Assembly: GCA_030141605.1 (NCBI GenBank)
Contig: JAQGDQ010002373.1
Location: 219,921-283,920, forward strand
Direction of reading: 5' to 3'
From: Tubiluchus corallicola
Lineage: Eukaryota; Priapulida; Priapulimorpha; Priapulimorphida; Tubiluchidae
Length of the DNA: 64,000 bases
Made by a program: the position numbers and the translations under genes. Positions within the stretch are counted from its first letter, which is position 1. Each line of letters starts with the position of its first letter. The notes beneath the pieces were generated by a model that ran no database searches, was not told where the DNA came from, and saw only the letters and a list, made by a program, of their open reading frames with translations. Below, in pieces: positions 1 through 64,000 of this stretch.

Positions 1-3000
1 GAAGGTGATAGTGCAGACAGTTCAATTCATGGCTGGCCTCAGCTTTTTCTTGAAGTTTTGTCTCTCGATATGTGGCATCGATATCGAACGGAAGGCTATG
101 GATACATATCACTCCCCACTGAACCAGGTTAGTGAAGCCTGGTAAAGCATTATCGGTAAAATCTACTTTTGGCGCCTGTGTCCATCATTCACCAGGTGTG
201 TCCTTCACTTAAATGGCTTGAGGTCTATTGGACCAACAAAAAAAAATCATTTTTATCTCTCTCAAACTATTGAGGCTATGAGGCTTAGACTATAATTGCC
301 CAAGCTCAAACATGAATTTTAGTACTAATAATAGACTGTATGAGAGCTGCCTTAAAGGAAAACTGTATTCGATCTTAAACTGTAGCTGAAAACAATCTAC
401 TGTTTAAAATATTGAAAAGAAACACACTATTTTTTCAAGAATGACTTTCATGAAAGAATAATTACCAATGAAATGCAATTTTGCTTGTGCAGCAAGTTCT
501 TTGCTGTTTACATGCAGCTTGCCATTTGTTGGTTAGATCAGCACTAGCACCTGCATTTCGGAAACGCGTTGCATAAAATAACTGGTGCTGTATCTCTTAG
601 TTCGGGTGTGTTCGTTTGTGATGTAGTGCACATGTTTGAGAGCTCGTGGTGAGCATAAATTTGATATTTGAATTTTTATCTTAAAACTTGCATAGTTTAA
701 TACATCACACTGAGTCTCGTACAGTAGCACTTTTTACGTACTTCAAAATGAGGTAGGATATGAAAAATCATCCTGTTTTCCTTTAAGTGTTACGACTATC
801 TGCCGCAGTGTATTCTATTGCAATTTTCACGCTGCAATTAATTATTATGGCATGTATAATGTCACGTAAAAGGTTACTATGTGCTAAACTGCTTTAAATT
901 CGGAAATAAACCATTCGATGGCTTGCTAAATTGATAGCAATTAGTTATACCTTTTTAGCGATTTGCTGTTGCTAACATTCTAATTCTCACCTCCAAAGCT
1001 AAAACTTGAAAGCATAATAATCCTTACGCTTTTAAGCACTTAAGCAATTATGAAATTTTCGACTAATAAATATCAATGAATCGTGTCACGCATAATACAA
1101 AATGTATCCTTGAAATACATTGTGACCCAAATATCTCTTTCTTATCTTTAGGATGCAATATTAGAGTGATTAATACATGGAGGCCAGTAGGGCGATCAAT
1201 AAATGACGAGCTTCGAAGGTTTTTTATTGGTGGATCACCCGAGTTAGAGGATCCGACTTACATTGCTGTGCCATCCACTTTTGAGGTTTGTCATATCTCA
1301 TCTAGTTTCGTAACTGGAAATCTTAGAAATGCTTAGCTCATGATCTGATTGCAAATTAAGAATAACGATTAGGTCGAAATGCAAAATGCAAATATTATCG
1401 AGACATATCGATTTGATTTACTTTCTATATTATATTAAAAATTAATATATATATATATATATATATACATTACATGTGCAGTCCACATGAGGTTTTCTTT
1501 GCACGGTTTACAAACGAAAATTAGAAGTAAAAACTATAAAATAATCAATATAAAAAACAAATATCCTAATTAATATTACATAAAAGCTTAATTGTAAAGT
1601 TGGATTAGAGTTAAAAAGAAACTAATATACATTTTTGCTAATGACTATTCATAAGTAGTTCCCTGAGTTTCAGGTAGTTTCCCTGAATTTTATTAAATGT
1701 ATATTATGTGTGTGTGTGTGTGTGCATGCATGGGTGGGTGGATGGGTGGTTGCGTGTGTAAGATGAAAATCGATCTGTTTGTCAGTCTGTTATTTATGCA
1801 CTCCCACATTCTGCAGTGTAACCCTTAATCTGGTACACCATAACAACCAGAATGGCCTCTGGAAAGTTTTATTCTAATCGTCAATTTAGTCATCGCCTCT
1901 CCCTCTTATGTGGGGTTCTGTGTAGCATAATAATGTGAATTTGTCATTATGCTATTCAAAAAAAAACAAATAACAGCATTTTGTTTTAGGGCAATCGACT
2001 TAGTAAATTTGGATTCAAAACTGAATCTACAGGAAACGTGAAGATTAAGCTGAACATCATCCAACAATCTCGTGCCTTTCTTGATTCAAAATCTCGAAAA
2101 CGAACATTTGCATCATTGGTGGATAAGTTGGGGTAGGTCTTTTTACTAAAATTTGTGGTTAAAACAGCATATCATGTCTGCCTGTTTGTCACTTGGCAAA
2201 TCTGTATTATTAGTTTTCTCATCTGTATGTCATAACTTTAAAAGAAAGCTGGAGCCAATGTCGAACCACAGCTCAAAATGATCTAGCATATAAAATATTA
2301 AAAGGAAACATATTTTTTTCAAAAATGACCTAGTCAATACCGTCGATTTTGGAACCCAGAAAAAGTTGGCATTATAGCGAGTTTGGCGTTATAACAAGAT
2401 GTGTTAAATTTTGGCACAGACAAATTACAAAATAGTCAGACAAGTTTACATTGGTTAGGGTTTTCAATTTTCATTCATCTTTATTAAGAAATTTTCATAC
2501 AAAATTTTTCATCCTGTTTTAGGGTCAGTATGGTGCAAGAAGGAATTATCACTGCACTCCGTAAGTATCAGAATTATTAAAGCAAATTTTATTTTTAGTT
2601 ATGTATATGACGGGCAACAGAAGTTTGATGTTCCTCTTACATATTTGGAAACAACTTACTGGGCAATTATTGGCCCAACAGGACATGTGTAATTGAGCAA
2701 TTTGTTTGCTATATTGTACTGTACTGTACTGGGTAATTTGTTTATCGTACTGCTGATTGTAAATAAGTATTGTTCTTGTCAGTATTGTAGGCCAAATATT
2801 TTATGGTATGACTCAAATTGACTGTCGAATTAATGGGTTAGACAGATGTTTAATCTAAATTTAAAATCGTTTTTCTAAACGTTTGTTGCAGAAAAATTTT
2901 CACGGGCACGACAACGAATGATGACAGCGAGACAAAGTATATTCGCATTGGAATGAGTGATATGGTTTACAGGGTTCAACTTATGATCTAGTGAATTGAT

Positions 3001-3444
3001 TACATACCAAAGATGCACAATGCTTAATCACAATTCACCTGTTTTATGAGTCACACCCATTTCAAATGATATGAGTGATGTCTGCTTTTAAGCCACAATA
3101 GAGTAGGTGTACTGGTGTGTGTGTCAGCAGAACCTAATGTTCGTGTCGTTTGCAGGAAGTTAGGCTTTCTAGGATGTCTTGTTCTTTTCACAAAATATTC
3201 CTACATTCTCTTCCATTCTACTGCAAAACTAGTGACATTCAATTTGTTTTATGATCTTTAAGCTAATCGTGAAGCCTTGAGGGATAGTTCTTTCCAAGAA
3301 ATGCTCGATCCTCCGACCTTACCAGAGACGTCTGTGAGAATTCTGGGTACTTTTCGTCATTTTTTTAACAAAGTATTCCTAAGAGAAAATAGTGATCTGG
3401 CAGTTGAACAAAAATCAGCTAAAGTCAAAGTAATAGACCATTAA
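1..3444 (+). CDS. MKS1: MKS1, Meckel syndrome type 1 B9-domain protein (3' part; gene starts before the window)
   Basis: Six in-frame exons: 1-127, 1152-1285, 1990-2132, 2523-2560, 2892-2936 and 3263-3444 (stop 3442-3444). Phases match at every join. Visible motifs are WPQLFLEVLSLD and GYGYISLP in the first exon, then NTWRP, ELRRFFIGGSPELEDPTY, FGFKTEST and QQSRAF. These are typical of the B9 domain and C-terminal part of MKS1. In known animals MKS1 acts with B9D1 and B9D2 in the MKS/B9 complex of the ciliary transition zone, gating entry of membrane and signalling proteins. The N-terminal half lies outside the window. The C-terminal tail after the B9 domain is basic and Ser-rich and ends VKVIDH. 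Exon 5 (15 codons) and the acceptor of exon 6 (ctttaag) are the least certain joins. A B9D1 or B9D2 assignment is less likely because of the ELRRFFIGG block. Confidence 0.9.
1445..1467. repeat. (TA)n microsatellite
   Basis: Run of about eleven TA units in an MKS1 intron. A shorter (GT)n tract lies near 1709-1724 in the same intron. Confidence 0.9.
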
Positions 3445-3497
3445 CTGCTACAACTGTAAATATTTCATTGTTATTTATTGTAACTTCACAATGAATT

Positions 3498-3503
3498 AAT
3501 AAA
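3498..3503 (+). terminator. Probable polyadenylation signal of MKS1
   Basis: AATAAA located 54 bases after the MKS1 stop codon. Confidence 0.55.
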
Positions 3504-3898
3504 TTATTTTTAACATACAAGTGTTAGTGATACTGTATGTACAATTGTCAAATTTGTGCAATAATTATTCAACCTAAGTTACTCAACAAAAATTGTTATA
3601 CAAGAAACACAAAAATGAGTTTCATATATATGTTATGGAATAATATTAATGTTGTATGCTTAAATATCAACTTAAATAGCTAACACACAACAAAAGCAAT
3701 TGTTAAAATATAGATCAATATTACATTATTATACCAAATATTTATATCGCACACTACTATGAATTCACATGGTTTCAACATTATTACTGTTCTTTTTCTT
3801 GCACATATTTTGAGAAAGATGAAATTTAGTAAAAAGCTCCGCAATGATAGATAATATTAAACAATATCCATTTCCCACATTTTGCAATACTGATAATA

Positions 3899-4709
3899 CA
3901 GTAGGCGCCGCTTAATAGACTCAATGGCTTAATTGACTCAAAAACACCTGGTACGGGCCGCTTGTATTCAATTATACATAAGAACTATCGGTAATTGACT
4001 CAAATAACTCCGCATAATCGATCCTGTTTTTCCTTCACAAGCTTCAATAAGACACTTGTGTGATTAATAAGCTTTTATGACTTTTATATCATCTTAGTTT
4101 GCTTTTGTCCTATAATATACATAGAAACAATCATGTTAAGTACCGTTTTGCTTGTAAGCAGAAACGTTTAGCATACCCTAATGGTTTGCTTTGACCCGCT
4201 GGTCCACTGCAATTAACCTCGTTTCCCAAGAATTCCTGGAAGCTAAACATTTAATCACTTGTTTAGCAGTTTGCTTTTGAACCTCTGGCTGTCTTTGCCA
4301 GAAGGTTTAACACAGTTAGATGTTGCTGTTATGCGAGGAACCCAGGTACAGTACAGTAAGTACATCACAAGTATGGCAAGCTACAGACAAAGTTGGGGGA
4401 ATCACAGGCACATTTTTATCATTTTGAGAACTTTGTGAGCCAACTTCTTCATGATAAAATGAAGCAGCCGACTTTGAAGGAATTTTTGCAAATAAGTAGA
4501 CTTGTGTGATTTTCTAATTTTTAACTGTACAAAGGAATTTAGGCGTTACTTCGTTTCTAAAATTCATTAAAAACATTTTGCAGTGCATAGTAAGCTGGTG
4601 ACTCATATCTTATACCAGTAATACTACACCCATCAGTTAATAAGTTCAGTCGGTTAATTGGGTCAAAACACTTCGATCCCAAAATGAGTCTATTAAGCAG
4701 CGCCTACTG
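3899..4709. mobile_element. TA-flanked TIR element, copy 1 (non-autonomous, Tc1/mariner-pogo type)
   Basis: Begins CAGTAGGCGCCGCTTAATAG and ends with the near-perfect inverted copy, giving terminal inverted repeats of about 25 bp. TA dinucleotides flank it at 3897-3898 and 4710-4711, as expected of Tc1/mariner/pogo target sites. No long ORF is present inside. Two further copies lie at 48674-49452 and 51907-52632. The rest of the MKS1-DNTTIP1 spacer (3504-3896 and 4712-5599) shows nothing I recognise. Confidence 0.85.
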
Positions 4710-5599
4710 TAATTTGTATTAATTCTACACAGGAGTCTACTAATTTTTTGTTCACAATAGAAATATAATGTGTGCAACAAAAACGTCAGGACCGCCACAA
4801 AATTTGAGGTCTTTACCTTGCCTTTGGTGTGTCTAAAGTGGGTCGTCAGAAAAGTATCCTCTAATTTTGCAGGAAGTGCACAAACTTTCTCTGCATAAAT
4901 GTAGAGGTCGATTGTTGAAAAAGTTATAAACCTCAACAGCAATAAATGTGAATAACTAATATTGTGTAATCAAAGAAGCATAAAATACCAAAATGTTTAC
5001 TAATGGCAAGGCTCGGTCCTCATCTCACAGAAAGACCTTAGTGTTTTTGAAAGTGAAACACTTACCAGGAAACGTACCTAGCTAATGTCAGTTTATCAAC
5101 ACCGTACCTGGGCTAAGTTGACAGTGTTATCACCAGTAGCACCACATAACATCAGCATTTGTCGCATTGATTATCCTGTGCTTTGCTCATTCAGTTCAAA
5201 GAGACTGACAAAAATCAAGTCCAGCTTGATGTCATCAAAGTTCGTCCATATTAGATCAATATGCTTGAGGCAAAAGGATGCTTAAGGACCATGTCGATGG
5301 ATTATTAGTCCATGAAGATGCCGATTAGTCAAATGAACAGGCTCAGTGCATTGCTTATGCATTTAACACTTAGAAACCAAAAAAATGGCACAAACAAAAT
5401 GTGAATCAACAAATTTCACCCATTTATATCCTGACTGTTATTATCAGTTTTGCATGACTTTCCAAAAAAGTTAGATGCATAAACATACTAATAACAGTCA
5501 TAGCTAATGCAGACACAACAGCGGAACACACCACAAATGACATTAATAAACACAAATATTTTGTAGACAATATCTGCACAGAAGAAACAGAATTTAAAT

Positions 5600-8500
5600 T
5601 TAATCATTTACATCAAAAGGAGCAGATAGTTGACCATCATTTAGTCCCAGATCAGACATTACTGTTGGACTGGGTACTTCTAAATCAGCAAATTCTCCAA
5701 GAGGCGATGGATTGTGGGTAGAACATGTTTCCATGGTAACTGGCGAGGTGGGACCGGAGCTAGCTACATCCCCTTTACCAGTCTCACTGTTTGCTTCTTC
5801 ATATGTTTCTCCTAACTCTGGCTGTAAAACAAAACAATGTTAAAACAGGTAAGCTATAAGCCACAGTTTATGCAATTAAATTACTTTTTAATAAATTCAC
5901 GGAGTGGATCTTGCATCAACAGGTAGCACAAGATCATAATTTTCTCAGTTATTGAGCAATCAAATCAGTAATGGACAGTGTAAATTTCTACACAGAAATA
6001 AATTCACAAGATCTGCTTAAAAAGTTGAGCAAGTATATCTGTAATAAGCAACTGACTCGTGGTCAGCTAGTGAGCACTCAAATCAGCTGGTCACTAATCT
6101 ACTGAAATCATAAAATTAGTGCGTGCTAGAAATACTTGCGAGGAAAGTCAGACATAAATTACACTAGTACTTAAGTTGATGCTTGTGCTTTCTAATAATA
6201 ATTTGTAGCAACACGTTGGCTTTGTTTGATGGTAAATCCGAAAATTTTAGAAAACACTGTCTACAAAACAAAAATTCCAATTTTGCTCTTTTTTCAAACA
6301 ACTATAAGTTTTTTGTGCACATAAATTTAATAAGTAAATGCTAGTACTAGCTGTTAGATAAGTTTAGCACTTTTCACTCTCGGTCTGTTATGATCAGGGC
6401 AACTAGCAATGTGGTAATACATGTAATTCCAACTACTATATGTAATTCTTATTTTTATTACTATTACATGTAATTCCCTGCAGAGATTCTCGTTGTAATG
6501 TTCGCAAGGCTGTGCTAAAAATATCACTGCACAAACAATGTTTGAAGTTGAATTCGCAAAACTTTAGCTCACATTTTTTCCGGTATATGGTATCTGCAAT
6601 TCATATCAGCCTTTGAGTGTTGGTAACGACATCCAGTTAGCCATACCTTTATAGCATCTAGTTTATCCGAGACAACGTGACCCTGTCTGGACTTGTTACG
6701 GTCTGTGCGCAATGCTTCCATATGGAGTTTCATTTTTAACAGCATGAATTCAGGCACGGTAAAACCTTTGAGTATATTTAACATCAGCCCCGGTTGATTT
6801 CTGAAAAGACGTTCCATTAGCAGAAGTTCCGAATTTTCCAGCATTCCAGCAAAATGCTTAATTAACTAAATAATGATAATTTGTGCTTCCATTATTGAAA
6901 CTCAAGATTAATATTGACAATAGTACATGTATACTTTAAAGCAAACAAGTGTACCTGATTTGTGCATAAAAGCTTTTATCCCATCAGTTTTTGCATACAA
7001 GGCACACTTCTGAATTATTTAGTACATATAATAATAATAATTATATATAACACTGCTAAAGGCTTAATTAGGTGCCATGCTGCATACTGTGCATGACAGA
7101 AAATGGCAAAAGGACCTCACACACAAGTATGCAGGTTCCAAGGACATCTAAATGAACATTTCTAGAACCAGCTAGTGCACTACTTGGTATTGTTAAAATC
7201 TCAGCAGAAGTCAGGTTATACAAATACCGTATTACTGGGATCTTTTAAAGCCTACTGGTTATTATAATAAAAAAGGATTAAAGGGATGACCACAAACGCC
7301 CTTGTTCTCTAAAATGGAATCTGAGAACTGAAAAACTGAAACAGCATGTTCAAAATAATGGGTACTAACTTTTGGAATAGTCTGCAAACTGAAATCTGTG
7401 ACAAATATTCATGGAACCGTTTTTAAGAAAAATACATGACCCACATAAAAAAGCTGTTTAAATGTAATAAATACAGTATGAATTTGATCTCTGACTCCCT
7501 TTTGTTCTGTTAAAGCATTTGTATTATGGCAATTCCTAGGCTCTGAGGGTGGCATCGCAAGATGAAATGCATTTATTACACTGAACATTTTTACAACCAT
7601 ACCAGGATATGAGTACATGCAGGTCAAACTCAAGGATGTGCTCGTGTCAATGTTTGTTAACAAGATGTATGAATTCCAGGCCAGTTATTTGATCTGCCAT
7701 GACATTCTAAGCAATTTTAGACCATTTTCACAGACAAGGCATTTGAGCCAGTAGTACAGCTAGTAGCATAAAAGTGATATTTGATGCATAAATATGCAAA
7801 ATGCAAAATAAACTTTGTAGTATATCAGGCCAGTGTGATTGAAAGGATACTGGTATTTTGAAGTTGGGAAATTGAAAATTTTGCTTTTATACAATGCACG
7901 CAAGGAACAAGGTGCGGCTTTTAACTTGTCATCTGGCTGCAATTGCAATGAGGCAAGTTTAACTGTAATTCACTTGGAAGCAGAGGTCATTGGAAATCAC
8001 AAACAGCCAATGAGGGGGGGGGGGCAGTAGACCAAAGAACAACAATCATAAATCATTTTATATTAAGCTTTCCAACCAGTGGGATGCTACTAGCCTACTA
8101 CAAGCTAGTAAAAGAGGTAGTAGAAATAGGCAGTGACGACTGTCTTTCACTCTGAAAACATTTTCAGCGATTAAGTTAACATTTACATGATATTACAGTA
8201 ATGTACTCTTGTCATTTTGAAGCTCATCAAAAGGGATTTTGACTTTTTCAGACAACCCACTAAAGCCATAATTTAACCTAACCTGGCTTATTAACACTTC
8301 TTAGGGAAAAACTACTAGATATGGAATGCATGGCAAACTACTTCGCCTTATCAAGTAAAATCTTGACAACTTAAACACTGATGCCATCTTCAACATTTAG
8401 CTTATTTACGTTTACTAATGTATGTAATTCATCGTATATTAATCTATTTCTATGTATTTGATCTTCAATAGTTAACCACCTGTATACCATTTCTTCTTCC

Positions 8501-11500
8501 CGAGGCCTTCTTATCAGTGCTTGCTGTGGCCAAAGGTTTTATTTTTTTGTGTCTCTGGCAATAATAAAAATATGGTTATATAAATGTGTTCAATACTCGT
8601 ACCAGAAGACACGCCAAAATAAAATTATATGTGATATATATGGCTGTTCAACTTTACTGATTTATAACCTTTAAATTGTGGGAATGCCCTAACAGTCTAA
8701 CCCTAAATGTTACCAATTACCAAATGGATCAAATAGCTTTCCCTTTTGTTCTTTTGTTTTTTTGTCCTCTGGTTCTGGTTTTATCAAAATCTGATAAGTG
8801 AATACGCAATTATTCATGAACAGTAATTAAATAAAACATGCGAATGTTGCTTAGAACACACAACTTTGGAGCTCTGGATGCCCGGCTCACCGACCACCTT
8901 TTATAGTGCTCTATAAGCACGTCCCTCTATAACATTTTTATTAATTCTGAGTTGGTTATGTTTCACAGGAAACAGTAGTTTTAAGGGTGCAAGAAAAACA
9001 TTTTTCAAGGACAACTGATTGGTTTTTTTTTATTGTATGCAGAAAACATTTTCTTCTACTTGCTCAATTTAAAATTTCTATCTATCAAACATGTTTGATC
9101 CATACAGAAACATACATTTGTCTGGATATACCAACCGACTACTTATTTATTCCTACACAGAAACATTTTTGTCAGGAAATAGTAACTGACTATATATTTA
9201 TTTCTTAATCAACAATAGTTAATAATAATTTATTTAAAAAGACACTTATGTAGTCAAACCGTGTCAAAATGTGTGGGAATTCTGGAGGGGGAAGTTGATA
9301 TATAAAATAATCTGATCATCATGAAGTCTCCCTTTCTCCTGAAGAGAACTACTTAATAACAAAAGAATTGCAAACAAGAGATAAAAACTGCATCGGAAGT
9401 CATTTCTTTTTTCATTTTACTGACATGTTCTCTGGCTCCAAAACAGTGTAGCAAAGACTGAAATTTCACTGTAATAATTCCATAACCATGGTTAAGTAGT
9501 TGCATTTAACCTAATTTTAGTCAACCATATTTTGCAACGTGAAATATTGTGCAATGTAGACACATGTAGTTACACTGTACCTGATACTCTAACATGGTCT
9601 TTGGACTGTGTGTCAGTACAGAATCAGCTTCTACTGACGTGATAAATGTGTCAGAATGTGACGTAGTTTGTAAACAAAATGTGATGATTTACGCAAGAAT
9701 GATAAATACATGTTACATTAACGTAAAGCAAAGGGCGTATTTGTAATGTAAATACTAATGCCGTTATAACAGAAGCTGACATAAGAAGCTAGGAAGGAAG
9801 CAGTTATAAAATTAGTGAAAACGTCTGGTACTCTACATAAAATTATGAAACTTGTAAAACTGTCAGTCTGTGTTATACTGTCGGCATGGCTGCCACAAAT
9901 AACCTTCAGCTATTGGCCATGTTTCCATGATTGCGTAGATGTGCCTTTATGTCCACATGAATTACCAAATGACCGATGTGTATGTACAGAATCCGGCGGT
10001 CAATCAACAATATTCTGCGAATGGATGGGATATGAACCACTAAGATTAACGTTAAAGACAATGCGGTTACAGATTGGCACCTTTATCATCAGTGAGTTTC
10101 ACTACTCGCCAAAGCTGGTTGATAACATGTTAGAAAGTATGATCTCTTTACAGAAACTACGAGTGAATAGAACAGATGTAACTGAACTCAACAGTGGAGC
10201 ATTCAAACATTCTTCTGCACAACTAGGACTAACCACACTAGAAATTGTAGACAATGAACAACTAACTAAGATAAGTAATAATGCCTTTTCTGATATTTCC
10301 TCATTGCAGTATCTATATTTGAGACGTAATCGTTTAAGTGAAATTGCAAGTGAGAGCTTTGAAGGACTTCCACATTTGATAACACTTGACTTAAGTCAAA
10401 ACGCAATAACGGATGTTGCCTCTTGGATACCTTCAATTCCTGGCAGCGTACAGAACTTGTGGATGTGCTACAATGGCATTACAACTCTTCAGGCAAACAC
10501 ACTTGGAAGTTTATCAGGTTTGTTCGCACTTTATCTGGACTACAACAAGATCCACACAATTGAGGAAAGGGCGTTGGACAACTTGCAAAATCTCACTGTG
10601 CTTTTTCTAGGTGAGAACAATCTGACATCATTGGAATCTGGCACATTTGCAAAAACCACTAAGTTGAAAATAATTAGCTTGGTTTACAACAAGTTTGAGC
10701 ATATAAAACGCGGAGTCTTCGACGATCCCGGACTAGAAGAACTAGAAAGCCTCGACCTCAGCAACAATCTAATAAAAACATTAGACGAAGATTCCATTAT
10801 AAGCAGAAGCGAATATCAAGCCATAACGCTAGACTTGAGTAGTAAGTTCTTATTGTTAAATCAACTTAATATTGCCAAATGACACAATTAGCACAATAAC
10901 TTTCTGTTCTGTTTTGATTCCCACTTATTCTAGTGAAATTTAAGTGTTAAATAGCCTAGCAGTCACACTAATGTTGAACAACGCAAATTATAGATAGCAT
11001 CGAAAGTGTGCAATGTTGATCACCTAAAAACAGTCAACTTTTCAAGTGACTAATCAGGTACGATAAACTTGATAAGCTTTAGGGGTTATCTTGATGGTGA
11101 ATCTTAGAAAAAATGCCATTACATAACTCCAACTCTTACAAACAGCTGTTTTAAACGAAAAAAAGAATAACATCAATAAAATTCCTAAAATTTGGCTGAA
11201 AGTACACACAGTAGTAGAATTAAAATGTGCAAAACAGTGTTTTCATACAATATTACTTAGCACTAATTTTACTGAACAGCCATGAGATTGAAATCATATA
11301 ATGTACACTCATCATTTTGCTTTCCAAAAAATTCGGGACAACAATAACCAGGTTTAATGCATTAAACTTTTTCAGACAATCCCTTAAACTGTTTGTGTGA
11401 ACTAGCCTGGCTCATTAACACTTCCTGGGGAGGAGGTACCAGACTTGGAAAGTGTGCTGCACCACCTCATCTGAGCGGACAAAGTCTTGACGACTTAACT

Positions 11501-14500
11501 ACCGAAGACTTGTGCAATCTTTAAGTTTCCTATAATATATTAAAAATTTTTCAGACAATCCATTAAACTGTTCGTGTGAACTGGCCTGGCTGGTTAACAC
11601 TACCTGGGGCTGGGGAACTAAACTTGGAACTTGTGCCGAGCCACCACATTTTAGCGGACAAAGCCTCGATGAACTGAATGCAGCAGACTTATGCAATCCA
11701 TACAGACCGCCAACTGGAAACCCGACGACAGAGGAAGAGGAAACGACAGAATACACCAAAGACACCACTGAATCGCCACCACAAACAACTACAGATTCTG
11801 GTAGAAGATTACAATTTGAGATGATTTTGCTATCTTTATCTATATATGTGTCTTTAATGCAGAAATTAGCTTGAAAATATATTAGCATTCTCACATCTTT
11901 TACGGTTATTTAATATGTTATATCAAATTCAAACATAGACATCAAGTTATAACTATAAGTGAATAAAATACGACAAAAACTTATTAGCAGAATTAAATGA
12001 ATAGAAATAAACATGTGTTGCTGTTCTAACATAGTAATAATATGATTGTTTCTTAAACATATAGTTTGTTAATTTGATTAAAATGATTTGTTAACGTGAT
12101 TATCAGCCTTTTAACCATCTTTTGCAGCTATGATCAAATGAATAGAAATAAATATGTGTTGCTGTTCTAACATAGTAATAATATGATTGTTTCTTAAACA
12201 TATAGTTTGTTAATTTGATTAAAATGATTTGTTAACGTGAGTATCAGCCTTTTAACCATCTTTTGCAGCTATGATCAATGTTGATTGCTGCATCAGATTA
12301 ATACAAAAAAATGTTAAAACTATCACTCAACTACACTGACACGTTAACACACCAACACTTCAATCTCAACTGTGTTCAAGCTGATGCAGCTATCAGTACT
12401 CACGTTACGACAAATAAGCGAGAATGAACAGATTTCAGCAAAGCATCTATGACTATGGAAACAACTCACTCCATACTTACATAATTCAGAAAGAATTTTG
12501 TGAAAGGCTTTGTATGAAAACTTACTTGTATTCATTTGTTTCAGCTAAATCATAAATATCTTCCTCTATCAAGAGATAGGCTCTTCCACCCGTTGCTGGC
12601 ATCAACCTATTTTCGTACAACCACACCTTGTCTTCACTATCACCTGAATACTAAAGTTAAAATTAACCGAGTTATAGCTAAACAGGAAACAACTGCTGAT
12701 ATTCAACCTTAAATATGTGTGTATTTCACAGCAACATGTGAAGCAAATACCACAAAAAAACAAATTTATGAAAAGCTTATTTATTTGTGGTGAGATATTA
12801 CATTTTCTTATGTTATTATTTTCTCATTTTTTTTGTATTTTTAAAAATAATTTGCACAAGAAATGCTTTTTCAAAACTAATTTAGAGCTAATGATTAGCA
12901 GTCACTATAACAAAATTAGTAGGACCTATTGTCCACTTTCAGCAGTTAATTCTGCAATTGACAAACAGGAGGTCAATTATGCATAAGATAGTTTATATTA
13001 TACTACATTACTTATTTTGACAGTAAATTGGCATACAAAGAAGATGCGTAATAGTGCATTCACAATAATAGGGCCTTGGAGTAGCGAAGTTAATCGTCAA
13101 ACAAACTGCTGCTGATTTTTTCAATATTCTTATCGTGAAGTGGCATCGCTAGTTGCCGGATTCAGCATCATAACGAGTAAAGCAGTTAAAGATGGTCTCC
13201 ACTCAGTAAATAACACAGCAATTTGTAACCTAAGCAACACGTTAGTTCAAAGAATTAGGGACCAAAAAAACTGCCCGTGAATTCTGTGATGCACCAGTCA
13301 CATTTCACCTTTTGCATCTTTCCTTTTCTTTTTTTGTTTCGCTACTTATGATCACTGTGCATAGTTTAAGTAGTAATTACTTACCTTAAATAAATCTGGA
13401 TGTTTTATGTACAATCTACCACGAGTAGCACCAAGACCTAATGCTCTGTAAAACAGTGAACAAACATTACTCTGCAAAATAGAGACACAACTTATCTTTA
13501 ATATCACTTGGCGATGAAGATTTAAGTACAGTACTTAAATTCTTATGACATTTTGAAATATTCCAAACATAAAGTAGGCATTTCATGTTTTTAATGGGGG
13601 GGGGGGGGGGAAGGGGCAGTTTGTCACTGCACTGCAACACTATTGCTCACATGAACTGGCTCTCCACCACACTCTCTACACTATTGAATAATCAAAATTA
13701 GGAATTCTGCTTGATAAATTGGTCAGTAAAAATGCAGTTTTATCGAAGACTTTAGGCTCTCAAGAAAATTGTGAATTTTCGTTCTTGTTATTACACTAAA
13801 TTAGCATAAAAACAAGAATGAAAAGCCATAGTCACTTACAAAAACTAAGCAAAATCTCTGTTTTCACATAAAATTATATCTTGACTCATAAATATATAAT
13901 TTGCCTTTAACCGGCACAGTCCCATAAAATAAAAACCAAATGTTGGAAAATAACCATGATAGAGAACTAAAGGAATCCAAAAAGCACAGGAGTCCATAGC
14001 AGCTAAGAACTGAGACACATGTACTATTGACCCACACCACCCGTTGTATATATCATTAGCAAAACATTTAATATTAAAATTATTGCTCACTTATTTGCTT
14101 TAGCACCCATTACGAATTTTGTTTCAAGCGTCAGCCGTTCGGGATCCCATTTCGGCCCCTCACGCAGTACTGACTCAGCTTTGCTGAACTTTGAGGATGG
14201 CGTGCTACGTCCAGAGCCTAAACCTCGAATCTGTAACAAAACATGGCATGTAATTACCATACATGGTCAAAAGCAAACTGACATAATTATAACGATGTAA
14301 TCACCATCGTTGGGCTTACATTAAATGAGACTGAAATTAACAATAAACAAAACTGAAAACAAAACAAACAAAACCAAAGTCAATTAAATTTGAGTGATTA
14401 TAAGTTAATATTATAAAATTAAAACAACACATTTTTAATATCAATTATACCTGTCCAAAAACATAAGGAAATTCATATGCCAATACCAGTATATATACAT

Positions 14501-17500
14501 ATACAAACACACACACACACCCTCACACATGCAAGCATGCACACACACACACACACACGTATATAAACTTAACAGTTTAATTCTTGCATTGGTGGATAAT
14601 GATAAAATGTTATTCAATAATAGAGCTATCTAGGACATTTCTTCAATTCTTAAATAACAGAAGTATTAGAACCATAACTTATCACAAAAAAGTTAATCTT
14701 TTACATCAAACTTTTATTTTTTACTTCCTCCAAACAGGACTTCTAACAGCCTATGTAATAAACTCCCAGAAATATAATTAACAAGTGCTTCTCCATTGCT
14801 TAATCCAATAATATCATCTTATGCAAGCAGTGCTGATAGGGTGCCGTTGTTTTTCTTAGCCCACGTGAGAATGTATTGGTCAAACAGAGTTTTTATGGTT
14901 CATATCATCTCAGCTGTAATCTTATATTTGCATTCCAATATTTACAATTATAGGATTAAACATTAGCAGAGGCTGAACAGCTCACGCCAACTGGTTTTTA
15001 AAAATGTCTCTGGGGCATTAACTACAACAAAGTTTGAGGTTTGACACTAAACCGGTACAGGGCCAAAGAAACTGTGATGGGGGTGGGAAGATGACCAACA
15101 CCAAATACAATGCAAATAATGAGCATGGCATCACCAAGGTGACAGCCTACGATGAGAAATAATGTGTCAACAGCCGAAATACTGTAATGGAAAACTTCTG
15201 CAAGGGCTGCCACTAATTCACATTTTAGGCCTGTTGTGCTGCCAACACCCATCAAACTACCTGAAAAAATGCTGTTCTCAGAGCTTAATTTGCTACAATA
15301 TGCAGTAGTGGCCAGTAGTTCGTGTACTTGAGAAAGGAAATATTTAAGTGGCAAATAATAGCAAACTCTGACTACTTTAATTGAAAAATGCCTTCTAATT
15401 ATTTGAGTACAGAGTTTTTATTAGTGATGTCGACTTTATTACTCCTGTGCCATGCTGAAGACTGCTCACAGTACTCCGGATGTCCGAAAATGACACAGTG
15501 TCACTGCAGCTTTGGAACAAGGGTGGCCATCACAGAAAAATGTCCACACGTTGCCTGCATCTACCATGACAGCACACAGTTCGAAGCAGCTGTGAGCGAG
15601 ATCGACCGGCCTGTCTACAAACTCATGGTCACCAACAACAACCCCAATGCTACATTTCCCAAGAAGTTTCTGAAGGGAATAGTGGCCCGTCATGTAGAAC
15701 TCAGGGCAAGAAATTTGATGGCAATCAAGGAGAAAACCTTTGAAGGTCTTGACGCTACGAATCTTATAATAAAGGCAACCAATCTCCCACAGATACACCC
15801 AAAAGCATTTTTAAGTCTAAGGGACTTGGAATCACTCAAAATTACAGCTGCCAAGCTTCAGCATTTCAAGTTGGACCTATCTTCACTGTCGAGGTTAAAA
15901 GAGCTTGATCTGTCGAGGAATGGCATAAAAAATATTGACTACATACCATTTCATCAAAATGTTGAGACAAAAAACGTTTTACTGCTGCTATATGGTGAGT
16001 GACAACTATTATGCTACAGCTACTGGTACTACCATAATGATAATGATAACGATATAAGATATACAATAATGGTGACGATAACAACAACAACAATAATAAC
16101 AAAAAACCAGTAAGTACATGTAACTCCAAGTACAAGAAAATCAAGTAATAGCAAATTTTGAAGTTTCATTATGAAGTTCTATCATTTATTAAATTAAAAG
16201 TTCATCTCACAGCTAGGTGGAATTTCTTCACACAATATTAATTGACAATTATTTTTACAAAACAGAATAACTCATTGAGGCTTGAGGGTGTAATGGCTGT
16301 CAATGAGGGTATAGGCTATATAAAAAATACAGCCCATCTAATTTTAAATTATAAGTTGTACATATAATTTACAAAAACTCGTGGTTTAGCCTAATGCAAT
16401 CACCACCAACAGTTTTTTGTTTTCTTTACATTCTTATATTAAACATATTGTAGTTGTGCCAAATACATATTTAAGATTCACTGCACATATGTGGTTTGTG
16501 CTGCACTGTAGCTCTGTATTAGCATAACTGTATGTTTGGGTCACCCTGCAAAAGTAGTGCCAGTGGACCACAAATCATTAAACTTAGGTAAAAATGTCTG
16601 AGGCCTATCGAATGTACCACAATTTTTAAGATCGGTCAAAAAACATCATAACTTGCCTTTAATTTTTCCTTGAGAATTTCGCGTTGACAAAATTGTTAAA
16701 GTTTTGGAAAATTATGCATTACTTTGATGCTTTACCAGTTCTTCTTCACAGCCAAGGGTCCCTCCAACCGATGGGTTTCCCAGCAGATACTGGGGCTGTG
16801 AGGGTGGGTGCAAAGTTTTGCCACTACACTGCTGTTTTGGGGCCATCCAAATATAACGATATCAAGTTTAGGGAGGTAGATGACATGAGATGTGATAACA
16901 CCATTATAACATAATGTAAATAGGTAAGTAAAGTAAAGGTAAAGGTAAATTAAAGGTAAGTAGGTGATTTAGTCATGATATTGTTAACTGACTTCATGTT
17001 TTTTTCACACGTGTGTGCCAGCAGCAGTAGCAGTGCCAGTAGAATGACGCAACCCACTGATGGTTTCTCATTAATTAACAACAGTGATGTTGTTGAATGT
17101 CCTTGGGAGGAGAAAGAATAAAATGTACAAAAAACTACATCGATATCAATATAAGAGGTAGGTAGGTGGTGGGGCATATGATAACACTATTACAACATAA
17201 GGTAGGATAGTCCTCCAAATCGGCCGAAAACTTGATATCGTTATGTATGGATGGCCCCTTTGTAATACTTAGCACATTATCCAGTAGCAACCCAGAAACT
17301 TATTAATAGGGAAACACACAATTGTCTTTATATAATTATAACATTAGATCTTTTAACAACACATTCACTCATTATCAGGAAACCCTTTTGAATGTGACTG
17401 TCGATTACGATGGCTGAGAGAAACCGTCTGGCTTAACGAAGGAGATTATCAGGGCAGCGACCTTGGCGTCTGTGACTCGCCCAAGAAGCTCCGCGAGAAA

Positions 17501-20500
17501 CGTGTGCTCGACCTCAAGCCAGAAATGTTGTCAGATTGTGAACCAAAAAACAAAGACAAAGCTGGATCATCTGGGAGCATTTCAACACTGCACTCAATCA
17601 TAGCAGTGATCTCAGTTATACTACCTGCATGTTTAATCAAATAACCACACTTTTTAACAATAACCTTGGCCTCTCTCACATGCGTGGCATACCATATCTA
17701 CGATTCCATATGTGCTATACAATGCATATAAAACAGTTTTTACTAAAACTTCCTTTGCGTGCCCAAACACTTCTGCATTAGTAGGATACACACGTAGACT
17801 TTCAGAGAGTATTATAGCACATATTTTCACATCTTTATTTTTCTTTTGTGAAAATACTCTGAACTGTTTCTGCTATAGTATATTTATTATGTTGTCCACC
17901 TAAAACCTTTTTCCTCGTTTTTACAACATAACAATGGTTAAACAAGTGATGCAGTCATAACAATCGTAGTCATCATCATCCTTCGCACATTCGAAAATCT
18001 CTTCCTTTCTTCTTGACATAGAACATGGGTAATCAAAAACCTGGTTTCTGCTTTTCAACTCTAAATGGCAGGAAGTATGTCCAGTTAAGTTAGAAAACGT
18101 GAATCTGTCAATAAACTATTACGTTATGCAACGAGCAATGTGCTTATCAGCATTCTCACGCTTCACTCAGTGAATGCACAGAGTTGTAGCTTATGAGAGC
18201 AGAACCATCAAATTCATTATTATCTGCAAATACGTCTAAACTAGATAGTCATTTGGTTCAGTAAGCATACTCAAACTTAAGAGTACTTTGACTGCCTTAC
18301 TAATTATCGTTATGCATACAGGGGCAGTCAGGTTCTAAAGTTAGGAGGGCCAAATACATAAAAAAACTTGACCACACCACACAATTTTCAACATATTGAT
18401 TATAAATTTTAATTTTGTGTTTAAAATCAAAACACGAAACAGAATACAGCTTAAAATTAATTAAAACACAAAAAAGTTTTGCAGTAAGCTTATAAATCTC
18501 AAATTTGGGGCAATTTGATCCTTGATTCTATCAGGCAACCTTGATAAATGAGTTACGTAAATGCACACTCATTTCAAACACAGGAGCCAGATTGGTCAAA
18601 TAAAGTAATGACACCAGAAATTGTTCCAGGGCCATGCGATCAAAAAATATAAAAAATCGACTTTTATTGTGTTTATAGAGTTAATAGAGCTTAAATGTAA
18701 CAGACATAGACTTCTACAAGCAATTAAGGTGTGCAGACATTAGTACAAATGGCTGTAATATGTTAGTGTATGTATGTTAGCGTAAGTTTAAAACAATCCA
18801 AGCCAGCATTTAACAACATGCAGCTTAGTTTTGCCTTTGTTTCTTTAAAAAGTATTTCTGCACAAATCAAAATGTACAGGTGTGGAAAGTGAAAACAAAA
18901 TGAAAGATTATAGTAAATTAAAGTTACTAAGTAAATTGTAAACTGATACAGTAGCAATCAAAATTTTCGCATGTTAGTTCTTAAACACATAGGATTTTTA
19001 CAGGAAGTTTGTAGTTTATAGTAATAATAATTATAAACATTTATTAATCGTTGATTATAATGTATTTACTCATCTTGTTATCATGAAATGTACAAGCATT
19101 AGAAAATAATAATTGTATTGTGATACTGTATGCTTGTTACTGACATGTTCACATGAATTGTGCAATAAACAGAAATAAATTAGTTTGAAATTAATGTTTT
19201 TGTCATATACTGTAAGTAACAGCTAATATTCTTTTTCATTAACTTATATCGCTCATATATTTGTAATCATACTTATACTTATAAACATACAAGATCTAAG
19301 TTCAAAAAATTTGAAATTTTGACAATGTTCCATGTAAACGCTCTCAAATGAGGTAAACCCGAGGCCATTGATCAAATTTTATTCAAGATGAACTAAAGTT
19401 TTCGCCAGTCACTAGTAATCTTAATATTACTAAAAATTCTCTCCCCACATGTAATACACCATACCTTTTGTTAGACTACAAAACAAAGACACTGCAAAAA
19501 TTCTAGAACGTTAAGTATTGGGAGTTTCTCAGGAAGAAAACCATGCATTAATGATGGGTGATTTTGAAGTTGGATTACAAACTTGTTCTTGTAATTTGAT
19601 ATCACGATTAATCTTTGGTGACGCTTTTTTTACCGTTTTAGCAATATTTATCAATGATTGCAGGGAAATATAGCCTGTAAACTTCTTCACAGCTTTCATC
19701 GCTGTCAGCCATTGTTGTACTCGTAACCTATTTCATAGACATGTACATTTGTTAACTACTCTATAGGTCACTATATGCATCACGTGCCAACGAAGTTTCC
19801 AACATAGTGGTTAGCACAAGGTGTAGACGTTGTGTAAGGTGGGAAAAATTAGAAAAAAACACAAAAATTGAGTTTATTTGTACTAACACACTGGCTTTTA
19901 GTCGGTGTGTAACACGTATAGTTTGCTGTCGATTAATGTTGATTAAGTGAATTACTGTTCAGTTACAAATTATATGATTTATACATGGTTGTATTTGGGG
20001 TTAATTCAATTAATCCATTAACCGCCCATCGCTGCCATGTGTTATAACATGGTGCATGATCCAACAACTCAGACAACTAATCCAAATTAAACTAACTCTT
20101 TTGAGAATGTGCACACCACATGTAAAAACAAAAAAATGAAACAAATAAAAGTAAAGACGACAAAAACACAAGAGCAATGTAACTCACCTTTTTGTGCCTG
20201 CTGATGGAGATGCTGACATCAGAGTCAGTGTCAGAAGTGTGGCTTCTTTTTAAATAACTGGGAATGTTCTAACAAAAGAAAATTTAATTGTAGCTGCACT
20301 GGTGAAAATTTCCACATTGCAAAGTACAGTAAGCCCTTGCTTAACGATGCTCTGTAAAAGTTGCTGCTAACGAGACACTGAAAAACTACTTTCTTGGTTA
20401 TGTTCATATCTGTCAGAAAGGAAACAATCCGTAATTATCAATGGTTTTGCATCTGATCTAAAGTGCGTGTATAGGTCCTCTCCTCTTTTTGATATTCATT

Positions 20501-23500
20501 AAAGACACATAGCTGATGGTATTCAGTCCGATATGCGATTACTTACTGACGATACATGCATAAAACATGTAGATGAGTGTCCAAGTGCTACTGGTAACAC
20601 ATTACAGCAAGATCTAAGATCTGTATTACTCAATGGGCTAGGAGATGGTTGGTTACCTTTAATGCAGACAAAACAGAATTAGTTATCTTTTCTCACAAAA
20701 CTCATCCACCATTTCATCCCGATCTGCTTCTTCAGGGGACAAAAATCGGAAATTATATTAAGCATAAACACTTGGGTTTAATTTTAACCAGTAATTTAAC
20801 TTGCAACGTTCATATGCTATTATTTTAGTTAGAGCTTCTAAACGTTTAGACCCATTGCAAAAAATTAACTTCTTTTAGATAGGTGGTCCTTAGACAAGTT
20901 ATACAAATCGTATATTAGACCATTGCTTGAATATTGTGAATGCATTTGGGACAATTGCACAGAAGCGACTGCTCTAGCTGTTGAACAAATTCAGTACCAT
21001 GTTTCATTGGTAGTGTTTGGAGCTGTGTTTGGTACAAGCGGAGAGAAATTGCTGAGAGATCTTTCTTGTGACTCCACGTCACCACAGAAGATACATTCAT
21101 AAAATGTCTTTATTTTATAAAATTGCTAAAGGAGCTTCATCATCTTACCTTACTTCCATACTTACAGAACCTGTTTATGATAGAACCTACTATAATTTAC
21201 GTAATAGTGAAAATTTATCGTTAATTATTTGTATTTCTAACTACTTTCAATCAAGGTTTTTCCCTTCTGGTACAGAAAAATGGAATAAGCTTTCTACTGA
21301 TATTAGAAAATTAAAATAAATTTTTAGCCAGTAAGTTTTAAGAAAGTTCTAATTAAAATTTACTGTATTCCCCTGAAATTTTATTATTTTACAGGTGCAC
21401 GTTTTGCTTCTGAGTTAACCTACATTAAGGTTGGGCACAAATGCTTTAAATTACTCTTTTGTACAAATTCAGCTTTATCACATGCTACTATTTATAACAA
21501 ATGTAATTTGCAAACTGAAGATGTGTTGCATTATTTACTAATATGTCCAATTTACAATGCTATAAGATTACCTTACTCGAGTAAAGTAACTGTCTTAATA
21601 GCCCCGTATGTTAATTTTAATGACCTTTTGACGGTCGATAAAGCTAAACTTTTAGTTGCTGGATGCAATCTGTTTCCAAATTCAATTAATCAAGCTCTAC
21701 GAAACACAAATGTACATTACAAAGACAAAAAGGCAAATACTGTTGATTAAAAATAAAGATTTCATTACTATTATTATATATTTCCGTAAATATATACACA
21801 TTAATATTTTCTCTTGCTAGTCATTATAATCACCACTGCCTTAGCTAGCCCAAACAATAACAGTATACCTTACTTAATGTGTCCACCGATTGCTTATGTA
21901 GATTATTAATAGCTGGGTGTACAACTGGTATACTTTTGTAATATATTCAGAAAAATCTTTGATTAAACAACCTAACTGCTTTATAGATGATTCTGTTAAA
22001 AAATAAATGTCTATAAATTTTTTTAGTTTTTTGCACTTTAGTTACATTTTAGTTTTCACACCTTAGTTACTGATTAGCTTTTTAATTAAACAAATACTTA
22101 TAGTGTAGCTGTAAGCAATAAACCCTACAAAGTGTTTAATTTATAAGCCAAGTGTTATCGGTTTTCCCCTGCAACATAACTGAATGGTTTTATATACCCA
22201 TCCTTTCAGTGATTGTTATTCCCCTGCCAGGAATTGAACCCTTTTGCATAGCACTAGAGATTTTTGCTACTGGAATCCAACACAATGCTTTTACATTCTT
22301 TCTTGGGGAAATCATGGTTTCATCTAGCAATGTTTTGCTTAACAACACTTTTTTTGGGCATCATCATTAAGCGAGGATTCACTGTACCCGAGTAGCTTTC
22401 CGTTTTACAACGCAAGTGTGAAATGTAAATGCATTACAAATGTCTCCAAATTATTATAAAAGTGCAAAACTTGCAAAACAGCTATTTCAATGCATTGAAA
22501 TTTATTACATCATAATTATCAGTGAGTCAGGTGGACTATATCCATTACAACATTGTTAAGTACCCATGCGCGCACGTGCGCAAATATAAACATATACAAT
22601 TAACGTTCATTTAAATCTAGTGCTAATTTAGTACTTAAAGTAAGCAAAGTCGGCATTGAAGGAGAAAAAGATGGCAAATAGTCATTATTGTTAAATGAAT
22701 CATTAATAAACAAAGAGTCATTAAAACAAGGACTTACTATACAGTAGACATATATGTAATATTTGTAAATATATATGTAAGCATATATGTAAATATATAT
22801 ATATATACATATATACATTTGGGAGAGGGAAACAAAATATTTTTGTTTAAGTAGCTTGCAAGTTTTACTTAATAAATTTCATAATTAAACTGTTAAAATG
22901 AACACTTTCAATGCTACGCACTGTTTCACGGTCAATCACTTAGTTTGTTATCAGCACGGATTTTGACTAGAAGTAGCAACTATGCTGTTGTGACGCTTTC
23001 CACATAGTTTCAGGAAAAACTCCCGCAGCTGCTTTATTTTCCAGAAATAGAGGATAATATTTGTCAATGCGCTGATGTTTATTAATATGTCAGCACTCTG
23101 CTTCAATGATTTAAGTTCCAACTCAGTAGCACAGGTAATACCCAAGTGTGCAAAAAAAGCTGCAAAACACAGCAATGATGTTCCAACAGTTGCAAACACA
23201 GATATTGCAGCTTTGATCCGCTCTATTAAATTCAGATAGTTTTGATGACTATCAGGCACTGCATTAGCTAACTGGATTTTATGCTGTAGAACAACTTTAA
23301 ATACACTTGCATAAATGAAGAAGATGACTGAAGATGCTATGGCATATTGTGCAGCAAAATAAAGACAAAATTCGGGGTGAACCTGACGGGCTATGACACA
23401 TTTTGTAACATCCTTAACCTCCGTATTATTCAAAAAGGTAAACCACGATGAAGATGCTATTCCTATGCAAAAAGAGTATATCCAAGACACAAAGATAGTG

Positions 23501-26500
23501 ATAGTGCTATTCAAGTTAGTACTGAGATGGTGATAATGTAGAGGATAGATGATAGCGATGTATCTATCAATTGTCATCAGAACTTCCATGATCAAGCATT
23601 CTGTGAGCAGTCCACACACAACAATACCATTCACTGCACAATGCAGAGCACTAAAGTCGGTAACATAATGCCGCACTATCAACATATGAATGTTGTACAA
23701 AGAAAGTAAGGCACTCGAAATTGCAAAATTTGCCAGGAAAAGATTGGCCGCTGTTCTGAGAAAATTTTTTACCATAATCAGTGCTACAACGCATACATCT
23801 AACCCAATGAGAATGGTCATTAAAAGCATAAAAACAGTAAAATATACTACAGTTAATATTGAACTGAGCTTGTCAGCATCAATATCAGTCACATTCAAGC
23901 TGGTCAGGTTCATAATAATTAGTGAACTATTTGCTTGGTCACCACTAAGGAATGAGAAGTTTTACAAAATTGTCTTAGACGACTCAACAGAAAGCGACCA
24001 ACAACATATCGCTTTAGCATCTCATCAAACTACGATCGTAAAAGCCAGTGCGCAAGCATATTATTATTAGACATCCCTTGCCACAGAGGTCAAAGGAAGG
24101 ACATTTTGGGGGCTTGGAAAAGTTATATGTGATAAAAGGGAATAATCTAACACTGTTAGTGACTTTCAGCTTTATAATCTTAAATTTCCAAAAAAAATTC
24201 ATCTGCGGACTGAAAACTAATGAAATTTTTAGACAACTGATATATTTGATACACGTTGCTCGAAGGTCTTCGCTATAAATTAAAATGTTTTCAGACTATC
24301 ATTTTCACAGTGTTGCACAAGTTAATATATTACAAACATTCTACAAGGGCTTTTCAAGAGACGCTTCATGAAAGCAAGTGTTAATATGCTATATTTTGTA
24401 CAAAATATTCCATACACTTACCTTATTTATAATTCGACTCATTCTTAGTTCAGTAGTACTTTCTGAATCAGATACATCTGGATATGGTGTACTACCTCGT
24501 GTGGGAGACGAATACAGACGTTTAGCCTATATATGGTGGAAATGCATTTTAATGATTTTTCTAACAACACATCCAACAAACAAAATAATTCATAGTTTTA
24601 TCTCTTTAAATTTTCTATTATAGCTTATAAAATGTCTACAAATAAATAAAGGCCAATTATAAAGGCCAATAAACGGGCACTTAAAAACATTTATAGTTAA
24701 AAACAACATAACTTTACTAAAGCTTTTTTACTTCACATTGTTGTATCTCGGCATTTCGTCTAGCACTGGCAAAAAATTAAAAAATTCTCCTCAGTCCAGC
24801 ACTTATGACCATATTTGTGCCTCTGGCCACAAAGCTGATTTTAATAATTTCAGCACTGCGACCAGAAGTACAAATAGCTAGGACTTATTAATAAAAGGAA
24901 GTTTATCTGTGTACCCTTATAAGCCTTCTCTTAATGCACAAATACTTAGCTATTTGTTACTATATCGATTTCTTTGCTTCAGGTCTGCTTAATCATTACC
25001 TATTTGCCAGGTAACTACTGTTAACTACTTAATTAGTGCATAATAGGCTCTACCTATATAAACTGGTTGTATGTTTGTAAAATTTGCCACTAATGATGAC
25101 AGCTGTAGTTTGTCGAAACGTTGGCATGATTTTAACTATGTATAGTAAAAGTTTTAATAAATTGTGTTGTTTTTCATCTACAAATATGGGCCTACTTCAT
25201 AATGTACAGAAAATGCATAATCTCAAAACTATCACAGCAAGCATTGCAATATTAACAAAAAGTACTCCAAAATGTAATTAAGCAAACTACGAGTAGATAG
25301 TAATTACATTCCAACAGAACACCATTAATGACAACTTCTACCAAATGCAATGAATAAAGGAATCTATACCTCCTCGAGTATCTGTCTGCATACTGTGTGC
25401 ACGTGTTCTTCTGAAACTGATTCATCACCATTGTTTTTCTTAATATTCTCTATACATGGATTAAAATATTTCTGAAATGAAAATTGAAGTGAGAATTACA
25501 TATTGTGCTACCCTTCATAAAGGGTGGTGCACGACCTTCGGCTAGGGGAGTACACCAATAATGAGTAGTAGAACAAAATGATGGCTAGTCTATCTTGCCA
25601 TCAAAACTTGAAGTGGATGCCTTATACAAGACTCGCACAAAACGCAAGCTTGAGGGTATGATCAGAGCAGTGACTCAAAGAAGTCAAGATCTTCCAACAC
25701 ATCTTGCAGATGGTTCACAAGCTTATCTGTTGAATACTGACCAAAGGCATGCTTTCCATCATCTTAGCACCCCTCTGCATTTGGTGTGTTTGGCAGGGCA
25801 GAGGTTCGGTGAATTTCCAAGCCATTCAATTCAATCGAAAAAACTAATTCCAGAGAATTTATGTCACTGCTTCTATCATAACTTTCAAGATTGCAGGCAT
25901 TGCAAGACGTATGAGGATTCCACACCAGCAATTGTTTGAACAATGCTCTGATGTAATAAACTGTTCTGTGCAATAATTGTTGTTTTTGTACCCCTAGCAA
26001 AATGTTATGTACAACCCGGCATAAGTGGCCAATTACAAAATTTAAAAAAAATATCGCCACCAAAAGGTAAACCCATCCAAAGCCACAGATTGGTATAAAC
26101 TGAATCTTAGACTACGTTATTTACCAACAAAGCGTGCTAAGGATAAATGAAGCTAATAGCACAGATTAAAGCGCAAACAATTCGCAGCTCATTACAAATA
26201 CAAAGTAAGTGTTTTGTAGTTATCATGGTAGCATCTACTGGTGTGCGTAAATAAATTGAAGACATCTTTGCGTAAAAGTGAATGCTGACTGAGAGATGCA
26301 GTTAAGATTCACAGTATCTTCAAAATGGTAATCATAGAATGATGTGAAGAATAGAGCTATCTAATTTCATTTGGTGCTGTAATGATGTTTGGTTTTAATG
26401 CATTACAAATAGTCAAAAATTACAGAAGAAACAAAAAGTGCATAACAGTGTATATTTTCCTCCTATAAATGAGCCTATAAATTTGAAGTTATCACTTGAG

Positions 26501-29500
26501 TTAAAACAATTTCTTAATATTTACATGTTTCATAGTCATGGTTTTTCACTTGCCGACATTAGTTTTGTGAGTATGTAATGAACATAAAAAGATAATAAAT
26601 TTTGCCATTTTTACAAACTTCCATTTTGAACAGGTTATTGGCGACCTTAAGAGATGAATTTCAATTTATTCTATCACCAAAGAACAACATTTGCATATTC
26701 TGAGAGTTTCCAAAAGATCACTATCATCTAATTAAAAGATTGTTCATAAAACTTACATCTAAGTACGATTGTATCAACTCATCAATGTCTTTATTTATTT
26801 TCTTCTGCAAATTCTGTCGTAGTAAATCAAGCGACTTTGCTGTACTTGTGACGCAGCCAAATCTGTAAATGAATGAGTTAAGTGATAAGAAGCAGTGCCA
26901 TTCACATAATAGTGTATAACATTACAAAGAAGAAACTGCCGTCATATGCTCCAACATCTCAGCTCTCACAGTTTTACTGTGAGTTTCACGATTTTAACTC
27001 ATTTCTTATGGGCTTCATAGTACACCTTGGCTTTCTCAAGGTAAACAAAAAGATCGGTAAATTTCGACTTTAGTGAATAAAACTAAAAAAGAGCGCTGCC
27101 ACATCCCAACTGCCTCTTTAGTAAGCCTATTTTGCATGGAAAACAATTATATTCTGCTGTTCCAAATTAGCGAACCACGAGCCGGTTTCACAAAGCCGTC
27201 ACTAAGTTAACGCCATTGTTAGTACAATCACTAAACTGATAATAAATAATGTTGTTAACTTAGTGATGGCTTCAGGAAGCTGAGCTTTTAAGCTTTTTAA
27301 GGAATCTCTAGTTTTTTTTTACTTTTTTTGAAAAATCTCCAGATATACTGTCTCCTGAAGTTGATAGGTCTGTGTGTTTATCATACTGAAATTAAAACAG
27401 TATCACCATTTTCTTTTACAACTTTTCTTTTGCATTGTTATAACTGTCACACGCTTCCTTCACTACACTAAATTTTAGCTAAATTTAAAAACATTTATTC
27501 AATTGAAAAAAATATTATCATTTTTAATCACAAAAGTAACAGGGATAGAACGAGATAAGGAATAGGGATCAAGACAGGACGAGTAATTTGGGGTTTAAGA
27601 AAAATCCGAGTGACCATAGTGACCCCAATCCCGAACATTCCTAATTGCTAGCCTGCACGTCGAACAGTACTTCAGAAGCGAGTCGCTCAAGGCATGTTTT
27701 TGGTATTCAATCGAAAGAGTTTTTCTATTGTACAACATGGCACCTACTATTTGCCATACAACAGAACACAGAATTTGCAATCAGATGTGGCACATCATTG
27801 TTGGCTAATTTTTACTAATCTAGCAATCTCGCTGTGAGCACACAAAGTACAAAAATCTATGGTAATCAATATAACACAAAGGTGTACAGTCTGACATGGT
27901 ACATTACTTTCATGTATAATAATAATAACAACAACAACAAAATAATTATAATAATATTAATGGACATAATTGGTGGTTAGCTCTACCACGTTATTAAAAA
28001 AATATTTTTAGAAAATATTTAGTTTTGGTATACAATATGGATTCAAGGTGCAAGGTGTTACTTTTTAATGATCATATTTCCAGGCAAGAAGAGAATCTTA
28101 CTTTGCTCTATGCATAGCCATCAGTTGTGACCTGCTGTTTGTCTTGTTTGCCATAGCTGATGCAGGAAAATTATGTAAGTTTTGCAACCTCATACTCACT
28201 GGAATAATCTGTTAAAATAATCAAATTATGTAAACACATAAAAACTAAAAATACAAATAAGCTAAGAAAGAAATGTTTGAATATGTTTTTAACTGTCTAA
28301 GAGCAATTTAGATAACATCACTACACAAACTGGATGTCAAAGCAAATCAAACATGGGTTTTACATGAAAACGTATCCATATCTAAGTCCAAGTGTTCGCT
28401 ATTGTGCGAAAATATGTAACACCTAATTAGCAACGATCACGGCTCCTCGACTTCAGAACATCCTTGCCACATTCAGGTGTTAAACAGGTTAGTATCACGC
28501 TATGTTAGGCAACAGGAATATTCATTAGGGTAGATAAGCACTAAGATTTGCATTACTTAAAATGCTACAAAACTGCCAAAACACGTTAAATCACCATAGA
28601 TGCTCAAACAGGTCAGCAGTGGGAAAACATGCAAGTAAACATTTTTGGACATTTTGCAAGATCTGGACATAATTAACGTTTTAGACAGTAGAAGACAAAG
28701 GAATCAAAAACTGTTTGTTAAAGGGGCTGGCCGGTTAAGAGAGTGTTATTGAAAAGACGTGATAACACTGTTGCACGAAACGGAAAAACATGACGCACTG
28801 ATATATGAAGGAAAAAACAAACAAACTTAATTAGTAACGTGAAAGTACTCTGCGTTATTGTCTACTGCGCACCTAATAGTCACCCCGGTGCATTATGCAA
28901 CACCTCAGCAGTGTTCTCAGCCACCGCAAAAGCTTATTGCCTGTGAACGAAAATGCCACTTTTGTTATTAGTTAATAGTTTAGTGGCCGAACTCAACCAG
29001 CTACATTTTCACATTAAAGCCATAATAAAGTTTCAGCATAATTACCACAAATAATCTTTTTAAAGAATTTAAAATATTAACTGTTACCATGGCAACATCC
29101 TCAGGTTCCTCATCTTCATTCCCACCAGGTGCGATATTTCCAGAAACAAGCCCAGGTAACATGTCATCAGGCCCGACTCTAGGATATTGACAATCTTCCT
29201 GAACGCTGTATAAATGATTGATTTTAAATTATAAGCAGTTAGAAAAAACACTAATTTAATATGTATTCAAATCACTTTATTAAACTTTATAATTAATGTA
29301 ATTTAATTATAGATTTGTTTGTTCTTGTTGTAATTGTATTAAGAAAATTTAACGAAATGATGCATATACATGATACTGCGAAATGATGCATAAACATAAA
29401 ACTGTACAAACACACGTATACACTTTCGAAATTTCTTTCCCCTGCAACAGGAAAATGAAAAATTTTGCAATAGTGAAAAAGTAAGAACTAACTAACGAAT

Positions 29501-31462
29501 CAAGGACCATTTTTGTTGTGTAAAACCAACAGTGTTTCAGCAGTGTTGAAACATATGATAATTATTGCCTACAGTGCCAGAAATAAAAACAAGTTTGTAA
29601 CTTAAAACCTAATGTAAGACCTAAAAAGAATCATAAACAAACGTAGGCAAAAATAGATGCATTTCTCTGAACACATTTTAAATGTCTTGATTACACAGTC
29701 CTCATATATTAGATCAAAAAAGCTGAAAAAATGATTTTTAACAAAAGCACGAGGAGACAAAACTTATTGTTATTAAGAATGACATAGAAATACATTTATT
29801 TTTCAAAGACACAATAAAATTTATACTAACACACCACAAGTGCTTTAGAAACGTGCTTGCAGCTCCCGTGATATAGGCCTATACCACAAGCAAAATGCAA
29901 AACTAATCAGAACTTAATTAACACACTAATTACATTGTGGTAGTTGCTGTTATGTTTGTACTTGTGTGTTCTTCAACAAGTGGTTATATTTTTCATTTTC
30001 CAGCGACATTTTCTGAGGTAATAAAGTAAGTCTGTTACTATTACATCTCAAACATGCAAGTGAAAACTTTCAATACTGGTGTGTTTACCAAATCAAGAAC
30101 ATAACGGGTTATAGCATCTGTGGTTTAGGATTATCACGATGTATCTAGTTACCAGTAAGTGACACAAGTACTGTTACGTTTATTGATTATCTGTAATTAG
30201 AGAATAAGCAAGAGCATAATATATCGAATGTACCATGAAGTACAATGAACTCTTAAACTGTGACTACTACACTCTCTTTTTTACAATATCGTTGACGTTT
30301 TTTAGTTTTTCTATGTGAGTGTGTACGTTATTATAATCAAAGAGACTTGTTGTTATGCAACATTGTCTAGCATACTGGCTTATCTAATTTCAAGTTAGTA
30401 GATATATTGTCGTGTGAAGATGCTGACCAAAAATATTTTGATTTTGGTGCGATAATTAAAGACCTTTGTTCTTTTAAGGATAACACTGAACATTTAAACA
30501 AACAGGCACCATTACAGTGCCCAAGTTTGGTTAATGTTAGAGTCACATCGCTGTTAACTCCTTTTCAGTTTTTGTGAGAAAATTTTCCAATGTGACAAAC
30601 AACTCTTCTCGTGTTGTTTGAAGCATATGCGTGAACATTTTGTGGATCAGACTTTGATGCAAGATGTGAATGTGGATCAACAGTTTATTTGTTGATCGCA
30701 TATTGATTGCATTATTTGTTGATCGCATAATTTAAAATACCTTTCTGTGTCAGGTAATGACCTAGCAGCCAGACCACTATACCCTCCAGGTGGAGCCTGT
30801 CCCCTGGGTGCTCCCGGTCCCACAGGAGCTCCAGGAATTCCTAGACCTGAAAACTCTGGTTGCACAACTGGCATGTCTTCTTGAAAACGACGTTGACCTG
30901 TATAATGTGATAATTCTTGCAAATTCCGTAGAAGTTCCCTAAAGAATTAAAAACTATAATGTAATTTATTATTTCTAGTTAATATAAATAAGTCATACTG
31001 GTAATGCCAATAATACCCAGCAAAGACAGCATGTTTTGCCTAACACTTGAATGAACATTTGTTAAATATTGTAAATGAGTGCCCATATGCAGTAATTAAA
31101 ACTATTTAACGGATTTTTCAACTAAACTGCATCGAATCTGTTCTCCACACAGACCCGTCAAATTACATCACTCTTCACACATTAATAATATACAGACATA
31201 AGTCTTTGTCCATCATTGTCAGCATAGACATGCACAAAGCTCCACTCAGTTAATGCAAAGATGAAGACGCGTGATGTTACATCAAAAAATGCCTGAGTAC
31301 ATTAAATTCATGAACAAAACGTGATCTTCAAAGTTCTCTTCTCCGAAGACGGTATAGACCAGTACAGTATTTTGCAAAAGCAATTTTTCTTTTTATAAAC
31401 TATAAACCAAAGATTAATACTTACGACCGTCTCTCCCCTGTCAGTTTCGCAAAAATTGACAT
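5600..31462 (-). CDS. DNTTIP1: DNTTIP1, subunit of the mitotic histone deacetylase complex (13 exons)
   Basis: Exons, high to low: 31462-31425, 30938-30741, 29205-29088, 28208-28102, 26862-26757, 25471-25370, 24526-24422, 20268-20188, 14230-14091, 13445-13385, 12650-12526, 6800-6647 and 5821-5600. All phases agree, giving 518 residues; the human protein is about 330. Residues about 145-223 match the N-terminal dimerisation region (KSLDLLRQNLQKKIN). Residues about 297-435 match the SKI/SNO/DAC-like DNA-binding domain, with REGPKWDPERL, ATRGRLYIKHP and YLLIEEDIYDLAE. In animals DNTTIP1 bridges HDAC1/2 and MIDEAS/ELMSAN1 in the nuclear MiDAC complex. Unusual are a Pro/Gly-rich N-terminal extension of over 100 residues, an acidic/Ser-rich tail of about 75 residues, and no clear AT-hook (GRPPG) between the domains. 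Start: the only ATG in exon 1, three bases after a splice-acceptor-like sequence. Three other genes lie in its introns. Confidence 0.88.
6801..9844. other. Lower part of DNTTIP1 intron 11, no intact gene
   Basis: Apart from the decayed LRRCT-like exon near 8252, I see only AT-rich sequence with short chance ORFs and a run of nine or ten G near 8016-8025. This is the upstream flank of the antisense LRR gene. Confidence 0.6.
8252..8400 (+). pseudogene. Decayed LRRCT-cap exon, relic of an LRR gene
   Basis: Preceded by a tttttcag acceptor like those at 11375 and 11554, and collinear with both exons that follow them: NPL, TWLINTS and the final Asp-Asn-Leu block are recognisable. The key cysteines are lost and the frame contains several stops. 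It lies upstream of the intact LRR gene, so it is either a relic of a duplicated neighbour or an old tandem exon copy left behind after rearrangement. Confidence 0.7.
9845..11524 (+). CDS. LRR receptor 1, alternative predicted secreted form (exon 1 + first LRRCT exon)
   Basis: Joining exon 1 (9845-10841) to 11376-11524 keeps the same phase and gives 381 residues. The exon encodes a full LRRCT cap with four cysteines (CLCELAWL ... LGKC ... EDLCNL) and then stops at once (TAA 11522-11524), with no stalk or hydrophobic tail. The reading frame and cysteines are intact, unlike the decayed copy at 8252, which argues for selection on it. No clear AATAAA lies before the next exon, so its own 3' end is not visible. 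Whether it is used needs transcript data. Failure to splice exon 1 would give a shorter form ending at 10882. Confidence 0.55.
9845..11874 (+). CDS. LRR receptor 1, predicted membrane-anchored form (exon 1 + second LRRCT exon)
   Basis: Exon 1 is 9845-10841 and exon 2b is 11555-11874; joined they give 438 residues. The first ATG of the frame is at 9845; the frame opens 30 bases upstream at a GTG. It starts with a signal peptide (MKLVKLSVCVILSAW), then a cysteine-rich N-terminal cap (about residues 25-60), then about eight LRRs with LxxLxLxxNxL spacing (LQYLYLRRNRLSEI, LITLDLSQNAITDV). The intron falls inside LDLS-NNPLNC, as is usual for a separate LRRCT exon. The LRRCT cap (CSCELAWL ... LGTC ... 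ADLCNP) is followed by a Glu/Thr/Pro-rich stalk and a short hydrophobic end (ILLSLSIYVSL) resembling a GPI-attachment signal. AATAAA follows at 11962. The gene lies wholly within DNTTIP1 intron 11, antisense to it. The ligand is unknown. A splice from 11800 to 12269 would instead give a different, non-hydrophobic tail (stop 12339). Confidence 0.8.
11962..11967 (+). terminator. Probable polyadenylation signal of LRR receptor 1
   Basis: AATAAA about 90 bases after the stop at 11874. It supports that stop as the end of the membrane-anchored form. Confidence 0.5.
11995..12276. repeat. Tandem duplication, two copies of a 141-bp unit
   Basis: The unit from 11995 is repeated from 12136 with only a few changes (for example aaacatg/aaatatg). 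Each copy ends with ttttgcagctatgatcaa, a good splice-acceptor match on the + strand. It lies in DNTTIP1 intron 11 just downstream of LRR receptor 1. Confidence 0.9.
13596..13610 (+). repeat. Poly-G run of 15
   Basis: Uninterrupted run of G in DNTTIP1 intron 9, followed by aaggggc. Confidence 0.9.
14507..14558 (+). repeat. (CA)n microsatellite, interrupted
   Basis: Two CA tracts separated by a short mixed segment, in DNTTIP1 intron 8. Confidence 0.85.
15388..17644 (+). CDS. LRR receptor 2, predicted GPI-anchored
   Basis: Exon 1 is 15388-15994 and exon 2 is 17379-17644, joined in phase 1 to give 290 residues. It has a signal peptide (FLLVMSTLLLLCHAEDC), a cysteine-rich N-terminal segment (CSQYSGCPKMTQCHC ... 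CPHVAC), about five degenerate LRRs (LKELDLSRNGIKNI is the clearest) and an LRRCT cap that begins exactly at the intron (NPFECDCRLRWL ... GVCDSP ... LSDCEP). The C-terminus is a small-residue patch (GSSGS), a short spacer, then a hydrophobic run (IIAVISVILPACLI) ending the protein. This is the layout of a GPI-attachment signal. The gene sits antisense in DNTTIP1 intron 8. Its LRRCT intron has the same position and phase as in LRR receptor 1, so the two are probably old paralogues with different LRR numbers. Ligand and role are unknown. Confidence 0.8.
16838..17262. repeat. Inverted and direct repeats in the LRR receptor 2 intron
   Basis: The segment around 16838-16870 (ggggccatcc ... cgatatcaag) reappears inverted at about 17229-17262. 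The stretch GAGGTAG...GATAACAC.ATTA.AACATAA occurs twice in direct orientation (about 16871-16915 and 17154-17202). It may be a non-autonomous element, but no target-site duplication is clear. Confidence 0.6.
17645..20187. other. Rest of DNTTIP1 intron 8, no gene recognised
   Basis: AT-rich sequence with only short ORFs. A possible AATAAA for LRR receptor 2 lies at 18110. Weak inverted similarity between about 19553 and 20030 (GATGGG ends) hints at an old transposon but is too degraded to call. Confidence 0.5.
18110..18115 (+). terminator. Possible polyadenylation signal of LRR receptor 2
   Basis: AATAAA about 465 bases after the stop codon of LRR receptor 2. Confidence 0.4.
20327..22384. 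mobile_element. TA-flanked TIR element containing a dead LINE
   Basis: Starts CAGTAAGCCCTTGCTTAACG and ends with the inverted partner, whose reverse complement begins CAGTGAATCCTCGCTTAATG, so the terminal repeats match over about 24 bp. TA lies on both sides (20325-20326 and 22385-22386). The interior has no transposase that I can see; it holds a non-LTR retrotransposon fragment at about 20420-21750. It lies inside DNTTIP1 intron 7. Confidence 0.75.
20420..21750 (+). pseudogene. Non-LTR retrotransposon (LINE) reverse transcriptase remnant
   Basis: Broken frames on the + strand carry reverse transcriptase landmarks. These are SPLF..DI...IADGIQSD, then LLTDDT where an active enzyme has a F/Y-A-D-D box, then LYKSYIRPLLEYCECIWDNC, then a tail with FFPSGTEKWNKLS. 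Farther on is a segment like the zinc-binding C-terminus (ED..HYLL.CP.YN). Frameshifts and stops between these blocks, and the altered catalytic box, show it is inactive. The two longest open pieces are 21068-21319 and 21508-21750. Confidence 0.85.
22740..22815. repeat. AT-rich low-complexity tract
   Basis: Repeated ATATATGTAA-like units and a TA run. The antisense ORF across it (22600-22818) is low-complexity Ile/Tyr and is not a gene. Confidence 0.85.
22951..23913 (-). CDS. Atypical class A (rhodopsin-like) G-protein-coupled receptor, intronless
   Basis: An uninterrupted 320-residue ORF with seven hydrophobic segments. The N-terminus is short, with N-glycosylation sites at Asn2 and Asn8 (NLT, NVT). 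TM1 spans about residues 18-44, and TM2 begins NLFLANFAISS. TM3 has the disulphide Cys (LHCAVNG) and the TIDRYIAIIYPL motif (DRY). TM7 reads SALTNIILYFWKIKQLREFF, followed by a short tail with LCGK. Departures from the family are the missing TM2 aspartate of the usual LAxAD block, no CWxP in TM6, and TNIILY in place of NPxxY. Ligand is unknown. It could be an orphan receptor of a lineage-specific expansion. It lies within DNTTIP1 intron 7 on the same strand and may have arrived as a retrocopy or be an ancestrally intronless receptor. Confidence 0.85.
   Translation of the reverse strand: MNLTSLNVTDIDADKLSSILTVVYFTVFMLLMTILIGLDVCVVALIMVKNFLRTAANLFLANFAISSALLSLYNIHMLIVRHYVTDFSALHCAVNGIVVCGLLTECLIMEVLMTIDRYIAIIYPLHYHHLSTNLNSTITIFVSWIYSFCIGIASSSWFTFLNNTEVKDVTKCVIARQVHPEFCLYFAAQYAIASSVIFFIYASVFKVVLQHKIQLANAVPDSHQNYLNLIERIKAAISVFATVGTSLLCFAAFFAHLGITCATELELKSLKQSADILINISALTNIILYFWKIKQLREFFLKLCGKRHNSIVATSSQNPC
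24745..25125 (+). mobile_element. Penelope-like element 3' remnant (GIY-YIG tail plus hammerhead-like core)
   Basis: A + strand frame at about 24790-24980, interrupted by stops, reads HICASGHKADFNNFST then DLLIKGSL and KPSLNAQ. This is the conserved C-terminal pattern of the GIY-YIG endonuclease region in Penelope-like elements. About 110 bases on, at 25090-25119, lies CTAATGATGACA...TGTCGAAAC, close to a hammerhead ribozyme core (CUGAUGA, stem II, GAAAC) with one core substitution. A related 3' end lies at 61060-61260. The copy is dead. Confidence 0.6.
25595..25939 (+). other. Unrecognised 114-codon open frame, probably not a gene
   Basis: Open from just after a TAG to 25939, with no ATG at its start (the first codon is TTG) and no family that I recognise. 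It is unusually long for this AT-rich sequence and rich in Lys, Arg, His and Cys. It lies in DNTTIP1 intron 5, antisense to it. It could be a piece of an old transposon ORF. No splice partners were found. Confidence 0.25.
27179..27285. mobile_element. Short palindromic MITE, copy 1
   Basis: About 107 bp, almost all inverted repeat: GAGCCGGTTTCACAAAGCCG at one end and the inverted GTTAACTTAGTGATGGCTTC...GAAGCTGAGC at the other. The same sequence in opposite orientation is at 40198-40292, inside RanGAP1. It lies in DNTTIP1 intron 4. Confidence 0.75.
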
Positions 31463-31465
31463 TTG

Positions 31466-31477
31466 CTAGAAAAAAGC
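31466..31477 (-). promoter_or_regulatory. Splice-acceptor-like site just before the DNTTIP1 start codon
   Basis: On the minus strand gcttttttctag ends three bases before the ATG. It implies a 5'UTR intron or a trans-splice site. Confidence 0.55.
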
Positions 31478-33338
31478 ATTCACGAACATCATTTCCCCTT
31501 GTTTTTCATTTCCACGTCGTTTGTATAAGAAAGGCTCAGAAAGCTCGAAAGGTCAGTACGGCCACCTACTAGGAGGTAACATGTACAAAAATTAGTCTTA
31601 ATACAATCGTTAGGTGGCAGCAGGCTACGCACAACATTAGCACGTGACCGCGAAAAGCAAAGCGGAGTTCTGAAAATTAATTTACACTTTTTTGCTCTTT
31701 TCACTGACTTTATGTGGTAATTTCTAATTACATATTGTAGACACACCCGACTATTCATAAAACGTGGTTTATTGTTTTTATATAATGTGATTGCTGTAAT
31801 TTATTTTTGATACGAGTGGGTTGAACAAGTTTTGTTAGTTGTCACTGTACTGGAGACCTCCATTTTTTCACTTCAGTTCAAAAAGGGTATTCATCTCCAA
31901 TACAAAGTTCATAAAGTAGTTACAGTAGATAGCGTACAGTAAAGTATATAGAGATATCTACAATTATAGCTTGACGTTCTGCTGCTGCCACTTTTTCGTA
32001 TACGACGCAGTACGTAATGACAAATTGCAGCATGTACAGGCGCACGGAAAAAATATTACCTCAAGGCTCAAGTAATAATTGTAGAGTCATTAACAAGAAA
32101 CACTAGAACTGCACGGATTTAGCTAAAATAAACTATTTTATTGAAAACAGTAAAAAAGTTTCACAGCAACAAACTCATCAGCTTAATGAGGTAACATTAT
32201 AGCTGACTACAACAGGGAAGCACGGTAAATGGTAATGCCTACATCACAAGGAAGATGTAACCAATGTGACAGAGGGGAGTGTTCGCACAGTTGAAGCCAT
32301 AGTGCTCTCAGATAATTGTATTGTAACTTTGAGTATTAGGATGTGGAGCGTTTTGTTGTTTTTTTAGTACTAATGAGAGGAAAACATTTAAACTTTTTTC
32401 TCATTAAAATTTTGAGAATAAACATTTTAAGTAAAAAAAAAACACTACCAGAAGAACTGCCCCGCAGACTGTGTCCATTTGTCTATGAAAACTTCAGCCA
32501 GGTCACGTTTACATGTATAAAATGGAGCATTTAGTTTAGTCCCTCTAAACATTTTCTGATTTTTGTAAACAATAAACAGTTTCACTTTAGCTTACTTCTG
32601 AAATGATGTCACATGCTACCAATAATGTGGTGACTGTATTAAGTATACTTGCTGCTGCCCGCCTACTCTTGTTTCTTCAACTTGCTTCTAAATCAAACTG
32701 ATAAGCTAAGCCATGTGCAGCTACTCCAAGGTTCTCGCACTTATAATTTCCAACCTGGACAGTGCAATGTGAAGAAAATTCTTGTATAAATTGATTCATG
32801 AGTTTCACATTATGTGCCAAAACCGCAGTTTAATAAGGAGTGACTACGGATGGATCAATGTTAGATTTAACATATCAGAAAAACAAAACAAACTCAAAGC
32901 GTGTTCCAAGTATTTCACCGTATGTGTAGTAACGTTTCTCATGGGTTGCTGTAACCGATACTAATCAATCGAGTCACGGTGATGATAAATAATCATAAAT
33001 GCTAGAGTCACTATGTGCTGTGCTTTTCAAGCTAAATGATACAGATGAAAGTACATGTAATGACGATTTCGACGATTTTAACTAATTTGATGAGTAGTTA
33101 CTGTGAGTAGAATTTGGTGAATTCGTTCCTATGACTCAAACAGTTACTTACATCTCCCCTTCCCTAAATGCATAAATTTAACTCTTTTTGTTGTGTAAAA
33201 GGAATCATTTCTTTTGGCAAGTATCGTGTAAACGTTTAACAAACTTTAGGAATTAATAAACGCGACAGCCGTATTTGCGAGCAAATCGGTAGCTTCCTTA
33301 AAATTTATTTAAATTAAACAGTAGCAATATTAAGTTTT

Positions 33339-33353
33339 GCTTTCACATTTTAG
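33339..33353 (+). promoter_or_regulatory. Splice-acceptor-like site just before the RanGAP1 start codon
   Basis: gctttcacattttag ends 17 bases before the ATG at 33371, consistent with a 5'UTR intron or trans-splicing. Confidence 0.5.
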
Positions 33354-33370
33354 GAAACTTGTAAGCAGTT

Positions 33371-36300
33371 ATGTCAGCTGAATCAGAAGTGAAGGACCTT
33401 GAAGAACAGTTGGCTCACGCTACAGTATCAGTGGACATTGATACAGAAATTGTTAGTTTTTCCGGTCGAGGACTTAAACTAGACACAGCCGAAGATGGTG
33501 AGTAAGAGTGATGTCTTGTTCTGGCCTGTAACATTCAGTTATTAATTTACCAGACTTATTTTTGTGAGTTCATTTTGAATCATAGTTGATGTTTCTAGCT
33601 CAAGAAGTTGTTAAGGCAATTCGAGAATGCCATTCATTGAAGGCACTAAAACTGGAGGGCAACACAGTTGGCGTAGATGCAGCAAAAGCAATTGCGGGTG
33701 CACTGAGATCACATTCTACATTCCAGAGGGCGCTGTGGAGCGATATGTTTACAGGCCGACTTCGATCAGAAATACCACCATCACTGGTAATCTTTAATAT
33801 TTAAACTCATTGTTGTCATCATCATCATCGTTATTATTTTTACAGCTATTAGCATTAACCTATTTTAGTTTAGTTTAGTTTGTGCCATATTTGTTAGTAT
33901 ATAAAAAGCATAAAATAATAAAAAAACACTATACAACACAACTACTAACACACTACATAATCAGCACTTATTATAAAGATGTGTAAGTCGTCGTTGTCGT
34001 CGTCATCATCGTCATCGTCATCGTTTTTTACAGCTATTAGTTTAGTTTAGTTTAGTTTGTGCCATATTTGTTAGTATATAAAAAGCATAAAATAATAAAA
34101 AACACAATACAACACAACTACAAACACACTACATAATTAGCACTTATTATAAAGATGTGTAAGTCTGTAAGAGGACACACAGAGCAAAGCTACTTACATG
34201 TGTTGTACAGCCACACATGTAGATACAGCTCGTAGCCACATTTTGTATATAGGTAATTAGCAACAAATTTTAGAACCTTGATTATTTTTGTACCAATCTT
34301 TAATAATGTGCATATTTGAGAAGCCAGTACGTCGAATCCCGTTAATACGATTTTCACGGAACCAAAATATTTTCTCATATTAAGCGGGTTTCGTGCTATC
34401 TGTTACACGTGTTTTTACTTCTAATACAAAATAGCAGTTAACGGACATGACATCTGTTCATCGGTCTTTTGTCAGGCAGCATAATTTAAGCTTCTTTACC
34501 CCCCCATGTTTTGCATGAGTACAAACTGCAAAATTGTATCAACGATTCAGTGTGTTACCAATCAGTTACTCTGGTTAGTCTTCGGTATGTTAATACCATG
34601 AATGTATAGTCTATAATATACTGGACATCACAATGTTAATGCCACCTACACAACAAAACTTTACTATAGCCGCTGCTATGGTATTACAATTGGACACATG
34701 CAAACGAAGGGAAGGGAAGGCAGACAGTTAGAAGAACTAGTTTTAAACTATAAGGGCAAATTTTTATCACAGTGGGAAGGCATTTTGGAAACCAACAGTT
34801 TGACTGCAGGTAGTTGTCTGTACACTCATTTCAGTGATTAATAATTTTTAAATTGTAAAAAATTTTAACCCGAAAAAATCCTTCAAAGGAAAAATGTGTT
34901 GTAATTAACTCACTCACATTTTATTACTGTCTTATAGAAATCAGTAACTTTACAGTTTTGCAAGTAAATTTGTAATGAAGTCATTTAAATTTGCACTCTC
35001 TCTGGCAAAATGTTGCATTATGATGCATAATGGTTGTAAAAAACTTGTGGCGGTGGTTACCGTTCCAACAGCTGAAGAGTGTCTAGAGTCTAGACGGGCA
35101 AGACGTAGCAGAAATCATATTAAAATATTTATTTGTATTAAAATTATATTGGCGGGAATTTGGGAAAGTGTTGTATAAATGGTGTTTTTGCAATAACGAG
35201 TTTCGTATTAACCATAAGTGATTTCATAGGTTTTATTATAAGCTTGGCAGGGACATAATAAATTTGTAGTACTCCCCAGAGTTTCGTTTTAAGCAGAATC
35301 ATATTACTGGGATTCGACCGTAACTAGCAATTTAACTAGTGATTGGCATTTCACTTGTAATTTTGTCCATACAAACAACATACAGTTTGAAAGACATTGA
35401 GTTGTATTATTTTTTCTGTGTCTATTGTATTATCTTATCATTGCTGTTTTATATTGTATGTAGAGGGATCTAGGTAGTGCTATCATAGCCTCTGGAGCCC
35501 ATCTGGTTGAATTAGATCTTAGTGACAATGCGTTTGGTGCCGACGGCGTCAATGCTATTGTAGAACTACTAAAAAGCGAGAGTGGATATTCTTTAGAGAT
35601 CTTACGGTTTAATAACAATGGATTAGGCATTAGTGGAGGAAAGGTATGTGAATGGTACTAGACCACGATGCATTTATAAGTACACACATTCAAATTGCAT
35701 TTTAACATTACCTATTAAAATTAAGACACAAAACGGATCTTGTGACAGTCTCTGTTGCCATTTGCAATGTGTAAAATTAGCACAAAAACAGATATTTCGA
35801 TATCCCTTCTGCTGCCATTTTCGTTGTGCAATATGACAGATCTTTGACCAACATGTAGTGGCAATGGAAACTGCCAAAGACCTGTTTTTATGTCTTAATT
35901 TTAATAGGTAGATGATATTAAAGGTTAAAATTCCTAATGAATGAGTCTATTTAAACTGTTGTGCAATTTTCTAACTTTTAACAATTGTTGTAAATTCAAG
36001 CCGTCTGGTCACTATTGTATATGAATATACATTATGTATGTGATGCATTTTATTTAGTAATAGTTTGCATAAAATACATCGACTTTCTTTATGGAATCAT
36101 TTTCGTTGTTTTTAGGTCTTATCAAAGGCATTATTAGAATGCCATGAAAAAAGCACAGAAGCTGGACGTCCTCTAGCACTGAAGGTTTTTATCGCTGGGC
36201 GCAATCGATTAGAGAATGAAGGATCAATGGCTCTAGCAGAAGCTTTTAAGGTTAGATAGTCACCTCAGATTGTATATTGATTTATGTATCTCTTCTATAG

Positions 36301-39132
36301 TACTCTAGATTGTATATCCTCTATAACACTTTGTGACGTTGCTTTCTTTGTTTGAAAGATAGTTAGGGTGACTATAGTTATAGGCTGTAATTAACTTCAT
36401 TATTATTTGTGTAAGTGAACTTGTGATTCTAATCATGAATTTCTTTTGGTTGACTGCAGAATAATGATTTCTATATATTAACATGTATTTTTTATGGTAC
36501 AATAAAGGCTATTGGGACATTGGAAGAAATCTCTATGCCACAGAATGGTATCTACCACGTTGGTATTGCTGCACTCTGCGATGCATTTTCCTGCAATAAA
36601 AAATTACGAATTCTCAATATGAACGACAACACATTTACGGAGAAAGGTGCCAAAGAACTGGCTAAGGTGATGTGATAATAGAATTTTTTAGAATGATATC
36701 ATAAATGGCTACTCAATTATGTGTTCCACTGTTTAGGCTGTAATGGTTTACCTTAATTTTCATTGTCATGTCTAATTGTTCAAGTGTTCTCAGCACATAT
36801 TATCTGCTGCCTTGATGATTTATTTGTTCATTTATGATTATTTATATATTATTTACTTATTTATTTACGTTAGGCTTTGTCTTACATGCAAGCGCTGGAA
36901 GTGCTAAACTTGGGTGATTGTTTACTGAGAGGTGGCGGTTCATCGGTGCTTGCAGAGGCGCTAACCGAAGGCCATTTAAATCTACGAGAAATAAATTTGG
37001 CTTATAATGAAATTGACCAGACCGGTGGTGTAGCCATTGCTGAAGCCATGGTGAATAAAGATAAGATTGAGAGGTTAGATCTGAATGGTGAGTTGAGTTG
37101 AGCTGTTTGCTATAATGCACTTTCTTGTTACTTTTTTGCTGGCAGCTTTTTGCCCAGAGAAGCAAAAGGACAGGACTGTGGAGTTGGTATGTTGAAATCC
37201 CAACTCTGACTCTTAAAATTTTGGAAGGTCCAACTCCGACGCCTACCTTTAAGTAATAGTTTGCAGTACTTTCAATATTTAGCTACAGTGGCATTTTATC
37301 ACTACCAAGTGAATCTTCGGGCTAGGCTTCTTCTTATGCTTAAGTTCTCCGAATTTGAGTCTTAATGGTCATAGCTTTGACTCCACAGCCCTGCAATATT
37401 AGGGCCAGATAATGTTTCTTAGGGCCAGATAATGTATGGCAGTCATTAGAGAATTATTTTGTAAACACATTATAGAAGTGGATTTTTCTTACTTCCTAGG
37501 CAGAGTTCTGTTAAAACAGCTGCAGTAAAAAACATTGTGCTGACAAGTTTGGAATCGCTTTGATTTTGTTTAACATTATATAAAACTATGACTGATTGGT
37601 TATTGTAGTTGTTTCTTTTTTGGTCTTTCCTGATTTGATTTTACATTTTGTTAACAATTTCATCTTTTCGTAATACAACTTTGAAGAAACGTGCAAATTC
37701 CTGCAGACATCGATATTTTTGCCTTTGTAACATATCTGCATTAGGAAAATGTAGCTTCATAATTCAAATAAAATTTTAAAAGTTTGTTACCAGCTTTTTC
37801 TAACATTTTCTTTTAACTTTTTCTGAAATAATGCAGTTCATGTAACCTTTTTCAGGAAACTGTTTTGGCGACGAAGGAATAGATTTGTTAACTGCCATCA
37901 TGGAGGCTGTAGAAAGGCTTGACGTATTAGCCAGTTTATCGTAAGTGCAGACAAAATGCACAGCTTAGTTATGTATTATTACTAATGTGTAGAATGTTGC
38001 CTGGCTGTTATTGTTACAAGCTTCTCACAAAATAATCTATACCCTTCCTTCTATAAGACAGGCTCAGTGCAAATTATAATACAAGACACAATGAATATTA
38101 TTTATCTTTCTGCAGAACAACGTTGCATCAATCTCACAAGATAATAACTACTATTGACAAATTTAAAGCGCAACTAAAGAAAGAATTATGTAATTCTTAT
38201 TCTGATTAACTTCTACCTGTTAAGTTCATTTTCACTTTTTCTGCAGCAGTCACATATAATGCAGACTTACAAGTAGACTTACAAGTCTCAGCATCTGACT
38301 ACTCTGCAACACAAGATGTTATTATATATATGTAACATTATATTTTACATTATATATACATTATTTTCTAATTATATGTATACATTAGAAAATAATGTAT
38401 ATATAATGTAAAATATAATGTAATATATTTTCTAATGTAATTTGCTTGGGATGGTAGAATAAACTACTATAAACTATATGAAATTTAGAGTTCTGGGTGT
38501 TCAAAGGATTTTCCATTCACAGTTCCATTTCAGTGTTAAAAGTATTTGCATTTGTTAATTATTTCCTTAATTAATTATTATTAATGTATTTTTTTACTTT
38601 ACTCCATTTTTTTTGCATATTACTTTACACCAGCGATGACGAAGGTGCACCAGATACAGAAGACGAGGAACAGGAAGATAATTATAGTGACGAAAATGTT
38701 TCTGATCACGATGAGGAAGAAATTGAGGAAATTCCTGTTAGATCCTATGCATCTCCATTAAAAAGAGAGCAAAGTGGAGAGGTAAGGCCTATTTAATTTA
38801 TTTGTTTGTTTTACTAATGCTGGCATTAAATTGACTCTCCATGACTGCCTTCAGGTTTTGTTTTTTCTTCGTAATGCATGCACAAAGTTGTCCTAGTGGA
38901 CCTGATGAGAGAAATTATTGATTTTATTAACCCTTACCCGTTAGCTCCTTTATTAGCAGTTTCTGCCCTTTTTTGGCTTATATATATAAGTACTGTCTTC
39001 CAGATTTCATTTAAAGCATTAAAAAGCATGTATATAATTATAGTGTCCAGGCTTATGCTATATTTTCATCTTTTCCAGGTAATAAGCCACGAAGACCCAC
39101 TTACGGCTTCACTGGAAAAGTTGAAAATATGA
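33371..39132 (+). CDS. RANGAP1: Possible short RanGAP1 isoform with alternative last exon
   Basis: After exon 8 (ends 38781, phase 0) a good acceptor (catcttttccag) at 39078 opens an exon 39079-39132 that encodes 17 residues ([12 protein letters not shown]...) and stops. A possible AATAAA lies at 39401. The product (about 429 residues) keeps the LRR catalytic part and the acidic stretch but lacks the SUMO-acceptor domain, as in yeast Rna1. This rests on splice motifs only. Confidence 0.35.
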
Positions 39133-42100
39133 TGAAGCTTGAACTGACTGAATTTAATTTAAAGCGTAATCATTCTGTCCAAATATAAACACTGGTTGAC
39201 TGATTTTATGTATTTATTTGTGTGATCAAAGTAACTAAAGTAATTCTGAATCTTAGGACATTTATGTAACATATGGTATTGCTCAACAGATTACTGTACA
39301 GAAAATTTTGTATATGTTTGCCAAGTTAGTCATTTCTAGAGGAAAGAAATTGCCATGTTTAGTAGTTTTCATACTGCTCTTAACTAAGATGTAGCGCACC
39401 AATAAAGCTAGAGTAGTCTGTATATGTCGTAAAATCTTTTAACTAGAGCAAACAATTTCCAAGTGCCATATATACTTATTGCGCCTTTTTTGATTTCTAA
39501 GATTACGTTAGAAATAAAACCCTTTTCTTCTTTTCAACAATTTTATGCAACTCGGGTAATCAAAATTTCTAACGAATTTCAGTACATGTAATTACACTGC
39601 CTGGAAGTTTGCAATTATTTAATAGATAGCAATGCATCATTGTTGTACACTTTGCCCTGCCTTAGACTGTAATATCAATAAGCAGTATTTTGAATACCGA
39701 ATACTGAAGCAACCATTTTATTATACTTCCAACATCTTACTCTGTAATGGAAGAAAGTTAGTTTATCCAGCTGTAAATAATTTAAATGTTCTTAATTGTT
39801 TTTAAAATGTCAGGTAAGTACACAATATATTTTGGTTTTATTAAGTTTAATTATGCATTTTTTAAATAAATGCATTTGTAAATAACTGAACAATGTTTGC
39901 ATAGTAGCTTTTGGGAATAATGAAATACATAAGTGTATATGCATACTAGAAAGAAAAATCTAATGATTTTTAAGAATGTATCACCAAAGTATTAACGTAC
40001 GTACGTACATACTCTTACCGCACACAAATTTTTTGTTGTCTCACTTTATTTACATGACTGAAGGTCCCTGAACTCATGTATATTAGTTGAGTTGTAATAA
40101 ACTTCTACATCATAATGCTCGTGTATTATCGTATTTAGCTTGATTCTGTTTTTTTCTGTTTTCACCTTTATACTATATTTGTTTTCAAGCAACAAAGGCT
40201 CAGCTTCATAAAGCCGTTACTAAGTCAACAACGTCTTACAATTGGTTTAGTGATTGTAATGACATTAATTTAGTGACTGTGTGAAACCGGCCCCCTGTCT
40301 TCTCCAGTGCTTTCTGAACCTGATTCTTCATACTCACATTGAACAATGTTTCTTTAGGCGAAAAAGTATCAGTTTTACAAATGCTTTTTACAAGATTGCT
40401 TTTCGAAACAGTTTTAAAATTTAGCCATCCGGAATGTTAACATATAGCAGTTTTTGGATATACGAAAAAATGCTTTACGTTTGGAATTGTTTATTCTACA
40501 TCCTATTAATTTGCAAAAAGGAAAACGTATACATACGAAACTGGATTAAGCCAAGATAAACTGCTGGGAACATTTACATAGACATAAGTGTGGTAACTCA
40601 AATTTTCAAAATATTTTGAAATGACAAATTTTCTCGTCATTCAAAATGTTCATTCATACTTCAAAATGTATATTGCATATGGGAAGCTGTAGTGAGCATT
40701 TATGATCTGTTTTATAGTAGTTTTTTGTGTGTGTGTCAGCCTCTGATTTCAAGCTTAATGCTGCAGTTAATGAGTAAAGTTGATGCTCAGGCAATTTACA
40801 CATACTACCAAAAAACTGACGCTAAGGCAACTCGACTATACTAGTAAAGAGTGACGCTAAAGCAATTCACACTTGCTACTAATCCTTAATGTTGTTATTC
40901 ACATTGATTGAGTTAAAAGTTGTAATTTCAAACTATTTTCTCATAGATGTGCAAGTAATGAATGCAGCTTCGTATTAAGTGAGATGCATTATATAATTTT
41001 GTTTATTACAGGTACAAGCCGAGTCTTGTACTGTGGAGAGATTCCTAAAGTCACCATCAGCTGCTCGACTGCTGGGTCTTGGAGATGATCGTGTGGAAAA
41101 GATCATCAATCACATTGGTGTAAGTTATTAAACACTGAGTACTTTGCAGTTGTACAATCAGGTCACTATGACTAGCAATTTTTAGTTATCTAATTTTTTA
41201 TGCAATATTTTATATGCAAATTCTGTAACAGAACAGACATTAGTTGATAATTGTGTGTTTTAATATATTCTGTGATCACTGCGTAAAATTTCATATCCTT
41301 ATTTCTTTCAAATAATGCAATTTGAAAACAATTCCGAATCTGCATAATTCATTAGTAACCTGAATTTCAGTGTAATTAATGAAAAATCACAAAGGTAAAA
41401 ATTTTGCTTGCAAATTTTCGATTTGCATTCAAATCATTGTCAATCTGTTTCCTGCTGCATGCTTTATGTGCAGCATCTATATAATAGTTCTGTGTAATTA
41501 GCATTCTCAATGGTGGGTATTGTGGACAAGTTAGAATTAACTATCAAGATATGTGTTTATAATTATATGCACTAAAGTTTTGAAGTTGAATCAAACTTAA
41601 AATTGTATATAGCACAGTCGTATATTAACAACTTCAAATATGCAAGCATATGTTTAATTTGTTTATTTGGATCTTAGACGTTTGTAAATTTAATTCAGAT
41701 TTGATCTGATGCTTATAGTTTATTATATGCATGCCATCTTTTAATTTTCTATTAGGTAGTAAACGGTGGATTATTACCTTCAAAGTTATTGCACAAGCTG
41801 ATGTTATTTATACAATTTTTTTAATTTTTTAAGTGTTCACAAAATGACTGTCTGAAAAGGTTTTACCTGTCAACTTCTAACATAATGCACATAAAAGTGA
41901 TGATGTCTTACAAAATAATGAAAAATACTAAAATATTACGTTCATTTAGTTATCATTTGTAAACCAATCAGTTTTCTGCAGTCGGGTTAATTCACATCGA
42001 CTTCACACTCAAATATACTCATATACATGGCTTTTTATAAATCTTTGTAATTCTCACTTTTTATTTGCAATCTTGCATAAATTTTCAAGTTATTAGTATT

Positions 42101-44477
42101 AGTAATGAAAGAGCTATGGAGTTAATGTAATTAGCGTTTTAGTGGTAAAGCAACTATGTAACTAGTTTAAAGTATATTTTTAAGTGAGAAAGAAACCTTA
42201 CATTCACAAGTACATTTATATATTTATTAAACAAGTATACAGGTAATTAATCAAATGCTAATTGGCTAACAGAATAAAACTTTTAAAGCCTTTCAGAAAG
42301 TAAATTCATCACTTACGAATTCCATTACCAATTACAAAATAATTACTCTATAGATAACAACAAAACTGAGCCGGTTATGTAACTTGTTGAAAACTGAGTG
42401 TGAGAAAGGGTGTGACAAATTGGTTATGATCTGTTCGATGTTGCTGTAGAACTATAAGAATAGAATGAACGATGATAAGGCTAATGAAAGAAAGACAAGC
42501 CTCAGTGTTGGGATGATGAGAACGCAAGAATCTATATAATTTGCTCTGTAAAGTAGAATTCGGAGAATGTAATAGATTCTGTAAATTTAATTTCATTAAT
42601 TAAAGCACCCACTGTATAGTTCGTACAACTATGTAATTAGTGCTGTAGGTAGTCTTTGCACTTTGTCTGCAGTAGTTTTCTCTCGGCACCTAACTCAGCA
42701 ATTTTTTCTGCTTCAGGAAAAACTTGACGAATCCGACACAGTTGTTTCAGTTTTTATGAAATTGTCTTCAACAGCTGGTGGGACAGATCCAAATGTTTAT
42801 CAAGCTGTCATTGATACCACAGGTCAGTGAACCTGTTTGATCATTTAAATACGTCTGTCTATTGTTACTCGTTGGATTAAATTAAGTTTTGCAGGTGGTG
42901 ACAGTTTGACTGTTGTTGTCCAGTAAATGGTAGTCAATCTTGTCTCGGTTACTGACTCCACGCACCCTGTACGGTATCTACTACACTGTTCTATCCTTTT
43001 GTTTCTCTCATCATTTATTCTTACTTATTAGAGTTTAAATTAGAAAGAAATCGTTTTTCATAACCAACAAAAATTTCTTCTCTTGTTACCAGGGTCTATG
43101 AAGTACTGATTACCTTATTTACAATGTATTTGTTAGGACTGAAAATATGAGAGCTCTCCTGAGACTTGTCATCTTTAACATAAAAAACGTAGTACCCTTT
43201 ACAGTCTCAATGATTATATATTTTTTCTATTTTGTATATTATATAAGAATGTAAAATCATTGAGGCTATAAAGGCATTACATTTTTTATGCTATTTGTTA
43301 GCTGTTTTTCTTTGTTTAAAATGGCTGCCTTGAGTTTTTTACAATGTGTTTATAATCTATTAACAGCTTTTCTGTTTTCAGATGTTCTGTTTAGCAAAGC
43401 GTTTCAAGAACAGGAACTAGATGGCTTGTTATTTTCGAACTCATTGTTAGTGCATCTGGGTTTAATAAAGGTACTGATTTAGTTTAATAATTTACGACTG
43501 TCATTTGTAATTCCTATGTTTATACTGAAGCTTTGTACATGGCTAATCATTATTTTCGTTTTTCTTAGTTTGATTCAAATGGAGAATTTAATGAATACGT
43601 CTTGCGTATCACAATATCATTCAGCAAATCACAATATTGTCGTCAAAACTCAAAACTGTTATACTTTTCATTTATTTATTATTTATTAAATACATCCACA
43701 ACAATCATTACAGCATAGCACTTCCAAAGAATTTAATAACATATTTATTATATACCCATGATGCCAAGCTGCAAATAACCCGTGGTCTACTCAAGAAGTA
43801 AATACTTGTTGACAGCATCCCAAATGAATGTGTAATGGCTCTCAGAATTCTTGTGGTGAAGTCAACCAATTTAAGTAATTATTAGAAGAGATAGAGCTGT
43901 ACCATTTCTTTTTGCAGAGCGAGGATAAAAATTTTCAACCAGTTGTCAATCTACAAGGAACACTAACAGTTCTGCAACACGTCGTTAAGCAACCATATTA
44001 TCCAAAGACAAGCAGAGAAATTCTTCAAACATTTCTGGGAAGGTAGGCAGTCTTGTTGGTTTTAGTGATACAGTCTAACATCATAATGAATGCTAATAGA
44101 AGTCCACCAGTAGTAGCGTCAGCACAATGGAATTATTTGCAAGGAGCTGCTCTGTGTCAAAAACTAATGTCACTTTATAAGCAAAATTGAGTAAGAAAAT
44201 ATAGAGTATATTTTTTAGTAAATTAAGGCTCATTTTTTTCTTAAACTGTAGTGAACTTGAATGCATAAACTCAAAGTTGCTTACTCGCTGAAGCATAGCA
44301 TGGGGTTGTGAAGCTAGCACATACCACCAAATGCCATACTTATATTAATACTATAGTTATATTACCACCGTACCACACTTATATTAATTATGTTGCGGTT
44401 TTTGCAGGCCTTCAAAAACTCTTGATGCATTCACAAAACAACGTCACAGCTTGATAGAGACACTGTATCAATACTGA
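33371..44477 (+). CDS. RANGAP1: RanGAP1, Ran GTPase-activating protein with SUMO-acceptor C-terminal domain (13 exons)
   Basis: Exons: 33371-33497, 33599-33786, 35464-35643, 36116-36250, 36508-36666, 36874-37087, 37856-37940, 38634-38781, 41012-41119, 42717-42822, 43382-43470, 43918-44042 and 44408-44477. All phases agree and give 577 residues (human 587). Residues about 30-360 are the RanGAP LRR crescent. It holds [16 protein letters not shown], where Arg96 matches the conserved FTGR arginine of yeast Rna1, and LDLSDNAFG. An acidic stretch follows (about 364-397, DEEQED...DEEEIEEI), then the C-terminal helical domain. Its loop [12 protein letters not shown] carries a psi-K-x-E site (Lys513), matching the SUMO-modified lysine of vertebrate RanGAP1. 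The site spans the exon 11/12 junction. The protein stimulates GTP hydrolysis by Ran, keeping Ran in the GDP form in cytoplasm and at nuclear pores; SUMO links it to RanBP2. It is divergent from DNTTIP1 and convergent with PRPF3. Confidence 0.95.
33813..34165. repeat. Tandem duplication of about 176 bp in RanGAP1 intron 2
   Basis: Two near-identical copies (ending at about 33989 and 34165), each with a TCATCATCG-type run, TTTACAGCTATTAG, a TTTAG run and AAAGATGTGTAAGTC. Confidence 0.85.
37171..37393. mobile_element. Short TIR element with CAGGGCTGTGGAGT ends
   Basis: Starts CAGGACTGTGGAGTTGG and ends with the inverted form of CAGGGCTGTGGAGTC. Similar ends are known from hAT-type non-autonomous elements in many animals. 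I see no target-site duplication. It lies in RanGAP1 intron 6. Confidence 0.6.
38335..38421. repeat. Perfect long hairpin in RanGAP1 intron 7
   Basis: Left arm 38335-38371 and right arm 38385-38421 are exact reverse complements (37 bp) around a 13-base loop. Both arms are AT-only apart from three C (left) or three G (right) and contain TTTACATTATATATACATTA. Confidence 0.9.
39401..39406 (+). terminator. Possible polyadenylation signal for the short RanGAP1 form
   Basis: AATAAA 268 bases after the alternative stop at 39132. Confidence 0.3.
40198..40292. mobile_element. Short palindromic MITE, copy 2 (inverted relative to copy 1)
   Basis: GCTCAGCTTCATAAAGCCGT ... GTGACTGTGTGAAACCGGC, the opposite orientation of the element at 27179-27285. 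It lies in the large RanGAP1 intron 8. Confidence 0.7.
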
Positions 44478-45102
44478 CTTCACAAGCTTCTGCACCTTCA
44501 ATTTATCTTTGCAAGCCGATGCAAGTTAAACTTACAGCAGAAAACGTCTCAAGTGAGCCAACATAAACAGTGCGATTTCTCCTTCCAGGATTTTAAAAGT
44601 GCAAATGTGAACAACTCATCTCTAAATGTAAAGGGCTTAGCTGCTTAAAACTTTATGCTTTGGTGAGACTCAAGTGTGGTGTTGCCGGTGTTGTACATTT
44701 TTGGTGAAAATACAAGTGTTCTGGAGGCACAAAGCGTACAATATGATATGAAATAACACTATCATGACCAGCGTCTAATGATTTATAATGAAATGTCATT
44801 CACATGTGGCATTACCTTGCAACTTTATTCCTCTACAGAAGAAGCATCCTAAGTAAGGCATAGTTACATTCCAGTTTTGCTGCAAAGTGTGAAATCCACC
44901 AACAAAAAAGCAGTAAGCTTATTGTTGTACTGTACTTAACTATACACATACACAAGCTTCTAAGTTGAAGCCATCTTAAAATTACCTTCTCGCAGGCCGA
45001 ATGTAATAGTGATGCATAACTTGTGATAAAATTCTGTCATTAATGAAATTTCCTATCTTTATTGGAAGGGTGAAATTCATTTTATTGATCTTTTGTCATA
45101 AT

Positions 45103-45108
45103 AATAAA
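45103..45108 (+). terminator. Possible polyadenylation signal of RanGAP1
   Basis: First AATAAA after the RanGAP1 stop (about 625 bases on). Confidence 0.35.
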
Positions 45109-45134
45109 TTCTAAGCTTCGTAATAACATACTAA

Positions 45135-45308
45135 AGTGGCATTTATCAGACATCCAGGATGCATATGCGTTATCCACTTGCGGAACTGTTATGTACATAA
45201 AAATTTATAGGAAACAGCTGCAGAAAAAATAATGCATAACGCAAGTCTGATAAACGGAGCATATTCTGCATAATGCAGCCGCATTCCGGATGTCTAGTAA
45301 ACGTCACT
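45135..45308. mobile_element. PIF/Harbinger-type MITE
   Basis: 174 bp with inverted ends (AGTGGCATTTATCAGACATC against the inverted AGTGACGTTTACTAGACATC) and a 3-bp target duplication TAA at 45132-45134 and 45309-45311. TAA/TTA duplications are typical of PIF/Harbinger. Confidence 0.8.
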
Positions 45309-46593
45309 TAAGCTGGTTGACAAGTCCTGGATCTGGGTACTCTGCTTCTGTAATTAGAATGTCTGGGATAAATACAAAATTAAGAATCAGTGGGGAGGGA
45401 GAAGGAGCAGAAACAGAGAAAGAGAGCATAAGGGAAAAGAAACAGGGGGAAGCAAATAATTAAAAAAAAGATAAGGGAGAATAAGGAATCTACGAGTGAA
45501 GAGACTGTGTCACCTCTGAGTTCTTAAAGCCAACTCTGTATCCAAGACGAAGTTTTGTTAGTAAGACATGCGGAAAATTGAAAACAGTAAATTTGAATTT
45601 GTCTTATGGTTTTATACTAGTTGCTCATAGCAAAAAGTCTGTCTGTCTGCAACAAACTGTCTCACACAAAATTTACAAATGCACCGCAACAACCTATTGT
45701 ACTAAAATCCCACACAATGGCAGGATGAGTGTGGGACAGAGTGTGAGCACATTTAAGCAAAATCTAAGTGTGTGACAAAGTTGGTAAATCAAGTTACAGA
45801 CAAACTTTGCAGCATGTGCACCAAGTATTAGTATTTGATGCGTTATGTTGCCGATGCATTTAAAAATGTACATGTGAAATGGATTTCACTCAGTAGTGTG
45901 ATGGCTGTAAAAGGAAAGCAACTTTATCTGAAAACATGAGCACAGCGAAAAACATGAACTAGGAGCAATTAATTTTAAAAAGACATTTTATTGTAACAAC
46001 AAATTTTTGTCTTAGTATATATGATTCTTTGCAAAATCCTCATGACAATCTAATTGGCAAATTATTATTACTTTAAAACTTTGCAATATAACTTTGCTTG
46101 TGAAATTTAGTGGGAAATGTCCAGATGTTTGGAAATAATTTAAGGTTGTCACAAGGCATGTACGGTTATAATTTAGCATTTAAATTTCAGTCAATAACAA
46201 AGCTTGAAATGCTGCTGGCAAAAAATCAGTTTACTTGGTTTTTGCATTGCCTGATATCTGATTACTTTGCCCAATGGGACAGGACGCAAGAACAGTATGA
46301 AATTATCATTAGTTGTCCTACCCTACTATGTAAAACGTATGTTCGCTAACGGCAGATGCTAATTGAATCATGCATCATTCACTTAAATTGTTTGGCTAAT
46401 TAAAGCAAAACAGAACGTGTTTGTCCTTTTGTTGCATGAATTCTGGCAAACACTGAAGCAACCGAATGCACAAAAATCATTCTCCATTTACAGTATGTGC
46501 AAATACATGCACATCAGGTCCTTTAACAATTTACATATTGCCACTGGAAGAAGCCAGTGAAACGCATCCATTCACAAAAGACACTAGAAAACA

Positions 46594-46599
46594 TTTATT
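46594..46599 (-). terminator. Probable polyadenylation signal of PRPF3
   Basis: AATAAA on the minus strand about 200 bases after the PRPF3 stop. Confidence 0.5.
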
Positions 46600-46800
46600 C
46601 AGAGTTGAAGCTGCATCAGCAATTTTGTAAGAAATACGTACACAGGTAACTTTGAATTAACGAGCTTTTCCACTTTCCTACACCTTTCGTCCTTTCCTGG
46701 AGTTTTTCTCATATAATAAGTGCATGTCACTGTAGGCAGAACACTTAGGCAGCACAAGCCTTGCCATATAATTAAGCTATTGACACATTTCTACCACGTT

Positions 46801-49800
46801 TTACTCCACCTCTGTCTTTTCTACAATTGACTGTGTATACGCTAAATCCCAGTAGTGTTCAACATTGTGCTTGCGAAAATGCTCACGAGCGAAAGCTTCA
46901 GTGGGGCACAGCTTAAATTTCATCTCACCAAAGTTTCTTTCTTTCACCATGCCTTCCCAGACTAACACACAACTATTCGTAGATGAAACCTCTTTACTAT
47001 CAAATGCCGAATCTTTTCGTTTCTTCTCGTCTAATTTCGTATCTTCTGCCCACTTGATTCTGTGCAACATTAATCGTCGGTATTTTTTCTGTTGCCTTGG
47101 CCCTCCTTCGACAACGATGACATTGCAGTCCCGATAAAACACTACAGTGCCTGTCATAAGCAACTGTTTGCAGTTCGTTTCCACCTTGAACTTTTTCGAG
47201 GGGTTTGAGAGATCCTTCACACGGTAAACGGAAATGTGCACACCTTTGGATGTATCCTCTTTGATTTTCTTGATCTTTTTGTCACGCACTTGTTCTTTAG
47301 TAAGCTTCCTAGCTGCATTGGCCTCTTCATGTGCTTTCTGCCGTTTTGCCATTTGTGCTCGCACGTGAGCTTCGATCTTTGTAGGATCTTGTACCTGTAC
47401 CAGCAAAAAACTCATGTCATGTTACTATATTTAATCACTTATTTGACACTCCAAAAACTCATCTTTTAGATCCCTGACAGCTATGCTAATTATTATGTCA
47501 GTGATTGGGTTCCTACTGCAGAAATTTACTAGACATAATATAGACTAGTAAACATCTAAATACACTAAAAGAATACAACACCAATTAAAACTGAACATCT
47601 TGCAAGCATGACTGTTCACACAGAACTGTAAATACTAAAATTGCGAATTAATGTAATAGTCGTAACATCATATTTCGCACCTGTTCAGTTCCGAGAACAC
47701 GCATCAAATTCGACATGCGCACTTTAGGTTCCGGAGGAGGTTCTAGTCCCAGGCGGATCTTCTCTTGCTTCTCCTTCCACGTTTCTCGTCGGTTCATCCG
47801 CCGCAATTTCCTCCTTTCCTTCTTTGTGAGCATTACAGGTATGGCAGCTGCATCTGTGGAGCCTGGCAGCTAAATATGTAAGGACACTTGTATGTTGTAT
47901 TTTTAAGCAGTGAAGCTAGATTTATCTCTACCACTTCTCTTCATGATAGAATTTAATATTAATGATTCTCTCCTTTTGCTTATTAATTTCTTGTAAGACG
48001 AAACAAATATCCCTAATTATGATAACAACAACTATAACATTAGATCAAGTGCAGTTCTCCTTTTACTAATTACAGTCAAACCTCGTTATAACGCCAGGTC
48101 TGGGACACCACTAAATATGGCGCTATAGTGGTGTTGGCGGTAAGCTGAGGTTCATTAAATATCAAAGCCGTTCTAGTCTGTAACCTCTATTTTGTTTCCT
48201 AGTTAACTTTAATATGTCATAAATAGTAAATTATTATTACGCTACAATAATACATGTATAATACTGTACATTTTTGCTATTCAGTACACATTTGTACTGT
48301 GCATCAACAAAATTAATGCAGGTAATAGTCCTAGGGCCGTGTGATGCAAAACTTTTAGGTAACACAATGTGGAGTAGAGTCTTGTGAAATACTGCTGTCT
48401 CCTGATAAGAGGAATATGCAGCCACGCAGCCCATCCAAGCTCCCAACGTAACATTACTAGATAATTAATACTATATATAGCTGTCGCATATAACTTTACC
48501 TTGAGTCAAATAGCTTTTACAGCCGTAAAATCCCTGTGCTTTATCTTGGCTGGAGTCATAACAGAATAAATTTATTATGTAAAACAGACTTTTGGCACAG
48601 CAGATATGGCGGTAGGCGAGGTTGGCGGTATTCCTTATATTTAATATATTATGGAAAGTGGGACAGGGCAATACAGTAGTTGCCGCTTAATAGACTCAGT
48701 CGCTTAATTGACTCAAAAATACCTGGAACCGGCTGCTTCTATTCAAATATGCATAAAAACTATCGGTAATTGACTTAAATAACTTCGCTTAATTGACTCA
48801 CTATTTTTCCTTCACGTACTTAAAATAAGACACATGTATGTCCCCAAACAGCCTTTCCTACTTTTATGTCATCTTTACTTCCCTTTTGTTTGGAAACATG
48901 TACGTTTATCATGCCTCTAATACACTTAGCGTAGTGGTTTTGCTTTGAATCTGTTACCCGCTCGCCCGCTGCAATTAACCTCGTTACCCAAAGAATTTCT
49001 GGAAGCTAAACATTTAATCACTTGCTTAGCGGTTTTCTTTTGATGCTCTAGTTGCAAATCACGCTTTCAGGCTTAATGAGTTAATAGTCAAATATGCAGG
49101 TACGGTACATTTACTGGCTATGTCATGTAGCAATGCAAGTGAGCAGACGATTCGGAACTGTTTTAGTCATGCCCAATTCAGACTTGTGTGATTTAGAAAA
49201 GTATAGTTTTTAATTTATTGTTAATTCACTTATATAAATTAATATTTTAAAATATTTTTTCTAATTTTTAACTGCACAAAGGAATTTAGGCGTTACTTCG
49301 TTTCTAAAATTGATTAAAAGCTTTTGCAGTGCATAGCTGATGACTCATACTTCTATAGCAGTAATACTACACCCATCGGTAAATAGGTTCAATCGGTTAA
49401 TTGGGTCAAAACATGTCGGTCCAAAAGTGAGTCAATTAAGCGGCGACTACTGTAGTTGGCATTATGGCAAGGCTGGTGTTATAATGGGGGGCGGGCGGCA
49501 GTATAACTAGGTTTGACTGTATTATCTGAACGTTTTCAGGATATACAAAAAAAGCGTTTGTAGTATAAAATTAATAACTACATTTGTGACAGAGACACAA
49601 ATTTCACTCAATTACTAAAAATATGTACTGTACTGGGTATACTGTACCTGCAAACGATCTGTACAAGTTGTAAGTTTTGTAGCCGTAATGGTACAAAGTT
49701 TATTGATTATCTGATAAATAATCAAACATTTAACCGACTATCTTGTATTCAATAAATAAATAAATGCGAAAAAATCACACAAATTTTTAATAAAGCAGAA

Positions 49801-52800
49801 ACAGAAAAAAATATATGCATTACCATTTCCTCAGCTGTGGGAGGTTTCATCTGAATTGGGTGCTCAACGAGATTCGTAATGCCTTCAAATTCATCCTGAC
49901 CCTCCAGCCTCTTATCCAAGCTTTCGTAAGCCTCATTCTGGAGTATCACAGCGTCCCACCATTCTACGTCTGGAATCTCATCAGCTAGCAGCTCTTTCTT
50001 CGGGGCAATCTTCGTCAAGACCGTAGCAGATTGGATTCCAGTCTTCTTGGCAACCTGTACAGTGAGTTTTATGAGCAACATTATGAACTATTCTTTACAC
50101 CGTGCAGCAGATAGCACAAAAATCAATTTGCTAAAAAAGTACAAATAGGCTGTATACCATAAACTTAACACCTGTTGCAATATCTATTTTAATGGGATAA
50201 ATCTTTAAGTTAGCTTTTTCCAAATGTAGCCATTTTGTGCCATTCAGTAGAATTATGATGTCAGAACTGGAGCCCTATCAATCATCCAGAAATGTTTTCT
50301 CTAGGCTAGGTACATAATACTTTACAATGTATTTTGAAATGACAGGATCTTGGGCTTTTTACTGATGATGCCATCATCAATAAGCTTGAAATTATGACCC
50401 CTGTTACCTATTAAAGTTTTATTCTGTCGGCTAAGTTCTTTCGGCTAAATAATGAACTAAAAATGAACCTTAAAATCCATAATTTCTTGTTCAAATGCGG
50501 TGGAAGGTTAAAATTTCCAAAAACCAAGTCAATAACTAAAGAATGCTAAGTTACAATCTGTTCATAGCAGCAAAACATCTGGTTCTTTTTAAATATACTT
50601 CCAATGAAGTGGAAATGTAAAACAAATGCAAAAAACTTCAGAGCTTGTCAACTCCCAGTTATATTAGTTAAGATTTCGTAGTTATTCTACAGATTTAGCA
50701 GGAATTGAAAATTGAAAAGTAACAGGTGTACAATCCACTAGGTAAAACTGTACTTTGTACCTGTGCAATTTCCTTCTGTAACTTTTCCAACTGCGCTTTT
50801 GTCTTGAGTCGTTGTTCCATCTGTACATATCGACCGTGTTCGACAAAGTGGAACTTCCTTCTAGTTCTTTGCGACATCTTCGCTGGCATGCGCGGATCAA
50901 AGAATTTACTAGCTTCTGAAAGCTCTTCTGGAAGCTTCTCCTGGAGGACCATTTTAAATTCTTCCCTTCGTTTCGCGCGAATGTTTGCTTTCAGGGTTGG
51001 AGTATACTGAGGTATCTGTAAAAAGGAAAAAAACCTGTCACTACAACCTCAATTCACTTTCATATTGTTTGATAATCTTGTACTCGCAAAAATGTTAGTT
51101 ATAACGGGGTTAACAGTCACTAGACTTTTTTGGTATTTGGATATTAAGTTTGAAACACCGTATATTATAATATATTAAAATATTGTATTATAGTTTTTTG
51201 AGAAATAACTCGAATATTGCTGTACCTGCATTAAAGCAGCTGCTATTAACAGTTGTAATTTTAGGACAAAAGACGCTGCATTAAATATAATGCAAACAAA
51301 TAATACATCTGGTAAGTTAAACTTGAAAATTTCGCAATTTTACCCAAAAATGTTTATATAGGTTTAGAAATCCGCATACAAAAAAGATAAGAAACACTGA
51401 ATTTACAAGTTTAACATTTTTAGGCTCATTCACCATTCAAGTTTTTTGAAATGAGCAATATTGCATAAGTAAAATATAATCAGCAAGGGAGCCAAAAAAA
51501 ATTCAAAAGGGAGGAGACAGAGAGACCATCTTGTGAGAGAAAGGGAGGGAGAAGGAGCAAGCATTACAAGTAAACTGTAAGAGACAATTTTATCTGACTT
51601 CCTAAGACAAAACATGAATAAAATAATGCAAACATACATGTATAGCTTTGCCCGAAGAATCCACTGTGCGACCTTCATCATCAAGAATCAGTGGTGTTGG
51701 TCCTTTTGACGGATCCAGAACGGCTTTCGCTGCTTCGGCACCTGAGAGTGTTACTAAGAGATTTGGCTTTGCTGTAAGATGTGCCTAAAATACGGTTAAC
51801 AAAATACGAGTAAAAAATAGCATCAAATTAATTTGACAGTATCAATGGATTTCCCTAACAGTGCCCCAATTTTTATTGTACTAGATAGAATCACAATTGG
51901 TTTATACAGTAAGAGCCGCTTAATAGACTCACTTTGGGATGGAAGAGTTCTGTGCCAATTAAACGACTGAGTCTATTGTCCGATAGCTATAGTATTGTTA
52001 GTATAGAAATACAAGCCATCACTCCTCAGCTTAGAATGCGCTGCAAAGGCTGAGAGAGCTTTAAATTTTATGCTCCATTTTTCAAAATTAACTCTATGCT
52101 CTTAGCTGATCTATGACGTTTACGCTTAAAAAGTCGCAAAGAATACATCGGTGACATAACAGCAACAGTTAACTAATTAAGATTTCATGAAAAGCAGCAA
52201 GAACTTCAAAGGGAAACCACTAGACATGTGATTAAAAGTTTACGTTCCACAAATTCTTGGACAAGGAGGTTAAATGCAGCAGACGAATGGGTGACAGGTT
52301 CAAAGCAAAACTGTTACACTAGCATTTCAACACATGATAAACGTACTTTACACGTACTTCTAAGTGCATCATAGTACACAAAAATAAGGAACAGTTGCTA
52401 CTTTTATACCACAATAAGTGGCATTAAAAGTAGTAAAAGCTCTTTGGTCACATGCAAGTATCTTATTTTAAGTACGTAAAGCAAAAATATTGAGCCAGTT
52501 AAGCGGAGCTATATGAGTTACTTGCCGACTGTTTTTATGTACATTTGAGTGGAAGCGGCCCGTACTAGACATTTTTGTGTCAATTAAGCGACTGATTCTA
52601 TTAACTGTGAGTCTAGTAAATGGCTCCTACTGTATAACTAAATCGCATGCTGCAAGAAATCTCAAATGGTAAGCTAAGTTATGCTCTTTTGGGTTATGAA
52701 AATCACTCTGATATCTCATGTAAGCTTCTAGTTAGCTGCTGGGAAAACAGAAGGTCTCTGATTCTAATACCAATGGAGGTGCTAGATTTTTCAATGTCAA

Positions 52801-55800
52801 TGTAGTTCAGTACCACTCATGAATTTATTGGATTGACATCACAAAGTCTTGATAGAGCATAAACTACGATTCTCCCGTGAATCGCCTCTAGCGGCTTGTA
52901 GAGTAAATTTGAAGTCTGAAAAGTCAGGCCGTGAGAGTGCCTCTGTGGTGTAATAGCCCAAAAAGGAGAAGGTCTTGGGTTCTAGTCTCAGTAGAGGTGC
53001 AAAATTTTTGATAAAAAAAATAACAGACAACAACATGTGTAGTACTTAACACTATTTCATTTAAGACTTAAAAAAAGGTTTCCAAGCAAGATTAAGTGTG
53101 GGAATAAATTTGTCGTCGCTCTTGTAAACGTGATAGTGTAAAAGTTCTACATGTCACCGACAAGTAAAAATGCTTTACCGCACGCTTTCTAGCATTCACA
53201 CTGTTTTTACTGAAAACTGCTCTATTATTGCACCAGTATGTGCCAGGTTAGTTTAAGACATAACAAAAAGGAATGACTAATGCAGAATGTTAATTAGCAG
53301 CTCACACCTGTATCCTTGCTTGTATTTCAGCAGCTCTTTTAGCCTTGTCTTCAAGAGCATTGTTCTGCACTCCCGGCTGGACTGGCTGCAAACAGTTAAA
53401 TAACAGAGCTGTTGAAAACGGTTTAAACCCGCATGTACAAAAATGCACATGTAAAATATCATACAATAAAAAGATTACATTGAAAATAAATTTCTTACAC
53501 ATTTTTCTGGATTACTTTTTATGTATGCAAATTCTCTATGCAAAAATTTGCTTCTAAAAACTATGTATCACCTATTAAATGTAACGGGTTGCTAGTAATG
53601 CATAGTTATTACAAAAATACTAACTAGAAAATACTAAACATTGGTCCAAGCGAGGTCGTGTAATTCAAAGTAAAGTGCTAAGGTTAGATAATTTGAACAA
53701 TTAACTTGAACTTATTCAAGACAGCATATGTAGGTTAAGATGAACCAAGTAAGAAGATACACATCAGCAAGACAAGTACAAAAGCCGTTCCAACCAGCTT
53801 TATCATAACAAAAAAAAACTGTTCAAGGAAAAAGTAGAAAAATCACGGCAGAGAAATTATTGGTGATCTAACTTTGAGTAGAACTCGAATGTGCAAGAAA
53901 AACTTGTGAATTCTTTTCCTCATAATTTGATAATTCATGACTTTAAATAAGTTTATTTGATATAATACTTTAAAGAATTAAAGGCTTACTTACTATTAAA
54001 TTTAACTGTTTCTTTCGTTCTTCTATCATTCTCTGTGCATTTGCCATCATATCCTGAATTTGTATTGCTGTAAGCATCCCTGGACTCGGTTTATTCGGAT
54101 CTGGACCAGGAATAGGACCATCTTCCTGCGTTTCCTACCATAATCAAACCAAACGACAATTACTAACTCTGTTCAACGATTAATCACAATAGAAAATTTG
54201 ATTATCCATTTGGAAATTATGTGCATATGTGCATGTAGGAAATTGTTGAATAAATAAAGTATCACCCAGAAAATGAATTTTCAGATTTTTTAAGATACAT
54301 GTACTTGATTACAGAACAAGTTTCCCATTCATTCAATAATATCTCGAAATAAATCGGTATATTGCAACGTGTCAAATCAGTTCCAGTGAGCCATTAAATG
54401 CTAACAGTAACAGGTCTGTAACATAAATGCGAGCAAAGTAGCAACATCAAGATATCTAGGACTTTAATCAATAATTTGCTTGGCTAGACTTGCAGCAACA
54501 AATCAATTGAGTAAACAAATTAGTGGGACAGTTTTTACAGATTATTCAGCAGTGGTTCTTCTGTGCTACTGTCAGAGGAGTCAAGGACGCCACAACTTTT
54601 TAAAATGTGGGCCTATGTTGTGCAAAACTAGGCCCACACAATATACATTGTACTATTATTACGCAAATGTTCTGCAAGACTGAAATAGACTTACTTGAAT
54701 TTTAAAAATATACTTAATCAGTTAATACTGTATGCTTCCATGGTGTCTGATTTCCACGCATAAGATAATGCTGCTCCCTTGACAACTGTCGATTTGACGC
54801 CACTAATTTTTTCAGGACATAATTTATTACAAGAATTGCATAGCAGTAATTGCTATACAAATTAAATTTGCTTTGAAACTACACTTCTGTTCTTCGACAT
54901 ACCTACTTAAAATTGCAAAGGAACCCAGGAATGAGTTGCTGACAACCAAAACTGGCAGGGTCAAAGCATGATTTTCAAATTTTTAGAGAATTATTTATAT
55001 TAACATTCTCAGTCTCAATTACTATTATAGTATGTGTATGGAAAAAAAACAGTTCAGAACATACTAAAGAAACACGACCATGTTTAAAAATTACGTAATA
55101 ACAATTATTCTCCAAGTTTCTCATCCATCTATGAACTTCTTACCAAAAGGCAAGTATATATGCCAATATATACTTAACTATTAAATATTGCTAAGCACAT
55201 TCATGCGCTATAAAGGCATCTGGTTAATTGTTCAGTAGCTGCCTATGTCAGGTAATAGTATTTTGCTATTATTTTTAATGACTACTTAGCAAAGAGACAG
55301 CATCCATAAATTGATTGTTAATTTTGAAATAATGAATATTAATTTTGCACACTGGTTTAGTTTTTGGTTTCTCCTTCTTGTCGTCTCTTTTTGGTCGTTT
55401 TGCCTCCTCCCGGCTGCCATTAATTTCTTCACTGTACCTGCAAAAGCAAATTACATAGACCTTAAAGCATTACTGAAATTATCAAAAGTACTCACTCTCC
55501 AAGACAACATTCAATGCTCAATAGCAACGTCTACTTAAAGTAGCTCGTAGTGGCAGGACCACTCGTAAACAATTCTCCGGACAAACACCCATCTCCTTAC
55601 TAACCAAGCTTGGTTCGCTTAACTTAAAGCTCTAACCACGAACAGCGACCATTCAGCTATTAAAACTAAGAGACACGACGAAGTCTGCAAATATGAATAG
55701 CTATTTTTCACAAAAACCTCTTCCTGCTACTTGAATCTCTATCTCGTTTGCCGTCTTCTTTTCTGTCTTTCCTACGATCATCCTCATCATCAAATCGTCG

Positions 55801-56877
55801 TCGTTTGCTGGCTTTTTCTTCGTCAGTTGACTCTTGTTTCACCTGAATGAAAATAAGCAAATAAAACTTCATATGTGCAGTAAGTACGCCATCATCACAG
55901 AAAAAGAACTGTCTCCAACATTCACGTCTGAATTATTTACCCAAGGTCTTTATTTTTACTTAATGTATCAGCTTATCTAATTAGCTAGTTTTACTATAGT
56001 GCAAGAAAACTAGCTTTTTGAAATGTCAGTGCACTATTAAGATAAAATCAAAAATGAATCTTAACACAAAGATTTTGTAAAAGAAGACAACTTTGTTAAC
56101 GAATGTTGTAGTTTTAGATTTCAAAAACAATTGCAGGTAGTACATGCACAGTACATGTACAGGCCATACATGCAGAAAAAATTGACAGATCACTAATTTT
56201 TAACATTAGTGAGTTAGACCCTGCTAAAATTTACTCTTCCCAATCACAAATCAAACAATTTTTTCGAGAAAAAAATTGACGAAAATGGCTGTTAATCAAT
56301 ATACAATTATTAAAAGTTGGTAATTTTCTAATAAGCAAACAATATTCAAAACACTTTAGGCAAAATAAATCATCTTTTATGTAATTCAGTGTGCTTAACA
56401 CATTATCAACATTGACACAATTCATGCCCCATTTAGTTATTGTCAAGGCGAGCAGCAGTTTCTGTATATTACATGTGGTTTAAAACAAGTGGTGCAAAAC
56501 ATGATTAGTTGGATGAGTTAATTTCCAAACTAATCACAAGAGAGAAATGAATTTCATAGAATTTTAAAATATTAAACAACACAGCACAATTTGGAAAAAA
56601 AATGAAGAACTAAAATATTGTTACTTGCCTTTCCCAAATCAAAAGCTTGGTCTTGAATATCCTTAAAAGCTCGCAAAAGTTTTTCAGACAATTTCTCTGC
56701 TTTCTTCTCATCCAGGTAACGAGCCAGCTTGCGTACCATTTTCTTCTTCTCATACTGTTTTTGATAGCAATTGACGGAAGCCGACTCTAAATGCGGTTCA
56801 CTATAACCTAAAAACTTGTACACAACTTTTTCAATCTTTGGTCGTGCTGCTTCCACCTCACTCTTAGACAGAGACAT
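46801..56877 (-). CDS. PRPF3: PRPF3, U4/U6 small nuclear ribonucleoprotein Prp3 (10 exons)
   Basis: Exons, high to low: 56877-56629, 55842-55718, 55437-55353, 54134-53994, 53385-53308, 51784-51638, 51015-50761, 50054-49824, 47869-47681 and 47394-46801. All joins are in frame and give 697 residues (human 683). Residues 1-83 form the N-terminal PWI domain ([18 protein letters not shown]). A charged, low-complexity linker follows (84-153), then [13 protein letters not shown] and [11 protein letters not shown]. The PRP3 domain (about 290-520) includes [36 protein letters not shown] and [20 protein letters not shown]. The C-terminal DUF1115 domain (about 550-690) includes [29 protein letters not shown] and [17 protein letters not shown]. 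The protein is an essential part of the U4/U6.U5 tri-snRNP, binding the U4/U6 duplex with PRPF4 in the nucleus. Intron 1 has a GC donor; intron 3 has a weak donor (CCA/GTGTGC). Several transposons lie in its introns. Confidence 0.96.
48073..49519. mobile_element. Tigger/pogo-like TIR element, interrupted by a second element
   Basis: Begins CAGTCAAACCTCGTTATAAC and ends with the inverted CAGTCAAACCTAGTTATACT, with TA at 48071-48072 and 49520-49521. Such ends are typical of Tigger/pogo-like elements. Its own sequence is about 670 bp; the rest is the nested element at 48674-49452. No transposase is visible. It lies in PRPF3 intron 8. Confidence 0.85.
48674..49452. mobile_element. TA-flanked TIR element, copy 2, nested in the Tigger-like element
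   Basis: Same family and orientation as 3899-4709: CAGTAGTTGCCGCTTAATAG at one end, inverted CAGTAGTCGCCGCTTAATTG at the other, with TA on both sides. Its insertion splits the older element at 48073-49519. Confidence 0.85.
51907..52632. mobile_element. TA-flanked TIR element, copy 3 (opposite orientation)
   Basis: CAGTAAGAGCCGCTTAATAG at the start and the inverted CAGTAGGAGCCATTTACTAG at the end, with TA at 51905-51906 and 52633-52634. The internal sequence matches the other two copies in reverse (for example the CCAAGAATT..TGGAAGCTAA block). It lies in PRPF3 intron 5. Confidence 0.8.
52723..53000 (+). mobile_element. Two tRNA-derived SINE-like heads in tandem
   Basis: At 52939-52998 a tRNA-like segment has GCCTCT at the start pairing with AGAGGT at the end, an A-box-like TGGTGTAATAG and a B-box-like GGTTCTAGTCTC. 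A more degraded relative (GATTCTAATACC, TGGAGGTGC) lies at 52723-52784. No anticodon loop fits a working tRNA. This resembles SINE promoters rather than tRNA genes. Confidence 0.45.
56623..56629 (-). promoter_or_regulatory. PRPF3: GC-type 5' splice site of PRPF3 intron 1
   Basis: The exon ends GGGAAAG and the intron begins GCAAGT. Apart from the C it is a perfect donor match, as usual for GC-AG introns. No GT in the vicinity restores the frame to the next exon as well. Confidence 0.75.
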
Positions 56878-56885
56878 GATGACAG

Positions 56886-56905
56886 CTGTATTTGAGGAAA
56901 AATAA
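56886..56905 (-). promoter_or_regulatory. Splice-acceptor-like site just before the PRPF3 start codon
   Basis: On the minus strand a pyrimidine-rich stretch (ttatttttcctcaaatacag) ends eight bases before the ATG. Confidence 0.5.
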
Positions 56906-58301
56906 AATGAGCTACCACTAAAGCTTTATTCCCGAAACTAGAATCCTTTGTCTGGATAAGTCAATAAATCTCAGGACTTTATACATAAGTATCCATGAGT
57001 GTCATGTCTTATTACATCTGAAAGAATGCACACAAATTTATTTTAGAATCTTCAAACATTTTGGCTAAATCAATTGAAGAGTGATTACTTCACTAGACAT
57101 TTTGTCAGAATTACTAGCAGAAAGCAACCAGAAGAATATAATTATTTAATCTTACAGAATTAAAAGACATTAATTAAAAGGTCTTCTTAAAATGTTCTAC
57201 CAAAAACTTCTTAAAAGTTTTCTTACAACTTAATTACACTTGGGAGTGTTGCTTCCAATAAGCTTATTAATAATGGTCTTGGCTTCACTATTTAATTTGT
57301 ACATTAAAAAGGAATCACACGAGTCAACACTTAATTACCACAATCCCTTAATGATAACCGATAAAAACATTTTCCTACATCTCATAATAAATTATACAAT
57401 TCAGTTTTCATCTCCATTATACTCTAGTCCAATGTTAGATTTAATATCCCACTGTTATAATCTAATACTGTGAATGTGAAACCGTTTCTTATGTACCTCT
57501 GTTTCTATGTCCCCCCCCCCCCCCCGGTAAATTGCAAATGTTACTCTCTAATATTTCAACGTTACTTTTCATAAAGATTTTTTTCAAATAATTTCCTAAT
57601 AACAGAGGTTAAAAATCTGTTAATTCTCCTTTAGATCTCCCACCTTTGTACTTAGAGTTGATTATTATCTCTTTCAATCATTAGGTAGGTCATCAAGTAG
57701 CCCATATACCATAACAACAGCTATCAATGAAGTCAGTTGACTTTCCCTCTAACAGTTTTTAGTAAGTGGATGTAAACAAAGATTATGTTTCAAAGGATTA
57801 ACTATATTTTAAACAAGGAATTAGTATATTTCATAGAACAAAATTCTCAATTTTATTTTTAGTTGCTAGAAAGCAGTTTCAAAAATCCATAAATATGCAG
57901 GAAACGCGCCAATTTATGGGCGGCGGCGGTTCACTGGCTCCTCTTCACCTTTTCCAATATCAGCACAACCTATTAAATGTGCAAGAGCAGATTATTTTCT
58001 TCTATCATTATATGGTCGTTCCTAGTTCCGCATAGGAGTGTCATCCTTCGCACTCATTACATTTAGTTGTAACACGTTTTCTCTTAATTCCATAATTTCT
58101 CTAAATGCTCTTACTAATCATTGAAGCGTATCCATTTCAGTCAATGGGAACTGTTCTGAGCGTCACTGGGGGAATTTATAGCACTCACCAGATAGCCTAC
58201 CATATTTGATTCATGACTAGTAAAAGCACTTTCAAACTTTTGGCATCAAGTCCTACAAAATCCAGAGAACAGTTCCCCAAAGGTGGAGTAGGAGGTGTAG
58301 G
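56906..58301. other. PRPF3 upstream region, no gene recognised
   Basis: AT-rich sequence containing a run of 15 C at 57511-57525. The 57240-57473 ORF is chance-like. Any PRPF3 promoter and 5' non-coding exon should be here. Confidence 0.5.
57511..57525 (+). repeat. Poly-C run of 15
   Basis: Uninterrupted run of C, followed by ggtaaatt. Confidence 0.9.
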
Positions 58302-59206
58302 GAGCCGAGTGGACCACTGAGCCAAGTAGACCACTTCCGGTAAAACCGATGCGCTAAAAGTAGTGTCCTACATGGGCAGCCCAAGTAGGACACTAGCGAT
58401 TTTTGTCGAGAAACTTGCTCTGGCAAATCTTGTTTCCAGTTTATATTACCATTGTTTATAAGTATTGTTATGACATAATAAAGCATAAAACAAAATTTCT
58501 TTTAGAAACGGATATTCCTTGGCAATTTACAAATGCATTTCTTACAATAATTTCATCATTATGATTAACTCCATTAATATATCATAACATTAAACCTAGT
58601 ATCTAATGCTTTGAAGAGAGAAATTCTGCACACAGTTATTACAGAAATAATTGCAAATTTAAAAATGAGACAGATGCTGCTAAGCCTTCACAACACAAAA
58701 AAGTAATTTTTAACATTTAAGAAAAGCAAGGATAATTAGTTTTAATATTATCAGTAATATTGTAACATGTAGGGCACTGTCCTACATGGCTCGCTAGCCC
58801 ATGCAGGACACATAGATCGCTAGAACGTTTACTTATAAGAAAACAATTATTTGCCCAAGAGGTAGTGAAACGGATCACCTGTTTGTGAAGTGCGACAAAA
58901 TCAAAAATGATATACCTTAAACAAATGTTGAATTCGCAAAAAAGTGGTTTTTTTCACTTCAACAACATTAATATCGAAACCAAATTTAATATTGTCCGTT
59001 CTACCAGCTCAGAATAAAATTCTTTTATTTTATTAGATGTATAACAAATTATTCAACGTGTACTAACGTTTTTAATTATTATTATTACATAAACAAGCAC
59101 AACGGACGGTGTCAGTACAGTTAACGACTCAATTCGCGACCTGTCTCTAGTGTCCTACTTGGGCAGCCCTAGTAGACCAATTGGTCTACTTGGCTCCACT
59201 CGACTC
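58302..59206. mobile_element. Foldback-type element with repeated hairpins
   Basis: The ends are inverted copies over about 100 bp: GAGCCGAGTGGA ... GCCAAGTAGACCA and then AGTGTCCTAC...GTAGGACACT, the right copy having a 7-base deletion. The left arm contains its own hairpin (58361-58394: AGTGTCCTAC...GTAGGACACT). A related hairpin sits in the middle (about 58774-58811: TGTCCTACATGGC...GCAGGACA). No ORF of note. It abuts a LINE tail at its right end. Confidence 0.7.
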
Positions 59207-59400
59207 ATAACAGGAGGTTCACATTTGCAAAGGGAGTAATTAATGAGTGGAACATGTTGCTTGACGCTGTAGTTCAAGCCTCCAATCCTGCCCAGTTTAA
59301 GATTCGTCTTGATAGACACTAGAAATGCAATCCAGAAAAATATAAAGATCCCAGATTGCCACAATGGCAACACTCAGGAAATCTTGTGCTATACTTCATG
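59207..59400 (+). pseudogene. LINE reverse transcriptase C-terminal remnant
   Basis: The + strand reads FTFAKGVINEWNMLLDAVV then NPAQFKIRLDRH, a stop, and further similarity. This resembles the conserved FSQRVxNxWNxLPxxVVxAxS..FKxRLD segment after the reverse transcriptase domain in CR1- or RTE-like LINEs. The upstream part is missing where the foldback element begins. Confidence 0.65.
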
Positions 59401-59754
59401 ATCGCAGTGTGGCCACAAATTTTGTTAATTTTTATTTTAATAAAGTAAACAAGGAAGAGTGGAGAGGTCCATAAGCTGCTTATGCTTAACCTCTATCCTT
59501 CGACGGTAACGGTAATTTAACTTTTATAAACTGTTAACAAAAATTCAAAAACGTTACGTTTACGTTCATGCCTAAATCACCAGATTCACCACCAGGGCGC
59601 ACAACAGTAGCGTTGCCAATATACTTATAATTGCGAATGTAATTGCAGCATCGTTTTTGTTATTAGTCAAGCATCTGTACACACAATGAATTGTGCACAC
59701 GCCACACTAAAGATCATGTCAACACTCAACAGGTGAGCAATCTCTATCAGAAAG

Positions 59755-60909
59755 TAGGGATGAGCATTCTCTACCAGAAAGCGAATTCGAATCGAACCGA
59801 ATTTGTGACTTTCGAATTCGAATTGAGATTGAACGATTTTCGAACAAGTTTCCGGAACCACCAGTAAAAATTAGTCTTACAAAAATTATGCATGCATATC
59901 ACTAGATTTTGTTCTGCAATAAAACGACTAGTAATTTGTTTAAAGTTGTGCACAGAAATCACAGCTAAATTATGCTAATTGCATGACGTTTCAATCGTTT
60001 TAAGGATCAGGAAGAAATGTGATTGAAGTGCTGAATTATTAAAATCTATAGTTTTGGATTCGAATCGAGTTCGAACTAAAAAACTCGTTCGAATCGAATT
60101 CGAGCGTTCGAATTCGATTCGAATGTTCGATGCTCACCCCCTACCAGAAAGCGAATTCGAATCGAATTTGTGACTTTCGAATCGAACCGAAACTTTAGCA
60201 TTTCAAATTCGAATTGTGTTTGAAAGATTTTCGAGCCACCAGTAAACAGCGATCTTACAAAGATCATGCAAATTACTCAATTTTGTTCTGCAATAAAACC
60301 GCTAATAATTAATTAAAAAATGTAAAATTAATTAAAAATGTGCACAGGAATCACTACTAAATTGTGCTAATTGTATGATGTTTCAAGTGTTTTAATGATA
60401 AAGAATGTGTATGGCTGAAGTGCTCAATTATTCAAATCTATAATTTTAGGTTTGAATCGAATTCAAATTAAAAAAAACTCGTTCGAATCGAATTTGAACA
60501 TTTGATGCTCTCCCCAACATTAGAGCATTCTCAACTAGAAAGCAAATTTGTGTCGAATCGAATTTGTGACTTTCGAATTCTAGTTGAACCAAATTTCAGT
60601 ATTTCAAATCCAAATTAAATTCAAATACACTTTAAAAGATTTTTGAACTAGTAAAAAGTGGTCTTACAAAGATCGTGCATAGAACTGTATTTTGTTCTGC
60701 AGTAAAACCGCTCTATTAGATTGTTAAAAATTTCGCACAGAAAACGCAGCTAAATTGTGCTAATTGCATGCTTTCTCAAACATTTAAATGATAAAGAACA
60801 TATGTAGCTGAAGTCACGAATTATTCAAATTGATGATTGAAGGTTTGAATCAAATTCGACCTAAAAAAACTCGTTCGAGTCAAATTCAAACGTTCGATGC
60901 TCACTCCTA
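59755..60909. repeat. Tandem array of about three hAT-like MITE units with TTCGAATTCGAA arms
   Basis: Three related units of about 380 bp begin near 59755, 60138 and 60516. Each starts with an AGAAAGC(G)AATT..GAATCGAA..TTTGTGAC block, has a middle with TTTTGTTCTGCAATAAAACC, and ends with ACTCGTTCGAATCGAATTCGA and GATGCTCACCCC. Unit ends are inverted copies of unit starts, and the array as a whole opens TAGGGATGAGCAT and closes with inverted TAGGAGTGAGCAT. Confidence 0.85.
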
Positions 60910-61059
60910 TCCTACACTCGATAGGCAGGTAGTAGCCTAATAAGCCTTTTCTTAACATTTAAAAGCAGTTCAATTCCTTTAACTCCATTTTCAAACACTT
61001 AGCTGTTTGTTAGTGTGTCTATTAGTAATTAATTACATGATTAGTCTTTAAGCTGCTGT

Positions 61060-61260
61060 ATCAATTTCTTTACTGGTCTATTATTCATCATCTATTTGTC
61101 TCCTGTTAACAGTTTAATTAGTACATAATAAGCTCTGCCTATTGAATGTTTGTAAATCCACCACTGATGATGGCAGCAGCAGCTAGCCGAAACGTTTTCT
61201 GAGCCTAATCTGGGCAGAGGCATTTGTTTGGGACTTAAATCCTTGTGTTTTGGATTCTCT
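61060..61260 (+). mobile_element. Penelope-like element 3' end remnant
   Basis: Similar to 24970-25125: TTTAATTAGTACATAATAAGC, a TATT..ATGTTTGTAAA block, then CCACTGATGATGGC...GCCGAAACG at 61161-61194. This last block has a full hammerhead CUGAUGA and GAAAC core around a GGC/GCC stem. No coding part is recognisable. Confidence 0.5.
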
Positions 61261-62227
61261 ACAACTTTCTTTTAAACTATTGTAACTGTTTTGCAATTCA
61301 GATTTTCCATAAAAATATTGTAATATTCAATTCTTCGTTTAACCTTTGCTGCTTGTGCTTCATTTGTGCATATCTTAATAATTATTGTGAAATATTTTTG
61401 TCGTAAATTCTCTACTTTAGCTTCTTCAGGACCATAAGTGGGTGTTGCATTTTGCATGCTTCATGAAAAAAATGCTCTCACCAAGCAGCGATTATGTTAT
61501 ATTTGATCATGTTTGTTGGCTTCTATTCTGCACACAATAGATTTTCTTGCAAAATTATATGAAATGTGTTTGCTTACCTTAGACAAATTTAAAATCCATT
61601 TTTGATGAAAACACTGTAAAAAGCTTTCAGTAAATGCATAGTTTGCACTGTAGCACTATCACTTGTGCAAAATCCGTTAATGCAAAAAATTTCAACTATC
61701 CAGACACAGTATTCTAACGCACGTTGGCCTCAACTCTGCTCTATTTTTAAGGAGAAATTCCTGTTAAAAGATGAAATGACCTTTATTTCTCATTGCTGAT
61801 TGCAATTGTTTACAGCTGGTGATATTGGATGTATAGGGTAGACAATCTCACTGTGTGCCACCAAACAGCTGGCTTAAATACAGGGAGAAACTTTATTGAA
61901 GAAGAATGCAAATATGCTATCACAGGGAGACATACATGTTAAAAATAGATTGACTACACCTAGTCAATACGTATAGCTTCTCAGTGTTCTAACCTCATGA
62001 TCTAACCTTAGAGTAGTGCATACAAGAACAGCATACGAGCTATAAACTAACTTGAGTTGTTTATTACCATCTTGAAATGTTGAATATTTAGTGTTTAAGT
62101 TGCATAGACACTCTATTTACAGCGCACGTCACTTAGCTGAAATCTATGCATGTATGTAGCACAAACTGCAAAGTGTTCTTAACCAAAACTGTGCTAAAAA
62201 CAGCTCAACTCTCTCTGTCTGCACAGT

Positions 62228-62371
62228 TCAACGCTTAGCCCGCATATCTCTCATCTTAGCGGCTCGGACTCTCAAATGCATCTCCCTTGCAAACAGGGAT
62301 CTGATTCTCTCCTCACTTGCATATGCTGGAATTTGTTGAAGTCCACTAAGCAGTGGCTTATTTAATGGCAT
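62228..62371 (-). CDS. Small basic protein of unknown function, 47 residues
   Basis: ATG at 62371 is the first start after an in-frame TAG, and the frame stops at 62228. The product starts MPLNKPLLSGLQQIPAYASE and continues as one Arg/Lys/Met-rich, probably helical segment ending in MRDMRAKR. Amino-acid composition and lack of low-complexity bias look more like a protein than the surrounding chance ORFs. An acceptor-like acggcag lies about 33 bases upstream of the ATG. I do not recognise the family; it could be a small mitochondrial or ribosome-associated protein or a chance frame. Confidence 0.45.
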   Translation of the reverse strand: MPLNKPLLSGLQQIPAYASEERIRSLFAREMHLRVRAAKMRDMRAKR

Positions 62372-64000
62372 GATTTCCACATTGCCGTCCTACTCGAACT
62401 GCCGTAAACCGTTAATCGCAAATAATAAACTTTATATTTCCACTGAAACACTTGCGATATTTTCTCAACAATATCTCTAAATATTATTGGCCTGGTCGAC
62501 TTACGTGCGCAAATGTGAGTGCGCAGAGCGAATATGAAAAAAAGCTATCTTGAATGCGTTTGTGTTGTGTAGCAATTTTGTTCCTATTGCAAATGCTAAG
62601 AAAAGCCTTAAATAGAAGAATAATTATTAGAAAAATTGCAATGACGTTTTTCAGTTTAAAAAAAATACTCTTAGGAAATTCTGTCGTGTTTGAAAACGAG
62701 ACAAGGTAACGATATGTTGGCTGTCACAAATTTGAAAGGTTGGAATGTGTTGTTGACGTTTGTCACTTTTATATTTTTGATAAATATTTTCGTTTCTGAA
62801 ACTCCAATTAACTTTAAAAAATGCGAATGAGTGTGATTGACAAACTGCAGTGTTTTATTATTAGTGCTAAGCAATTTATGCGATAGAGCTTAAAACCGCA
62901 TAGAAAACACTCCAGCTTTTTTCTCGTCTGTTGTCTATTAAGTTTTATACTACTATACTGGCCTTATTTAACTAATTTTTAAGTTTATTTAACGTTTATA
63001 CGTAGAGTGATTTTCCGCACGGTGTCCCGCAAAGGAAATTCGCATGGTTTTCCAGGGCCAGAATTTCGTTATATTTTGCCAGTATCTAAGCGATTCTCGA
63101 AATGACTTTTGTGAGAATACAGAGAATCAGGATCTAAGTTACATAATTCAAGTACGATCAGTTATAATTATTGAAACAACTTACTTAAACTAGTCGATTG
63201 AATTTCAATTAAAGTGATTTATTATTATAAGAATTAATCACTACCAGTACTAACATCTTTTTTTCAGAATGAGACCTAACATAAAATTTACTGATTCAGT
63301 CTCCAAACCATTTAGAATTTTGTTGATTCTCCTCTTTGTCAGTGAATACAATCATCATTTCCCTTATCAAGAAGTGTATAACAAGCATTTGAAAGAAAAA
63401 TTTATCTAAATTTATGCGAAACTCGGAAAATTTTACTCGTATGGTTTTACTGATATGGTCATATCACGCGCACACTTTTGATATGATAGGTCATGCATCA
63501 ATCTACTCTAGCAAAATCTAAGAAAGAATTAAAGAAGAAGATCGTAGACAAATACAAATAAACTTTTAAATGGTCCAGCATTTTCCCCCCATACTATAAT
63601 TTGTAGTGTAGTTAGTGTTTTAACTATATTATTTTTGTTGCAGTTTATTTATTACAATATTGCTGATTAATTAATTATTTGTTTTAGTTTGTGACTGCAT
63701 ATATGTGACAAAATGCAAATAAAGATAATACATATTGCTGGAATTTAACATAATTATGTTGTTGCCAGTCATATTTTCTCCTTTCCTTGTGTCCTAATTT
63801 TTCTTCTTTTTTCACTATCCTGTAACCATAATACCCTATGAAATACTTGATCCACGATACGTTTATCTCTGTTCCATCTTTCAAGATTCCTGTGAAACCT
63901 GGCTTGAATCTCCTATTATTGTATTATTGAATCCTTTTATTGATTTATTATTGTATTAATGTAATTTACTTTGAACATTTACATTAGTTTATACTGTAAC
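62372..64000. other. Right end of the window, no gene recognised
   Basis: AT-rich sequence. The ORFs at 62671-62874 and 63684-63884 are open by chance as far as I can tell; the second is Lys/Glu-rich but has no recognised motif. Confidence 0.45.

What the first reader, a model, noticed from the sequence alone, without database searches (positions are those of the whole stretch)
10841..11874. Two intact alternative LRRCT exons predict secreted and anchored forms of one LRR receptor
The donor at 10841 (phase 1) can join either the exon at 11376, which ends in a stop just after the cysteine cap, or the exon at 11555, which adds a Ser/Thr/Pro-rich stalk and hydrophobic tail. Both keep all LRRCT cysteines and the frame. 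Choosing an exon would switch the receptor between soluble and membrane-bound states and would also change the cap sequence. Changing the cap by exon choice in an invertebrate LRR receptor is unusual and could relate to immune recognition or cell adhesion.
Basis: partly seen in the sequence, partly recalled or inferred. Interest (0 to 1): 0.7.

Follow-up and report, generated by a model that had tools for sequence, protein, structure and literature searches.

The report
Receptor gene with two alternative end-caps
One invertebrate receptor gene carries two intact copies of its end-cap exon, one that would end as a secreted protein and one as a membrane-anchored protein; the sequence says both copies have been kept by natural selection, but no RNA data were available to show that both are used.

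Summary
Exon 1 (9845-10841, phase-1 donor) can join cap exon 2a (11376-11524, stop two residues after the last cap cysteine) or 2b (11555-11874, stalk plus hydrophobic, GPI-like tail). The caps lie in a 156-bp direct repeat, 79% identical, 179 bp apart.

New evidence: 2a is not a decaying duplicate. dN/dS between the copies is 0.11; 0 of 7,980 simulated dead copies of matching divergence reached the observed pN/pS; a codon model with equal copy ages rejects neutral 2a (2dlnL 28.3). Without the equal-age assumption the branch test is uninformative (p 0.30). A third cap copy at 8252-8400, not mentioned in the finding, is truly decayed (three internal stops, cysteines lost): 39 unique changes against 6 in 2a.

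Only 30 nt separate the 2a stop from 2b, so the choice is between two 3' splice sites; with 2a used, 2b becomes 3' UTR. The intron just before the cap is a family feature (20 of 22 other caps). None of 25 other caps examined has an intact second copy; one has a 37-bp relic.

Soluble and membrane isoforms of an invertebrate LRR gene are already reported (crab VLR2). The duplicated, selectively kept cap is a new variant. Use of 2a is inferred, not shown.

The parts
9845..10841 (+). Exon 1: signal-peptide-like start, N-terminal cysteine cluster, leucine-rich repeats; ends phase 1
   Evidence: Open frame from ATG 9845; Pfam LRR_8 E 1.6e-38; PDB hits are extracellular LRR proteins such as IGF-binding complex acid labile subunit, LRRC15, LRIG1
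10842..10847 (+). 5' splice site GTAAGT
   Evidence: Read directly; the last LRR (LDLS + N + NPL) is completed across the junction
11376..11524 (+). Cap exon 2a (LRRCT, stop two residues after the last cysteine): predicted secreted end
   Evidence: constraint:
11525..11554 (+). 30-nt spacer holding the 2b acceptor tract
11555..11874 (+). Cap exon 2b (LRRCT, Ser/Thr/Pro-rich stalk, hydrophobic tail): predicted anchored end
   Evidence: 19 of 36 stalk residues are S/T/P, best 13-residue hydropathy 2.19 with 4 residues after it
11803..11871 (+). Hydrophobic tail of 2b, GPI-signal-like
   Evidence: Hydropathy only; no GPI predictor was run
11364..11519 (+). First copy of the 156-bp direct repeat (second copy 11543-11698)
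   Evidence: 79% identity, spacing 179
8252..8400 (+). Decayed third cap copy (three internal stops, cysteines lost, terminal stop at the same codon as 2a)
   Evidence: 90 of 141 sites identical to 2a, 77 of 141 to 2b
11962..11967 (+). AATAAA, candidate poly(A) signal shared by both forms

Best explanation
The gene encodes an extracellular LRR protein whose last exon has two selectable 3' splice sites, each followed by a complete C-terminal cap. Joining exon 1 to 2a gives a 381-residue secreted protein that stops just after the cap (2b then lies in the 3' UTR, and no downstream intron remains to mark the stop as premature). Joining to 2b gives a 438-residue protein with a stalk and a GPI-type tail. 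Shown from sequence: both frames, both acceptors, shared cysteines, purifying selection on 2a over most of its history. Inferred: that both junctions are used, that the 2b tail is a GPI signal, that the soluble and anchored forms have different jobs.
For: Frames and sites; intron just before the cap in 20 of 22 other caps, and the two focal acceptors are the best two of 37 AG sites; dN/dS 0.113 and 0 of 7,980 simulated dead copies with pN/pS as low; equal-age codon model rejects omega 1 for 2a, 2dlnL 28.3, p 1e-7, and for 2b, 2dlnL 11.9, p 6e-4; pairwise omega 0.5, the value expected with one dead copy, rejected at p 6e-4; decayed copy at 8252 has 39 unique changes against 6 in 2a, p 9e-7; separate paralogs carry a cap exon ending in a stop (C1935, C676) or a hydrophobic tail.
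Against: No transcript data. Without the equal-age assumption the branch test cannot tell omega 1 on 2a (p 0.30) or on 2b (p 0.47), because the outgroup is saturated. Among 11 paralog caps 7 are closer to 2a, 3 to 2b, 1 tied, which is not decisive. An open frame alone is weak: 29-52% of simulated dead copies keep one. Selection could have acted while 2a belonged to another gene, and 2a could have died recently. The five 100% identical copies of the locus look like overlapping contigs and give no polymorphism.
Confidence: 0.72

Rival explanations
1. 2a is a leftover: the cap of a former neighbouring gene, joined to this gene by a deletion; it was under selection there and is now unused or dying.
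For: A decayed cap lies 3.1 kb upstream and is closer to 2a than to 2b (19 against 6 informative sites, p 0.015), with intron-flank similarity to 2a (3 of 1000 shuffles as good); tandem LRR genes are common here.
Against: 2a has few changes of its own since the split from the decayed copy (6 against 39), so any loss of function must be recent; its acceptor, cysteines and frame are intact; no exon-1 relic was found at 3000-8243 (best E 0.14).
Confidence: 0.17
2. Both acceptors are used, but the 2a form is splicing noise without function.
For: Two near-equal acceptors 179 nt apart (scores 5.9 and 7.1); a paralog (C1659) has a 37-bp relic of acceptor and cap start upstream of its cap that runs into a stop.
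Against: Noise does not predict dN/dS 0.11 or intact cysteines.
Confidence: 0.08
3. The tandem caps are an assembly artefact.
For: The assembly holds five identical copies of the locus on contigs that appear to overlap.
Against: The copies differ at 31 of 141 coding sites, mostly third positions, too far apart for haplotypes joined in error, and the array is identical in all five contigs (not independent).
Confidence: 0.03

Closest known systems
Eriocheir sinensis VLR2 (crab LRR gene; PMC10045472: abstract, passages and section 17 seen)
   Same: Invertebrate LRR_NT-LRR-LRR_CT gene; splicing yields one isoform with and nine without a transmembrane domain
   Different: [quoted passage not shown] here each form keeps a complete, separate cap. 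No duplicated cap exon was mentioned in the parts seen
Tail-less Dscam of crustaceans (PMC6851185: passages seen)
   Same: Soluble and membrane forms of one receptor chosen at the RNA 3' end
   Different: In shrimp Dscam the soluble form comes from retaining an intron with a stop and poly(A) signal; here from choosing a duplicated cap exon
Immunoglobulin heavy chain secreted/membrane exons (recalled)
   Same: Secreted against membrane end of one receptor by choice of 3' end
   Different: Works through poly(A) site competition and separate exons; no duplicated domain
Agnathan variable lymphocyte receptors (partly from passages of PMC10199209, partly recalled)
   Same: LRR solenoid, LRRCT, stalk, GPI-type end
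   Different: VLRs are assembled from cassettes; here the LRRs are complete in one germline exon
Amphioxus FrLRR (PMC10199209: passages seen)
   Same: LRR receptor whose last exon carries part of LRRCT and a predicted GPI site
   Different: Fusion with a folate-receptor domain; a single cap

Membership tests
Extracellular LRR protein with cysteine caps | Tandem LRRs | tested here: met
   Pfam LRR_8 E 1.6e-38, five stretches
Extracellular LRR protein with cysteine caps | LRRCT cap with four cysteines | tested here: met
   All four cysteines in 2a and 2b; Pfam LRRCT matches but under its cut-off, 16.9 and 15.7 of 20 bits
Extracellular LRR protein with cysteine caps | LRRNT cap | tested here: inconclusive
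   Cysteine cluster near the N terminus, but no Pfam LRRNT match
GPI-anchored protein (2b form) | C-terminal hydrophobic tail after small residues and a short polar spacer, no cytosolic part | tested here: inconclusive
   13-residue stretch of mean hydropathy 2.19, 4 residues after it; no predictor run
Alternative secreted/anchored receptor | Two in-frame 3' ends joinable to one donor | tested here: met
Alternative secreted/anchored receptor | Both transcripts made | not testable with these tools
   No RNA data
Mutually exclusive tandem exons | Homologous neighbouring exons | tested here: met
   79% identical 156-bp repeat
Mutually exclusive tandem exons | Each exon separately spliced at both ends | tested here: not met
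   2a has a stop, and only 30 nt lie before 2b
Agnathan VLR | Incomplete germline gene with flanking LRR cassettes | tested here: not met
   LRRs complete in exon 1

The most novel reading that the evidence does not exclude
The two caps are long-kept alternatives that change both where the receptor goes and what it binds: a soluble form with cap 2a acting as an opsonin, decoy or signal, with a different contact surface from the anchored 2b form, so that one splice choice sets both solubility and specificity.
Probability: 0.2. Interest if true: 0.65.

Novelty: new variant of a known kind. Interest (0 to 1): 0.42.

Why it matters
If both forms are made, a single acceptor choice would decide whether an LRR receptor is released or stays on the cell, while each form keeps a complete cap that has been under its own selection. 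That is a compact route to paired soluble and anchored receptors, testable by one RT-PCR, in a genome rich in related tandem LRR genes where the two end types otherwise sit in different genes.

Tried and rejected
Branch-specific codon model without equal ages: no power, outgroup branch at its upper bound; kept in the report as a null result. Search for an exon-1 relic upstream of the decayed cap: nothing convincing. Downstream flank similarity of 2a and the decayed cap: 145 of 1000 shuffles as good, rejected. The coding comparison of the decayed cap used a frame one base off; one search repeats it correctly and only one search is used. Organism: COX1 was not found; the arthropod cuticle family gave no match, but it also rang in none of the controls, so it says nothing; the species stays unknown. 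Rfam: no match in the window. Literature: eight searches listed no duplicated LRRCT exon choice; most hits were seen as listings only. Simulation settings: 20 run, 6 dropped for fewer than 30 replicates at matching divergence (19 replicates in all), 14 kept.

Full report
What is there. Exon 1 runs from ATG 9845 to 10841 and ends in phase 1 before GTAAGT. Two acceptors, both TTTTTCAG|ACAAT, open cap exons at 11376 (2a) and 11555 (2b). Spliced in frame they give 381 and 438 residues. The last leucine-rich repeat is completed across the junction in both. 2a stops two residues after its last cysteine; 2b goes on into a stalk (19 of 36 residues S/T/P) and a hydrophobic tail. The two caps lie in a 156-bp direct repeat at 179-bp spacing, 79% identical. 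Exon 1 matches Pfam LRR_8 strongly; the caps match LRRCT below its cut-off; LRRNT was not matched.

What kind of event. From the 2a stop to exon 2b there are 30 nt, too few for an intron (general knowledge). If the 2a acceptor is used, the transcript keeps 2b as 3' UTR and, with no annotated intron further on, the 2a stop need not be treated as premature (inference). ATTAAA at 11539 and AATAAA at 11962 are candidate poly(A) signals; I put no weight on the first.

Is 2a alive? Over 47 codons the copies differ at 31 of 141 sites, at codon positions 6/6/19, with 12 amino-acid differences; dS 1.10 (near saturation), dN 0.125, ratio 0.113. I simulated a dead 2a beside a constrained 2b. In the 14 of 20 settings with at least 30 replicates at the observed divergence, 0 of 7,980 replicates had pN/pS as low as observed. 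An open frame alone was kept in 29-52% of these, so the open frame itself is weak evidence. With equal ages for the copies and the C545 paralog as outgroup, omega 1 is rejected for 2a (2dlnL 28.3) and for 2b (11.9), and 2a is the more constrained (p 0.026); pairwise omega 0.5 is rejected (p 6e-4). Without equal ages the same test has no power (p 0.30 and 0.47), since all change can be put on one branch and the outgroup is saturated.

A natural control. A third cap lies at 8252-8400 on the same strand, upstream of exon 1, with three internal stops and its cysteines lost. It matches 2a at 90 and 2b at 77 of 141 sites. Where 2a and 2b differ it sides with 2a at 19 sites, with 2b at 6, with neither at 6 (p 0.015). 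It has 39 unique changes spread over codon positions 12/16/11, against 6 unique to 2a; as a relative-rate test with 2b as outgroup p is 9e-7. If instead it branched off before the 2a/2b split, the 6 against 19 changes still make 2a the slower copy. Its final stop falls at the same codon as that of 2a, so the short, secreted-type end may be old (inference; one codon). Its upstream flank resembles the intron before 2a (3 of 1000 shuffles as good), its downstream flank does not convincingly (145 of 1000).

The family. The genome has many LRR genes. Of 28 stretches fetched, 19 showed a cap by a cysteine pattern; the pattern misses some, for instance the C448 cap that one search lists. An acceptor stands exactly two bases before the cap's first conserved codon in 20 of 22 caps other than the focal pair (two of the 20 are near-identical neighbours in L026). 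With a matrix from these 20, the 2a and 2b acceptors score 5.9 and 7.1, inside the leave-one-out range of -3.8 to 14.9, and are the best two of 37 AG sites. Most cap exons examined for tails end in a hydrophobic stretch (one search checks seven, chosen by me, plus the C545 transmembrane type). Two, C1935 and C676, end in a stop four and eight residues after the last cysteine without an evident donor. So separate genes carry the two kinds of end that the focal gene combines. Three further short caps (C567 at L031, C861, C1931) have possible donors and were not counted as secreted (by eye).

Is the pair unique? A DNA search of up to 2 kb before and 1.5 kb after each of 25 other caps found one 37-bp relic of acceptor and cap start (C1659, running into a stop) and one 14-bp match that is probably chance. 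None had an intact second cap. The survey is partial and pattern-based; absence elsewhere in the genome is not shown. The nearest other cap, C545, is 46% identical to 2a and 41% to 2b. Among 11 paralog caps, 7 are closer to 2a, 3 to 2b, 1 tied.

Limits. No RNA, no related species, no polymorphism: the locus occurs five times at 100% identity, and for two pairs of contigs the offset of the match equals the difference in contig length, as expected of overlapping contigs. Species unknown. Selection could have acted while 2a was part of another gene.

Known background. Crab VLR2 has one isoform with and nine without a transmembrane domain (PMC10045472: abstract, passages, section 17). Shrimp Dscam makes a tail-less form by retaining an intron (PMC6851185: passages). 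Amphioxus FrLRR has a last exon with part of LRRCT and a predicted GPI site (PMC10199209: passages). Eight searches listed no case of two alternative LRRCT exons. I therefore call this a new variant of a known kind.

Noticed in passing
8252-8400: Decayed third LRRCT copy upstream of the gene, with three internal stops and lost cysteines.
   Followed up: yes
15388-17644: Second, distantly related LRR gene on the same strand: N-terminal exon (open frame to 15999) and a cap exon near 17379-17644 with a hydrophobic, GPI-like tail.
   Followed up: partly
11992-12273: Two head-to-tail copies of a 141-bp unit, 98% identical, just downstream of the gene: a recent tandem duplication.
   Followed up: no
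L012:650-686 and 814 on the reverse complement (C1659): Paralog with a 37-bp relic of a duplicated acceptor and cap start before its cap, so cap duplication has happened more than once.
   Followed up: partly
L015 and L018 (C1363, C794): LRR clusters in which the cap and what looks like the next LRR N-terminus share one open frame.
   Followed up: no
whole locus in G000: Five 100% identical copies on contigs that appear to overlap: redundancy of the assembly.
   Followed up: partly
22954-23961 (-): Open frame that looks like a rhodopsin-type receptor (by eye, no search run).
   Followed up: no
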